Part shown: positions 1 through 42,868 of the stretch, one piece after another
How the letters are laid out: the number at the start of each line of letters is the position of its first letter
Position numbering within the stretch: the first letter of the stretch is position 1
Origin: an uncultured Bacteroidota bacterium
GTDB lineage: Bacteria; Bacteroidota; Bacteroidia; 2-12-FULL-35-15
Length of the DNA: 42,868 nt
Assembly: GCA_903847205.1 (NCBI GenBank)
Contig: CAINDA010000043.1
Location: forward strand, 1 to 42,868
Direction of reading: 5' to 3'
The notes under the pieces: model-generated
Databases searched by the model: none
What the model was told of the DNA's origin: nothing
Seen by the model: only the letters and a program-made list of their open reading frames with translations
Position numbers and translations under genes: made by a program

Positions 1-105
1 AGCAATGAACTTTAAACGCGTAATGAACCTTTGGAAGCTGGGACTTAAAAGTATTATTGAAAATTTATTCTTATTAATAATCAGATACTGGTGCACTTTC
101 TTTAT

Positions 106-285
106 TCAAAAATTAAAACCGACTTTTTGAGTGCCGACTAAATAAGGACTTTTTTTAAGAAGTTTTAAATGCCCTACTATTTTTTTTGTGACAGTTTTTG
201 CAACCGTTTGGTTTGCCCCTGATTTATGCTGCTGAAAAATATCCTGCAATTGTTTAGAAGCTACGGATGAAATAATTACTTTCAT
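106..285 (-). CDS. short RelE/ParE-like toxin, probably truncated
   Basis: Reading from an ATG four bases after the antitoxin stop gives 59 residues beginning MKVIISSVASKQL and containing a basic helix-rich stretch ending LKLLKKSPYLVG. The paired layout and this N-terminal helical hairpin resemble RelE/ParE-superfamily mRNA interferase or gyrase toxins, which are usually about 90-105 residues. The reading frame hits TGA at 108-106. It then stays open to the window edge, and the next residues (HQYLIINKNKFSIIL) look like the core beta strands the 59-residue product lacks. A nonsense mutation in an old toxin gene is therefore likely. Being the second gene of the pair fits the common antitoxin-toxin order. 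Family assignment is by general pattern only; truncation is a better-supported reading than an intact short toxin. Confidence 0.45.
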   Translation of the reverse strand: MKVIISSVASKQLQDIFQQHKSGANQTVAKTVTKKIVGHLKLLKKSPYLVGTQKVGFNF

Positions 286-289
286 TTTG

Positions 290-526
290 TTACCAGTTTT
301 TAATTTCTAATTCTAACTCTTCGATGCTTATTGCATTTCCGCCCTTAAAATCAGCATCAGAAGTTTCCAATTCATTCAAAAGCTCTTCAATTGTTTTACG
401 CTTAATTGAAGCTGAATCAGTTTTCGATATTTTTTTCCGAAGCTCATCTACCATATCAAGCGCTCTCTCATCATTAATGGTTATGAGCCATTCGATTAGT
501 TCTAATTTTTTTATTCTAATTTCCAT
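290..526 (-). CDS. antitoxin component of a type II toxin-antitoxin pair
   Basis: A 78-residue acidic, helical protein (starts MEIRIKKLELIEWLITIND, contains a run of Glu/Lys and an ELLNELE segment, ends LELEIKNW). Small charged proteins of this type precede RelE/ParE-like toxins in many Bacteroidota, and they neutralise the toxin by wrapping it with a C-terminal helix. The stop lies four bases before the toxin ATG, so the two are surely co-transcribed. No clear DNA-binding fold can be seen, and no specific antitoxin family is recognised. If the neighbouring toxin is broken, this gene would be a relic that could still counter related toxins. Confidence 0.55.
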   Translation of the reverse strand: MEIRIKKLELIEWLITINDERALDMVDELRKKISKTDSASIKRKTIEELLNELETSDADFKGGNAISIEELELEIKNW

Positions 527-577
527 TTTAATTAAATCCTTTAAACAAATATAAAAAAATATTCAAACAAAAAAACA

Positions 578-600
578 CCCGGCTGTAAACCGGGCTTTTT
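578..600 (-). terminator. bidirectional rho-independent terminator
   Basis: CCCGG at 578-582 pairs with CCGGG at 590-594 across a 7-base loop. A T run follows on the plus strand (596-600) and an A run precedes it, so it can also work on the minus strand. It sits just after the M13 peptidase gene and before the antitoxin promoter region. Confidence 0.7.
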
Positions 601-624
601 CAATGTTTTTAAATCAAAATTAAA

Positions 625-2679
625 CTACCAGATTTCAGCTCTTTCGGTTTTCGGACGGTACATTTTATCGCCTTCTTTAATTCCAAACGCATCATAAAAC
701 TCTTGAAGGTTGCTTAAAGGCCCGTTGCAGCGGAAGTTCCCCGGCGAGTGCGGATTGGTCTGCACCATATTTTTCAGAAATGCTGGACGCATATTTCCTC
801 TCCAACCCTGTGTCCATGACATAAAGAAACGCTGTTCAGCAGTATATCCATCAATTTTTTCCGGTACAGGTTTTCCTTCAATAGATTTTTTAAATGCATA
901 ATACGAAATTGTTAAACCGCCTAAATCGGCAATATTTTCACCTTGTGTAAGCTCCCCATTTATATGCATGCTGTCAATAGCAACAAAAGTGCTGAATTGT
1001 TTAACAATCATATCTGTTTTAGTTTTAAATTTTTTCAAATCGTCAGCTGTCCACCAGTTTTTAAGGTTGCCGTCTGCGTCATACTGAGCGCCTTGATCGT
1101 CAAAACCATGTGTTAATTCATGTCCTATGATAGCCCCCATACAGCCGTAATTTACAGCATCATCAGCATCAGGATTAAAAAACACAGGCTGCATAATTCC
1201 TGCAGGGAAAACAATTTCATTCATAGTAGGATTGTAGTATGCATTGATAGTAGGTGCTGTCATCCCCCATTCAGTTCGGTCAACGGGCTTACCAAGCTTA
1301 TTTATCATTTCCTTGAAAGAATAAGTATTGGCACGCATAAAATTTTGAATGTATGAATCGTGTTTAATATCAAGTGTTGTGTAGTCTTTCCATTTATCAG
1401 GATATCCGAATTTTTTCATCACTTTATCCAATTTAGTGTTCGCCTGTTTTTTAGTTTCTGCATTCATCCAATCACGGCTGTCGATACGCACTCTATAAGC
1501 AGCAATAAGGTTTTCAACCATTTCGCTTACACGTCTTTTACTTTCCTGAGTAAAATGTTTTTCAACAAATAATTGTCCCAAAGCATCACCTAAAGATGCA
1601 TCGGTTGCTTCCAAAGCTCTTTTCCAGCGTGGTTTAAGAGCAGGTGTTCCTGTAAGTACGGTTCCGTAAAAATTAAAATGAGTGTTCACAAAGTCATCAC
1701 TTAATTTAGAAGCAGTTTGATCAATCAAACTCCATCTCAGGTATGTTTTCCAATCGTTAATAGAAACATCGTTAATGGCACGGTACACCTCTTTATAAAA
1801 TTCAGGCTGGCATACAATTACTTCAGTAATATTTTTTACACCCACTTCATCCAAATAATTTACCCATTTAACATTCGGCGTTAAATCTGTTAATTCCTCT
1901 AAAGTCTTTTTGTTGTATTGTTTTTCAGGATCGCGTAATTCCACATTCGTCATGGAAGCTTTTGCCAGGTTAGTTTCGATATGATAAACCGTTTTGGCAT
2001 TTTTTTCAGCTGTGGCAGGCTTATCACCCAGTAGTGTAAACATTTTTATCATATACTTCATATACTCTTTCTGAATCCCTAAGGTACGCTCATCAGTATT
2101 TGTATAGTAATCTCTGTCAGGCAGACTGATACCTCCCTGGTACAGCTGCGGAATGAACAACGTATTAATTTTTGGATCCTGAGCAATGTATCCAACAAAC
2201 AAAGCAGAAATGCCGATACTGTGAAGATGCGCAAGCTCTTTAATTAAATCATCTGTATTGGCAATTTTATCAATGCTGTTAAACTCTTCTTTCAGAGGTG
2301 CTGCACCGTCTTTATTAAGCTTTACAGAATCCATTGCAAGGGAATAAAAGTCACCTATTTTTTGAGAGTTACTGCCTGGCTTAGCATTTTTGTCAGCAAC
2401 AGCATCTTCTAAAATCACTTTCAGCTTAGCAGTATTTTTTTCGTACAGCTCATTAAAACTGCTCCAGCGGCTTTCTGATGCCGGGATTGGATTGCTTTTT
2501 AACCATTTTCCATTCACGAACTGGTAGAAGTTATCACGCGGATTTGCAGAACTGTCGATATTAGCCATATCGATGCCTGTATTTTTTTTCGCCTGGCTTT
2601 CTTCTTTTTTAGCGCCCCCGCAGGATGCAAGTGTAATTACTGCTGCTGCGATTGATAAATTTAAAATTTGTTTGTTCAT
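625..2679 (-). CDS. M13 family zinc metallopeptidase lipoprotein (neprilysin/PepO-like)
   Basis: This 684-residue protein is a gluzincin endopeptidase that cleaves peptides on the amino side of hydrophobic residues. The N-terminus is a lipoprotein signal: a hydrophobic stretch followed by ASC-GG with the lipobox Cys near residue 20. The rest matches the two M13 lobes. The N-terminal lobe begins NPRDNFYQFVNGKWLKSNPIP; the catalytic lobe has the zinc motif HELTH at about residues 519-523, the second zinc-ligand motif ENIADLGG at about 578-585, and NAYYNPTMNEIVFPAGI upstream. All catalytic residues are present and the length is normal for the family. It ends in a strong terminator and is probably monocistronic. 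Likely role: extracytoplasmic peptide degradation, anchored to the outer or inner membrane. Confidence 0.95.
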   Translation of the reverse strand: MNKQILNLSIAAAVITLASCGGAKKEESQAKKNTGIDMANIDSSANPRDNFYQFVNGKWLKSNPIPASESRWSSFNELYEKNTAKLKVILEDAVADKNAKPGSNSQKIGDFYSLAMDSVKLNKDGAAPLKEEFNSIDKIANTDDLIKELAHLHSIGISALFVGYIAQDPKINTLFIPQLYQGGISLPDRDYYTNTDERTLGIQKEYMKYMIKMFTLLGDKPATAEKNAKTVYHIETNLAKASMTNVELRDPEKQYNKKTLEELTDLTPNVKWVNYLDEVGVKNITEVIVCQPEFYKEVYRAINDVSINDWKTYLRWSLIDQTASKLSDDFVNTHFNFYGTVLTGTPALKPRWKRALEATDASLGDALGQLFVEKHFTQESKRRVSEMVENLIAAYRVRIDSRDWMNAETKKQANTKLDKVMKKFGYPDKWKDYTTLDIKHDSYIQNFMRANTYSFKEMINKLGKPVDRTEWGMTAPTINAYYNPTMNEIVFPAGIMQPVFFNPDADDAVNYGCMGAIIGHELTHGFDDQGAQYDADGNLKNWWTADDLKKFKTKTDMIVKQFSTFVAIDSMHINGELTQGENIADLGGLTISYYAFKKSIEGKPVPEKIDGYTAEQRFFMSWTQGWRGNMRPAFLKNMVQTNPHSPGNFRCNGPLSNLQEFYDAFGIKEGDKMYRPKTERAEIW

Positions 2680-2798
2680 GTCTTTTCTAATTTGGGACCG
2701 AATTTACCTTAAATATATAATATAGCAAAAAGGGGAATGTTAAAAAAGTATAACTCATGCGCCTTAAACGATTTTAAATACCCGGTCTCTTTTTAAAT

Positions 2799-2828
2799 AT
2801 CCTAAAGGTTTTGAAAACCCTTAGGGTA
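2799..2828. promoter_or_regulatory. imperfect palindrome between divergent genes
   Basis: CCTAAAGGTTTT and GAAAACCCTTAGG face each other around 2800-2826, in the divergent gap between the M13 peptidase and the glycosyltransferase cluster. It lies about 27 bases upstream of the putative -7 element. It may be an operator or only a hairpin; I know no regulator with this target. Confidence 0.3.
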
Positions 2829-2852
2829 TCAATGCATAGAAAAAATATTTGC

Positions 2853-2860
2853 TATTTTTG
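2853..2860 (+). promoter_or_regulatory. Bacteroidota-type -7 promoter element
   Basis: TATTTTTG matches the TAnnTTTG consensus used by the Bacteroidota primary sigma factor. It would start transcription about 20 bases before the ATG at 2886, and it argues against the longer in-frame start at 2811, which would lie upstream of the promoter. I see no convincing -33 TTG at the right spacing. Confidence 0.4.
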
Positions 2861-2885
2861 TGTAAGATTAAAACAAGGATCTTTA

Positions 2886-3641
2886 ATGCCAAAGCTTTCG
2901 GTTGTCATCATTACATTTAACGAAGAAAAAAATATCGGACGCTGCTTGGATTCAGTTCAGGATATTGCCGATGATATTGTTGTTGTCGATTCATTTTCAA
3001 CAGACAAAACCGAGGAGATCTGCATAGCAAAAGGAGCACGCTTTATTCAGCATAAATTCAACGGTCATATTGAACAAAAAAATTGGGCGGTTACTCAGGC
3101 AGCCTTTCCACATGTTTTATCTATAGATGCTGATGAAGCTCTTGATGCCACACTAAAAAAATCGATACTGGAAATAAAAAATAATTGGCTGAATGACGGC
3201 TACTATATGAACCGGCTCACCAATTACTGCGGCAAATGGATCTATCACTGCGGCTGGTATCCCGACAGGAAGCTTCGTTTATGGGATTCAGGCAAAGGCA
3301 AATGGGGCGGCATTAATCCCCATGATAAATATGAGCTGACTGCAGGAGATGGAAAAACAGGCCGCTTGAATGGGAACATTTTACATTACAGCTACTACTC
3401 AATTGAAGGGCACATTCAGCAGACCGAAAAATTCTCAACAATTTCCGCTGCGGCTTTATTTGCCTCGGGCAAAAAAACAAACTGGCTCCAAATAAATCTC
3501 AGCCCAATTGTAAAATTTATCAAAAGTTATTTTTTTCAGCTCGGAATACTTGATGGATACTATGGTTTTAGGATTTGTAAAATTTCAGCACATGCAGTAT
3601 ACTTAAAATATTTTAAGTTAAATAAGCTCTATAAAAAATGA
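2886..3641 (+). CDS. family 2 glycosyltransferase (WaaE/KdtX-like)
   Basis: A 251-residue GT-A fold transferase of the inverting family 2. It begins with the nucleotide-sugar binding strand KLSVVIITFNEEKNIGRCLDS, followed by DIVVVDSFSTDKTEEI and the metal-binding DADE at about residues 79-82. The NYCGKWIYHCGWYPDRKLRLW segment is typical of the LPS inner-core WaaE/KdtX-like branch. I chose the ATG at 2886 because homologues begin a few residues before the first beta strand; the longer frame to 2811 crosses a promoter-like element. It overlaps the next glycosyltransferase by four bases, so the three genes form one operon. The acceptor is unknown; lipid A core or a surface oligosaccharide is likely. 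Confidence 0.9.
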   Translation: MPKLSVVIITFNEEKNIGRCLDSVQDIADDIVVVDSFSTDKTEEICIAKGARFIQHKFNGHIEQKNWAVTQAAFPHVLSIDADEALDATLKKSILEIKNNWLNDGYYMNRLTNYCGKWIYHCGWYPDRKLRLWDSGKGKWGGINPHDKYELTAGDGKTGRLNGNILHYSYYSIEGHIQQTEKFSTISAAALFASGKKTNWLQINLSPIVKFIKSYFFQLGILDGYYGFRICKISAHAVYLKYFKLNKLYKK

Positions 3642-4684
3642 AGCGGGTATTGGTGGAGATGGAAAAATTAAAAAACCCGAACAGCGGGCTGGGGCAGTTC
3701 TGTTTGAATATCGGGCAGCAGTTCCAGGCGCTGCATCCCGCAAACCTGGAGCTTGATTTTTATTTACCTGAATTTCAAAAAAACATTTTCGGAAGCCGGT
3801 TTAATTATATAAAACACATTGCTTTCCATAAATTAGTACCGCCTGACAGCAGCGAATATGATATATGGCACTGCTTACATCAGGATTCTCATTATTTACC
3901 CGGCAGCAAAAAAACCAAACTTATTTTAACTATTCATGATTTAAATTTCTTAGAAAAATATAAAGGATCAAAACAAAAACGCAGACTGAACAGCCTGCAG
4001 AAAAAAGTGAATAAAGCTGCTGCGATTACTGTAATATCAAAATTTACAGAAATCATTGTACGAGAAAATCTGAAACTCAACAACACACCTGTTTACATTA
4101 TTAATAACGGCAACTCTTTAAAAATAATGGAGGATGCCGTTAAGCCTGATTTTATATCATTCGATAATTTTATTTTTTCAATCGGTATTATTTCCGAAAG
4201 AAAAAATTTTCATACGCTGCTTCCTCTGCTTCAAAATAATAAGTTGCTGCATTTAGTAATTGCTGGCAGCAACAGTTCGGATTATGCAAAACAGATTCTT
4301 AAAACAGCTGATAAAACTGGTGTTGGCGGGCAAATCCATTTCCCCGGAACTATTGATGATCCTGCAAAATACTGGCTGTATAAAAACTGCAAAGCCTTTG
4401 TTTTCCCTTCATTAGCAGAAGGTTTCGGGCTGCCAGTGGTGGAGGCAATGAGTTTAGGCAAACCTGTTTTTTTATCAGACCTCACAAGTCTGCCTGAAAT
4501 AGGCGGTGTTGAAGCATATTACTGGAAAAATTTTGACCCGCTGCATATTATTGAGGTGTTTGAAAATGGCATGCTGAATTTCGATGCTGATTCAGAAAAG
4601 CCGTCACGTTCCATCAACTGGGCAAAACAATTTTCGTGGGAAAACTCCGCAAAAGCTTACCTCGATCTTTATGAAAAAGTATAG
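3638..4684 (+). CDS. family 4/1-type glycosyltransferase
   Basis: A 348-residue GT-B fold retaining glycosyltransferase. The C-terminal donor-binding half is clear: an FIFSIGIISERKNF strand, then GTIDDPAKYWLYKNCKAFVF, and the E-x7-E signature in SLAEGFGLPVVEAMSLGKPV, followed by SLPEIGG. The N-terminal half is shorter and less conserved, with YDIWHCLHQDSHYLPG. The start codon overlaps the stop of the upstream transferase (ATGA), which indicates translational coupling. The gene's last 14 bases overlap the next transferase. It probably adds a sugar to the same surface glycan as its neighbours. Confidence 0.92.
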   Translation: MKRVLVEMEKLKNPNSGLGQFCLNIGQQFQALHPANLELDFYLPEFQKNIFGSRFNYIKHIAFHKLVPPDSSEYDIWHCLHQDSHYLPGSKKTKLILTIHDLNFLEKYKGSKQKRRLNSLQKKVNKAAAITVISKFTEIIVRENLKLNNTPVYIINNGNSLKIMEDAVKPDFISFDNFIFSIGIISERKNFHTLLPLLQNNKLLHLVIAGSNSSDYAKQILKTADKTGVGGQIHFPGTIDDPAKYWLYKNCKAFVFPSLAEGFGLPVVEAMSLGKPVFLSDLTSLPEIGGVEAYYWKNFDPLHIIEVFENGMLNFDADSEKPSRSINWAKQFSWENSAKAYLDLYEKV

Positions 4685-5684
4685 CAGCGCAAAGCCCCTC
4701 CCAGCTTCAATATCCGTGGTAATACCCAATTATAATGGAAAACAGCTGCTCGAAGATAATCTCCCTTCAGTATATGCAGCTTTAACATTTTTTCAGAATG
4801 CATTCGAAATTATAATCATTGATGATGCTTCAGCTGATGCTTCAGCCGCTTTTATCCAAGAACAATATCCTGAAATTAAATTATTAATTAATGAAACGAA
4901 TAGAGGTTTTTCCCCCACCGTTAATACAGGAATTTTTGCATCCAAAAATGAATTAGTATTTGTTTTAAATTCTGATGTACAGCTTACACCGGATTATTTT
5001 AATGAACAGTTAAAATATTTTGGAGACCCGGATACTTTTGGAGTAATGGGTAAAATTATTGACTTCAACAGTCCTGATATCCAAGACGGGGCAAAGTTTC
5101 CTCAAATAAGTTTCAAAGGAATAAAAACAACTTATAATTATATTTCCCTCACCGAAATACCCTCAAAAACATGGCTGCCAAGCTTTTTTCTTTCGGGTGC
5201 AAATGCATTAATAGATAGAAAAAAACTTTTGGCCTTAGGAGGATTTGATGAAATATACGCGCCTTATTATTATGAGGATGCTGATTTGGGAATCCGCGCC
5301 TGGCGGGCGGGCTGGAAATGTTATTTTGAACCTAACTCAATCTGCATGCACGCGGCTTCCTCTACTATTGGGAAATTGAAATCAGAAAAAGTAAAAATAA
5401 TTGTTGAACGCAACCGCATAACCTTTAATCAGCTTCATTTGTCAGGCAATCAGCTTCTTTTTTTTAAATGCTGGCTCCAGCTGCGTTGTTTTTTTAAACT
5501 TTTGAAAGGAAGCAGCACCATTTACAAAGCAATTAAACTCTTTAATAAAAATCATACTTTGCTAGTGCATTCTAAGCAGACACTCAACATACTGCAGAAA
5601 AAAAACAATGTAAATTACACGGCTTATGATATAGAACAGTTGATTTTAAAGGAAATTGAATCAATCCGTTACCGCATTTTTTAG
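4671..5684 (+). CDS. family 2 glycosyltransferase (rhamnosyl/galactofuranosyl-like)
   Basis: A 337-residue GT-A protein with SISVVIPNYNGKQLLEDNLPSV at the N-terminus, an IIIIDDASADAS second strand, NRGFSPTVNTG, and NSDVQL as the DXD-equivalent. The ALIDRKKLLALGGFDEIYAPYYYED block with the acidic catalytic base pair E-D lies near residue 200. A longer frame exists upstream to 4584, but it would overlap the preceding gene by 100 bases. The ATG at 4671 overlaps by only 14 and starts close to the first strand, so I prefer it. The C-terminal 80 residues are basic and may form a membrane-associating helix pair. Third gene of the glycan operon. Confidence 0.92.
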   Translation: MKKYSSAKPLPASISVVIPNYNGKQLLEDNLPSVYAALTFFQNAFEIIIIDDASADASAAFIQEQYPEIKLLINETNRGFSPTVNTGIFASKNELVFVLNSDVQLTPDYFNEQLKYFGDPDTFGVMGKIIDFNSPDIQDGAKFPQISFKGIKTTYNYISLTEIPSKTWLPSFFLSGANALIDRKKLLALGGFDEIYAPYYYEDADLGIRAWRAGWKCYFEPNSICMHAASSTIGKLKSEKVKIIVERNRITFNQLHLSGNQLLFFKCWLQLRCFFKLLKGSSTIYKAIKLFNKNHTLLVHSKQTLNILQKKNNVNYTAYDIEQLILKEIESIRYRIF

Positions 5685-5770
5685 AGGCGACTTAAAAAAA
5701 TTAAATTCATTTTTTTTTAGAAACCTGAACATCAAATTGTACTCGCGTGCTAATTTTTCTCCAATAAAAA

Positions 5771-5800
5771 AGGGCTCCCGAATCAGAAGCCCTTTCAAAA
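5771..5800. terminator. terminator between convergent genes
   Basis: AGGGCT at 5771-5776 pairs with AGCCCT at 5788-5793, with an A run on the left and an A/T-rich tail on the right. It lies between the glycosyltransferase operon and the S41 protease gene, so it can serve both. Confidence 0.7.
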
Positions 5801-5814
5801 AAAATTTCAAAATA

Positions 5815-7557
5815 TTAATTTTCTTCCCCTCTCTTCGCGCGTTTCAGATTTTTTTGTTTTTCTTTATCTGCATTGTAAAACGGCTTTTCTGATTTCACAA
5901 TGGTTGTTAATATTTTCTGGTAGCGTTCGTTTTCGTTTAAAATACTCAAGGCTTCTTTCAAATCAACATCGTCCTTTAAAGATGATTCTAAACGGCCGTT
6001 CTGAAAATAATAACGCGAAGCAATTTCTTCTTCCAAAAATTGTTTTATTTCAGGCTTGTATTTTATTAAATCGTCTTTTTTATTGTGCATTACTTTTACT
6101 TTTAATGCTTCAATATCGGCTTTCAGTGCGTCTAAAGCTTTGTCGTCTTTCGCATCTTCTTTTAATTCCTCTAAAGTCTTTTCAGTTTTAGTAGTATAAT
6201 CGTATTCTTTCCCGTTAAGATAAGAAACAAAGTCATCGTATTCTGAGTCCGACAATTTAAAATCTTTTGCAGGAATAATTGAAGCGTGCTCAATGCGGTA
6301 TTTTGTTGCATAATTAAAAACCAAATTTTTAGTTACTAAACTCGCAATGATGCTGCTGTATTTTTTTTGTTCCAAAACCACATCAGGTTCAACACCTCCG
6401 CCGTCATAAACAATTCTTCCGTTCTTGGTTTTAAATGCTGATATTAATGAATCAGGAACCTTAGCAACACTGCCGTCTTCATTGCGATGTGAATAATCCA
6501 AAGCCTGTATGCACCGGCCGCTTGGCGTGTAATACTTTGCAACAGTAACCTTAAGCTGGGCATTATAGCTCAATGGGCGTGTCTGCTGAACAAGCCCTTT
6601 ACCGTATGAACGCTGGCCTATAACCACACCTCTGTCCAAATCCTGCAAAGCGCCGGAAACAATTTCAGAAGCAGATGCCGAGCCGCGATCGATTAATATC
6701 GTCATCGGCAGATTCAAATCTACAGGGCTGTTCATGGCTTTATGAGTTTTATCCCAATCTTTTACTTTACCCCTGGTACTTACAATATCAGTTCCCTTTT
6801 CTTCAAACAGATTAACAATATCAACAGCTTCCTTCAACAGCCCGCCCGGGTTACCGCGCAAATCAAACACAAATGATTTCAGAGCAGGATTTTTTTTCAA
6901 TTCCAGCAATGCATCTTTCACTTCATTGGCCGCATTTTCAGTAAAGCCTGTAAGCTTTATATAACCTACGGTTGGGCTTACCATACCGGAATAGGACACA
7001 CTTTTTATTTTAATTTCTTCGCGGTTTATTATTTTTTCAATGGGTTTTTTCTCGCCCTCGCGCTCAATTAATAATTTAATAGTGCTGCTCGGCTGGCCTT
7101 TTAAAAACTTACTGATATCATCTGTTTTTTTTCCTTTCGCATCAGTATCATTTATTCTCAAAATTTTGTCGCCGGCTCTTAAATCCGCTTTCTGCGCGGG
7201 AAACCCTTCATAAGGCTCAGAGATGAGCACATAATCCCCTTCCTGGCGGATCAATGCTCCTATACCGCCGTACTGCCCGGTAGTCATGTAACGATAATCT
7301 TCAATTTCTGATTCCGGGATATAATTGGTGTATGGATCTAAAGACTCTAGCATATCGTCAATCCCTTTTTTCATAAGGTCGCCAGGATTTGTTTCATCAA
7401 CATAATAAATATTCAGCTCCCGAAATAGCGTGGCAAAGATGTCGAGATTTTTAGACACTTCGAAATAGCTGTCAACAAAGCTGTAGGAGATTAATGCATA
7501 ACCTCCTATCATGGAAAGAATAAAGAACAGCTTAAATTTTTTGATAAATGCCTTCAT
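5815..7557 (-). CDS. S41 family C-terminal processing protease (CtpA/Prc-like)
   Basis: A 580-residue serine protease exported by an N-terminal signal anchor (hydrophobic LFFILSMIGGYALISYSF near residues 10-28). A PDZ domain follows at about 90-180 (QYGGIGALIRQEGD, then AGDKILRINDTDA), then the protease core. The catalytic Ser lies in GSASASEIVSG and the Lys in SYGKGLVQQ; their 25-residue spacing equals that of E. coli Tsp. A helical C-terminal extension of about 180 residues (rich in Lys and Glu) follows and is typical of Bacteroidota S41 proteins. It degrades or trims periplasmic proteins after substrate recognition of C-termini. It lies downstream of yidD with a 210-base gap, in the phylum-typical order. 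Confidence 0.95.
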   Translation of the reverse strand: MKAFIKKFKLFFILSMIGGYALISYSFVDSYFEVSKNLDIFATLFRELNIYYVDETNPGDLMKKGIDDMLESLDPYTNYIPESEIEDYRYMTTGQYGGIGALIRQEGDYVLISEPYEGFPAQKADLRAGDKILRINDTDAKGKKTDDISKFLKGQPSSTIKLLIEREGEKKPIEKIINREEIKIKSVSYSGMVSPTVGYIKLTGFTENAANEVKDALLELKKNPALKSFVFDLRGNPGGLLKEAVDIVNLFEEKGTDIVSTRGKVKDWDKTHKAMNSPVDLNLPMTILIDRGSASASEIVSGALQDLDRGVVIGQRSYGKGLVQQTRPLSYNAQLKVTVAKYYTPSGRCIQALDYSHRNEDGSVAKVPDSLISAFKTKNGRIVYDGGGVEPDVVLEQKKYSSIIASLVTKNLVFNYATKYRIEHASIIPAKDFKLSDSEYDDFVSYLNGKEYDYTTKTEKTLEELKEDAKDDKALDALKADIEALKVKVMHNKKDDLIKYKPEIKQFLEEEIASRYYFQNGRLESSLKDDVDLKEALSILNENERYQKILTTIVKSEKPFYNADKEKQKNLKRAKRGEEN

Positions 7558-7769
7558 ATTTTACAAATTATCCTCTGTGTTTTTTACAGAAGAATAGATT
7601 ACAAATTAAATTACTGTAAATGTACGAATGATATTGTTTTAAAATATTGCATCAGAATTATTCCGGCCCGTCTGCTGCATCTTTTATAAATTATTAACAT
7701 TCCGTTTTAAAACTGTCGTTCACTTCCATTTCAATATTTTCATCAAAAACCTTTTAGAGAAACTTCAAT

Positions 7770-8000
7770 TTATGGTACTGGGTCATGCCCGTGCCTGCCC
7801 CATGGATGGCATGACAAAACCCTTTTTATCGTTAAGTACCCTCCTTTAAAAGGCCCGTGCTTTTTTAAAGCTTCGATGCCGTATTGAGAACAAGAAGGTT
7901 CAAACCTGCATGCAGCTCCAAGCATCGGCGAAATGGTATATTGGTAAATTTTTATAATGCTGATGAATAAAAAGCGGATAGGAGCTGTTATTAGTTTCAC
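7770..8000 (-). CDS. yidD: membrane protein insertion efficiency factor YidD
   Basis: A 76-residue protein with the full YidD signature: an amphipathic N-terminal helix (RFLFISIIKIYQYTISPML), the cysteine motif CRFEPSCSQYGIEAL, and the ending GGYLTIKRVLSCHPWGRHGHDPVP. The start is a GTG at 8000, one base after the rnpA stop, so it is translationally linked to rnpA, as in most bacteria. YidD assists insertion of inner-membrane proteins by the YidC/Sec route. Length is normal and the three conserved Cys are all present. Confidence 0.95.
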   Translation of the reverse strand: MKLITAPIRFLFISIIKIYQYTISPMLGAACRFEPSCSQYGIEALKKHGPFKGGYLTIKRVLSCHPWGRHGHDPVP

Positions 8001-8001
8001 T

Positions 8002-8379
8002 TTAAAATTCCGTATTAATGTTGCTGCTTAAACGCTTCAATGCAGAAATTATTTTCTCATCCATCTCTTTATAATCAATTGTTGTTTTTGAAGTAAAAAT
8101 AAAGATGAAAGAAATTTTTTTATTCTTCAGGTTAAAACAAAGAAGCCCTTTATTCTTTCTGTATGCCTCTCTTATCAATCTTTTCAACCTGTTCCTGTCA
8201 ACTGCTTTTTTAAATAACCGCTTAGGTACACTTATAAGAATTTTTGCCGGCACATCATTTTCTTCCGAGGGCAGCCAAATAATTTTGAAAGGGGTGCTGT
8301 TAAATGATTTGCCCGATTGAAATAATTTATCGATTGCTGTTTTACTTGATAGACGTTCGGATTTGATAAAGGTCTGCAT
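8002..8379 (-). CDS. rnpA: ribonuclease P protein component
   Basis: A 125-residue basic protein that forms the holoenzyme with RNase P RNA and helps bind the 5' leader of precursor tRNAs. Recognisable parts are the N-terminal ERLSSKTAIDKLFQSGKSF, the strand KILISVPKRLFKKAVDRN, and the RNR signature RNRLKRLIREAYR at about residues 61-73. It is directly followed by yidD. Unlike most bacteria there is no rpmH upstream; in this phylum rnpA usually follows hemD, as here. A 40-base hairpin occupies its leader. Confidence 0.95.
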   Translation of the reverse strand: MQTFIKSERLSSKTAIDKLFQSGKSFNSTPFKIIWLPSEENDVPAKILISVPKRLFKKAVDRNRLKRLIREAYRKNKGLLCFNLKNKKISFIFIFTSKTTIDYKEMDEKIISALKRLSSNINTEF

Positions 8380-8387
8380 GAGGAGTT

Positions 8388-8427
8388 TTCCTGCTTATTA
8401 AAAAACTTCGGTGTTTATCAGCAGGAA
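8388..8427 (-). promoter_or_regulatory. hairpin in the rnpA leader
   Basis: TTCCTGCT at 8388-8395 is the exact inverse of AGCAGGAA at 8420-8427, and the intervening 24 bases can extend the stem with AAAC/GTTT around TTCGG. On the transcript the stem ends 8 bases before the rnpA start codon at 8379. There is no U tract, so it is not a classical terminator; it may be a translational control or RNA-processing site. Confidence 0.45.
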
Positions 8428-8546
8428 GCGCGGGTATTAAAAAAATCACCAATTTCCATAATTATTTTTTTTGAGGTTTTTCGGCCAGCGTCAGCCATTG
8501 AATAGTAAATAGGTTGAGACTTGAAGTGTTTGGTTTAAAAGATTAC

Positions 8547-9299
8547 TTACTTTACCGCTTTGTTAACCTCTATTATGTATTGCTCCAAAGCCATTGTCAT
8601 AGATGGGGCTTTGGGAGTAGGGGCAAGTATATTTACTTTTAAACGAGCTTCTTTTACTGATTGCGCTGTCGCAGCGCCAAAGCTGGCAATACGGGTTTTG
8701 TTTTGTTTAAATTTTGGAAAGTTTTTTAAAAGTGATTTAATCCCTGACGGGCTGAAAAACACCAGCACATCGTAATTGACGTTTGCGAGATCACTCAAAT
8801 CACTGCACACAGTGCGGAATATAACGGCTTTTGTATATAATATTTTCTGCTCATCCAGCTTATCAGCAATTTCTTCTTTATGAATATCAGAACAGGGTAA
8901 TAGATATTTTTCGTCCTTATGTTTTTTTATCACAACCATTAAATCAGTAATGGTCTGCTTTCCATGAAATATTTTACGTTTTCGGTACAATACATATTTC
9001 TGAAGGTAAAATGCAGTTGATTCGGAAATACAAAAATACTTCATTGTTTCAGGAACTGTAATACGCATCTCCTGGCACATCCTGAAATAATGATCAACGG
9101 CACTGCGACTGGTCATTATTACAGCAGAATGCTCTAAAATGTTTACTTTATCTTTCCTAAAATCCAAGGCAGAAACGCCCTCAATGTGCGTAAAAGGACG
9201 AAAATCAATTTTTACATTGCACTTCTTTGCTAGCTCAAAATAGGGCGACTTATCACCTTCAGGCTTCGGCTGCGATACTAATATTGTTTTTACTTTCAA
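8547..9299 (-). CDS. hemD: uroporphyrinogen-III synthase
   Basis: About 250 residues. The enzyme closes and isomerises hydroxymethylbilane to uroporphyrinogen III in heme synthesis. The sequence shows the Bacteroidota form: KVKTILVSQPKPEG near the start, FRPFTHIEGVSALDFRKDK, AVIMTSRSAVDHYF, and the second-domain FFSPSGIKSLLKNF followed by RIASFGAATAQSVKEA. No ATG is available near the start. TTG occurs at 9323 and 9299, and the latter gives a product starting exactly where relatives begin (M-KVKTILVSQ), so I prefer it. The gene lies between DUF4271 and rnpA, as usual in the phylum. The DUF4271 gene ends 37 bases upstream of the earlier start, so one operon is likely. Confidence 0.9.
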   Translation of the reverse strand: MKVKTILVSQPKPEGDKSPYFELAKKCNVKIDFRPFTHIEGVSALDFRKDKVNILEHSAVIMTSRSAVDHYFRMCQEMRITVPETMKYFCISESTAFYLQKYVLYRKRKIFHGKQTITDLMVVIKKHKDEKYLLPCSDIHKEEIADKLDEQKILYTKAVIFRTVCSDLSDLANVNYDVLVFFSPSGIKSLLKNFPKFKQNKTRIASFGAATAQSVKEARLKVNILAPTPKAPSMTMALEQYIIEVNKAVK

Positions 9300-9360
9300 T
9301 TTTGCTGCGTTATCGTTAAACAAAACAAAACATTAAATACTATTATAGGTCTTCGATGAA

Positions 9361-10170
9361 TTACCCGATTTTAAGCATAAATAACTTCATCATAACAATG
9401 AGGGGTAAAATTTCAAGAGCGCAAAGATACAAAAATAAATAGAATTTAGAAATCCTTGAACTATTGAGGGCAAGAATTACCCCCCTGATTATCCGAATGC
9501 AGAATAAAGTAATTATGATTCCTATACCTGCATAAATAAAAAAAACGGGAGGAACTTGTTTAACAAAGGCAAGGCAGACTATTAAAGGGAGCATGAATAA
9601 TCCTAATGTGTTGCCGAACAAAAAAACTGTCATCATGTAATCGGCTGCCTCTTTTTGAAGCTCAAAAATATATCCGAACAATTTAATAATAAAAAATTTA
9701 ATGATATAAATGACTGTTATTGAAACTGCAGTAATTATTCCCAGCACTGCTTCATTATTTGTGAAGGTGTGAAATCCGTAATAAGATATTATCCGGCAGA
9801 TAAACAGAGTGAGTGTGAAGACAAAGAAAACAGATAAAAACACCGAAACTCTGTTACCGATAGAAAACTCCTCACGAGTCAACTGATTCGCATAACGGTT
9901 TACATAAAACCCTTTTATTATCTGGCTCAATTTTTTATAATTAGATACAAATAACCATACAAACATCACATATAAAATCAACAGTATTCCAGTAATGGAA
10001 TAATCATAATCCGTATAGTGTATCTTCTGTTGAGAAATACTTCCTCTTAATAAATGATGTTGAAATAATGACGGGGTAGATGAAGTGCCCTTTACTGCTG
10101 TAAGCATTGGTTTAGCAGGCACTTTAACAGTGTCGTGTAATACAATATGTTTATTTGTTTTTTTTGCCAC
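9361..10170 (-). CDS. DUF4271 polytopic membrane protein
   Basis: A 269-residue protein starting at GTG. About 75 hydrophilic residues precede a membrane part with roughly six to seven hydrophobic segments (ITGILLILYVMFVWLFV, VFLSVFFVFTLTLFI, ILGIITAVSITVIYIIKFF, LFGNTLGLFMLPLIVCLAF, VFFIYAGIGIIITLF, and a C-terminal one ending MMKLFMLKIG). This layout and its place upstream of hemD identify the DUF4271 family of Bacteroidota, whose function is unknown. Its conserved synteny with hemD suggests a role in the envelope or heme trafficking, but that is a guess. Confidence 0.85.
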   Translation of the reverse strand: MAKKTNKHIVLHDTVKVPAKPMLTAVKGTSSTPSLFQHHLLRGSISQQKIHYTDYDYSITGILLILYVMFVWLFVSNYKKLSQIIKGFYVNRYANQLTREEFSIGNRVSVFLSVFFVFTLTLFICRIISYYGFHTFTNNEAVLGIITAVSITVIYIIKFFIIKLFGYIFELQKEAADYMMTVFLFGNTLGLFMLPLIVCLAFVKQVPPVFFIYAGIGIIITLFCIRIIRGVILALNSSRISKFYLFLYLCALEILPLIVMMKLFMLKIG

Positions 10171-10304
10171 GATGCTGCAAATGTAGCTATTTTCAGAATG
10201 TAATTTTCAGAGCAAATAAATCCATTTTTGTTTTTTAATAATATTTTTTAAAAATATTTATCAGAAATAAATTATAAGATTTTTATCCGGTCAATATGAT
10301 TTTT

Positions 10305-10324
10305 TTTATGACAAACGTCATAAA
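10305..10324. promoter_or_regulatory. Crp/Fnr-type inverted repeat operator candidate
   Basis: TTTATGAC and GTCATAAA form a perfect 8-base inverted repeat around AAAC. The TGAC-N4-GTCA core is the usual form of targets of Crp/Fnr-superfamily regulators. It lies in the divergent gap, about 120 bases upstream of the hpd -7 element and 135 bases upstream of the DUF4271 start. Either gene could be the target. Confidence 0.45.
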
Positions 10325-10426
10325 CTCATCGAAATTTATATTTAAGACCTTTGCTCAAAGCACGATTAAAGAGGTTTGAAAAACCAAGAAAATTAAAGAT
10401 AATGGTTAAGATGAATTTTGTTTGAC

Positions 10427-10434
10427 TAAATTTG
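10427..10434 (+). promoter_or_regulatory. -7 promoter element of hpd
   Basis: TAAATTTG fits TAnnTTTG exactly. It would give a transcript start near 10441, some 26 bases before the ATG at 10467. The upstream in-frame TTG at 10422 would lie inside the promoter, so the ATG is the real start. A -33 TTG is not obvious. Confidence 0.4.
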
Positions 10435-10466
10435 TAATCATATTACATTTAAAAATCTTAAAAAAA

Positions 10467-11606
10467 ATGAACACAAAAGATATCGCATCAACTTTAGAAA
10501 AGGTTTATAAAGAAGCTGGAGACTTCCTGCCCTTAAACGGAACTGATTATGTAGAATTTTATGTGGGCAATGCAAAACAGGCTGCGCATTTTTATAAAAC
10601 AGCTTTCGGTTTTCAATCACTTGCTTACAAAGGGCTTGAAACAGGCAGTCAGGATTACTCATCCTATGTATTAGCACAGGATAAAATCCGGATTGTCCTT
10701 ACGACACCGCTCAATTCTAAATCGCCTATTAATGATCATCTAAGAAAACATGGGGATGGCGTTAAAGTGATAGCACTTTGGGTGGATGACGCAGTAAAAT
10801 CATACAACGAAACTATTTCGCGTGGTGCCAAATCTTTTATGGAGCCTTCAAAAGAAGAAGACTCAAACGGTTTTGTAATCCGCTCCGGCGTTTACACCTA
10901 CGGAGAAACAGTACACCTTTTTGTTGAACGTAAAAACTATAACGGCATTTTCCTGCCTGGTTACAAAGCATGGAAATCCGATTACAATCCAACCACAACA
11001 GGTTTAAAATATATTGATCACATGGTTGGCAACGTAGGCTGGAATGAAATGAATACCTGGGCTGAATATTACCAGAAAGTAATGGGCTTTGTAAATGTTT
11101 TATCCTTTGACGACAAAGATATTTCAACAGAATACTCTGCTTTAATGAGCAAAGTAATGAGCAATGGAAACGGACGTATTAAGTTCCCTATCAATGAGCC
11201 TGCCGAAGGAAAAAAGAGATCGCAGATTGAAGAATATATTAATTTTTATGAGGGACAGGGAGTACAACATCTTGCATTAGCTACTGATAATATTATTGAA
11301 ACAGTTTCTGTTTTAAAAAGCCGAGGGGTGGAATTTTTAACAATACCAACAGTTTATTATGATGAACTGCAGAGCAGAGTGGGGAAAATTGACGAAAACA
11401 TTACTGAACTGGCAAAATTAGGCATTTTAGTTGACCGTGATGACGAAGGGTATATGCTGCAGATTTTTACTAAACCCGTTGAAGACCGACCTACATTATT
11501 TTATGAAATTATCCAGCGGAAAGGTGCAACTTCATTTGGAAAAGGCAACTTCAAAGCATTATTTGAATCTATTGAGCTTGAACAAGCAAAACGCGGAACA
11601 CTGTAA
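10467..11606 (+). CDS. hpd: 4-hydroxyphenylpyruvate dioxygenase
   Basis: A 379-residue Fe(II) enzyme that converts 4-hydroxyphenylpyruvate to homogentisate in tyrosine breakdown. It has the two vicinal-oxygen-chelate repeats of the family. The N-terminal one starts DYVEFYVGNAKQAAHFYKTAFGF; the catalytic C-terminal one starts LKYIDHMVGNV (first His ligand), continues GVQHLALATDNI (second His), and ends RPTLFYEIIQRKG (Glu ligand). KGNFKALFESIE closes the active site. Length is normal. It stands alone between the DUF4271 gene and a T9SS protein, so the rest of the homogentisate pathway is elsewhere or absent. An operator-like palindrome upstream suggests regulation. Confidence 0.96.
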   Translation: MNTKDIASTLEKVYKEAGDFLPLNGTDYVEFYVGNAKQAAHFYKTAFGFQSLAYKGLETGSQDYSSYVLAQDKIRIVLTTPLNSKSPINDHLRKHGDGVKVIALWVDDAVKSYNETISRGAKSFMEPSKEEDSNGFVIRSGVYTYGETVHLFVERKNYNGIFLPGYKAWKSDYNPTTTGLKYIDHMVGNVGWNEMNTWAEYYQKVMGFVNVLSFDDKDISTEYSALMSKVMSNGNGRIKFPINEPAEGKKRSQIEEYINFYEGQGVQHLALATDNIIETVSVLKSRGVEFLTIPTVYYDELQSRVGKIDENITELAKLGILVDRDDEGYMLQIFTKPVEDRPTLFYEIIQRKGATSFGKGNFKALFESIELEQAKRGTL

Positions 11607-12140
11607 TTATTAATTTGAATATTTAGACCTGACAGTTTAAATGCCGTCAGGTCTAAATTCATTGAAATTCGAAGGAAGTCTATTCTTGCTTTCCCATTAA
11701 AAAAAATTAAAAATACTGACAATACCAATCGATTTATTGTGTTAATCACTTCATCTCTAATTAATAATTATTCAATAATCTTTTCTCACCGCAATTTTAG
11801 ATTTATTCTTAATACAGGCATCTGAATTCTGAAATGAGTCTGTCACTATAACAAAAATTAACAACTCGCAATTCTGCGCCGGCAAGCTCGACTAAGATTT
11901 TTGACTTCAGAAACTCTACAGATTTCATACTTAACATTGTGGTGCAAAAAAATCACAACAAATAACATTATGATTTTTTACAATTTTTTTTTCAAAATAT
12001 TAAAAAAAAGAACAGCAGAATAAAGCTGAATGATGGAACAAAATGGGAAGTACAAATTAATAAAGTATTTGCAAATCCGATTTTTTATTATTAGCTTCGC
12101 TACCCCCGTTACAAAAGATGGAACTTATAAAAATTATCCC
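11607..12140. other. 534-base intergenic region
   Basis: Very A+T-rich spacer. Apart from the strong hairpin at 11621-11658 described separately, I see only a weak inverted repeat (TTGTG/CACAA, around 11938-11960) and poly-T/poly-A tracts before the T9SS gene. No open frame in it has coding character. Confidence 0.5.
11621..11658 (+). terminator. hairpin downstream of hpd, likely terminator
   Basis: A perfect 13-base stem: ATTTAGACCTGAC at 11621-11633 pairs with its inverse at 11646-11658 around a 12-base loop. It follows the hpd stop by 15 bases. The stem base is A/T-rich but no long T tract follows, so termination strength is uncertain. Confidence 0.55.
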
Positions 12141-15100
12141 ATGAAAAAAATTATCGTATTATTTATTGCCACATCAGCTATTATAGCTTCATCGGCATTT
12201 TCTGTTAAGCATTCTTCGGGTGTGACATATTGCACTGGATCCCCATTTGACGGGTCATCGTGTTCTGGCTGTCACAGCGGCGGGTCAACAACGCCGACTG
12301 TTACTATCACCGCTGTTCCTGCATTTGGGACAGGCAACACATATACACCTGGCACATCTTACGTTGTGAGTGTTAATGGCTCAGGTTATCCAAAATTTGG
12401 TTTTGATTTAGAAATATTGAATTCTACCAGTTCAACTTCAGCATTGGATGCTGGTACTTTTGGAACTGTGGTTACAAGTAACTGCAAAAAAGTGACCAGT
12501 GGTGGACAACCGACTAATATGGTACAAACGACAGCCTCTGGTACTGGAAATGCTGTTACTTTTTCTTTTAACTGGACCGCCCCAAGCAGTGGAAGCGCAT
12601 ATGTGTATTGTGCTCTTTTAGGCGCAAACGGTAATGGAAGCACCGGCGGAGATAAAGTAAAAACAACAAGTTTAACTTTGACTCCTGCCAGTAGTGCACC
12701 ATTAACTGTAACAATAACGAACACTGTTATGGTTAAATGCTTTGGAGGCAGCACCGGCACAGCCACTGCTACAGCTGCAGGCGGAACCCCTCCTTATACT
12801 TATAGCTGGACAAATGGACAAACCGCTGCCACAGCAACGGGTCTTGCTGCGGGAACTCATACAGTGACTGTAAATGGCACGGCTACTGCCGTTGTTACCA
12901 TTACCCAGCCAACTGCGCTTGCTACAGCTATTAATGCAGTAAATGCGTCAACCTGCACTGCCAGTGACGGAACCCTAACACCAACTGTTACTGGAGGTAC
13001 ATCTCCTTATTCTTATTCCTGGAGCAATGGCCATACTTCTTCAGCTATAACAGGTCTTGCTGCCGGCAGTTATACATTAACTGTTACTGATGCAAATCAA
13101 TGTACTAAAGTTACGACAGCAACGGTAGGCTGCGGAACACCGTTGTCAGTAACAATAACTAATACTGTTAATGTTAAATGCTTTGGCGGGAGCACTGGCT
13201 CTGCTACAGCTACCGCTGCTGGCGGAACTCCCCCTTATACCTACAGCTGGAATTCTGCACCAGTACAGACTACTCAAACAGCAACAGGGTTGCCTGTCGG
13301 AACATACACAGTTACGGTAAATGGCACTGCCACCGCCACAGTAACCATTACTCAGCCAACAACTCTGACCACTAGTTTAAATGCTACAGCGACATCATCC
13401 TGTTCTGCCAGCAACGGTAGTATTACTGCAACTCCGTCCGGAGGAACTTCTCCATACACTTATTCATGGAGTAATGGTCACACTTCTGCTGCAATCACAG
13501 GACTGGCAACAGGCAGCTATACACTGACAGTTACAGATGCCAACCTTTGTACTAAGGTCTCTACTGGTACAGTAAGTTGTCCTGGCGGTGCATTATCGGT
13601 ATCAATAACAAATCCTATTATGGTTAATTGTTTCGGGGGCAGTACTGGCTCAGCTACAGCTGCTGCTACAGGAGGCACTACTCCTTATACTTACAGCTGG
13701 AATACTACACCAGTTCAAACTACTCAAACCGCAACCGGACTGCCAATCGGAACATATACAGTTACAGTTAACGGCACTGCTACTGCTACAGTCACCATTA
13801 CACAGCCTTCGGCTCTGGCAGCGAGCCTTACTACTGTTGCTGCAACATCCTGCACAGCCAATGACGGCAGTATAACAGCTGCCCCTTTGGGCGGCACTTC
13901 CCCATATACTTATTCATGGAGCAACGGCCACACTACTGCTGCAATTACAGGGCTTGCTCCAGGCAGTTATACTTTAACAGTAGTAGATGCCAACCTTTGT
14001 TCGAAGGTTAGTATTGCAACTGTAAGCTGTCCCGGAGGCGGCGCGGATGCCGGAATTTTTTCAATCTCAACTCCGATTGACACGCTCTGCAACCCGACCT
14101 TCACCCCTACAGTAAATCTTAAATGTTTCGGAACATCTGTATTAACAACCTGCGTAATTCATTACCATGCGGACTCAAATCCCGACCAAACTTTCAACTG
14201 GAGCGGCGCTCTTTCTATGGGAGCCTCCGTGGATGTTGCCCTCCCGTCGATGACTGTGCCGGTAGGTACCCACACCTTTACCAGCAGCAGCAGCAATCCT
14301 AATGGCGGTACCGACGTGAACTCTGCCAATGATCAGACACAACACTCGTTTTTTGTTACCGGGTCGCCTGCAACACTTCCTATTTCAGAAGGTTTTGAAA
14401 GCAGTGCTAATTTACCAACTGGATGGTCTGTTTTTAATCCCGACAATGATGCTGCATGGCAGATAGTAACAACTGTTTCACATAGCGGCACCAGCTGTAT
14501 TGGGTTTGATAATTGCGATGGCAACGGTTCCGGAGGAAATATGACAGGAACAAAAGACAGATTTATCACAACTGCTTATAATCTCACAAGCGCAACAGCT
14601 TCAGCTAGTTTATCTTTTGATGTAGCTTATGCACTTCTTAATTTTAAAGGGCAGATTAACTCCGATACGCTCGCTGTTTATATTTCTACTAATTGCGGCT
14701 CGTCATGGAACCAGATATATCTTAAAGGAGGGGCATCACTTGCAACTGCAAATACTACTTCTGCCGATTGCTGGACTCCTTCGTCATCTGATTGGAGAAC
14801 GGATAATATTATTCTGGGTAACCTTGCCGCCGGTCAGCCGAGTGTTATGTTTGCTTTTGAAAACCGCTCTGCCTGGGGCGAATGGATTTATATTGACAAT
14901 TTAAGTATTACAGCAGTAACCGGCATAGAATCTATTAATCCTTCTTCCGGGTTCAGCATCTATCCAAATCCTGCATCGTCTTCATTTACAATTGAAGGCT
15001 CAGGACGTTCAGAAAGAATCCACTATTCAATGTACAATGTAGTTGGAACAGAGTTAAAAACAGGAGACATAACAGCCAACGGCAGCACTTTCAATGAAAA

Positions 15101-15191
15101 AATACAGGTTGATGATATTTCAGCAGGTATTTATTTTATTAAAGTATCGGATGGAAAAAACACCTGGACTAAAAAACTAAGTATTAGATAA
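12141..15191 (+). CDS. T9SS type A secreted SprB-repeat protein with N-terminal CxxCH domain
   Basis: A 1016-residue surface or secreted protein. A Sec signal peptide (MKKIIVLFIATSAIIASSAFS) is followed at residues 41-45 by CSGCH, inside a domain of the Reeler / choice-of-anchor V type. Next come three tandem ~148-residue units, each made of two SprB-like modules (marks: VKCFGGSTG, GGTPPYTYSW, TGLAAGTHTVTV, ITQP, then SWSNGHT, TGLAAGSYTLTVTDAN). A jelly-roll-like domain (EGFESSANLPTGW ... SAWGEWIYIDNLSI) follows. The last 75 residues (FSIYPNPASSSFTIEG ... GIYFIKVSDGKNTWTKKLSIR) are a type A T9SS sorting domain. I start at the ATG of 12141 because it opens the signal peptide; the frame upstream has no signal. 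SprB is a gliding adhesin, so cell-surface adhesion is likely. Confidence 0.9.
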   Translation: MKKIIVLFIATSAIIASSAFSVKHSSGVTYCTGSPFDGSSCSGCHSGGSTTPTVTITAVPAFGTGNTYTPGTSYVVSVNGSGYPKFGFDLEILNSTSSTSALDAGTFGTVVTSNCKKVTSGGQPTNMVQTTASGTGNAVTFSFNWTAPSSGSAYVYCALLGANGNGSTGGDKVKTTSLTLTPASSAPLTVTITNTVMVKCFGGSTGTATATAAGGTPPYTYSWTNGQTAATATGLAAGTHTVTVNGTATAVVTITQPTALATAINAVNASTCTASDGTLTPTVTGGTSPYSYSWSNGHTSSAITGLAAGSYTLTVTDANQCTKVTTATVGCGTPLSVTITNTVNVKCFGGSTGSATATAAGGTPPYTYSWNSAPVQTTQTATGLPVGTYTVTVNGTATATVTITQPTTLTTSLNATATSSCSASNGSITATPSGGTSPYTYSWSNGHTSAAITGLATGSYTLTVTDANLCTKVSTGTVSCPGGALSVSITNPIMVNCFGGSTGSATAAATGGTTPYTYSWNTTPVQTTQTATGLPIGTYTVTVNGTATATVTITQPSALAASLTTVAATSCTANDGSITAAPLGGTSPYTYSWSNGHTTAAITGLAPGSYTLTVVDANLCSKVSIATVSCPGGGADAGIFSISTPIDTLCNPTFTPTVNLKCFGTSVLTTCVIHYHADSNPDQTFNWSGALSMGASVDVALPSMTVPVGTHTFTSSSSNPNGGTDVNSANDQTQHSFFVTGSPATLPISEGFESSANLPTGWSVFNPDNDAAWQIVTTVSHSGTSCIGFDNCDGNGSGGNMTGTKDRFITTAYNLTSATASASLSFDVAYALLNFKGQINSDTLAVYISTNCGSSWNQIYLKGGASLATANTTSADCWTPSSSDWRTDNIILGNLAAGQPSVMFAFENRSAWGEWIYIDNLSITAVTGIESINPSSGFSIYPNPASSSFTIEGSGRSERIHYSMYNVVGTELKTGDITANGSTFNEKIQVDDISAGIYFIKVSDGKNTWTKKLSIR
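12700..14040 (+). repeat. three tandem ~447-bp repeats inside the SprB-type gene
   Basis: Units begin near 12700, 13140 and 13588, each opening with a stretch encoding VTITNTVMVKCFGG or a close variant. The second and third units are more alike than either is to the first. Such internal DNA repeats allow copy-number change by recombination and may be collapsed in short-read assemblies. Confidence 0.8.
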
Positions 15192-15193
15192 AA

Positions 15194-15219
15194 CCAATTT
15201 TGATCCATTTGAAAATTGG
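15194..15219 (+). terminator. weak hairpin between the T9SS gene and the lipoprotein gene
   Basis: CCAATTTT at 15194-15201 pairs with AAAATTGG at 15212-15219, around a loop that includes a GATCC/GGATCC overlap. It lies 3-28 bases after the T9SS stop and 38 bases before the next ATG. Partial terminator or mRNA end stabiliser. Confidence 0.35.
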
Positions 15220-15256
15220 ATCCATGAATGCAATTTAAAATTAAAAAATTACAGCT

Positions 15257-16192
15257 ATGAACAAAACAATTTATTCTCTTCTTTTATTCCTTTTCCTGAC
15301 AGGCGGAGTTATTTTTCTGCATTCATGTATAAAGGATCAAGGCATTGCGCCGCAGACTAAAGCGACTTTTAGTTTAAATTTAGTTGAGGGGTTTGAAAGC
15401 AGTGCCTACATTCCTTCAGGCTGGTCCTGGAACAATCCTGATAATGATGCTGCTTGGCAGATTGTTACAACAGTTGCACACTCTGGTACCAATTGTATGG
15501 GATTTAATAATTGCAGCGGGGATGGAACCATTGATATGACTGGAAAAAGAGACAGATGTATAACAACTGCATATGATTTTACCCAAGCCACTTCAGTAAG
15601 TCTTTCTTTTGATGTGGCTTATGCTGTTCTTAATTTTAAGAATGTTGTTTATTCCGACTCACTTGCAGTTTATGCTTCAACGGATAACGGCACAACCTGG
15701 AACCAAGTTTATATTAAAGGAGGCACTTCACTTTCAAACATTCCGGCCATTACTTCCGGCCAGACCTGTTGGGCTCCATCCTCTCCATCTGAATGGAGAA
15801 CCGATAAAATTAACCTTAATAATCTTGCCGGGCATTCAGGAGTAAAATTTGCTTTTGAAAACATTTCTGCGTGGGGTGAATGGATTTATATTGATAATAT
15901 AAGTATTTCTGCAAGCAGTGGCAGCAGCGGGTGTGATAGCATTACATATGCAAAAAGTATTCATCCAATTATGATGAGCCAATGTGCTATCGCTGGATGC
16001 CATGTTTCAGGAGGCTCAGGCCCGACAAATTTCACAACTTATGCAGGAGTGAAAGCGGATGCTGATAATGGGAAATTAAAACTAAGGATGATTGACGGCA
16101 ACCCAAGTATGATGCCACTTACAGGAAAACTGCCGGATGCAATGATCAGCAAAGTTCAGTGCTGGCTGGATTCTGGTGCGCCAAACAACTAA
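15257..16192 (+). CDS. lipoprotein with jelly-roll domain and C-terminal cytochrome c-like domain
   Basis: A 311-residue protein. A lipoprotein signal peptide has its Cys at residue 24 (FLHSCIKDQG). Residues ~45-225 (EGFESSAYIPSGW ... SAWGEWIYIDNISI) are a close paralogue of the jelly-roll domain in the gene just upstream. The C-terminus has YAKSIHPIMMSQCAIAGCHVSGG, a CX4CH motif at about 243-249, followed by GNPSMMPLTGKLP with Met as the possible sixth ligand and QCWLDSGAPNN. This layout matches the planctomycete-type cytochrome c / heme-binding domains common in Bacteroidota, though the spacing between the cysteines is longer than CXXCH. Probably an outer-surface lipoprotein; electron transfer is possible but unproven. 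The closeness of the paralogous domain indicates a local duplication. Confidence 0.85.
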   Translation: MNKTIYSLLLFLFLTGGVIFLHSCIKDQGIAPQTKATFSLNLVEGFESSAYIPSGWSWNNPDNDAAWQIVTTVAHSGTNCMGFNNCSGDGTIDMTGKRDRCITTAYDFTQATSVSLSFDVAYAVLNFKNVVYSDSLAVYASTDNGTTWNQVYIKGGTSLSNIPAITSGQTCWAPSSPSEWRTDKINLNNLAGHSGVKFAFENISAWGEWIYIDNISISASSGSSGCDSITYAKSIHPIMMSQCAIAGCHVSGGSGPTNFTTYAGVKADADNGKLKLRMIDGNPSMMPLTGKLPDAMISKVQCWLDSGAPNN

Positions 16193-16270
16193 CACTATAA
16201 AATCCGGCGGCTGGTATTCAGAATACCCGTCAAAAAGAAATAAAAAATAAAAAAACAAATTAAGAGAAAG

Positions 16271-16305
16271 AGCACCCGCAAATACAGAGCGGGTGCTTTA
16301 ATTTT
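16271..16305 (+). terminator. strong rho-independent terminator
   Basis: AGCACCCGC at 16271-16279 pairs with GCGGGTGCT at 16289-16297, followed by TTAATTTTT. It closes the 12.1-16.2 kb surface-protein block. Confidence 0.85.
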
Positions 16306-16373
16306 TGAGATTGCAGGTTTATCAAATTCGGTATAATTCTACCGTTCAAAAAACTGCCGCTCAAATTTTTTAT

Positions 16374-16381
16374 TACATTTG
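16374..16381 (+). promoter_or_regulatory. -7 promoter element before DUF3098
   Basis: TACATTTG fits TAnnTTTG exactly, 22 bases upstream of the ATG at 16403. The in-frame TTG at 16379 is part of this element, which rules it out as a start. The -33 box is weak. Confidence 0.4.
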
Positions 16382-16402
16382 CCCAATAAAATTAATTATC
16401 CA

Positions 16403-16651
16403 ATGGCTAAAGAAAAAGAAACAAAAAAACCAGGTTTTGCTTTCGGAAAAGAAAACTATCGTATCCTTATACTAGGAGTTGCATTTGTTGTTATTGGTTA
16501 TTTATTGATGATTGGAGGCGGTTCAGATGATCCCAATCAATTTCATGCCGATGAAATTTTCAGCACAAGAAGAATTACTATTGCCCCAATTTCAATATTA
16601 GCAGGCTTTATAATAGTACTGTTTGGTATTATGAAAAAACCAAAAGACTAA
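16403..16651 (+). CDS. DUF3098 small membrane protein
   Basis: An 82-residue protein: a charged N-terminus (MAKEKETKKPGFAFGKENY), two hydrophobic segments (ILILGVAFVVIGYLLMIGGG and ITIAPISILAGFIIVLFGIM), and a loop with DDPNQFHADEIFSTRR between them. This is the DUF3098 pattern, found in Bacteroidota immediately upstream of uppP and often downstream of ftsX. No ftsX is here, so the usual order is broken on that side. Function unknown; the link with uppP and cell division genes suggests a cell-wall-related role. Confidence 0.85.
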   Translation: MAKEKETKKPGFAFGKENYRILILGVAFVVIGYLLMIGGGSDDPNQFHADEIFSTRRITIAPISILAGFIIVLFGIMKKPKD

Positions 16652-16654
16652 TTG

Positions 16655-16736
16655 GATGTGAAGATTTACCAATGTGTAGATTTTTAAATTAACCAATTTA
16701 ATCGACACGTTTCCCCCATTAGTTCATCTTCACATC
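16655..16736. repeat. inverted repeat between DUF3098 and uppP
   Basis: GATGTGAAGAT at 16655-16665 has its exact inverse ATCTTCACATC at 16726-16736, with further short matches (CTTCACAT repeated at 16729 and 16736). It fills most of the 107-base gap inside an otherwise tight operon. It could be a terminator-like or mobile repeat element; no matching family is known to me. Confidence 0.4.
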
Positions 16737-16758
16737 TTCACATTCTCAAATTAATTTC

Positions 16759-17553
16759 ATGTCCTACATCCAAGCTTTTATTTTAGCAGTTATTGAAGGT
16801 ATTACCGAGTTTCTGCCTGTTTCATCAACCGGACACATGATCATTGCATCATCGGTCATGGGCATTGCTCATGCCCCGTTTACCAAGCTTTTTACAATTG
16901 TTATTCAGCTTGGTGCAATAGTTTCAGTGTTAATATTGTATTGGAAACGCTTTTTTCAAACTGTTGATTTTTATTTAAAACTCCTTACAGCATTTATTCC
17001 CGCAGTGGTTTTCGGGCTCCTATTTAGTAAAAAAATTGATGCCCTACTTGAAAACGCAGCTGTTGTAGGCCTTACACTCTTCTTAGGAGGTATTCTGTTT
17101 TTATTTCTGGATAAACTTTTTAATGACGAGGGGAAATCGGATTCTTCGCCGTCTTACCCTTCTGCCTTAAAAATAGGACTGTTCCAGGTAATTGCAATGA
17201 TTCCGGGCGTTTCGCGCTCAGCGGCCACTATTATCGGCGGTTTAACACAAAAATTAACAAGAAAAGCAGCAGCAGAGTTTTCCTTTTTTTTGGCTGTACC
17301 CACAATGTTTGCCGCTACTGCAAAAAAAATTTACGATTATTATAAAGCCGACGGGCTTGCTTTTGATTCCACGCAGATTAACTTATTAATTATCGGCAAT
17401 GTTGTTGCCTTTATTGTTGCTTTGATTGCAATTAAATCATTCATCGGATTTATTACCAAACACGGCTTCAAAGTTTTCGGTTATTACCGGATAGTAGTCG
17501 GCCTCACAATTCTTATTTTGTATTTTACCGGTTATCAGATTAGCATTTTATAA
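16759..17553 (+). CDS. uppP: undecaprenyl-diphosphatase
   Basis: A 264-residue polytopic membrane enzyme that dephosphorylates undecaprenyl pyrophosphate to recycle the lipid carrier for peptidoglycan and other glycans. Both signatures of the BacA/UppP family are present: [14 protein letters not shown] at residues 13-26 (catalytic Glu13, Glu17, His26) and [13 protein letters not shown]. About eight hydrophobic segments follow the family topology. truB starts one base after its stop, so they are co-transcribed. Confidence 0.97.
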
Positions 17554-17554
17554 A

Positions 17555-18271
17555 ATGCAGTCGAAGGATTTTAGAGCCGGAGAGGTTATTCTTATCAACA
17601 AACCTCTTACCTGGACGTCGTTTCAGGTGGTAAATAAAATGAAATGGCTAATAAAAAACCACCCCTCTCTTTTTGCCGACGGAAAAGGCGTTCAGCCTAA
17701 AATAGGCCACGCGGGCACTTTAGATCCCTTGGCAACAGGGCTATTGATAGTATGTACCGGTAAACAAACTAAAAACATTGAACAATATCAGGCACAAGAA
17801 AAAGAATACACCGGCACGTTTCACATCGGCGCAACAACTCCCTGCTATGATTTAGAAAAAGAGATAGACGCACATTATCCGACCTCACACATTACTAAAG
17901 AGTTGATTTATGCTGTGGCTGCAGGGTTCACAGGAAAACAGCAGCAAACACCGCCTTTATTTTCTGCGATTAAAATAGGAGGCAGAAGAGCCTATGACAT
18001 AGCCCGTGCGGGAGAAACGGCAGAAATAAAATCTAAGGAAATCGACATTACCGAATTTGAAATCACCCGTATCGCCCTGCCTGAAGTAGATTTCAGAGTA
18101 GTTTGCAGCAAAGGCACTTATATACGTTCTTTAGCCAGGGATTTCGGCCTGGCACTTAATAGCGGCGGCCACCTGACTGCTTTGTGCAGAACCCGCATCG
18201 GCACTTATAAATTAGGCGATGCAATAAGTATCGAAGACTTTGAAAAAACACTCATTAACATAAATAATTAA
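17555..18271 (+). CDS. truB: tRNA pseudouridine(55) synthase
   Basis: A 238-residue enzyme making the conserved pseudouridine-55 in the T loop of tRNAs. The catalytic Asp is residue 57 in GHAGTLDPLATGLL; VDFRVVCSKGTYIRSLARDFG and ALCRTRIGTYKL mark the C-terminal part. An N-terminal motif INKPLTWTSFQVVNKMK is typical. It lacks a PUA domain and so is a short bacterial form, usual in Bacteroidota. It follows uppP with one base between them. Confidence 0.96.
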   Translation: MQSKDFRAGEVILINKPLTWTSFQVVNKMKWLIKNHPSLFADGKGVQPKIGHAGTLDPLATGLLIVCTGKQTKNIEQYQAQEKEYTGTFHIGATTPCYDLEKEIDAHYPTSHITKELIYAVAAGFTGKQQQTPPLFSAIKIGGRRAYDIARAGETAEIKSKEIDITEFEITRIALPEVDFRVVCSKGTYIRSLARDFGLALNSGGHLTALCRTRIGTYKLGDAISIEDFEKTLININN

Positions 18272-18279
18272 GTTTTTTG

Positions 18280-18310
18280 TTGACATCGCCTCTTTATAGT
18301 AGTACTTTCG
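18280..18310 (+). promoter_or_regulatory. queA promoter
   Basis: TTGACA at 18280-18285 and TACTTTCG at 18303-18310 fit the Bacteroidota -33 TTG and -7 TAnnTTTG pattern with about 20 bases between TTG and TA and one mismatch in the -7 box. It lies in the 82-base gap between truB and queA, so queA can be transcribed on its own. Confidence 0.5.
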
Positions 18311-18353
18311 CGCCGCAAATTTTAATATTAATATTTAAAATCCCGTAAGATTT

Positions 18354-19403
18354 ATGAAACTTTCACAATTCAAATTTTCCCTTCCAAAAGAATTAATCGC
18401 TGAAACTCCTGCTAAAACGCGTGATGAAGCCAGACTGATGGTAATTCACCGTAAAACAGGAAAAATTGAGCACAAACATTTTAAGGATGTTTTAAGTTAT
18501 TTCGGCGACGGTGACTGCATGGTTTTAAATGACACCAAGGTTTTTCCGGCACGTATGTATGGCAACAAAGAAAAAACAGGTGCAAAAATTGAAGTTTTTT
18601 TACTTCGCGAATTAAACGCTGAAAGCCGTTTGTGGGATGTATTAGTTGATCCTGCCCGTAAAATCCGAATAGGCAACAAACTTTATTTCGGCGATGATGA
18701 TACATTGGTTGCTGAAGTAATTGATAACACTACTTCACGCGGGCGTACGCTGCGTTTTTTGTTTGACGGCTCTTATGATGATTTCCGCAAAACATTAAAC
18801 GACATGGGTGAAACACCGCTTCCTAAGTACATAAAACGCGCTCCTACCGAAGAAGATAAAGAACGTTATCAGACGGTCTATGCAAAAAATGAAGGTGCTG
18901 TTGCTGCTCCTACGGCAGGACTGCACTTCAGCCGCGAACTGATGAAAAGACTGGAATTAAAAGGTGTAAACTTTGCTAATGTTACATTACACATTGGTTT
19001 GGGAACCTTCCGCACTGTTGAAGTGGAAGATTTAACAAAACACAAAATGGATTCAGAACAGGTAATTATTACTGATAAAAATTGTGAAATTGTAAACAAA
19101 TCACGTGAAGCAAAAAAGAAAGTTTGCGTTGTAGGCACTACCACTATGCGTGCTGTTGAAACTTCTGTGAGCACTGATGGTTATTTGAAACCATATAATG
19201 GCTGGACAAACAAATTTATTTTTCCTCCCTATGATTTCAGCGTAGCAAATTGCATGATAACCAATTTCCATACTCCTGAGTCAACCTTATTTATGATGGT
19301 TTGCGCTTTCGGCGGCTATGATTTAATGGTAAAGGCTTATAAAGACGCGATAAAAGAAAAGTACCGCTTCTATACATACGGTGACGCAATGCTGATCCTT
19401 TAA
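18354..19403 (+). CDS. queA: S-adenosylmethionine:tRNA ribosyltransferase-isomerase
   Basis: A 349-residue enzyme that transfers and isomerises the ribose of S-adenosylmethionine onto 7-aminomethyl-7-deazaguanine at position 34 of tRNAs, the penultimate step to queuosine. Motifs: [22 protein letters not shown], the family signature [40 protein letters not shown], and [16 protein letters not shown]. Complete and of usual length. A terminator follows directly after the stop. Confidence 0.97.
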
Positions 19404-19415
19404 CAATCTCACTCA

Positions 19416-19447
19416 ATCCCCTCTCTTTGTGAGAGGGGATTTTTTTT
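19416..19447 (+). terminator. queA terminator, running into the ispD start
   Basis: ATCCCCTCTC at 19416-19425 pairs perfectly with GAGAGGGGAT at 19431-19440, followed by seven T. The T tract ends on the first TTG candidate of ispD at 19446. So ispD either depends on read-through or has a promoter inside or upstream of queA's end; the hairpin may also occlude the ribosome. Confidence 0.85.
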
Positions 19448-19457
19448 GAAAAAATTT

Positions 19458-20138
19458 TTGAAAAAATATATCATCATAGCTGCAGGAGGAAGAGGAACGC
19501 GCATGAACAGCGCAGTTCCGAAGCAGTTCATTGAACTGCTGGGCAAACCCATACTGATGCATACGATTGAAAAATTTGTTTCAGTAATTCCTGAAATAAA
19601 TATTGTGCTTGTGCTTTCAGCCGAATTTAAAAAAGAATGGGGCATACTCTGCAAAAAACATAAATTTAATATTCCGGTTCAATTGACTGAGGGCGGAGAA
19701 ACCCGATTTTATTCAGTAAAAAAAGGATTAGAACTTGTTCCTGAAAATTCATTGGTCGGAATACATGATGCCGCACGGCCTTTGGTAAACGGGCAGACTA
19801 TTATTAATGCTTTTGAAACTGCTTCGCAAAAAGGCAATGCCAGCCCTGCTATACCATTGAATGAATCCATACGCGAAGTAAAAAACAATACCAACAAAGC
19901 AGTTGACCGCAGCCTCTATTACTTCATTCAAACACCTCAATGTTTTCAATCAAACTTGCTAAAGAAGGCTTTTCTGCAGGAATACCGGCCCGAATTTACT
20001 GATGATGCAAGCGTACTGGAAGCGATTGGAGAAAAAATAAATTTGATTGATGGTAACCGGGAAAATATAAAAATCACTACCGCTCAGGATTTAATTATTG
20101 CAGAAGCACTCTTAAAAAATTCTAACAGCTTTTCATAA
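19458..20138 (+). CDS. ispD: 2-C-methyl-D-erythritol 4-phosphate cytidylyltransferase
   Basis: A 226-residue enzyme adding CMP to MEP in isoprenoid synthesis. It has the nucleotidyltransferase signature AAGGRGTRM-n7-PKQFIELLGKPILMHTIEKF, GGETRFYSVKKGL, and VGIHDAARPLV (metal-binding Asp). FTDDASVLEAIG lies near the C-terminus. No ATG precedes the catalytic motif. TTG at 19446 and at 19458 are both possible, and 19458 gives M-KKYIIIAAGGRG, exactly where homologues begin. The queA terminator lies directly upstream. Confidence 0.95.
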   Translation: MKKYIIIAAGGRGTRMNSAVPKQFIELLGKPILMHTIEKFVSVIPEINIVLVLSAEFKKEWGILCKKHKFNIPVQLTEGGETRFYSVKKGLELVPENSLVGIHDAARPLVNGQTIINAFETASQKGNASPAIPLNESIREVKNNTNKAVDRSLYYFIQTPQCFQSNLLKKAFLQEYRPEFTDDASVLEAIGEKINLIDGNRENIKITTAQDLIIAEALLKNSNSFS

Positions 20139-20170
20139 AATCATCATGCCTGAAACACTATCGCAGGTAT

Positions 20171-21406
20171 TTACACCAGCTTAACAACTTCTGTTTTTCC
20201 CGAAATAGTTAAGCCTTCAATATTTTTCAGAAGATTCAATCCCGGCCTTTTTCCTTTTTCGATAGTACCCAGCTGTGTAAAGCCTAAAAAATCTGCACCG
20301 TTTTTTGCTCCCCATGTAAGCAGTGTATGAAGCGGAATTTGAGGATAATATTTTGCTATTGTTTTTAATTCATCCAAAACAGATAAACTCCAATTAGACG
20401 CTAAGCTGTCTGTACCGATGGTTACAAGAACATTCGCTTCAATGAAATAATTATAGTCCGGTAATTTATTTTCGATATACAAATTTGCATTTGGGCTGGT
20501 GCACCAATAAAGGATTTCGGATTTTTCATTTTGGTTTTGATTCTTGATTCTTAATTCTTGGTTCCTCATTTTAGTCTCAGCCCAATCAATATCCTCTTTA
20601 GAAGTAAAAGTATTATGAACGAGCAGAAGCTTGTAAGCACCCATCAAACAAGGCAATGTTGATTTTAAAGAATTAAACCCTGTATTCCGCAGTAAATCTG
20701 TATTTATACCCATTTTTTTAAATGCCTCATACATCAATCCCGATTTCGAAATAAATAACTCGCTTTCCGTTTCGCTTTCCTGATTGTGAATACTTAAAAT
20801 ACTTTTGTTTTCAATTGCATAGTCATTAATCAGATGCAGTAATTTTTCTGAAACGGTGTATGGAGCATGGGGTACAATGGATGAAGGAAGATGCAGGTTA
20901 GAAGTTTCAAGTTCCTGAAGCTGTTGTTTTAAAACAAGCGCATTTTTAAAAACTTCATCGGCCTTACCGGGGTTCAAATCAAAAATTTCAATAAATGTAT
21001 GATACAATAAATTACCCTTTGCTTTTTGCTTGAAAGTACTGTTATTATTGGAAATGTCGCCAACCGCAGCAATTCCGTTTCTTATCATTTCCGCTTCAGC
21101 CTCTTCAATAGCCTGTTGTATCATCTCTTCAGTAGAACTGGAGCGTTTAGAAATGATTTCTTTTATAAAGCCTGTCATTCCTAACTTTTCTGGCATCTGA
21201 GAGCGCATGCCGGAAAGCTCCAGGTGGCAGTGCGTGTTTACAAATCCAGGACAGATGATCCCTTTGTAATATTCGATTTCCGGTTTTCGATCTCCGTTTC
21301 CGGATTCAACATTTAGTATTAATCCCGCATCATCAATGGTAATTATGCCATTTTTTACGGGCTCCGAAGAAAGGGGGAAAATATAATCTGCAGAAATTCT
21401 TCGCAT
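20171..21406 (-). CDS. amidohydrolase, aminofutalosine/cytosine deaminase-like
   Basis: A 411-residue metal-dependent TIM-barrel hydrolase. Metal and active-site motifs are in order: GFVNTHCHLELSG (HxH), SSIVPHAPYTVSEKLL, SIHNQESETESE, LLVHNTFTS, and VTIGTDSLASNWSLSVLDEL (catalytic Asp). This set is that of the S-adenosylhomocysteine/adenosine-type deaminases, and the Bacteroidota branch is often linked to aminodeoxyfutalosine deamination in menaquinone synthesis. The exact substrate is not readable from the sequence. Around residue 280-295 there is an odd stretch, MRNQELRIKNQNQNE, encoded by 7-base tandem repeats. The gene converges on ispD and diverges from rlmN. Confidence 0.85.
   Translation of the reverse strand: MRRISADYIFPLSSEPVKNGIITIDDAGLILNVESGNGDRKPEIEYYKGIICPGFVNTHCHLELSGMRSQMPEKLGMTGFIKEIISKRSSSTEEMIQQAIEEAEAEMIRNGIAAVGDISNNNSTFKQKAKGNLLYHTFIEIFDLNPGKADEVFKNALVLKQQLQELETSNLHLPSSIVPHAPYTVSEKLLHLINDYAIENKSILSIHNQESETESELFISKSGLMYEAFKKMGINTDLLRNTGFNSLKSTLPCLMGAYKLLLVHNTFTSKEDIDWAETKMRNQELRIKNQNQNEKSEILYWCTSPNANLYIENKLPDYNYFIEANVLVTIGTDSLASNWSLSVLDELKTIAKYYPQIPLHTLLTWGAKNGADFLGFTQLGTIEKGKRPGLNLLKNIEGLTISGKTEVVKLV
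20538..20565. repeat. 7-base tandem repeat inside the amidohydrolase gene
   Basis: Four consecutive heptamers: TGATTCT, TGATTCT, TAATTCT, TGGTTCC, with a related TTGGTTT just before them. Seven is not a multiple of three, so a change in copy number would shift the frame. The encoded residues form an insertion before the YWCTSPNANLY strand. Confidence 0.7.
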
Positions 21407-21553
21407 AATTTATTTTTTAATCAGAGCGAAATTACAATAAAATTCATCCAAATTTTTCATAGAAACTTCGGAAGATGGATGTTTTCATTATTCGTACCTT
21501 TACACGCTCCATAGGAGCAGATACTGTTTGTATATTCCTAAAAAATAAATTAA

Positions 21554-22603
21554 TTGCAGCAAAAAAAAGACATACGCGCACTTTCACTCGAAGAACTGAA
21601 AACCATTTTCACCGAAAATGGCGATAAGGCATTTCGTGCGAAGCAGGTTTATGAATGGCTTTGGAAAAAGTCCGCAAGGACGTTTGACGAGATGACTAAT
21701 CTTTCAAAAAACACACGCGAATTTCTTAATGCTCATTTTGTGATCAATGCTGTATCTATTGATACCATGCAGGTAAGCAGCGACCGTACTATTAAAAACG
21801 CGTTCAAACTTTTTGACGGCAAAATTGTTGAAGGAGTGCTTATTCCAAGCAACACGCGCATGACAGCCTGCATATCATCTCAGGTAGGATGCAGCCTGAC
21901 CTGTAAATTCTGCGCTACCGGCCGTTTGGAGCGTCTTAGAAATTTGAATGCTGATGAAATTTACGACCAGGTTGTTTTAATAAAAAATCAGGCAGAAGAA
22001 AAATATCAGACTCCTCTTACAAACATTGTTTATATGGGAATGGGTGAACCGCTTCTCAACTATAATAATGTAATGGATTCTATCCAAAAAATAACATCGC
22101 CTGAAGGCTTAAACTTGTCACCTCAGCGTATTACTGTCAGCACTGCAGGCGTTGCAAAGATGATTAAAAAACTGGGCGACGACGGCGTTAAATTTAATTT
22201 AGCTTTATCATTACATGCTGCCAATGACCAGAAGCGGAATAAAATTATGCCTTTGAACGAAACCAATACACTGGAAGTATTAGCAGATGCATTAAAATAT
22301 TTTTACGAAAAAACAGGAACCCGTGTAACATACGAATATATTGTTTTTAAAGACTTTAACGATACGCTTGAAGATGCAGCAGAACTTGCAGCTTTCTGCA
22401 GGCATATCCCCTGCAAATTAAATATTATTGAATATAATCCCATTGAGGACGGCGAATTCCAGCAGACAACCCCTCAGCGGTTAGATTCATTTGTGAATTT
22501 TTTAGAGAGCAGGAATATTATTGTAAATGTGCGCAGAAGCAGAGGTAAAGATATTGATGCTGCATGCGGACAGCTTGCTAATAAAAATAAAATTTCTTCA
22601 TGA
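21554..22603 (+). CDS. rlmN: dual-specificity 23S rRNA (A2503)/tRNA (A37) methyltransferase
   Basis: A 349-residue radical SAM enzyme that methylates C2 of adenosine in 23S rRNA and some tRNAs. The [4Fe-4S] motif CSLTCKFC is preceded by ACISSQVG, and the accessory Cys lie near the C-terminus (DIDAACGQL) as required for the methyl-transfer mechanism. YMGMGEPLLNYNNV and SLHAANDQKRNKIMP are further marks. The only start that keeps the N-terminal helical domain is a TTG at 21554, preceded directly by an in-frame TAA. TACCTTTA at 21495-21502 resembles a -7 element. Its stop overlaps the next ATG. Confidence 0.96.
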   Translation: MQQKKDIRALSLEELKTIFTENGDKAFRAKQVYEWLWKKSARTFDEMTNLSKNTREFLNAHFVINAVSIDTMQVSSDRTIKNAFKLFDGKIVEGVLIPSNTRMTACISSQVGCSLTCKFCATGRLERLRNLNADEIYDQVVLIKNQAEEKYQTPLTNIVYMGMGEPLLNYNNVMDSIQKITSPEGLNLSPQRITVSTAGVAKMIKKLGDDGVKFNLALSLHAANDQKRNKIMPLNETNTLEVLADALKYFYEKTGTRVTYEYIVFKDFNDTLEDAAELAAFCRHIPCKLNIIEYNPIEDGEFQQTTPQRLDSFVNFLESRNIIVNVRRSRGKDIDAACGQLANKNKISS

Positions 22604-23571
22604 CAGTAAACGAAATAAAAGCACCGATAGCTGCTGAAATGGCAGCGTTTGAGTTGAAGTTTAAATCTTCAATGAAAAGTTCAGTACCCCTGCTTGATAA
22701 AATAACCCGTTACATTGTGAAACGCAAAGGCAAGCAGATGCGTCCGATGTTTGTATTTTTATCCGCTAAGATGTGCGGCGAAATGAATGATTCTACTTAC
22801 CGCGCCGCATCACTGATTGAACTCCTTCACACGGCAACGCTTGTACATGATGATGTTGTTGATGATTCAAATGAGCGCAGAGGTTTTTTCTCGGTAAACG
22901 CACTTTGGAAAAACAAAATTGCAGTATTGGTTGGTGATTTTCTATTGTCGAGAGGCCTGCTGCTTTCTATTGATAACAAGGATTTCCATTTACTAGGCCT
23001 TGTTTCAAATGCTGTCCGTGAAATGAGCGAAGGTGAATTATTGCAGATTGAAAAAGCGCGAAAATTAGATATCGACGAGGCTGTTTACTTTGATATCATC
23101 CGTAAAAAAACTGCATCTCTTGTTGCATCCTGCTGTGCCTGCGGGGCAGCTTCAGTTACAAATGATGAAAAAATAATTGAGCAGATGAAAGCCTTTGGAG
23201 AGGCTGTGGGCATTGCCTTTCAGATCAAAGACGACTTGTTTGATTATAGCGGCGATACTTCTATCGGCAAACCTACCGGCATTGATATCAAAGAAAAGAA
23301 GATGACACTGCCCCTGATTTATACGCTGAACAATGCATCCTTTTTTGATAAACGAAGCATCATAAATATTGTAAAAAACAATAACAATGATCCTAAAAAA
23401 GTATCTGAGGTGATTGATTTTGTTGTAAAAAGCGGAGGCATTCAATATGCCGAAAGCCGGATGACCGAATATAAAACCAAGGCTTTAAACATACTTGAAA
23501 CGTTTCCCGACAGTGCTTCAAAAACATCTTTAAGGGAATTGGTTAAATATACAACCGAGCGAAAAAATTAA
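22600..23571 (+). CDS. polyprenyl diphosphate synthase (class 1)
   Basis: A 323-residue all-helical prenyltransferase that condenses isopentenyl diphosphate onto allylic diphosphates, probably making the quinone side chain. The first aspartate-rich motif is LVHDDVVDDSNERRG and the second is FQIKDDLFDYSGD. GKQMRPMFVFLSAKM and VLVGDFLLSRG are also characteristic. The ATG overlaps the rlmN stop (ATGA), so the two genes are translationally coupled. Product chain length cannot be told from the sequence; octaprenyl or similar synthases of Bacteroidota are the nearest match. Confidence 0.92.
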   Translation: MTVNEIKAPIAAEMAAFELKFKSSMKSSVPLLDKITRYIVKRKGKQMRPMFVFLSAKMCGEMNDSTYRAASLIELLHTATLVHDDVVDDSNERRGFFSVNALWKNKIAVLVGDFLLSRGLLLSIDNKDFHLLGLVSNAVREMSEGELLQIEKARKLDIDEAVYFDIIRKKTASLVASCCACGAASVTNDEKIIEQMKAFGEAVGIAFQIKDDLFDYSGDTSIGKPTGIDIKEKKMTLPLIYTLNNASFFDKRSIINIVKNNNNDPKKVSEVIDFVVKSGGIQYAESRMTEYKTKALNILETFPDSASKTSLRELVKYTTERKN

Positions 23572-23637
23572 TTCACCTCTCTCTGTCCTTTATTAAAGGG
23601 CAGACGACGGGTAAACTGAAAGTAAATTTAAAATCTG

Positions 23638-24063
23638 ATGAAACACTTCTTTTTCTTACTGCTCATTCCGGTTTTACTTTTGGCTTGTAATAACCAATCA
23701 TCCGATAAAACAGGAAATAAAAGTTTACAGCGTGATACAATTAAAACTGATTTTATTTTCGCTCAAAAAAAAGACACCCTTATTCAAAATGGAGAATACA
23801 TAAAATATTACAAAGCCGGCAAAATAGAAATGCAGGGAGTGATGAAAGACGGCAAGCGCAGCGGTACCTGGAAAAGCTGGTATGAAAATGGTATGCTTTG
23901 GAGCGAAACAGAATATGTAAATGGAAAACGAAACGGCAAATCTGTTAACTGGTACGAGAATGGCAAAAAACGTTATGACGGTTTTTATACTAATGATAAG
24001 GAAAGCGGTAAATGGATTTTTTCAGATGAAAACGGGAAAGAGCAGTACACAAAAAATTATTGA
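23638..24063 (+). CDS. YwqK/MORN-repeat lipoprotein
   Basis: A 141-residue lipoprotein: signal peptide MKHFFFLLLIPVLLLAC with the lipobox Cys at residue 17. The mature part carries four 22-23 residue MORN-like repeats with the pattern G-x-Y-x-x-Y-Y-x-x-G-K (NGEYIKYYKAGK, KRSGTWKSWYENG, KRNGKSVNWYENGK, KESGKWIFSDENGK). Such proteins are often annotated as YwqK-family antitoxins, but the lipoprotein signal makes an extracytoplasmic role more likely. No toxin partner is next to it. The substrate or partner is unknown. Confidence 0.8.
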   Translation: MKHFFFLLLIPVLLLACNNQSSDKTGNKSLQRDTIKTDFIFAQKKDTLIQNGEYIKYYKAGKIEMQGVMKDGKRSGTWKSWYENGMLWSETEYVNGKRNGKSVNWYENGKKRYDGFYTNDKESGKWIFSDENGKEQYTKNY

Positions 24064-24257
24064 TGTTACATTTGAATATCTACTATGATACTTCTGATAT
24101 TCTCAAAATAACTGTAAATGAAAACTGCTGGAATTCTTTTAAAAATTAAAATTCATGAAACAGAATGTCTTCAGAAAGTATGGCTATATTTGTGCAATAA
24201 ATTTCAGAATTAAAAAAACCTAAAAACAAAATCAGATTCTGGATAAAGAAATATTTA

Positions 24258-24289
24258 TTGCAAATTAATTTTAATCGGCATAAACTTTG
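24258..24289 (+). promoter_or_regulatory. putative promoter of the YceI operon
   Basis: TTG at 24258-24260 and AAACTTTG at 24282-24289 lie 21 bases apart and resemble the -33 and -7 pair, with one mismatch in TAnnTTTG. The start codon is 36 bases further on. A second exact -7 match (TATATTTG) is at 24185-24192. Confidence 0.35.
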
Positions 24290-24324
24290 CCAAGTATTTT
24301 TTACTAATTTTAAAAAACAAGAAC

Positions 24325-24873
24325 ATGAAAAAAACAATTTTATTTACAATAGCCGCTGCTTTCAGCACAGGTGCGTTCGCTCAAATTTATATGACAAAAA
24401 GCTGCGACATCTCTTTCTTTTCAAAAACACCTGTTGAAGATATAGATGCAGTTAATAAAGCTGCAAAGACTATGCTTAACACCTCTACCGGTGATGTTCA
24501 GATAAAAATTGTAATGACAGCTTTTGTTTTTGTAAAACCATTAATGCAGGAACACTTTAACGAGAATTATGTTGAAAGCGAAAAATTCCCAAACGCTATT
24601 TTCAAAGGCAAGATAAACGAAAAAGTTGATTATAAAAAAGACGGCTTATATAAGGTAACTGTTACCGGAAAACTCTCTATTCATGGTGTAGAAAATGACG
24701 CAACAATTCCCGGTACACTTAGCGTTGATGGAGGACAAATTACTTTATCGTCAACCTTTAAAGTTAAATTTGCAGATTATAAAGTAGTTATTCCCAGCCT
24801 TTACTCAGGAGTTATTCCGCCGGACACCGAAGTTAAGCTGAGTGCAGTTCTTATACCATACAAAAAAGATTAA
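24325..24873 (+). CDS. YceI family periplasmic lipocalin-like protein
   Basis: A 182-residue protein with a Sec signal peptide (MKKTILFTIAAAFSTGAFA). The remainder has the YceI pattern: SCDISFFSKTPVEDIDAVN, FVFVKPLMQEHFNENYVESEKFPNAIFKG, VTGKLSIHGVENDATIPGTL, and a final FKVKFADYKVVIPS. YceI proteins bind isoprenoid or other lipophilic molecules in the periplasm. A DUF5777 outer-membrane gene starts seven bases downstream, so the pair is one operon. Confidence 0.9.
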   Translation: MKKTILFTIAAAFSTGAFAQIYMTKSCDISFFSKTPVEDIDAVNKAAKTMLNTSTGDVQIKIVMTAFVFVKPLMQEHFNENYVESEKFPNAIFKGKINEKVDYKKDGLYKVTVTGKLSIHGVENDATIPGTLSVDGGQITLSSTFKVKFADYKVVIPSLYSGVIPPDTEVKLSAVLIPYKKD

Positions 24874-24879
24874 AAAAAC

Positions 24880-25869
24880 ATGATGACAATTTCTAAAAAA
24901 GCAGCTTCGCTATTTATTTTAGCTGCATCTGGCTTAAGTGCTTTCGCACAAGATGATATGTTAAAACTTCTTGATGAAGGCGGAGGGCCTAAAACTCACG
25001 AAAAAGTGATGGCCACTTTCAAGGAATCAAAAATTATTAATGGCCAGACGATAGAAACCGCAAAAGCTAAAACAATGGCCTTTAATATTTCCCACCTTTT
25101 TGGAAATATAGGGGTTATGAGCAATGGCGGTGTTCACTCACTTTACGGATTAGATAATGTTTCCGATATACGCCTCGGGTTTGATTTTGGTATTACCAAT
25201 AACTTAACTTTAGGATTCGGACGAAGCAAACAATCTGAAATGCTTGACGGATTGGTTAAATACCGCTTTCTTACACAGACTACCGATAATCATGTACCAA
25301 TTTCTCTGGCTTTTTACGGCGATATGAGCTACAACCCGCAGCTTCCTGCCCAGTTTTACAATGGTGTTGATGCATCTGCCGGGATGGCAAAAAACGACCT
25401 TCAGCGCGTTTCTTATATGAGCCAATTAATTATTGCACGTAAATTCGGATGGCGTTTGTCAATGGAATTGTTACCTACTTATCAGCATCGCAATTTTGTA
25501 CTTGCAGCTATTAATCCCACGAACGGCGGAGCAGAAACGAATGATTTACTTTCAATGGGCGGAGGTTTTCGTTTTAAACTCACTACACGGGTAGCAATTA
25601 TAGCCGATTATTATTATACGTTTTCAAAATACCGCACTAATAACACTGTACTTCCTTATTATAATCCTTTAGCTGTTGGTTTAGAAATAGAAACAGGCGG
25701 ACATGTGTTTCACTTTAATTTCACGAATGCCTCAGGACTTATCGAAAACAATTATATCGCAAAGACTACTGACAGCTGGCTGAAAGGCGGATTTAAATTC
25801 GGTTTTAATATCTCCAGACCCTTTAACTTAACTCACAAAAAAGAAGAAGCTGCACGTAAAAAAGGCTAA
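24880..25869 (+). CDS. DUF5777 family beta-barrel protein
   Basis: A 329-residue protein with a signal peptide ending SGLSAFA-QDD. The body has alternating beta strands ending in aromatic residues (DIRLGFDFGITNNLTLGFGRSK, VAIIADYYYTFSKYRTN, HVFHFNFTNASGL, LKGGFKFGFNISRPF), as in outer-membrane barrels. This is the DUF5777 pattern, which in Bacteroidota often sits next to YceI and heme- or cytochrome-related genes. Start: ATG-ATG at 24880/24883, either may be used. Function unknown; transport or lipid-linked partner of YceI is plausible. Confidence 0.85.
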   Translation: MMTISKKAASLFILAASGLSAFAQDDMLKLLDEGGGPKTHEKVMATFKESKIINGQTIETAKAKTMAFNISHLFGNIGVMSNGGVHSLYGLDNVSDIRLGFDFGITNNLTLGFGRSKQSEMLDGLVKYRFLTQTTDNHVPISLAFYGDMSYNPQLPAQFYNGVDASAGMAKNDLQRVSYMSQLIIARKFGWRLSMELLPTYQHRNFVLAAINPTNGGAETNDLLSMGGGFRFKLTTRVAIIADYYYTFSKYRTNNTVLPYYNPLAVGLEIETGGHVFHFNFTNASGLIENNYIAKTTDSWLKGGFKFGFNISRPFNLTHKKEEAARKKG

Positions 25870-25896
25870 CATTAATTATTCTCATTTATATTGCAA

Positions 25897-25932
25897 AAGA
25901 GGCGTTCATAACGGAACGCCTCTTTTTTTTAA
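25897..25932. terminator. terminator of the YceI-DUF5777 operon
   Basis: AAGAGGCGTTC at 25897-25907 pairs perfectly with GAACGCCTCTT at 25914-25924 around a 6-base loop, followed by eight T. It also lies downstream of glycyl-tRNA synthetase on the other strand and overlaps its last codon region. Confidence 0.85.
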
Positions 25933-27485
25933 ACTGTCTGCAGCTGCAGGCTTTGAAGAACTTTTTTAAAACTTACTTTATCATCAATGATCTGAGGCAG
26001 TTTTTCTATTGAAACCCGCTCCTGAAGCATTGTATCACGGTAACGGATAGTTACGGTGTTATCCTCTAATGACTGGTGATCGATGGTAATACAAAAAGGC
26101 GTTCCAATTGCATCCTGCCTGCGGTAACGTTTTCCGATAGTGTCTTTTTCATCGTAAGCACAGGCATGGTCGTACTTGAGCATATCCATAATTTCACGTG
26201 CCTTGTCAGGAAGCCCGTCCTTTTTCAAGTGTGGCAATACTGCAACTTTTATTGGAGCAAGAAAAGCCGGAATATTAAGCGCTGTGCGGGTTGTGCCGTC
26301 TTCTAATTTTTCTTCGATGTATGCTTTTGAAAGTACGGATAAAAACAGACGGTCGAGTCCCACTGATGTTTCAACAACATAAGGCACATAATTTTGATTG
26401 AGCTCCGGATCAAAGTACTGCAATTTTTTACCGGAATGCTGCTCATGCGCTTTTAAATCAAAGTCGGTGCGGCTATGGATTCCTTCTAATTCTTTAAATC
26501 CGAATGGAAAATTAAATTCAATATCGCAGGCAGCATTTGCATAATGGGCGAGCTTCAAATGGTCGTGGAAACGGTAATTTTCACTTCCTAATCCCAGTGA
26601 ATGATGCCATTTCATACGTGCATCTTTCCAGTAGTTATACCATTCCATTTCAGTGCCGGGACGGACAAAAAACTGCATTTCCATCTGTTCGAATTCGCGC
26701 ATACGGAAAACAAACTGACGTGCTACAATCTCATTGCGGAAAGCCTTTCCGGTCTGTGCTATACCAAAAGGTATTTTCATTCTTCCTGATTTTTGCACAT
26801 TTAAAAAGTTCACAAAAATCCCCTGAGCCGTTTCCGGACGAAGATAAATAACGCTTGCATCCTCGCTCACAGAGCCCATTGCGGTGCTGAACATTAAATT
26901 AAACTGACGCACCTCGGTCCAGTTTTTTGTTCCCGAAACAGGGCAGACAATTTCGCAGTCAATAATAATTTGACGCACTCCTTCTAAATCATTTTTCTCT
27001 AAGGCATCCTTAAATTTTGCAAGGACAGCATCTGCTTTCGCTTGATTTTCCAATACACGCGCATTGGTTGAACGAAATGTTTCTTCATTAAATGATTCGC
27101 CAAAACGTTCTTTTGCTTTATCAACTTCTTTTTGAATTTTCGCTTCAATCTTAGCAACATGCTCCTCAATCAGCACATCAGCGCGGTAACGTTTTTTGCT
27201 GTCTTTATTATCAATCAATGGATCATTAAAAGCATCCACATGTCCGGATGCTTTCCAAATTGTGGGGTGCATAAAAATTGCAGAGTCAATTCCCACAATG
27301 TTTTCATGAAGCTGCACCATTGCCTTCCACCAATATTCACGCAGATTTTTTTTGAGTTCAACACCCATCTGCCCGTAATCATAAACAGCACTTAAGCCGT
27401 CATAAATTTCACTGCTCTGAAAAATAAATCCATACTCCTTTGAGTGGGAAATAATATTTTTTAAAATGTCTTCTTGATTTGCCAT
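25929..27485 (-). CDS. glyQS: glycine--tRNA ligase (dimeric class II)
   Basis: A 518-residue single-chain alpha2-type class II synthetase. It charges tRNA-Gly. Class II motif 2 is within FRNEIVARQFVFRMREFEQMEMQFF, and motif 3 is GLDRLFLSVLSKAY; the anticodon-binding domain (FLAPIKVAVLPHLKKDG ... DAIGTPFCITIDHQSL) is C-terminal. Residues from EDILKNIISHSKEYGFIFQSSEIYDGLSAVYDYG mark the start. It is complete and of usual length, and monocistronic as far as seen. Confidence 0.97.
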   Translation of the reverse strand: MANQEDILKNIISHSKEYGFIFQSSEIYDGLSAVYDYGQMGVELKKNLREYWWKAMVQLHENIVGIDSAIFMHPTIWKASGHVDAFNDPLIDNKDSKKRYRADVLIEEHVAKIEAKIQKEVDKAKERFGESFNEETFRSTNARVLENQAKADAVLAKFKDALEKNDLEGVRQIIIDCEIVCPVSGTKNWTEVRQFNLMFSTAMGSVSEDASVIYLRPETAQGIFVNFLNVQKSGRMKIPFGIAQTGKAFRNEIVARQFVFRMREFEQMEMQFFVRPGTEMEWYNYWKDARMKWHHSLGLGSENYRFHDHLKLAHYANAACDIEFNFPFGFKELEGIHSRTDFDLKAHEQHSGKKLQYFDPELNQNYVPYVVETSVGLDRLFLSVLSKAYIEEKLEDGTTRTALNIPAFLAPIKVAVLPHLKKDGLPDKAREIMDMLKYDHACAYDEKDTIGKRYRRQDAIGTPFCITIDHQSLEDNTVTIRYRDTMLQERVSIEKLPQIIDDKVSFKKVLQSLQLQTV

Positions 27486-27615
27486 AGTTCCGCAAAATTA
27501 TAAAATAACCGAACATAGGCATGCTCTTTTATTGTAATTACTATATCCCTTCATTAAATGATCAGGTGAAATTAATTAGATGCGCCCAATGTGATTTAAA
27601 ATCTGAGTATCAATA

Positions 27616-30600
27616 TCACCTAACCAATGTAACAGTTCCTTTGTAGCTGTGTTTCCGCTGGTTAAAATCTGTGATTTTTATTGAATAGATATACACATCT
27701 CTCTGTGCGATATCCGCACCGTGATTGGCCCTGCCATCCCAGCCTTTATTTTTATCATCAGAATAAAATATCAGATTTCCCCAGCGGTCGAATATCATCA
27801 TTTCGTATTCTTTTATAAATATGCCTTTCCCGTTAAAGGTGTCGTTTACCCCGTCATCATTGGGTGTGAAGGAGTTTGGAATATAAAATAAAAAATCCGG
27901 TTCTATTGTGATGGTCTGATAAGCCGTATCAACACAGTTGTACTGAGTTGATACAATCTGTCTTATTAAGTAAGTGCCTGTATCTGCATAGGTATGCGGG
28001 TTAGGATTGTGTATTGATGTTGTATCCTGATCACCGAAATTCCAGTGCCAGTAATTTGCTCCGATAGATTTATCTGTTATTGTTATAACAGGATTAACTA
28101 TGCTGGCACTGCTTGGCAATGCTGTAAAACCTGCTATCGGCATGGGATACACAGTGATGTAATGAGTTTTTGTTTTTGTACTTACGCAGCCGCTGTCGGA
28201 AGTAACCGTTAATGTTACATCTAAGAGGTTAGGTGCAAAAACTGAATCATTATGATAGCAGTGAAAAGGGCTCTGTCCGCTTCCTGCGGAACTTTGGTCG
28301 CCGTAATTCCACACAAAAACAGTATTTGTTCCAGGGTTTACGGTAGAAGTATTTTGGAAAGTGACGCATAAAGGTTCACAGCCGATACTGTCGTTCCTTG
28401 TAAAACTGACAATTGGATTGGGATTGACGGTTACTGCCCGTATCACTGAATCTACACAGCCGAAGTTAGATGTAATAAACAGCTGAACCGGGTATACACC
28501 TGCTGAACCATATAAGTGAGAGTTGTTTTGAGCAGCACTAAAAGCACTGTTATCAGCATAGTTCCAGCGCCAGCTGTGAATAGTATCGCTTGGCGCAATG
28601 TAAGAAGAATCGGCAAACTGAACTGCTGTTCCATTACATACATCCAATGCATAAATGCGTGCGTGAGGAAGCGGATGAACTACTGTATTTTTTACGATTG
28701 TATCTTTGCAGCCGTAAGCGCTCGTTACTATTAATGTTACAGGACGTGTGCCCGGATTGGCATACAGGTGGCTGGGATTAGGGTTGCCGTTCGGAGAAGT
28801 GCCGTCACCGAAATTCCAGGAGTGCGCTGCGATGCTTCCGCTCGATATTCTTGAACTGTCATTAAAAATCATCGGCTGGTTTAAACATACATTGCTGAAG
28901 CTGTAACCCGCAACAGGCATAGGGTACACTGTAATGCTGTCTTTAAGAGTGTCGGCACAGCCAAGGTTAGAAGAGCGTGTTATCAGGGTTACCTGGTAAT
29001 GACCAGGCAGGAGATAATGATGAACAGGGCTCCATACTGTTGTGTTAAGTCCGCTGTTATCGCCGTAATTCCATGTCCAGCTTGCTGTACTTCCCATTAC
29101 AGGAGGAATTGTTGTATTGCTGAATACAGCTGAATCAAACAAACAGATATTATTTTTACTGAAGGCCGATTGGGGAGCATCATAGGTTTTCACAGCATGG
29201 GTCATTGCATTGGAACAGCCTTTTGTTGTTCTGCTTAACAGGGTTGCATTGTAAGTGCCGGACAGGCTGTAGTAATGAGCGGGACTGGCTGTACTGCCTG
29301 TTGGGCCGTTATCTCCAAACACCCATAAATAAGCTGCCAGAGAATCCGGAAGAGTTACTGCACTGGTATTGGTAAAGTGAAGACTGTCGCCTAAACAGAC
29401 ATCAACACGACTGAAATCCGCGACAGGGTTGTAATATACACGTATAGGTTTTGTTATGGTATCGGCACAGCCGAAATTATTTCCAACAATCAAAGTAACA
29501 TTATACATGCCTCCGCTTGCATACAATCGGGAAGGGTTTTGAATAGTGCCTAAGGGGCTGGCATCGCCGTAATTCCAGTTCCATGCAGTGATGGTTCCTA
29601 AAGCTGTTGTGGATGTATCTCTGAACTGTGTTGCGAGGCCCTGGCAGACGCTGGTATTCTTAAAATCAGCCACAGGATTAGGATGTACAATTATTGTTTT
29701 AGTAATAGAATCGGAACAGCCGAAATTTGAAACATCAATCAGCTGAACGGTATATGAACCGGGCAATGCATACAAGTGTGTTGTATTGGTTGTTATTACC
29801 GGCGCTGTGGCGTCGCCGAAATTCCAGTGCCAGGTATGAATTGTATCGGTTGGGAGAATGCTGGATTGATCATTGAAATGAGCAATGTTTTGGTCGCAGA
29901 CGTCTGATGTATTAAAGTAAACAACAGGAAGAGGATGAACCACAATGTTTTTAACAATAGTGTCTTTACAGCCGTTATTACTTGCGGCTATTAAAGTAAC
30001 AACGTAAGTTCCAGGGCTTGAATAAATATGGCCCGGACTCTGAATAGTGCTGAAAGGCGTGCCATCGCCAAAGTTCCATGACCAGCCGGTTATAGAACCG
30101 CTTGAAACTATTGAGGAATCATGAAAATTGACAGACCGGGTTAAACAGACATCCTTAAAACCAAACTTAGCAGCCGGTTTTGGGTATATGTTTATTTTTA
30201 TTGAATCGGTATGAAAACAGCCTGAAGAATCAGTAACAGTGAGAGCGTATATTGAATTAATATGCGGGCATGCTGTTGGATTAGGCGAAACAGCGCTGCT
30301 CAAACCAGCTGCAGGTGCCCATAAATAAGTATAAGGAGGAACGCCTCCTGTTACAGAAGGTGCAGCGCCGATGACTGTGCAAAACCCAGGACATACTGAT
30401 ACATCAGGGCCGGCATGAGCTTTCAGGGCATTTTTCACTATTATAATATTTGCAGCAGCCTGAGAAAATACCCATGCAGGTTCGGCAGTATATTGTGCAG
30501 CACTTGGAGATGGCACTTCCTGAGCCGCAACAAGCAGGAACAATGTATCAGGGCAGGGCATAACAATACTCTGAGTCCAGGCTGTACCATAGCTGCTGAT

Positions 30601-32313
30601 GGTTGTTAAGAGCTGCCAGGGTTTTGAAATCGGCTTCAGATAAATGCGTATGGCCTGCCCGTTACCAGTGCCTGTTAATGTAAAAGACCTTGCAGCATAA
30701 TGCGTGGTGTCAGTACTTGGGCCGATGTAAGATGTGGAACTGTTAGCGCCGGGAGCAGGGTTTATGGTCGGCACAGTTGTAAAAGGGCCGTCAATCCTGA
30801 CTCTGCCGGCACCGCCGGAGCCGCCTTGTCCGCCGCCGCCAACACCGCCGGGACCGCCCAATACCTCAGTAGTTCCGGTTCCGAGTGAATTCAGTTTTCC
30901 GCTGAGTGCAATACCCCCGCCAGATCCGCCGCCGCCGCCTCTGTAGCCGCCGCAGCCATTTATTCCAACACCTCCGTCGGCGCTTATAGTTGCAGGAGAT
31001 ATGATAGAAGAAGATAAAAATGCATGAAATGCAGCAGCTCCCCCGCCGCCGCCGCCGCCTCGGGATGCACCTGAACCAACTACTCCCGCACTCCCACCGC
31101 CGCCTCCTGAAAAAGGCACCATTTGATCATTTCCATTAGATTTCCCGTTTTCGGATGTTCCGGGAGTAGTACCATCCGAACCAAATCCGCCGCCGCCGTA
31201 GCCGCCGCCGGCACCGCCATATCCCCCGGCCCCGCTTACTGAGCCGCTTGATCCGAATGGATGGCCGGTACCGCCTGAACCAAATCCCTGATCCGCGCCG
31301 CAGATTGTTAAGCCTTCGCCTCCGGGAACACCATTTAAGGAAATACCACCGGTACCAGGCATAGCGCATGGAGGTGGAGTTGAACCTGTTCCGGCTCCAG
31401 GCTGCTCCCCGCGAAGCAGTTCTGCACCTCCGCCGGTATATCCAGTACCCGGGCGGTTGGTGCCGCCTGAACTTGAGCAATTGACCCACGACTCTGTTCC
31501 GCCCCCGCCTCCGCCAGGCGCCCCGTCTGTATTCTGCCCTCCGGGCGCATTCAGGGAAACCGAAGCTCCCTGATCTATAAAAACTCTTCCCCTGCTTATT
31601 ACATTTATCGGCAGAAAACCCTGATTCCCGGCTGTACCCGGGTCACAATCGGATGTGCTTACGGTTACATTGGCTCCGCTGTTAAACTGCAGATCACTTA
31701 CTATCATTGCTCCCCGGCGGGAACGTATGCCTCCTGCTCCTCCTCCGCCAAGGGTAACAGCACCTGAAGTAATAATTGCCGGCTGCGGCTGAACAATATA
31801 AAATGTATCGGCATTAGAAAAACTGGTACTGTTTAATACTACCTGCAATGGAATACGATAGGCTGGTAAAAGAAGCTGCCAGTCGGCTGAATTGGGGCTT
31901 ACTCCGGGCATTACAAATACCTGGGCAGAAACCATTTTACCATTCCAGCTTACACTTACAGGCCCTATTTTTATTTTGTTTGTATCACTGCTGCTGGCGC
32001 AGATAAGGCGTACTGCATCTCCCGCATTATTTGAATAAATACCATCGGCACCGAAATTAGCATTCTGATTATATGGGCCGATAATTTCAACATACGTGTT
32101 CTGGCCTGCAGAGCCTATATCAGGGATAATGTAAGAAATGGTCTGAGAGAAAATCGGATGGGTTAAGAATAAAAAAACAAAAGCGTTTATAAAAACAATT
32201 TTTTGAAAAGAGTGAATAGGCCGCATGCCGAAATAAAAACGCTTCCGCTTTATTTCTTCCTGCCCGAAAGAAGATGAGATGTATTTGTAATATGTTTTTT
32301 CAAGTGTTTTCAT
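27616..32313 (-). CDS. glycine-rich/PKD-repeat surface protein with T9SS type B sorting domain
   Basis: A 1565-residue secreted protein. A signal peptide (FQKIVFINAFVFLFLTHPIFSQ) follows a 30-residue basic leader; a second start, M30 at 32226, would give a plain signal peptide. Residues ~55-180 form a beta domain, and ~185-515 are strikingly Gly-rich (runs such as GGGGGGTES and GGGGGGGAAAFHAF) and may form a parallel beta-helix. About ten PKD domains follow, each opening with VC and with a WNFGD or WNYGD core and a GC before the last strand. The last ~90 residues (FYIPNSFTPNDDGVNDTF ... KGTVTLVR) are the gliding-motility-type sorting domain (T9SS type B). Cell-surface adhesion or a fibre is likely. 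Repeated Cys pairs suggest one disulfide per PKD domain. Confidence 0.9.
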   Translation of the reverse strand: MKTLEKTYYKYISSSFGQEEIKRKRFYFGMRPIHSFQKIVFINAFVFLFLTHPIFSQTISYIIPDIGSAGQNTYVEIIGPYNQNANFGADGIYSNNAGDAVRLICASSSDTNKIKIGPVSVSWNGKMVSAQVFVMPGVSPNSADWQLLLPAYRIPLQVVLNSTSFSNADTFYIVQPQPAIITSGAVTLGGGGAGGIRSRRGAMIVSDLQFNSGANVTVSTSDCDPGTAGNQGFLPINVISRGRVFIDQGASVSLNAPGGQNTDGAPGGGGGGTESWVNCSSSGGTNRPGTGYTGGGAELLRGEQPGAGTGSTPPPCAMPGTGGISLNGVPGGEGLTICGADQGFGSGGTGHPFGSSGSVSGAGGYGGAGGGYGGGGFGSDGTTPGTSENGKSNGNDQMVPFSGGGGGSAGVVGSGASRGGGGGGGAAAFHAFLSSSIISPATISADGGVGINGCGGYRGGGGGSGGGIALSGKLNSLGTGTTEVLGGPGGVGGGGQGGSGGAGRVRIDGPFTTVPTINPAPGANSSTSYIGPSTDTTHYAARSFTLTGTGNGQAIRIYLKPISKPWQLLTTISSYGTAWTQSIVMPCPDTLFLLVAAQEVPSPSAAQYTAEPAWVFSQAAANIIIVKNALKAHAGPDVSVCPGFCTVIGAAPSVTGGVPPYTYLWAPAAGLSSAVSPNPTACPHINSIYALTVTDSSGCFHTDSIKINIYPKPAAKFGFKDVCLTRSVNFHDSSIVSSGSITGWSWNFGDGTPFSTIQSPGHIYSSPGTYVVTLIAASNNGCKDTIVKNIVVHPLPVVYFNTSDVCDQNIAHFNDQSSILPTDTIHTWHWNFGDATAPVITTNTTHLYALPGSYTVQLIDVSNFGCSDSITKTIIVHPNPVADFKNTSVCQGLATQFRDTSTTALGTITAWNWNYGDASPLGTIQNPSRLYASGGMYNVTLIVGNNFGCADTITKPIRVYYNPVADFSRVDVCLGDSLHFTNTSAVTLPDSLAAYLWVFGDNGPTGSTASPAHYYSLSGTYNATLLSRTTKGCSNAMTHAVKTYDAPQSAFSKNNICLFDSAVFSNTTIPPVMGSTASWTWNYGDNSGLNTTVWSPVHHYLLPGHYQVTLITRSSNLGCADTLKDSITVYPMPVAGYSFSNVCLNQPMIFNDSSRISSGSIAAHSWNFGDGTSPNGNPNPSHLYANPGTRPVTLIVTSAYGCKDTIVKNTVVHPLPHARIYALDVCNGTAVQFADSSYIAPSDTIHSWRWNYADNSAFSAAQNNSHLYGSAGVYPVQLFITSNFGCVDSVIRAVTVNPNPIVSFTRNDSIGCEPLCVTFQNTSTVNPGTNTVFVWNYGDQSSAGSGQSPFHCYHNDSVFAPNLLDVTLTVTSDSGCVSTKTKTHYITVYPMPIAGFTALPSSASIVNPVITITDKSIGANYWHWNFGDQDTTSIHNPNPHTYADTGTYLIRQIVSTQYNCVDTAYQTITIEPDFLFYIPNSFTPNDDGVNDTFNGKGIFIKEYEMMIFDRWGNLIFYSDDKNKGWDGRANHGADIAQRDVYIYSIKITDFNQRKHSYKGTVTLVR

Positions 32314-32581
32314 TTCCCCTTTTTGGAAAGCCTTGCGAAATCTGTTCAGATCATTAATGTTATGCTGCTCTTGTTAAGTATTTTTTCATTCTTAATATCT
32401 TTTCAATTATGAGATATTTATAAAAATGATCTGATAAGCAAGATATGAAATATTTTTTAAGAGGGCTTGATTGTACTGAAATAAATTAAGGGATGGATGC
32501 TGCGGGACAAAGGATGAACCAAGTGCTGCAGTCATTGGTTTTGTTATTCCAAAACATTTTCTGAAAATATAAACCTTCCCG

Positions 32582-32759
32582 CGTTCTCGACTCCGCTCGA
32601 ACTGGAGAAAACGAATTACGTGTTGTCATATTGAGCTTGTCGAAATATGTGCGCTGGCTTCCCAAACACTTCGACAAGCTCAGTGTGACCTGCCCATTTC
32701 GACATTTTTCCCCTTTGCCTGACAGCGCGCGTTTGTCAGTTCGAGCGGAGTCGAGAACG
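32582..32759. repeat. nested inverted repeats, REP/BIME-like composite
   Basis: An outer perfect 23-base inverted repeat (32582-32604 and 32737-32759; core CTCGACTCCGCTCGAACTG) encloses a second, inner repeat (32624-32644 and 32670-32689, core TTGAGCTTGTCGAA, two mismatches). The inner core recurs near 41081-41123. Nested arms of unrelated sequence suggest one mobile palindrome inserted in another. Confidence 0.75.
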
Positions 32760-32871
32760 TGTGCTGAACTAGTTTCGCATCTATTTTCCTGTTGAATTAT
32801 GAAAGAGGTCTATTAAACAATTGCTTGTTTACCCGCAGCGAGAAAATTATTCAATACTAAAATATCGATGC

Positions 32872-32999
32872 TAACCGACTAAAGGGCTAAAGCCCTATTA
32901 ATAATAGGTATTCCATTTGTAACCCCAGCCTTAAGGCTGGGGTTATTAAAACCATACTGCAAAGGGGCTTTAGCCCTGAATGATTTTTTTAATCGGTTA
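32872..32999. repeat. REP-like palindromic element
   Basis: TAACCGA (32872-32878) and TCGGTTA (32993-32999) are the outer ends. Inside lie AGGGCTAAAGCCCT (32883-32896), a perfect 24-base palindrome at 32921-32944 built on CCCCAGCC/GGCTGGGG, and GGGGCTTTAGCCCT (about 32964-32977). GGGCTAAAGCCC-type palindromes are found as families in Bacteroidota genomes and resemble REP elements moved by Tyr-type (RAYT) transposases. No such transposase is in this window. Confidence 0.65.
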
Positions 33000-33397
33000 A
33001 TACTGATAAAACATGTAATTAAATTCTAAAAACGCCCTTAAAAAATTTCTATCCTTTAGGTTTTGGGTGTTCATAACAAAATTATTTTTTTATTTTTTCT
33101 CAATACTATAAGAGGCTTGCGGAAACGCAACGATTTTGGGTTACATTTTATTGTTATTTTTTTAAACTTTATTTTATGGGGCAATGCAATAAAACCCCAT
33201 TCATAACGGTTTTAGAAGAAATAAAAAAAACAAATATTCTTTTACATCTAAAAAACAAAAGCTGTGAATAGAAATAAAAAAGGAGGCCGCATCAAAATAG
33301 CTTAAGCACAAAACGCAAGGAAATTAAACAAGCAGCAATTGAGTAAAACAAGCAGCACAATTAATAATTATATATCTAACCCTTAATCCAAAAAAAA

Positions 33398-34039
33398 ATG
33401 ACAACAAGTTCGCAAGTAACCATACTGCAAGCTATTGCAGTGGTTAAACCAAACACCGGTATCGATCAGTATATCGTAAATGCCTTCGGAGTTCATACAT
33501 CCATTACACTGCCGCTTCCAAACGGCAACCCTAATTTTACAGGGGTAGTATGGTCAGTAACACCCGCTCAGTTTTTAGCAGACGTTAATGCCTTAGACGG
33601 CGCTCAGAGCGGACTGCATCTGAACCCGCCAACCAGCACCGCTTCTCAGCGCAACGCGTTCAAAAAAATAGTGGCTAAAAATTTAAAATTTGTGTTGAGC
33701 GATGTTCAGAAAGTTGCAGATAATGCCCCTGCTGATGCAGTGGCAATTATTGAAAGTGCTAATTTTGTTGTGAAACAATCATCGGCCCGCCACAAATTTG
33801 TTGGAGTTAGAAACACAACAACACCGGGTGTTGTTGAAATTGCTGCTGCCGAACCCGGACATCATGAATGGGCGCAGAAAAATGCTGACGGCAGCTGGAC
33901 GGCTTTAAGGTCAGGCACCGGCGCAAAAAAAGTAGTTACCGGATTAACTTCCGGCTCTTCTCAAATATTCAGAAGTGCACCCATTGTAAGCACAGAAGAT
34001 GCCGCCTGGACTGTTTACCCGGCTATTATTATTACCTGA
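33398..34039 (+). CDS. unknown protein with C-terminal FnIII-like domain
   Basis: A 213-residue protein without signal peptide. The N-terminal ~130 residues (QVTILQAIAVVKPNTGIDQ, then PAQFLADVNALDGAQSGLHLNPPTST) are unrecognised and look alpha-beta. The last ~70 residues (PGVVEIAAAEPGHHEWAQKN ... SSQIFRSAPIVSTEDAAW) resemble a fibronectin type III strand pattern, as in the FnIII proteins common in this phylum, but lack a second repeat. It is well spelled and has normal codon use, so I believe it is a real gene. The 21-bp minisatellite begins about 30 bases after its stop. Function unknown. Confidence 0.6.
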   Translation: MTTSSQVTILQAIAVVKPNTGIDQYIVNAFGVHTSITLPLPNGNPNFTGVVWSVTPAQFLADVNALDGAQSGLHLNPPTSTASQRNAFKKIVAKNLKFVLSDVQKVADNAPADAVAIIESANFVVKQSSARHKFVGVRNTTTPGVVEIAAAEPGHHEWAQKNADGSWTALRSGTGAKKVVTGLTSGSSQIFRSAPIVSTEDAAWTVYPAIIIT

Positions 34040-34071
34040 TCTGAATAGAAAAAAAGCTTCTTTTAGGTGAA

Positions 34072-34376
34072 AAACACCTCCCATGAGAAGAAAGACATCT
34101 CTCATGAGATGGAAGACATCTCTCATGGGATGTGAGACATCTCACATGGGATGTGAGACATCTCTCATGAGATGGAAGACATCTCACATGGGATGTGAGA
34201 CATCTCTCATGAGATGAAAGACATCTCACATGGGATGGAAGACATCTCTCATGGGATGGGAGACATCTCTCATGAGATGGAAGACATCTCTCATTGGATG
34301 GGAGACATCTCTCATGAGATGGGAGACATCTCTCATGGGATGAGAGACATCTCACATGAGATTTGAGACATTTTTC
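34072..34376. repeat. 21-bp tandem repeat (minisatellite), about 14 units
   Basis: Thirteen contiguous units start at 34093, 34114, and every 21 bases to 34345, each AGACATCTC followed by a CATGRGATG variant and a 2-3 base tail. A degenerate unit precedes them at 34072 and a partial one follows at 34366. Each unit contains CATCTC...GAGATG arms, so each can form a small hairpin. The period is two helical turns. Units differ by a few bases, so the array is old or evolving in register. One minus-strand frame stays open through it (RCLPSHE heptads), but this follows automatically from a 21-base period. Confidence 0.9.
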
Positions 34377-34397
34377 TTCACAAAATGGTATGCTGCC

Positions 34398-34427
34398 AGC
34401 CCCTCCTCTTGAAAAAGATGAGGGGCT
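34398..34427 (+). terminator. hairpin after the minisatellite
   Basis: AGCCCCTC at 34398-34405 pairs with GAGGGGCT at 34420-34427, followed by GAGTTGTTT. It may end transcription of the FnIII-like gene and the repeat array. The spacer from here to 34736 shows nothing else that I recognise except a short CAGCC/GGCTG hairpin near 34577. Confidence 0.5.
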
Positions 34428-34736
34428 GAGTTGTTTATATCTCCTGTATTTACCATCTACATCACTGAAAACTGCTGCTGTTTTTGTAAAACATTGTTTT
34501 CTTTCTGCGGGGTAATTTCACTCTCCTGCCTTTTTAAAACCGCCTTCCATTCCTATTTTATTTTTATTCTAAATAGGCAGCCAATCGGCTGTCCTGCTTC
34601 ATTAAAATAGCTCTTACTAAATTATTTTGTTTTCAATGACTGGGCAAAATGCATAGAAATTCGGTATTCAGTTTGGATAATCCGTTTATTGGGGATAGGT
34701 TTGCGTAGGGGAAAATATCAAATAAAATTAGACAAC

Positions 34737-36974
34737 ATGTCAAGCTGGAAAGAATTAGAAGATAATATTAAGAAAATCGCACAACTAAAATGGAATTGTT
34801 CCGCAAATCCTGAAACCATAAATGGTGTTAATTTTGACTGTGTTTTAAAGCCCGAAAATGGCAAATGGATTATTATTGAGGCTTCTGAAAACCAAGCCTT
34901 AGACAAGGTAAGAACAGATATTGCGAAACATAATGCGTGCCGATTTGCCTTAATTTCTAAAGGAATTTATGTTACAAATTACATCGTCCTAAAAGATCAA
35001 CCGACATTATCCATGCAGACAACGGGCAATGAAAATTACGTTAAAGTATTATCGTATAAAACATTTTCGAATGAATTTATTGATTTCCAATCCTATTCTC
35101 ATTTAAGGTCACAAAAAATTTTTGGTAGCTCTGTTAATCCATTTTCAGGGAAAATGGATGCCATTAAATATACACCTGTGTATTATGAATTAATTACACC
35201 AAAGAAGGAAATTGTTTTAAAGGATATTACAAAACATCTATTAGAAAATAAAAACATTGTTCTAATAGGTAATTATGGAACGGGTAAAAGCAGATGTATA
35301 AGAGAGTTATTTCAGCAATTGATTAAACTTAATCTAGATAATAATAAATTTATTTATCCTATAGCAATTAATTTAAAAGACAATTGGGGCACAAAGCGCG
35401 CTGAGGAAATAATTCGTAGACACTTCGATGATTTAGGAATTAGCGACACTTCTGATTCAATTATTAAGTTATTAGACAGTGAAAATTTAGTGTTTTTATT
35501 GGATGGATTTGATGAAATTGGAGCTCAAATTTGGAGTGAAGACTCTTCTAAATTACAACAAATAAGATCGGCTTCGTTAAGCGGAATAAAAGACTTAATA
35601 AATAAAACCAATGGATCAGTAATAATAACAGGTCGCGAACACTATTTTAATACTCATAGTGAAATGTTAAAAGCCTTGGGTCTTTCAAATATAACAAACC
35701 CTCCATTACTCATAAAATGCAAGGATGAATTTAGTGAGGCTGAGATGCAAAACTATTTAAAGAGTTTGTCCAAATACATAAACCTGCCAAACTGGTTGCC
35801 CAGACGGCCCTTAATCTGCCAAATAATCAATGAATTAGATACAGCAGTAGTTGAAAAACTATTTATAGACAGTTCTAACTCTATTGAATTTTGGCAAACA
35901 CTTATGGAGAATATTTGTGATAGAGAATCAAGGATACATTCCATATTGGATTCTGAAATAATTTTCAAAATTTTTGAAGAAATCGCAGAAATTACTAGAG
36001 TGAAAGTTGATAATTTAGGCCCGTTAAGTGTATCCGAAATTAATTCTGCTTTTGAAAAAGTAGTTGGTACCCCTCCTGTAGATGAATCTGCAGTAATGCT
36101 ACAACGCCTGCCAGCATTGGGTAGAATTTCTTCAGAAAGCAGAGATCGTCAATTTATAGATTTCTACATACTGGATGGCCTTAGAGCTAAAAATCTAATC
36201 AAATATGTAGAAACCTTAGATTACACTATTTTAAATACAAAATGGAAAAACCATCTTGGAATTTTAGGCATTGAACTTATTTCTCACAGAATTAGTTTAC
36301 AAAAATCGGCCAATATATATTTTGAATATTTAAAACAATCATTGCAATGTCCGAACAAAATGATTTCAGGCGATATTTTAGCGGCACTAATTGTTTCTGC
36401 TAAGAACAAAATATTTGATTTGGATAATTTAAAGATTAAAGACACCGAAATTTCAGTAATTAATTTATCAAGAAGCTTAATTGACAATTTTACTATAGAA
36501 GATTCAATAATTGATATAATTGATATTTCAAATTCTGGTTCTTGCAATATAACAATTAAAAGTTGTATCATTACCACAGTCCACGGGGTCAAATCTCAAG
36601 CAGAACTACCTGATTTTATGGTTGAAAACGAAATTGAAAATTACATTGAAACCTCTATAGCATCTGAGGAATCATATGATTTTACGCCCTCCCAAATGGT
36701 CTTCATTTCCTTAATTAAAAAAATTTATTTATCATCCTCCAAGGGTAAATTGGAAACAGAATTACTTAATACATGCGGAGGTAATGGGAATAAAGACATT
36801 GCAATAAAGATTTTAACACTTTTGACAAAAGAAAAAATAATTGGTAAATCTCATGAAAAGGCTGAGACTAAATATAATTATAAAGGATTTCATGAGCAGA
36901 AAATTTTAAAAATTTTAAATGAATTAACATCGTCTAAAGATGACCTTTGGTCTCAAATTTCAAATATAAAATAA
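34737..36974 (+). CDS. NACHT-family STAND NTPase with nuclease-like N-terminus (bNACHT candidate)
   Basis: A 745-residue cytoplasmic protein. Residues ~1-120 look like a PD-(D/E)XK-type domain (NGVNFDCVLKPENGKWIIIEAS; D34, E48-x-S50), though the usual Lys is replaced by Ser. The NACHT NTPase follows: Walker A GNYGTGKS at 178-185, Walker B LVFLLDGFDE at 251-260 (with the D-G-x-D-E NACHT feature), a sensor strand SVIITGREHYF, and a helical NACHT C-terminal part with LPRRPLICQII. Residues ~540-640 contain short beta repeats (IKDTEISVINLSRSLIDNF), and the end is a winged-helix-like region (GNKDIAIKILTLLTKEKIIG). Bacterial NACHT proteins include single-gene anti-phage systems. The gene is visibly more A+T-rich than its neighbours, suggesting transfer. 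I use ATG 34737, not the upstream TTG. Confidence 0.85.
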   Translation: MSSWKELEDNIKKIAQLKWNCSANPETINGVNFDCVLKPENGKWIIIEASENQALDKVRTDIAKHNACRFALISKGIYVTNYIVLKDQPTLSMQTTGNENYVKVLSYKTFSNEFIDFQSYSHLRSQKIFGSSVNPFSGKMDAIKYTPVYYELITPKKEIVLKDITKHLLENKNIVLIGNYGTGKSRCIRELFQQLIKLNLDNNKFIYPIAINLKDNWGTKRAEEIIRRHFDDLGISDTSDSIIKLLDSENLVFLLDGFDEIGAQIWSEDSSKLQQIRSASLSGIKDLINKTNGSVIITGREHYFNTHSEMLKALGLSNITNPPLLIKCKDEFSEAEMQNYLKSLSKYINLPNWLPRRPLICQIINELDTAVVEKLFIDSSNSIEFWQTLMENICDRESRIHSILDSEIIFKIFEEIAEITRVKVDNLGPLSVSEINSAFEKVVGTPPVDESAVMLQRLPALGRISSESRDRQFIDFYILDGLRAKNLIKYVETLDYTILNTKWKNHLGILGIELISHRISLQKSANIYFEYLKQSLQCPNKMISGDILAALIVSAKNKIFDLDNLKIKDTEISVINLSRSLIDNFTIEDSIIDIIDISNSGSCNITIKSCIITTVHGVKSQAELPDFMVENEIENYIETSIASEESYDFTPSQMVFISLIKKIYLSSSKGKLETELLNTCGGNGNKDIAIKILTLLTKEKIIGKSHEKAETKYNYKGFHEQKILKILNELTSSKDDLWSQISNIK

Positions 36975-37039
36975 AAATCAAAAGGCGAATTATTATCTCT
37001 CCGTTAAGGGTTGCGAGTCAAAATGAAATTAGAATTTAT

Positions 37040-37084
37040 TAAGCGCAGCGTCCCCCTCCGCTTTATTTAACCGGCATCTTGCCG
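37040..37084. repeat. direct repeat copy A at the left of the ATPase-RNase cassette
   Basis: TTAAGCGCAGCGTC and, after a short divergent stretch, TTTAACCGGCATCTTGCC. A diverged copy B lies at 37151-37196 (TTTAACAGGCATCTTTCC). Copy C is at 42620-42664 with an almost identical core. All three have the same orientation. Confidence 0.75.
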
Positions 37085-37150
37085 AATTAATATTTCAAAT
37101 AAACAATAGCAATAAGAGCGGCAGTTTCACCGTTATGCAATAAACAAACA

Positions 37151-37196
37151 CAGCATGCTTGTTCCGCTCCGCTATATTTAACAGGCATCTTTCCGA
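37151..37196. repeat. direct repeat copy B
   Basis: GTTCCGCTCCGCTA followed by TTTAACAGGCATCTTTCC; a degenerate member of the family seen at 37040-37084 and 42620-42664. Two copies 110 bases apart, on the left side only, suggest repeated insertion or recombination. Confidence 0.6.
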
Positions 37197-37223
37197 TAAA
37201 CAATATTAATTGCAAAATATTTT

Positions 37224-37251
37224 TTTGCCTGCAATTGAGAATATATATTTA
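37224..37251 (+). promoter_or_regulatory. putative promoter of the YD/AAA+ gene
   Basis: TTTG at 37224-37227 and TATATTTA at 37244-37251 resemble the -33/-7 pair, but the 16-base spacing is short and the last base of the -7 box does not match. It is 32 bases upstream of the ATG. Confidence 0.3.
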
Positions 37252-37282
37252 CACTCTCGTTCAATATCTAAATCAGTACAGC

Positions 37283-39709
37283 ATGAAAACAAAAAAAATG
37301 AAAACTCCAAAACCAGCCGCTATTGAAGCAAAAAAAACGGATGCCGAGCAAAACGGATTAACAGGAAAAGTAAAACAGGTGCAGCGAACCTGTTATAAAG
37401 CTCATTTAAAAGCAGGCATGGTTGTTCAGGGTAAAATTGAACTTACTTCTACTTTCGGGCTCTCCAATGAGATATGCACCTATAATATTAATGGACAAAA
37501 AATAAAAGAACAGAACTTTAACCAATTTGGAACAGATATTAAAGTAATCAACGATAAAGGCCAGCTTACTGAAATGAGTAATTATAATAATGAGGGCGGC
37601 CTAAGAACCAAACTAATCTTTATATATAATGAACAGGGAAAACAGCTGGAATCTATCAGCCGCCTTGCCGATGGAAGTTTATTTTACAGAACCGAAGAAA
37701 AATATGATGAGCAGGGAAAACATATAGAACATTTACAATATTCGGGAGTGGAAGAACGAATCATCAGCCATGAAATTCATTCTTATAATGAGAAAGGAAA
37801 CCTGGTTTCGCTGATTGATTATAACATTGATGGCAGCATTAAAAGCCAATGGCTTCACAAATATGATGAACAAGGCAGGGCTATTGAACAAATAAGAGAA
37901 TATACAGCCAAAGAAAACCTTCGTTCTAATACAAAACAAACATATAAATACAACCAGCACGGCGATTGCACCGAAATGATTTATTATAAATTTGATGGAA
38001 GTATAGATCTATCTTTAACTTTTATCTATAAATATAATGAACATGGCAATCGCATTGAAACATCAACTTATAGAAATGGAAATTTAGAAGCCACTCATAT
38101 TATTGAATATGACAGCGAAGACCAAATGATTGTTCATAAACCTAAGGATCGTGAAGAGCTGGAAGACCAGATGGATGAAAAATCGGCAGTAAAAACCAAA
38201 CAATATGAATATGATTCACATGGCAACTGGATTAAGAAAACTATATTTTACAAAAAAATCCCCAGCAATATACTTATCCGTGAAATAACTTATTGGGATG
38301 AATCATCATTAAATGAGATGCCATTAGTCAATAGTCATTTGTCATTAGGCAGCGTACCAATAACCATTGACCAATCCACTAATGTACCAATGACTAATGA
38401 ACCAACAACCGATGAACCAAAAACTAATGAACTAATTCATCCGCTCTCTTATACAAAAGATATAATAAACACAAGCAACCCGCTCGACGAATTAACCGAA
38501 CAACAGGCACAATGGCTGGTGGATGCTCCAAATGCAACACCTGATAATTTCCCTGCTCTGCGGTATTATGCAATGCTTAATAAAGAAGCACCATCCATTA
38601 TCAGTTATTCAGGAGACTATGAAGCCCTCGCCCTGCTTCACGACCTCAAAGGAGTAATGACGGCACAGATTGTTAATACCTACACTACCGTAAGGGATGG
38701 AAATGCAAAACAATTGACCCGCTATACCCTCAGTTTTTCCTGCTATGGCGGATACTTGCTTTGCGCCACAGGTCTCGTTGCACGTTATGAAGAAGAATTT
38801 GATATACCTCATTACCTATCGCTGAGTGATGAATATAGAGGCTATGGCAATGTTTATACAAGCCAATTGCAATTCTACTGCCCAAGCGATGCTTCAGGCA
38901 AACGCGATAAGGAGTTTGAAGAGGAGGTTGGCCGGCTGATTGAAAGGTGCCTGCTCTCTAAAAAGCCTGATAAGCCTACCATTCAAATAATAGAAGTCAG
39001 AAACCAGAATTTCGCGATGGTAGAACACCAGGTAAATGATAATTTCGAAATAAGGGATTTAGATGTAAATTATGGTTTTGGCTTTGCTAAGTTTCATAAT
39101 GACCTGATGCATCGGTTTAATACCAGCACCAAGGGATTAGTGCTTTTTCACGGATTGCCGGGCACAGGCAAAACCTATTACATACGCCACCTGCTCAAAA
39201 AAATGGCTTCGGGCAGTAAAGTAGTTATTTATATTCCGCCAAATATGGTTGATCATTTGGTCGAACCCAGCTTTATGACCTTTCTGGCGGATGAAGTAAA
39301 AAGCTGGAACGACGAAGGAAAGTTTTGTGTACTGCTTATCGAAGACGCCGAACCGCTGCTTGCAAAACGGCAGGAAGGAGTGCGTATACAGGGCGTTACA
39401 AACCTGCTCAATATGAGCGATGGTATTCTAAATGATATGCTCAACATGCAGATCATTTGTACTTTTAATGTGGATTTAAAAAAATTAGACAGCGCCCTTC
39501 TTCGCCCCGGACGATTAATTGCAAGAAAAGAGTTTAAAGCTTTGAGTGAATTAGATGCCAATATATTAGCGCAGCGCCTTGGCATAAAACATCATTTTAA
39601 AAAGCCGATGACCTTAAGTGAAATCTATGCCTTGTTAGAAAACAAAAACACCCTTATTCATGATGTGGAATCAGAAAAAGGCGCCTCAACAGCTATTGAT
39701 GATTTATAA
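37283..39709 (+). CDS. YD-repeat / AAA+ ATPase fusion
   Basis: An 808-residue protein with no signal peptide. Residues ~50-320 are a run of RHS/YD-type repeats (KYDEQGKHIEHLQYS, SYNEKGNLVSLIDYN, KYDEQGRAIEQIREY, KYNEHGNRIETSTY), normally found in secreted polymorphic toxins but here apparently cytoplasmic. A Thr/Asn/Pro linker follows at ~365-395 (PMTNEPTTDEPKTNE), then an unknown ~200-residue domain (PLDELTEQQAQWLVDAP onward). The C-terminal AAA+ module has Walker A GLPGTGKT at ~624-631, Walker B VLLIEDAEPLL at ~681-691, sensor 1 IICTFN, and RPGR at ~740-743. I start at ATG 37283; the upstream TTG (37235) lies in the promoter. It heads a three-gene cassette with an unknown protein and an NYN/PIN RNase. 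I infer a sensor-effector role. Confidence 0.85.
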   Translation: MKTKKMKTPKPAAIEAKKTDAEQNGLTGKVKQVQRTCYKAHLKAGMVVQGKIELTSTFGLSNEICTYNINGQKIKEQNFNQFGTDIKVINDKGQLTEMSNYNNEGGLRTKLIFIYNEQGKQLESISRLADGSLFYRTEEKYDEQGKHIEHLQYSGVEERIISHEIHSYNEKGNLVSLIDYNIDGSIKSQWLHKYDEQGRAIEQIREYTAKENLRSNTKQTYKYNQHGDCTEMIYYKFDGSIDLSLTFIYKYNEHGNRIETSTYRNGNLEATHIIEYDSEDQMIVHKPKDREELEDQMDEKSAVKTKQYEYDSHGNWIKKTIFYKKIPSNILIREITYWDESSLNEMPLVNSHLSLGSVPITIDQSTNVPMTNEPTTDEPKTNELIHPLSYTKDIINTSNPLDELTEQQAQWLVDAPNATPDNFPALRYYAMLNKEAPSIISYSGDYEALALLHDLKGVMTAQIVNTYTTVRDGNAKQLTRYTLSFSCYGGYLLCATGLVARYEEEFDIPHYLSLSDEYRGYGNVYTSQLQFYCPSDASGKRDKEFEEEVGRLIERCLLSKKPDKPTIQIIEVRNQNFAMVEHQVNDNFEIRDLDVNYGFGFAKFHNDLMHRFNTSTKGLVLFHGLPGTGKTYYIRHLLKKMASGSKVVIYIPPNMVDHLVEPSFMTFLADEVKSWNDEGKFCVLLIEDAEPLLAKRQEGVRIQGVTNLLNMSDGILNDMLNMQIICTFNVDLKKLDSALLRPGRLIARKEFKALSELDANILAQRLGIKHHFKKPMTLSEIYALLENKNTLIHDVESEKGASTAIDDL

Positions 39710-39723
39710 GTCCCGCCGGCCGG

Positions 39724-39793
39724 GATTTGCAATCACAGCTAAAGAGCAGGGGATTTAAGATACAGCCCAATACAGGGGCTGGGATTGCAAATC
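39724..39793. repeat. inverted repeat in the gap after the AAA+ gene
   Basis: GATTTGCAATC at 39724-39734 and its exact inverse GATTGCAAATC at 39783-39793, next to a CCCGCCGGCCGGG palindrome at 39712-39724. It is unrelated to the other palindromes of the region and is not followed by a T tract, so I treat it as a REP-like element rather than a terminator. Confidence 0.55.
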
Positions 39794-39906
39794 TAAAATA
39801 ACGGTTACTAAGATATTCATCAGAAAGACTTAGGATAAGATAAAGTGTCAGCATTGCATTAAGGTTCACTTACAATAAAACAAATTTATACCGTTTATAT
39901 ATTACC

Positions 39907-41031
39907 ATGGAATCAAGTATCACCATAATTGACAAAGAAAAAACAAAGGTTAGCCCTGAAGCCAATATACGCTTACTTTGGGCTGCACTGATCATGTGCG
40001 AATCTGTTAATAGCTGCTGTGAGCCCACTCAATTATTAAATTTGGTGCTGGAATTTGACACATTGCCTGAAAAGATGAAATTCAGCCTTTATGTTTTGAT
40101 GAATAAAAAAAATCCCGAGGTAAGTGATGAAAATATAAAAGCAATGGAAACATATTATGCCCAATTAGCAAGTTCAAGAAAGATGAAAGGCAAAAATCAG
40201 GCATTTATTGTTTTGCAGATGCAGGGCGAAAAATGGATTAAAAATTGTTTACACGATTATAAATCATGGGTAATTGATACTTGTGCCTTTCATAAAATTG
40301 ATCCTTTGATCCCCCTTACTACAACCGATATGGAAAAATGGGATAAGCCGCTGCTAATATTTCATTTTCCGCATCAAGATACTGAAAAACGCAATCGTGA
40401 GCGAATTGTATTTTTTTCGGGAGCTGTAACTGATCTTTGCCAATTCCCATTATTTGATTCAATGATCTGCAAATTATTCAATCACGATGAATTTAATGTT
40501 GTAAAAACCGAAGGCTATATTAATAAGTTCCTTCAGTTTTTCAATGGCGGCGAATCCAAGGATATAAATAATAGCAGCGTACATTTTATTTCTGATTTCC
40601 TTTTTGAAATGCCAGAGCCCTTTGGCCTTACCGCTTCACAGATTCACCTGGTCAGAAATGATTTCAGTAAAACCTCATGGAAACTTTTTGAGGAAATGAA
40701 AAAGATGAATGAAGAAATGAAAGAGATTCCTTTCGGACAGGCTTCTATTGAAAAGCTTGTTACAATGTATAATTCAAGGGTAGGCCCCTTTAAGCCGCTG
40801 CTTCAAAAAACAGTGGATGAAAACCCCTGCTTTGCGCAATTGAAAAATGAAAATCCGAAAGGAAAAGTTTACCGCATTCACGCTGGTATAAGTTCCTACG
40901 CCAACATTATTGATTTTTATAAAGAACTTGATATTATCAATACAAGTGAAGTTATGTATATACGTGAGCACATGGCCGAAACCATGAATATAAACAATTC
41001 CAGATTATTTTTGTTTCTCGAAACAGTTTAA
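39907..41031 (+). CDS. unknown 374-residue protein, middle gene of the cassette
   Basis: I do not recognise this protein. It has no signal peptide or membrane segment. The N-terminal ~100 residues are helical with a cysteine cluster (LIMCESVNSCCEPTQLL). The middle is alpha-beta (WDKPLLIFHFPHQDTEKRNRERIVFFSGAV), and a charged helix (KLFEEMKKMNEEMKEI) lies at about 260-280. The C-terminus ends HMAETMNINNSRLFLFLETV. Length and codon use look normal, and it lies between the AAA+ and RNase genes on the same strand, with 197- and 154-base gaps that carry palindromes. A structural or sensor subunit is conceivable; I assign no function. Confidence 0.75.
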   Translation: MESSITIIDKEKTKVSPEANIRLLWAALIMCESVNSCCEPTQLLNLVLEFDTLPEKMKFSLYVLMNKKNPEVSDENIKAMETYYAQLASSRKMKGKNQAFIVLQMQGEKWIKNCLHDYKSWVIDTCAFHKIDPLIPLTTTDMEKWDKPLLIFHFPHQDTEKRNRERIVFFSGAVTDLCQFPLFDSMICKLFNHDEFNVVKTEGYINKFLQFFNGGESKDINNSSVHFISDFLFEMPEPFGLTASQIHLVRNDFSKTSWKLFEEMKKMNEEMKEIPFGQASIEKLVTMYNSRVGPFKPLLQKTVDENPCFAQLKNENPKGKVYRIHAGISSYANIIDFYKELDIINTSEVMYIREHMAETMNINNSRLFLFLETV

Positions 41032-41070
41032 ACAAATTATGGATCAGTGTCTTTTTTTAAGAAGCCATCG

Positions 41071-41130
41071 CGCATATTTCGACAAGCTCAATATGACCTG
41101 CGCTAAGCCAGTCTGAGCTTGTCGCAGACT
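41071..41130. repeat. REP-like palindrome before the RNase gene
   Basis: GACAAGCTCA (41081-41090) and TGAGCTTGTC (41114-41123) form an inverted repeat, with a second overlapping stem AGTCTG/CAGACT (41110-41115 and 41125-41130). The core GAGCTTGTC is the one found in the inner arms at 32624-32689, so both belong to one family. Confidence 0.65.
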
Positions 41131-41185
41131 GTGGGGAGGTAAGACAATTTTAAATAATGCCATTGCAATTGCACATTAATAAATT

Positions 41186-42604
41186 ATGAAACAGTTCGAA
41201 CATATAGAAGCAGCCGATTTTACCGGATTTCCATGCATAGAATCAACCGACATTATCGGGCTGAGTCATCTGGCAGAAGCTAATCAGGTAAAGTTTGTTT
41301 TCCGCAAAGGCGCAAAGGATAAAGAGTCGGCACCCGAAGAATTTTTCTTTCATATCGGCAATGTGGTTTATAAAATAAAAGCAAACGATTATATTTTTCT
41401 GCATGACTACTTCAATGCCGTTGAAAAAAAGTTCCCTGCCGCACATGAATATTATGAAGCGGTAAAAGGCGGCTTTGATTCTTATGAGGAATTCAAATAC
41501 AGCAAAAACGCTGGCAGCGCGGATATGGAAACATTTAAGGAAATGAAATCCGCCGGCTTCGACAAAGGCTTTGATGCTTTCACTAAAAAGTACAGCAAAT
41601 ACAAATCCTATAAACATACCTCCATTATTGATGAGGATATTGATTCTCCTTTAAAACTTTATGAATACGCCAAACGTAAAGGATTCCTGAACTATAACTC
41701 TTTTGAAAAATCGTATGACGCAGGCTATCCCGAAATGGCTATTTACAATGAAGCTGCTGCCAAAGGATTCAAAAGTTCCGATGATTTTTTTGATGCCGTA
41801 AACAAAGGCTTCTCCCTCCCTACAGAATATGAACTTGCCAAAGAAAAAATGATTGGCAGCAAAAAAGAATATGATGATTACTCTTTTCTTAAATCAGGTA
41901 ACTTCCGCAATTTAGGATTTGATGAATTTCAGCTCCTGCAGCTGCTGAAAGAATTCGAGAATGGGAAAAAACTTTCTTTCAAACAGCTGCGAAATGATCT
42001 TGATTTAAAGCAGGAAAAATACAAACGTACTTTCAATGGCAGCGATGTGAAGGTGCTCCCCATGTGGTATTCGCAGCGGATAACAACTGATGAGCAATTA
42101 GATAATTTTCTCCGCACAAATGAAGAAACTAAAAAATCAGGTACTTACGATTATAGAGAAAAAACATTTGAGATCTTAATCAAAAGCAAAACCAAAGTAT
42201 ATATAGATGCAAGCAATGTGGCGCATAACACCGCCAGTTCTAAAAACATTCTCTATAAAAATATCCGTTTGGTTATAGAGGAGCTTGCTATCTGGAATTT
42301 CACCGACATTGTGGTTATAGCAGATGCTTCTCTCAGGCACAAGGCAAAGGATACAGATGAATTGGATAAAGTTAAAAAACTTGCCGAGTACCACGAATCC
42401 CCTTCGCATACCAGCGCGGATAAATTTTTACTCGATCTTATTCATCATGATAAATGTATTATTGTTAGTAATGATACATTCAGCGATTGGCAGAAAAAAG
42501 ATTATTGGATTCGTGTAAACATTGATAAAATGCGCATCCCTTTCCTTATTAAAGACAATAAAGTGATATTGCATGGGATTGAAAAACATATTACTAAGGA
42601 TTGA
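41186..42604 (+). CDS. helical-repeat protein with Zc3h12a-like NYN/PIN ribonuclease domain
   Basis: A 472-residue protein. After a ~75-residue N-terminal domain, residues ~85-230 hold imperfect ~20-residue repeats with the pattern Y/F-x-x-A-x-x-x-G-F (YYEAVKGGFDSYEEF, FKEMKSAGFDKGFDAF, YEYAKRKGFLNYNSF, YNEAAAKGFKSSDDF), likely a helical solenoid. The C-terminal ~140 residues match the Zc3h12a/Regnase-type NYN (PIN-fold) RNase: VYIDASNVAHN at ~338-348 (first Asp), DIVVIADASLRH, SADKFLLDLI at ~409-418 and CIIVSNDTFSDW at ~424-435 (catalytic acidic residues). All four acidic positions are present, so it should be active as a metal-dependent RNase. It lies last in the cassette. Confidence 0.85.
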   Translation: MKQFEHIEAADFTGFPCIESTDIIGLSHLAEANQVKFVFRKGAKDKESAPEEFFFHIGNVVYKIKANDYIFLHDYFNAVEKKFPAAHEYYEAVKGGFDSYEEFKYSKNAGSADMETFKEMKSAGFDKGFDAFTKKYSKYKSYKHTSIIDEDIDSPLKLYEYAKRKGFLNYNSFEKSYDAGYPEMAIYNEAAAKGFKSSDDFFDAVNKGFSLPTEYELAKEKMIGSKKEYDDYSFLKSGNFRNLGFDEFQLLQLLKEFENGKKLSFKQLRNDLDLKQEKYKRTFNGSDVKVLPMWYSQRITTDEQLDNFLRTNEETKKSGTYDYREKTFEILIKSKTKVYIDASNVAHNTASSKNILYKNIRLVIEELAIWNFTDIVVIADASLRHKAKDTDELDKVKKLAEYHESPSHTSADKFLLDLIHHDKCIIVSNDTFSDWQKKDYWIRVNIDKMRIPFLIKDNKVILHGIEKHITKD

Positions 42605-42619
42605 TGTGAAGTCATCCGT

Positions 42620-42664
42620 TAAGCCCAGCGTCTCGCTGCGCTTGCTTTAACCGGCATCTTGCCA
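42620..42664. repeat. direct repeat copy C at the right of the cassette
   Basis: TTAAGCCCAGCGTC, then GCTTTAACCGGCATCTTGCC; the end of this block is identical to copy A (37040-37084), 5.6 kb to the left and in the same orientation. The two copies bound the AAA+, unknown and RNase genes. Confidence 0.75.
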
Positions 42665-42702
42665 GTGCATGGCAATTAAAACTGAGCTTTAAATTAAATT
42701 CT

Positions 42703-42868
42703 TTATCTCACCAATGTTACAGTCCCCTTATAGCTGTGTTTCTTGTTTTTAAAATCAGTAACACTTATTGAATAAACATACACATCCCGCTGTGATGTCT
42801 CTGTTCCATGATTCGCTTTGCCATCCCATGGTTTAGTAATATCATCGGTAAAGAAAATTAAATTACCC
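42703..42868 (-). CDS. T9SS type B sorting domain, 3' end of a surface protein (partial)
   Basis: The window ends inside this gene, so only its last 54 codons are seen. They read GNLIFFTDDITKPWDGKANHG then QRDVYVYSISVTDFKNKKHSYKGTVTLVR. This is the gliding-motility-type C-terminal domain that targets proteins to T9SS. It is a close paralogue of the end of the 1565-residue gene at 27.6-32.3 kb, same strand. What precedes it cannot be seen. Confidence 0.9.
   Translation of the reverse strand, partial: GNLIFFTDDITKPWDGKANHGTETSQRDVYVYSISVTDFKNKKHSYKGTVTLVR

What the first reader, a model, noticed from the sequence alone, without database searches (positions are those of the whole stretch)
37040..42664. 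Three-gene AAA+ / unknown / NYN-RNase cassette between direct repeats
A YD-repeat/AAA+ fusion, an unrecognised 374-residue protein and a solenoid protein with a Zc3h12a-type RNase domain lie in one orientation. Near-identical direct repeats bound them at 37040-37084 and 42620-42664. An ATPase plus RNase next to an immune-type NTPase fits the logic of anti-phage systems: the ATPase or repeats sense, the RNase cuts. I know of no named system with this combination, so it is a candidate new one. The function is inference.
Basis: partly seen in the sequence, partly recalled or inferred. Interest (0 to 1): 0.85.

Follow-up and report, generated by a model that had tools for sequence, protein, structure and literature searches.

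The report
Conserved RNase and partner gene pair
The claimed three-gene cassette is really a conserved two-gene unit, an RNA-cutting enzyme and an unknown fast-changing partner protein, with an unrelated ATPase gene beside it; the partner may control the RNA cutter, but its role is untested.

Summary
The three ORFs are real. The trio is not a unit and the repeats are not its ends. The "near-identical" repeats are 87% alike and belong to a hairpin family with about 20 copies in the genome, lying 3' of genes. The AAA+/YD gene is an independent multi-copy family: it sits beside the other two genes in 2 of 23 loci, on opposite sides, and was not found in the genomes of the two closest relatives of the pair.

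What is conserved is a two-gene operon. The 374-residue protein (U374) lies immediately upstream of the NYN RNase in 20 of 23 loci (median gap 19 bp). The RNase joins a solenoid of 14-residue helical repeats to a Regnase/KHNYN-type NYN domain (Z 17.4); four candidate catalytic aspartates are invariant in 21 of 21. U374 folds confidently (pLDDT 89.7) without a clear PDB or viral match, evolves much faster than the RNase, and occurs in up to four tandem copies beside one RNase.

Best reading, partly inferred: a partner-controlled ribonuclease. A conflict role is possible (the window and the closest relative lie beside defence-type genes) but not shown: no relative was found on phages, plasmids or viral contigs.

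The parts
39907..41031 (+). U374: unknown 374-aa partner protein, first gene of the conserved pair
   Evidence: ORF; immediately upstream of the NYN gene in 20 of 23 loci; AF2 model pLDDT 89.7, pTM 0.86; best Foldseek E 0.47 in PDB, 0.39 in BFVD
41186..42604 (+). NYN ribonuclease: small N-terminal alpha/beta domain, solenoid of 14-residue helical repeats, C-terminal Zc3h12a/Regnase-type NYN domain
   Evidence: PF11977 E 6.9e-13 and in 21 of 21 family members; Z 17.4 to 3v34 (MCPIP1) over 139 residues, 2.4 A; D341, D380, D412, D430 invariant in 21 of 21
41393..41905 (+). solenoid of 14-residue repeats, residues 70-240 of the NYN protein
   Evidence: period 14/28 in sequence; helices in the model; profile found in 2 of 395 phylum genomes, both times in this NYN family
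37235..39709 (+). YD-repeat/AAA+ protein: neighbouring stand-alone gene, judged not part of the module
   Evidence: PF00004 and PF05593; multi-copy family in 7 of 36 genus genomes, in varied contexts; beside the pair in 2 of 23 loci
34689..36974 (+). NACHT/nSTAND3 NTPase: upstream neighbour, not part of the module
   Evidence: PF20720 E 4e-7, PF05729 E 1.3e-6; G+C 30.6% against 38.3% for the window
37039..37083 (+). copy of a dispersed hairpin repeat, 3' of the NACHT gene
42619..42663 (+). copy of the same dispersed hairpin repeat, 3' of the NYN gene

Best explanation
A two-gene operon of Bacteroidota encodes a ribonuclease and its dedicated control partner. Shown by sequence and models: the second gene is a Regnase/KHNYN-type NYN nuclease with its acidic active-site residues intact, carried behind a helical solenoid. 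The first gene encodes a folded alpha/beta-plus-helices protein (U374) that in every genome where I found it lies next to that RNase gene, diverges far faster than the RNase, and is sometimes present in two or four copies beside one RNase. Inferred: U374 binds the solenoid half of the RNase and either holds it inactive or brings it to its RNA or to a trigger; on the trigger the NYN domain cuts RNA. Fast evolution and duplication suggest that U374 is the part that meets a changing target. The AAA+/YD protein and the flanking hairpin repeats are not components.
For: Pairing: 20 of 23 NYN loci have U374 directly upstream on the same strand; gaps -17 to 154 bp, median 19. In 395 phylum genomes the U374 profile finds only G000 and G310, and in G310 the NYN gene follows 14 bp later. 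In 59 relatives the one match without the NYN gene checked is a 61-residue fragment in G015:C1 (E 7e-4). RNase: PF11977 in 21 of 21; PDB profile hits to ZC3H12A/B/C and KHNYN; Z 15.7-17.4 to eleven entries of those proteins; aspartates invariant. Partner: confident model; mean pairwise identity 20.2% against 39.8% for the RNase protein and 50.9% for its NYN domain over 136 locus pairs, lower in 136 of 136. Copies: four in L093, two in L094, one on each side of the RNase in L105. By eye the U374 and NYN trees share their two main clades.
Against: No interaction, activity or regulation was tested and no complex could be modelled. L109 has the RNase with no detectable U374 in 9 kb upstream; L096 and L097 are cut 391 and 188 bp upstream. 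In L091 the U374 frame carries an in-frame TAG while the RNase is intact. So the RNase can apparently exist without an intact partner. hhalign finds no relation between the two proteins. Neither is basic overall: net charge of the solenoid is 0 to -12 in 21 of 21 and of U374 negative in 21 of 23, so neither offers an obvious RNA-binding surface by net charge.
Confidence: 0.55

Rival explanations
1. Two-gene conflict (anti-phage or abortive-infection) system: U374 senses an invader or is removed by it, and the NYN RNase then degrades RNA. A narrower, functional version of the best explanation.
For: Patchy presence: 6 of 36 genus genomes and 2 of 395 phylum genomes. The window lies beside a NACHT/nSTAND3 gene. 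The closest relative L091 lies within 5 kb of a PDC-M21A/B pair (E 2.9e-50, 6.2e-56), a truncated type I restriction R gene, a PIF1-type helicase and a HipA_C-domain kinase gene with a helix-turn-helix gene. Fast-evolving, duplicated partner.
Against: Of 127 neighbours from 21 loci, the PADLOC hits at 1e-10 that I traced outside L091 are generic: PIF1 helicase in L097, ABC-type ATPases in L098, L104, L109, a pVip hit in L095; a few hits were not traced. None of 9 window-clade neighbours outside L091 that were scanned matches at 1e-3. No relative in viral contigs, plasmids or phages. In four Chitinophagaceae-clade loci (L099, L100, L102, L111) the pair stands next to the same ordinary genes (named by eye).
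Confidence: 0.28
2. Ordinary RNA-processing or decay enzyme with an adaptor subunit, inherited vertically in some Chitinophagaceae-like lineages and occasionally transferred.
For: Shared neighbourhood in L099, L100, L102 and L111; Rae1/YacP and PRORP, both cellular RNases, are among the structural matches (Z 8.8 and 13.0); no sign of mobile elements carrying it.
Against: Absent from most genomes of its own genus and phylum; partner evolves very fast and is duplicated.
Confidence: 0.25
3. Classical type II toxin-antitoxin pair with U374 as antitoxin and the NYN RNase as toxin.
For: Two genes, partner first, short gap, partner diverging faster than the nuclease.
Against: The RNase occurs without detectable U374 in L109 and with a stop in U374 in L091; both proteins are large; no plasmid or phage copies.
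Confidence: 0.1
4. The first reader's three-gene AAA+/unknown/RNase defence system bounded by direct repeats.
For: Two independent loci have all three families close together (window; L093). Given few copies of the AAA family per genome, this may be slightly more than chance.
Against: Order differs; 21 of 23 loci lack it within the held flanks; the closest relatives' genomes G450 and G451 gave no match; the AAA family occurs alone in varied contexts; the repeats are dispersed.
Confidence: 0.04

Closest known systems
Regnase/ZC3H12 (MCPIP) and KHNYN ribonucleases (Pfam PF11977)
   Same: C-terminal NYN/PIN-like domain: Z 17.4 over 139 residues at 2.4 A, 22-23% identity; conserved acidic residues
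   Different: No CCCH zinc finger or KH domain was found by Pfam; a 14-residue-repeat solenoid and a separate partner gene instead
PRORP (protein-only RNase P)
   Same: Helical-repeat N-terminal half plus C-terminal NYN-type nuclease; PF16953 matches 11 of 21 members (best 3.5e-7); Z 13.0 over 133 residues
   Different: Only the nuclease domain aligns; repeats are 14 residues long, not the roughly 35-residue PPR repeats (length recalled); no evidence of a tRNA role
CRISPR-associated NYN ribonuclease of Bacteroides fragilis (PMC11346440, passages seen)
   Same: A Bacteroidota NYN-domain RNase with a partly unclear role; there it is a Mn2+-dependent RNase with three aspartates in the probable active site
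   Different: That one belongs to a type III CRISPR locus and is proposed to trim crRNA; no cas gene was noticed beside the pair (by eye)
Rae1 (YacP) of Bacillus subtilis
   Same: Bacterial NYN-fold nuclease, Z 8.8
   Different: Single-domain enzyme of 170 residues or so, without solenoid or paired partner gene (recalled)

Membership tests
Zc3h12a/Regnase-type NYN RNases (PF11977) | NYN domain matching the family model above its cut-off | tested here: met
   49 bits against cut-off 23; 21 of 21 members match at 0.05
Zc3h12a/Regnase-type NYN RNases (PF11977) | conserved acidic active-site residues | tested here: met
   D341, D380, D412, D430 in 21 of 21; first and last motifs aligned to ZC3H12B
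Zc3h12a/Regnase-type NYN RNases (PF11977) | metal-dependent RNase activity | not testable with these tools
   needs purified protein
Regnase (animal ZC3H12) proper | CCCH zinc finger after the NYN domain | tested here: not met
   no further Pfam domain in the 472-aa protein at E 1, which ends right after the NYN domain
PRORP (protein-only RNase P) | PPR repeats of about 35 residues (length recalled) | tested here: not met
   repeat spacing is 14 residues; no PPR model matched at E 1
Type II toxin-antitoxin system | two-gene operon with a neutralising partner | tested here: inconclusive
   operon met; neutralisation untested
Type II toxin-antitoxin system | toxin gene not kept without an intact antitoxin gene | tested here: not met
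   L109 lacks U374, L091 has an in-frame stop in it; draft-assembly error not excluded
Known anti-phage systems (PADLOC-DB 2.0.0) | components match a PADLOC model convincingly | tested here: not met
   best hits for the four genes E 3e-4 to 0.02 to generic ATPase models, PDC-S02 at 0.018 for U374, none for the NYN protein
Mobile cassette bounded by direct repeats | repeats specific to the ends of the element | tested here: not met
   dispersed family, 20 places genome-wide; 22 of 23 copies 3' of a same-strand ORF
Three-gene AAA+/U374/NYN system | the three genes recur together | tested here: not met
   2 of 23 loci, in differing order

The most novel reading that the evidence does not exclude
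An undescribed two-part RNA-cutting immune or stress module in which U374 proteins, of a fold with no clear match in the PDB, serve as exchangeable sensors: one RNase is served by one to four fast-diverging U374 copies, each tuned to a different trigger.
Probability: 0.2. Interest if true: 0.75.

Novelty: new variant of a known kind. Interest (0 to 1): 0.42.

Why it matters
Regnase/KHNYN-type NYN nucleases are studied mainly in animals, where they cut immune and viral RNA. A bacterial two-gene module that joins such a nuclease to a new 14-residue-repeat solenoid and a fast-changing partner of unassigned fold would give a tractable system for how these nucleases are controlled, and possibly a new conflict module. 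It also corrects the record: the AAA+ gene and the repeats should not be annotated as part of it.

Tried and rejected
Direct repeats as cassette ends: rejected, dispersed hairpin family. An integron-attC-like reading (short imperfect palindrome, direct orientation) was considered; I did not search for an integrase, and position 3' of genes plus the hairpin fit a terminator/REP element better.

AAA+ as an obligate third part: rejected. The overlap of both families inside the genus is real but mostly one clade; 13 of 36 genus genomes are not in that tree (6 not sent, 7 without a full-length rpoB hit).

U374 as a YhcG/PDDEXK nuclease: E 0.0088 on 49 residues, in 1 of 23 members; rejected. A phage portal hit (phrog_16240, E 0.0014) was also taken as chance. 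Foldseek in PDB: 0 of 173 listed matches at E <= 0.001; VIA-align 2 best Z 5.3 on 77 residues of a helix bundle; BFVD 0 of 97 at 0.001. This does not show that the fold is new: only residues 49-129 were well tested, and AlphaFold DB was not available. U374 as a degenerate NYN relative: no support from hhalign (probability 0.3%).

The search for related loci with U374 alone in genome contigs found no relative; with the divergent U374 alignment it could not run. Dropped rows: the spirochaete NYN loci L112 and L113 (nuclease domain only) before the 23-locus count; L091 and L104 from pairwise comparisons where one of the two genes is broken; L096, L097, L109 where U374 is missing.

Literature: eight searches gave no paper that describes this pair; I saw listings, and passages of PMC11346440, PMC10853773, PMC3710099 and (no match) PMC3482391. 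The library lacks most subscription journals and bioRxiv, so absence is not proof.

Full report
Observation. The window is the whole 42,868-base contig C43 of a 5.49 Mb genome in 72 contigs. The gaps are 197 bp between the AAA+ gene and U374 and 154 bp between U374 and the NYN gene (coordinates). The second gap holds one of two palindromes GAGCTTGTCG in the window.

Repeats. The two copies are 87% identical over 45 bases, and a third weaker copy lies at 37150-37194. The same element occurs at 20 places in the genome at E <= 9e-8; its 18-base core has 23 matches with up to 2 mismatches against 0 for the reversed control. For 22 of 23 copies the nearest upstream ORF of 90 or more codons is on the same strand, usually within 120 bp; for one copy no such ORF was in view. 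The element folds as a hairpin. It does not delimit a cassette.

The AAA+/YD protein. Its AAA part and the domain before it find full-family matches (250 bits or more) in 7 of 36 genus genomes; 5 further genomes have only AAA-domain paralogues. The loci lie in many contexts, sometimes as tandem copies (L080, L081). Beside U374-NYN it is found in the window (upstream) and in G014:C300 = L093 (downstream, after a 242-aa ORF, and cut by the contig end). Of 16 pair-bearing genomes outside the genus, 3 (G458, G463, G464) have clear members and G459 a partial one; G450 and G451, which hold the closest relatives of the window pair, have none at E 0.001. Within the genus 5 of 6 pair genomes also carry the AAA family (P 3e-4 if independent). 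On an rpoB tree of 23 genus genomes one clade of seven holds 5 of the 6 pair genomes and 6 of the 7 AAA genomes; the window's genome is the only one outside it with either, and it has both. Shared descent explains most of the overlap.

The conserved pair. Searches gave NYN-protein relatives in 7 of 59 relatives (these counts include the window's own genome) and 23 loci in the genome collection, of which two spirochaete loci match only in the nuclease domain and were dropped. With the window and G310 this makes 23 loci. U374 is immediately upstream on the same strand in 20. L109 lacks it; L096 and L097 begin too close to the gene to tell. Gaps run from -17 to 154 bp, median 19. L093 has four U374 genes in a row before the RNase, L094 two, and L105 one on each side. 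In L091 U374 is interrupted by a stop, and in L104 the NYN gene is split into two ORFs. The record titles name Bacteroidetes, Chitinophagaceae and Chitinophagales metagenome bins, and some bins without a group.

The RNase. An AF2 model on 21 sequences has mean pLDDT 89.3, pTM 0.61, so the domains are better placed than their mutual arrangement. Residues 334-472 match MCPIP1, Regnase and KHNYN structures with Z up to 17.4, 139 residues, 2.4 A, and profile search of PDB sequences gives ZC3H12B/C/A and KHNYN. Four aspartates are invariant in 21 of 21. Residues 70-240 are 14-residue repeats of about one helix each; this part was found in 2 of 395 phylum genomes and there only in this family, and in no PDB sequence.

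The partner. An AF2 model on 23 sequences has pLDDT 89.7 and pTM 0.86: a mixed alpha/beta fold with an all-helical stretch at 39-128. No PDB or viral model match reached E 0.001, and VIA-align 2 gave only helix-bundle matches, best Z 5.3. Mean pairwise identity is 20.2% against 39.8% for the RNase from the same loci. One lysine (K94) is invariant in 23 of 23 and E108 is kept in 21. In 12 of 14 members of the Chitinophagaceae-type clade the protein ends in a tail of the form K-K/R/Y...I/V/L-D, seen in none of the other 9: a candidate docking peptide (inference).

Neighbourhood. L091 has a PDC-M21A/B pair, a truncated type I restriction gene, a PIF1-type helicase and a HipA_C gene with a helix-turn-helix gene within 5 kb. 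Elsewhere the PADLOC hits that were traced are a PIF1 helicase, ABC-type ATPases and a pVip hit in L095; AriA, mad2, GlgB-like and CARF-like hits were not traced. Nine further neighbours in L092-L095 gave none at 1e-3. No relative of the RNase was found in viral contigs, plasmids or phages; U374 was not searched there.

Mechanism. Shown: operon, intact nuclease, co-inheritance, fast partner. Inferred: the partner binds and controls the RNase, and the trigger is variable. I give 0.55 to the partner-controlled RNase in general, and treat conflict, housekeeping and toxin-antitoxin uses as narrower rivals within or beside it; they are not exclusive of it and need not sum to one with it.

Verdict. 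The three-gene cassette is not supported. The two-gene module is real, apparently unnamed, and of moderate interest: a known nuclease kind in a new arrangement with a partner of unassigned fold.

Noticed in passing
window 34689-36974: NACHT/nSTAND3 protein, G+C 30.6% against 38.3% for the window; its N-terminal 170 residues look by eye like a restriction-endonuclease-type domain (not confirmed by Pfam).
   Followed up: partly
window 34069-34371; also L048, L081, L082, L095, L100, L018 and others: Intergenic tandem arrays with a 21-base (or 42-base) period but different unit sequences recur in many of these Bacteroidota loci.
   Followed up: partly
window 37039-37083, 42619-42663 and about 18 more places in the genome: Dispersed hairpin repeat family, often several copies in one direction within 1-2 kb.
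   Followed up: partly
window 32633-32681 and 41080-41124: Second palindrome family (GAGCTTGTCG arms), the second copy between U374 and NYN.
   Followed up: no
L091 169-9301: Defence-type cluster around the closest relative of the pair, with U374 interrupted by an in-frame TAG.
   Followed up: partly
L080, L081, L078: YD/AAA+ family is multi-copy and sometimes in tandem; phage families phrog_14322 and phrog_33861 of unknown function match its AAA part.
   Followed up: no
L091 2546-4720, L096 1982-3852, L097 1799-4300: A PIF1-type helicase lies next to the pair or to the RNase in 3 of 23 loci.
   Followed up: no
L006 290-1443: The same 131-aa N-terminal-signal-like protein gene appears twice 731 bp apart, each followed by the dispersed hairpin.
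   Followed up: no
window 42707-42828: The contig end matches the 3' part of the PKD-repeat gene at 27616-32313 (76% over 124 bases), so the contig probably breaks in a repeated gene family.
   Followed up: no
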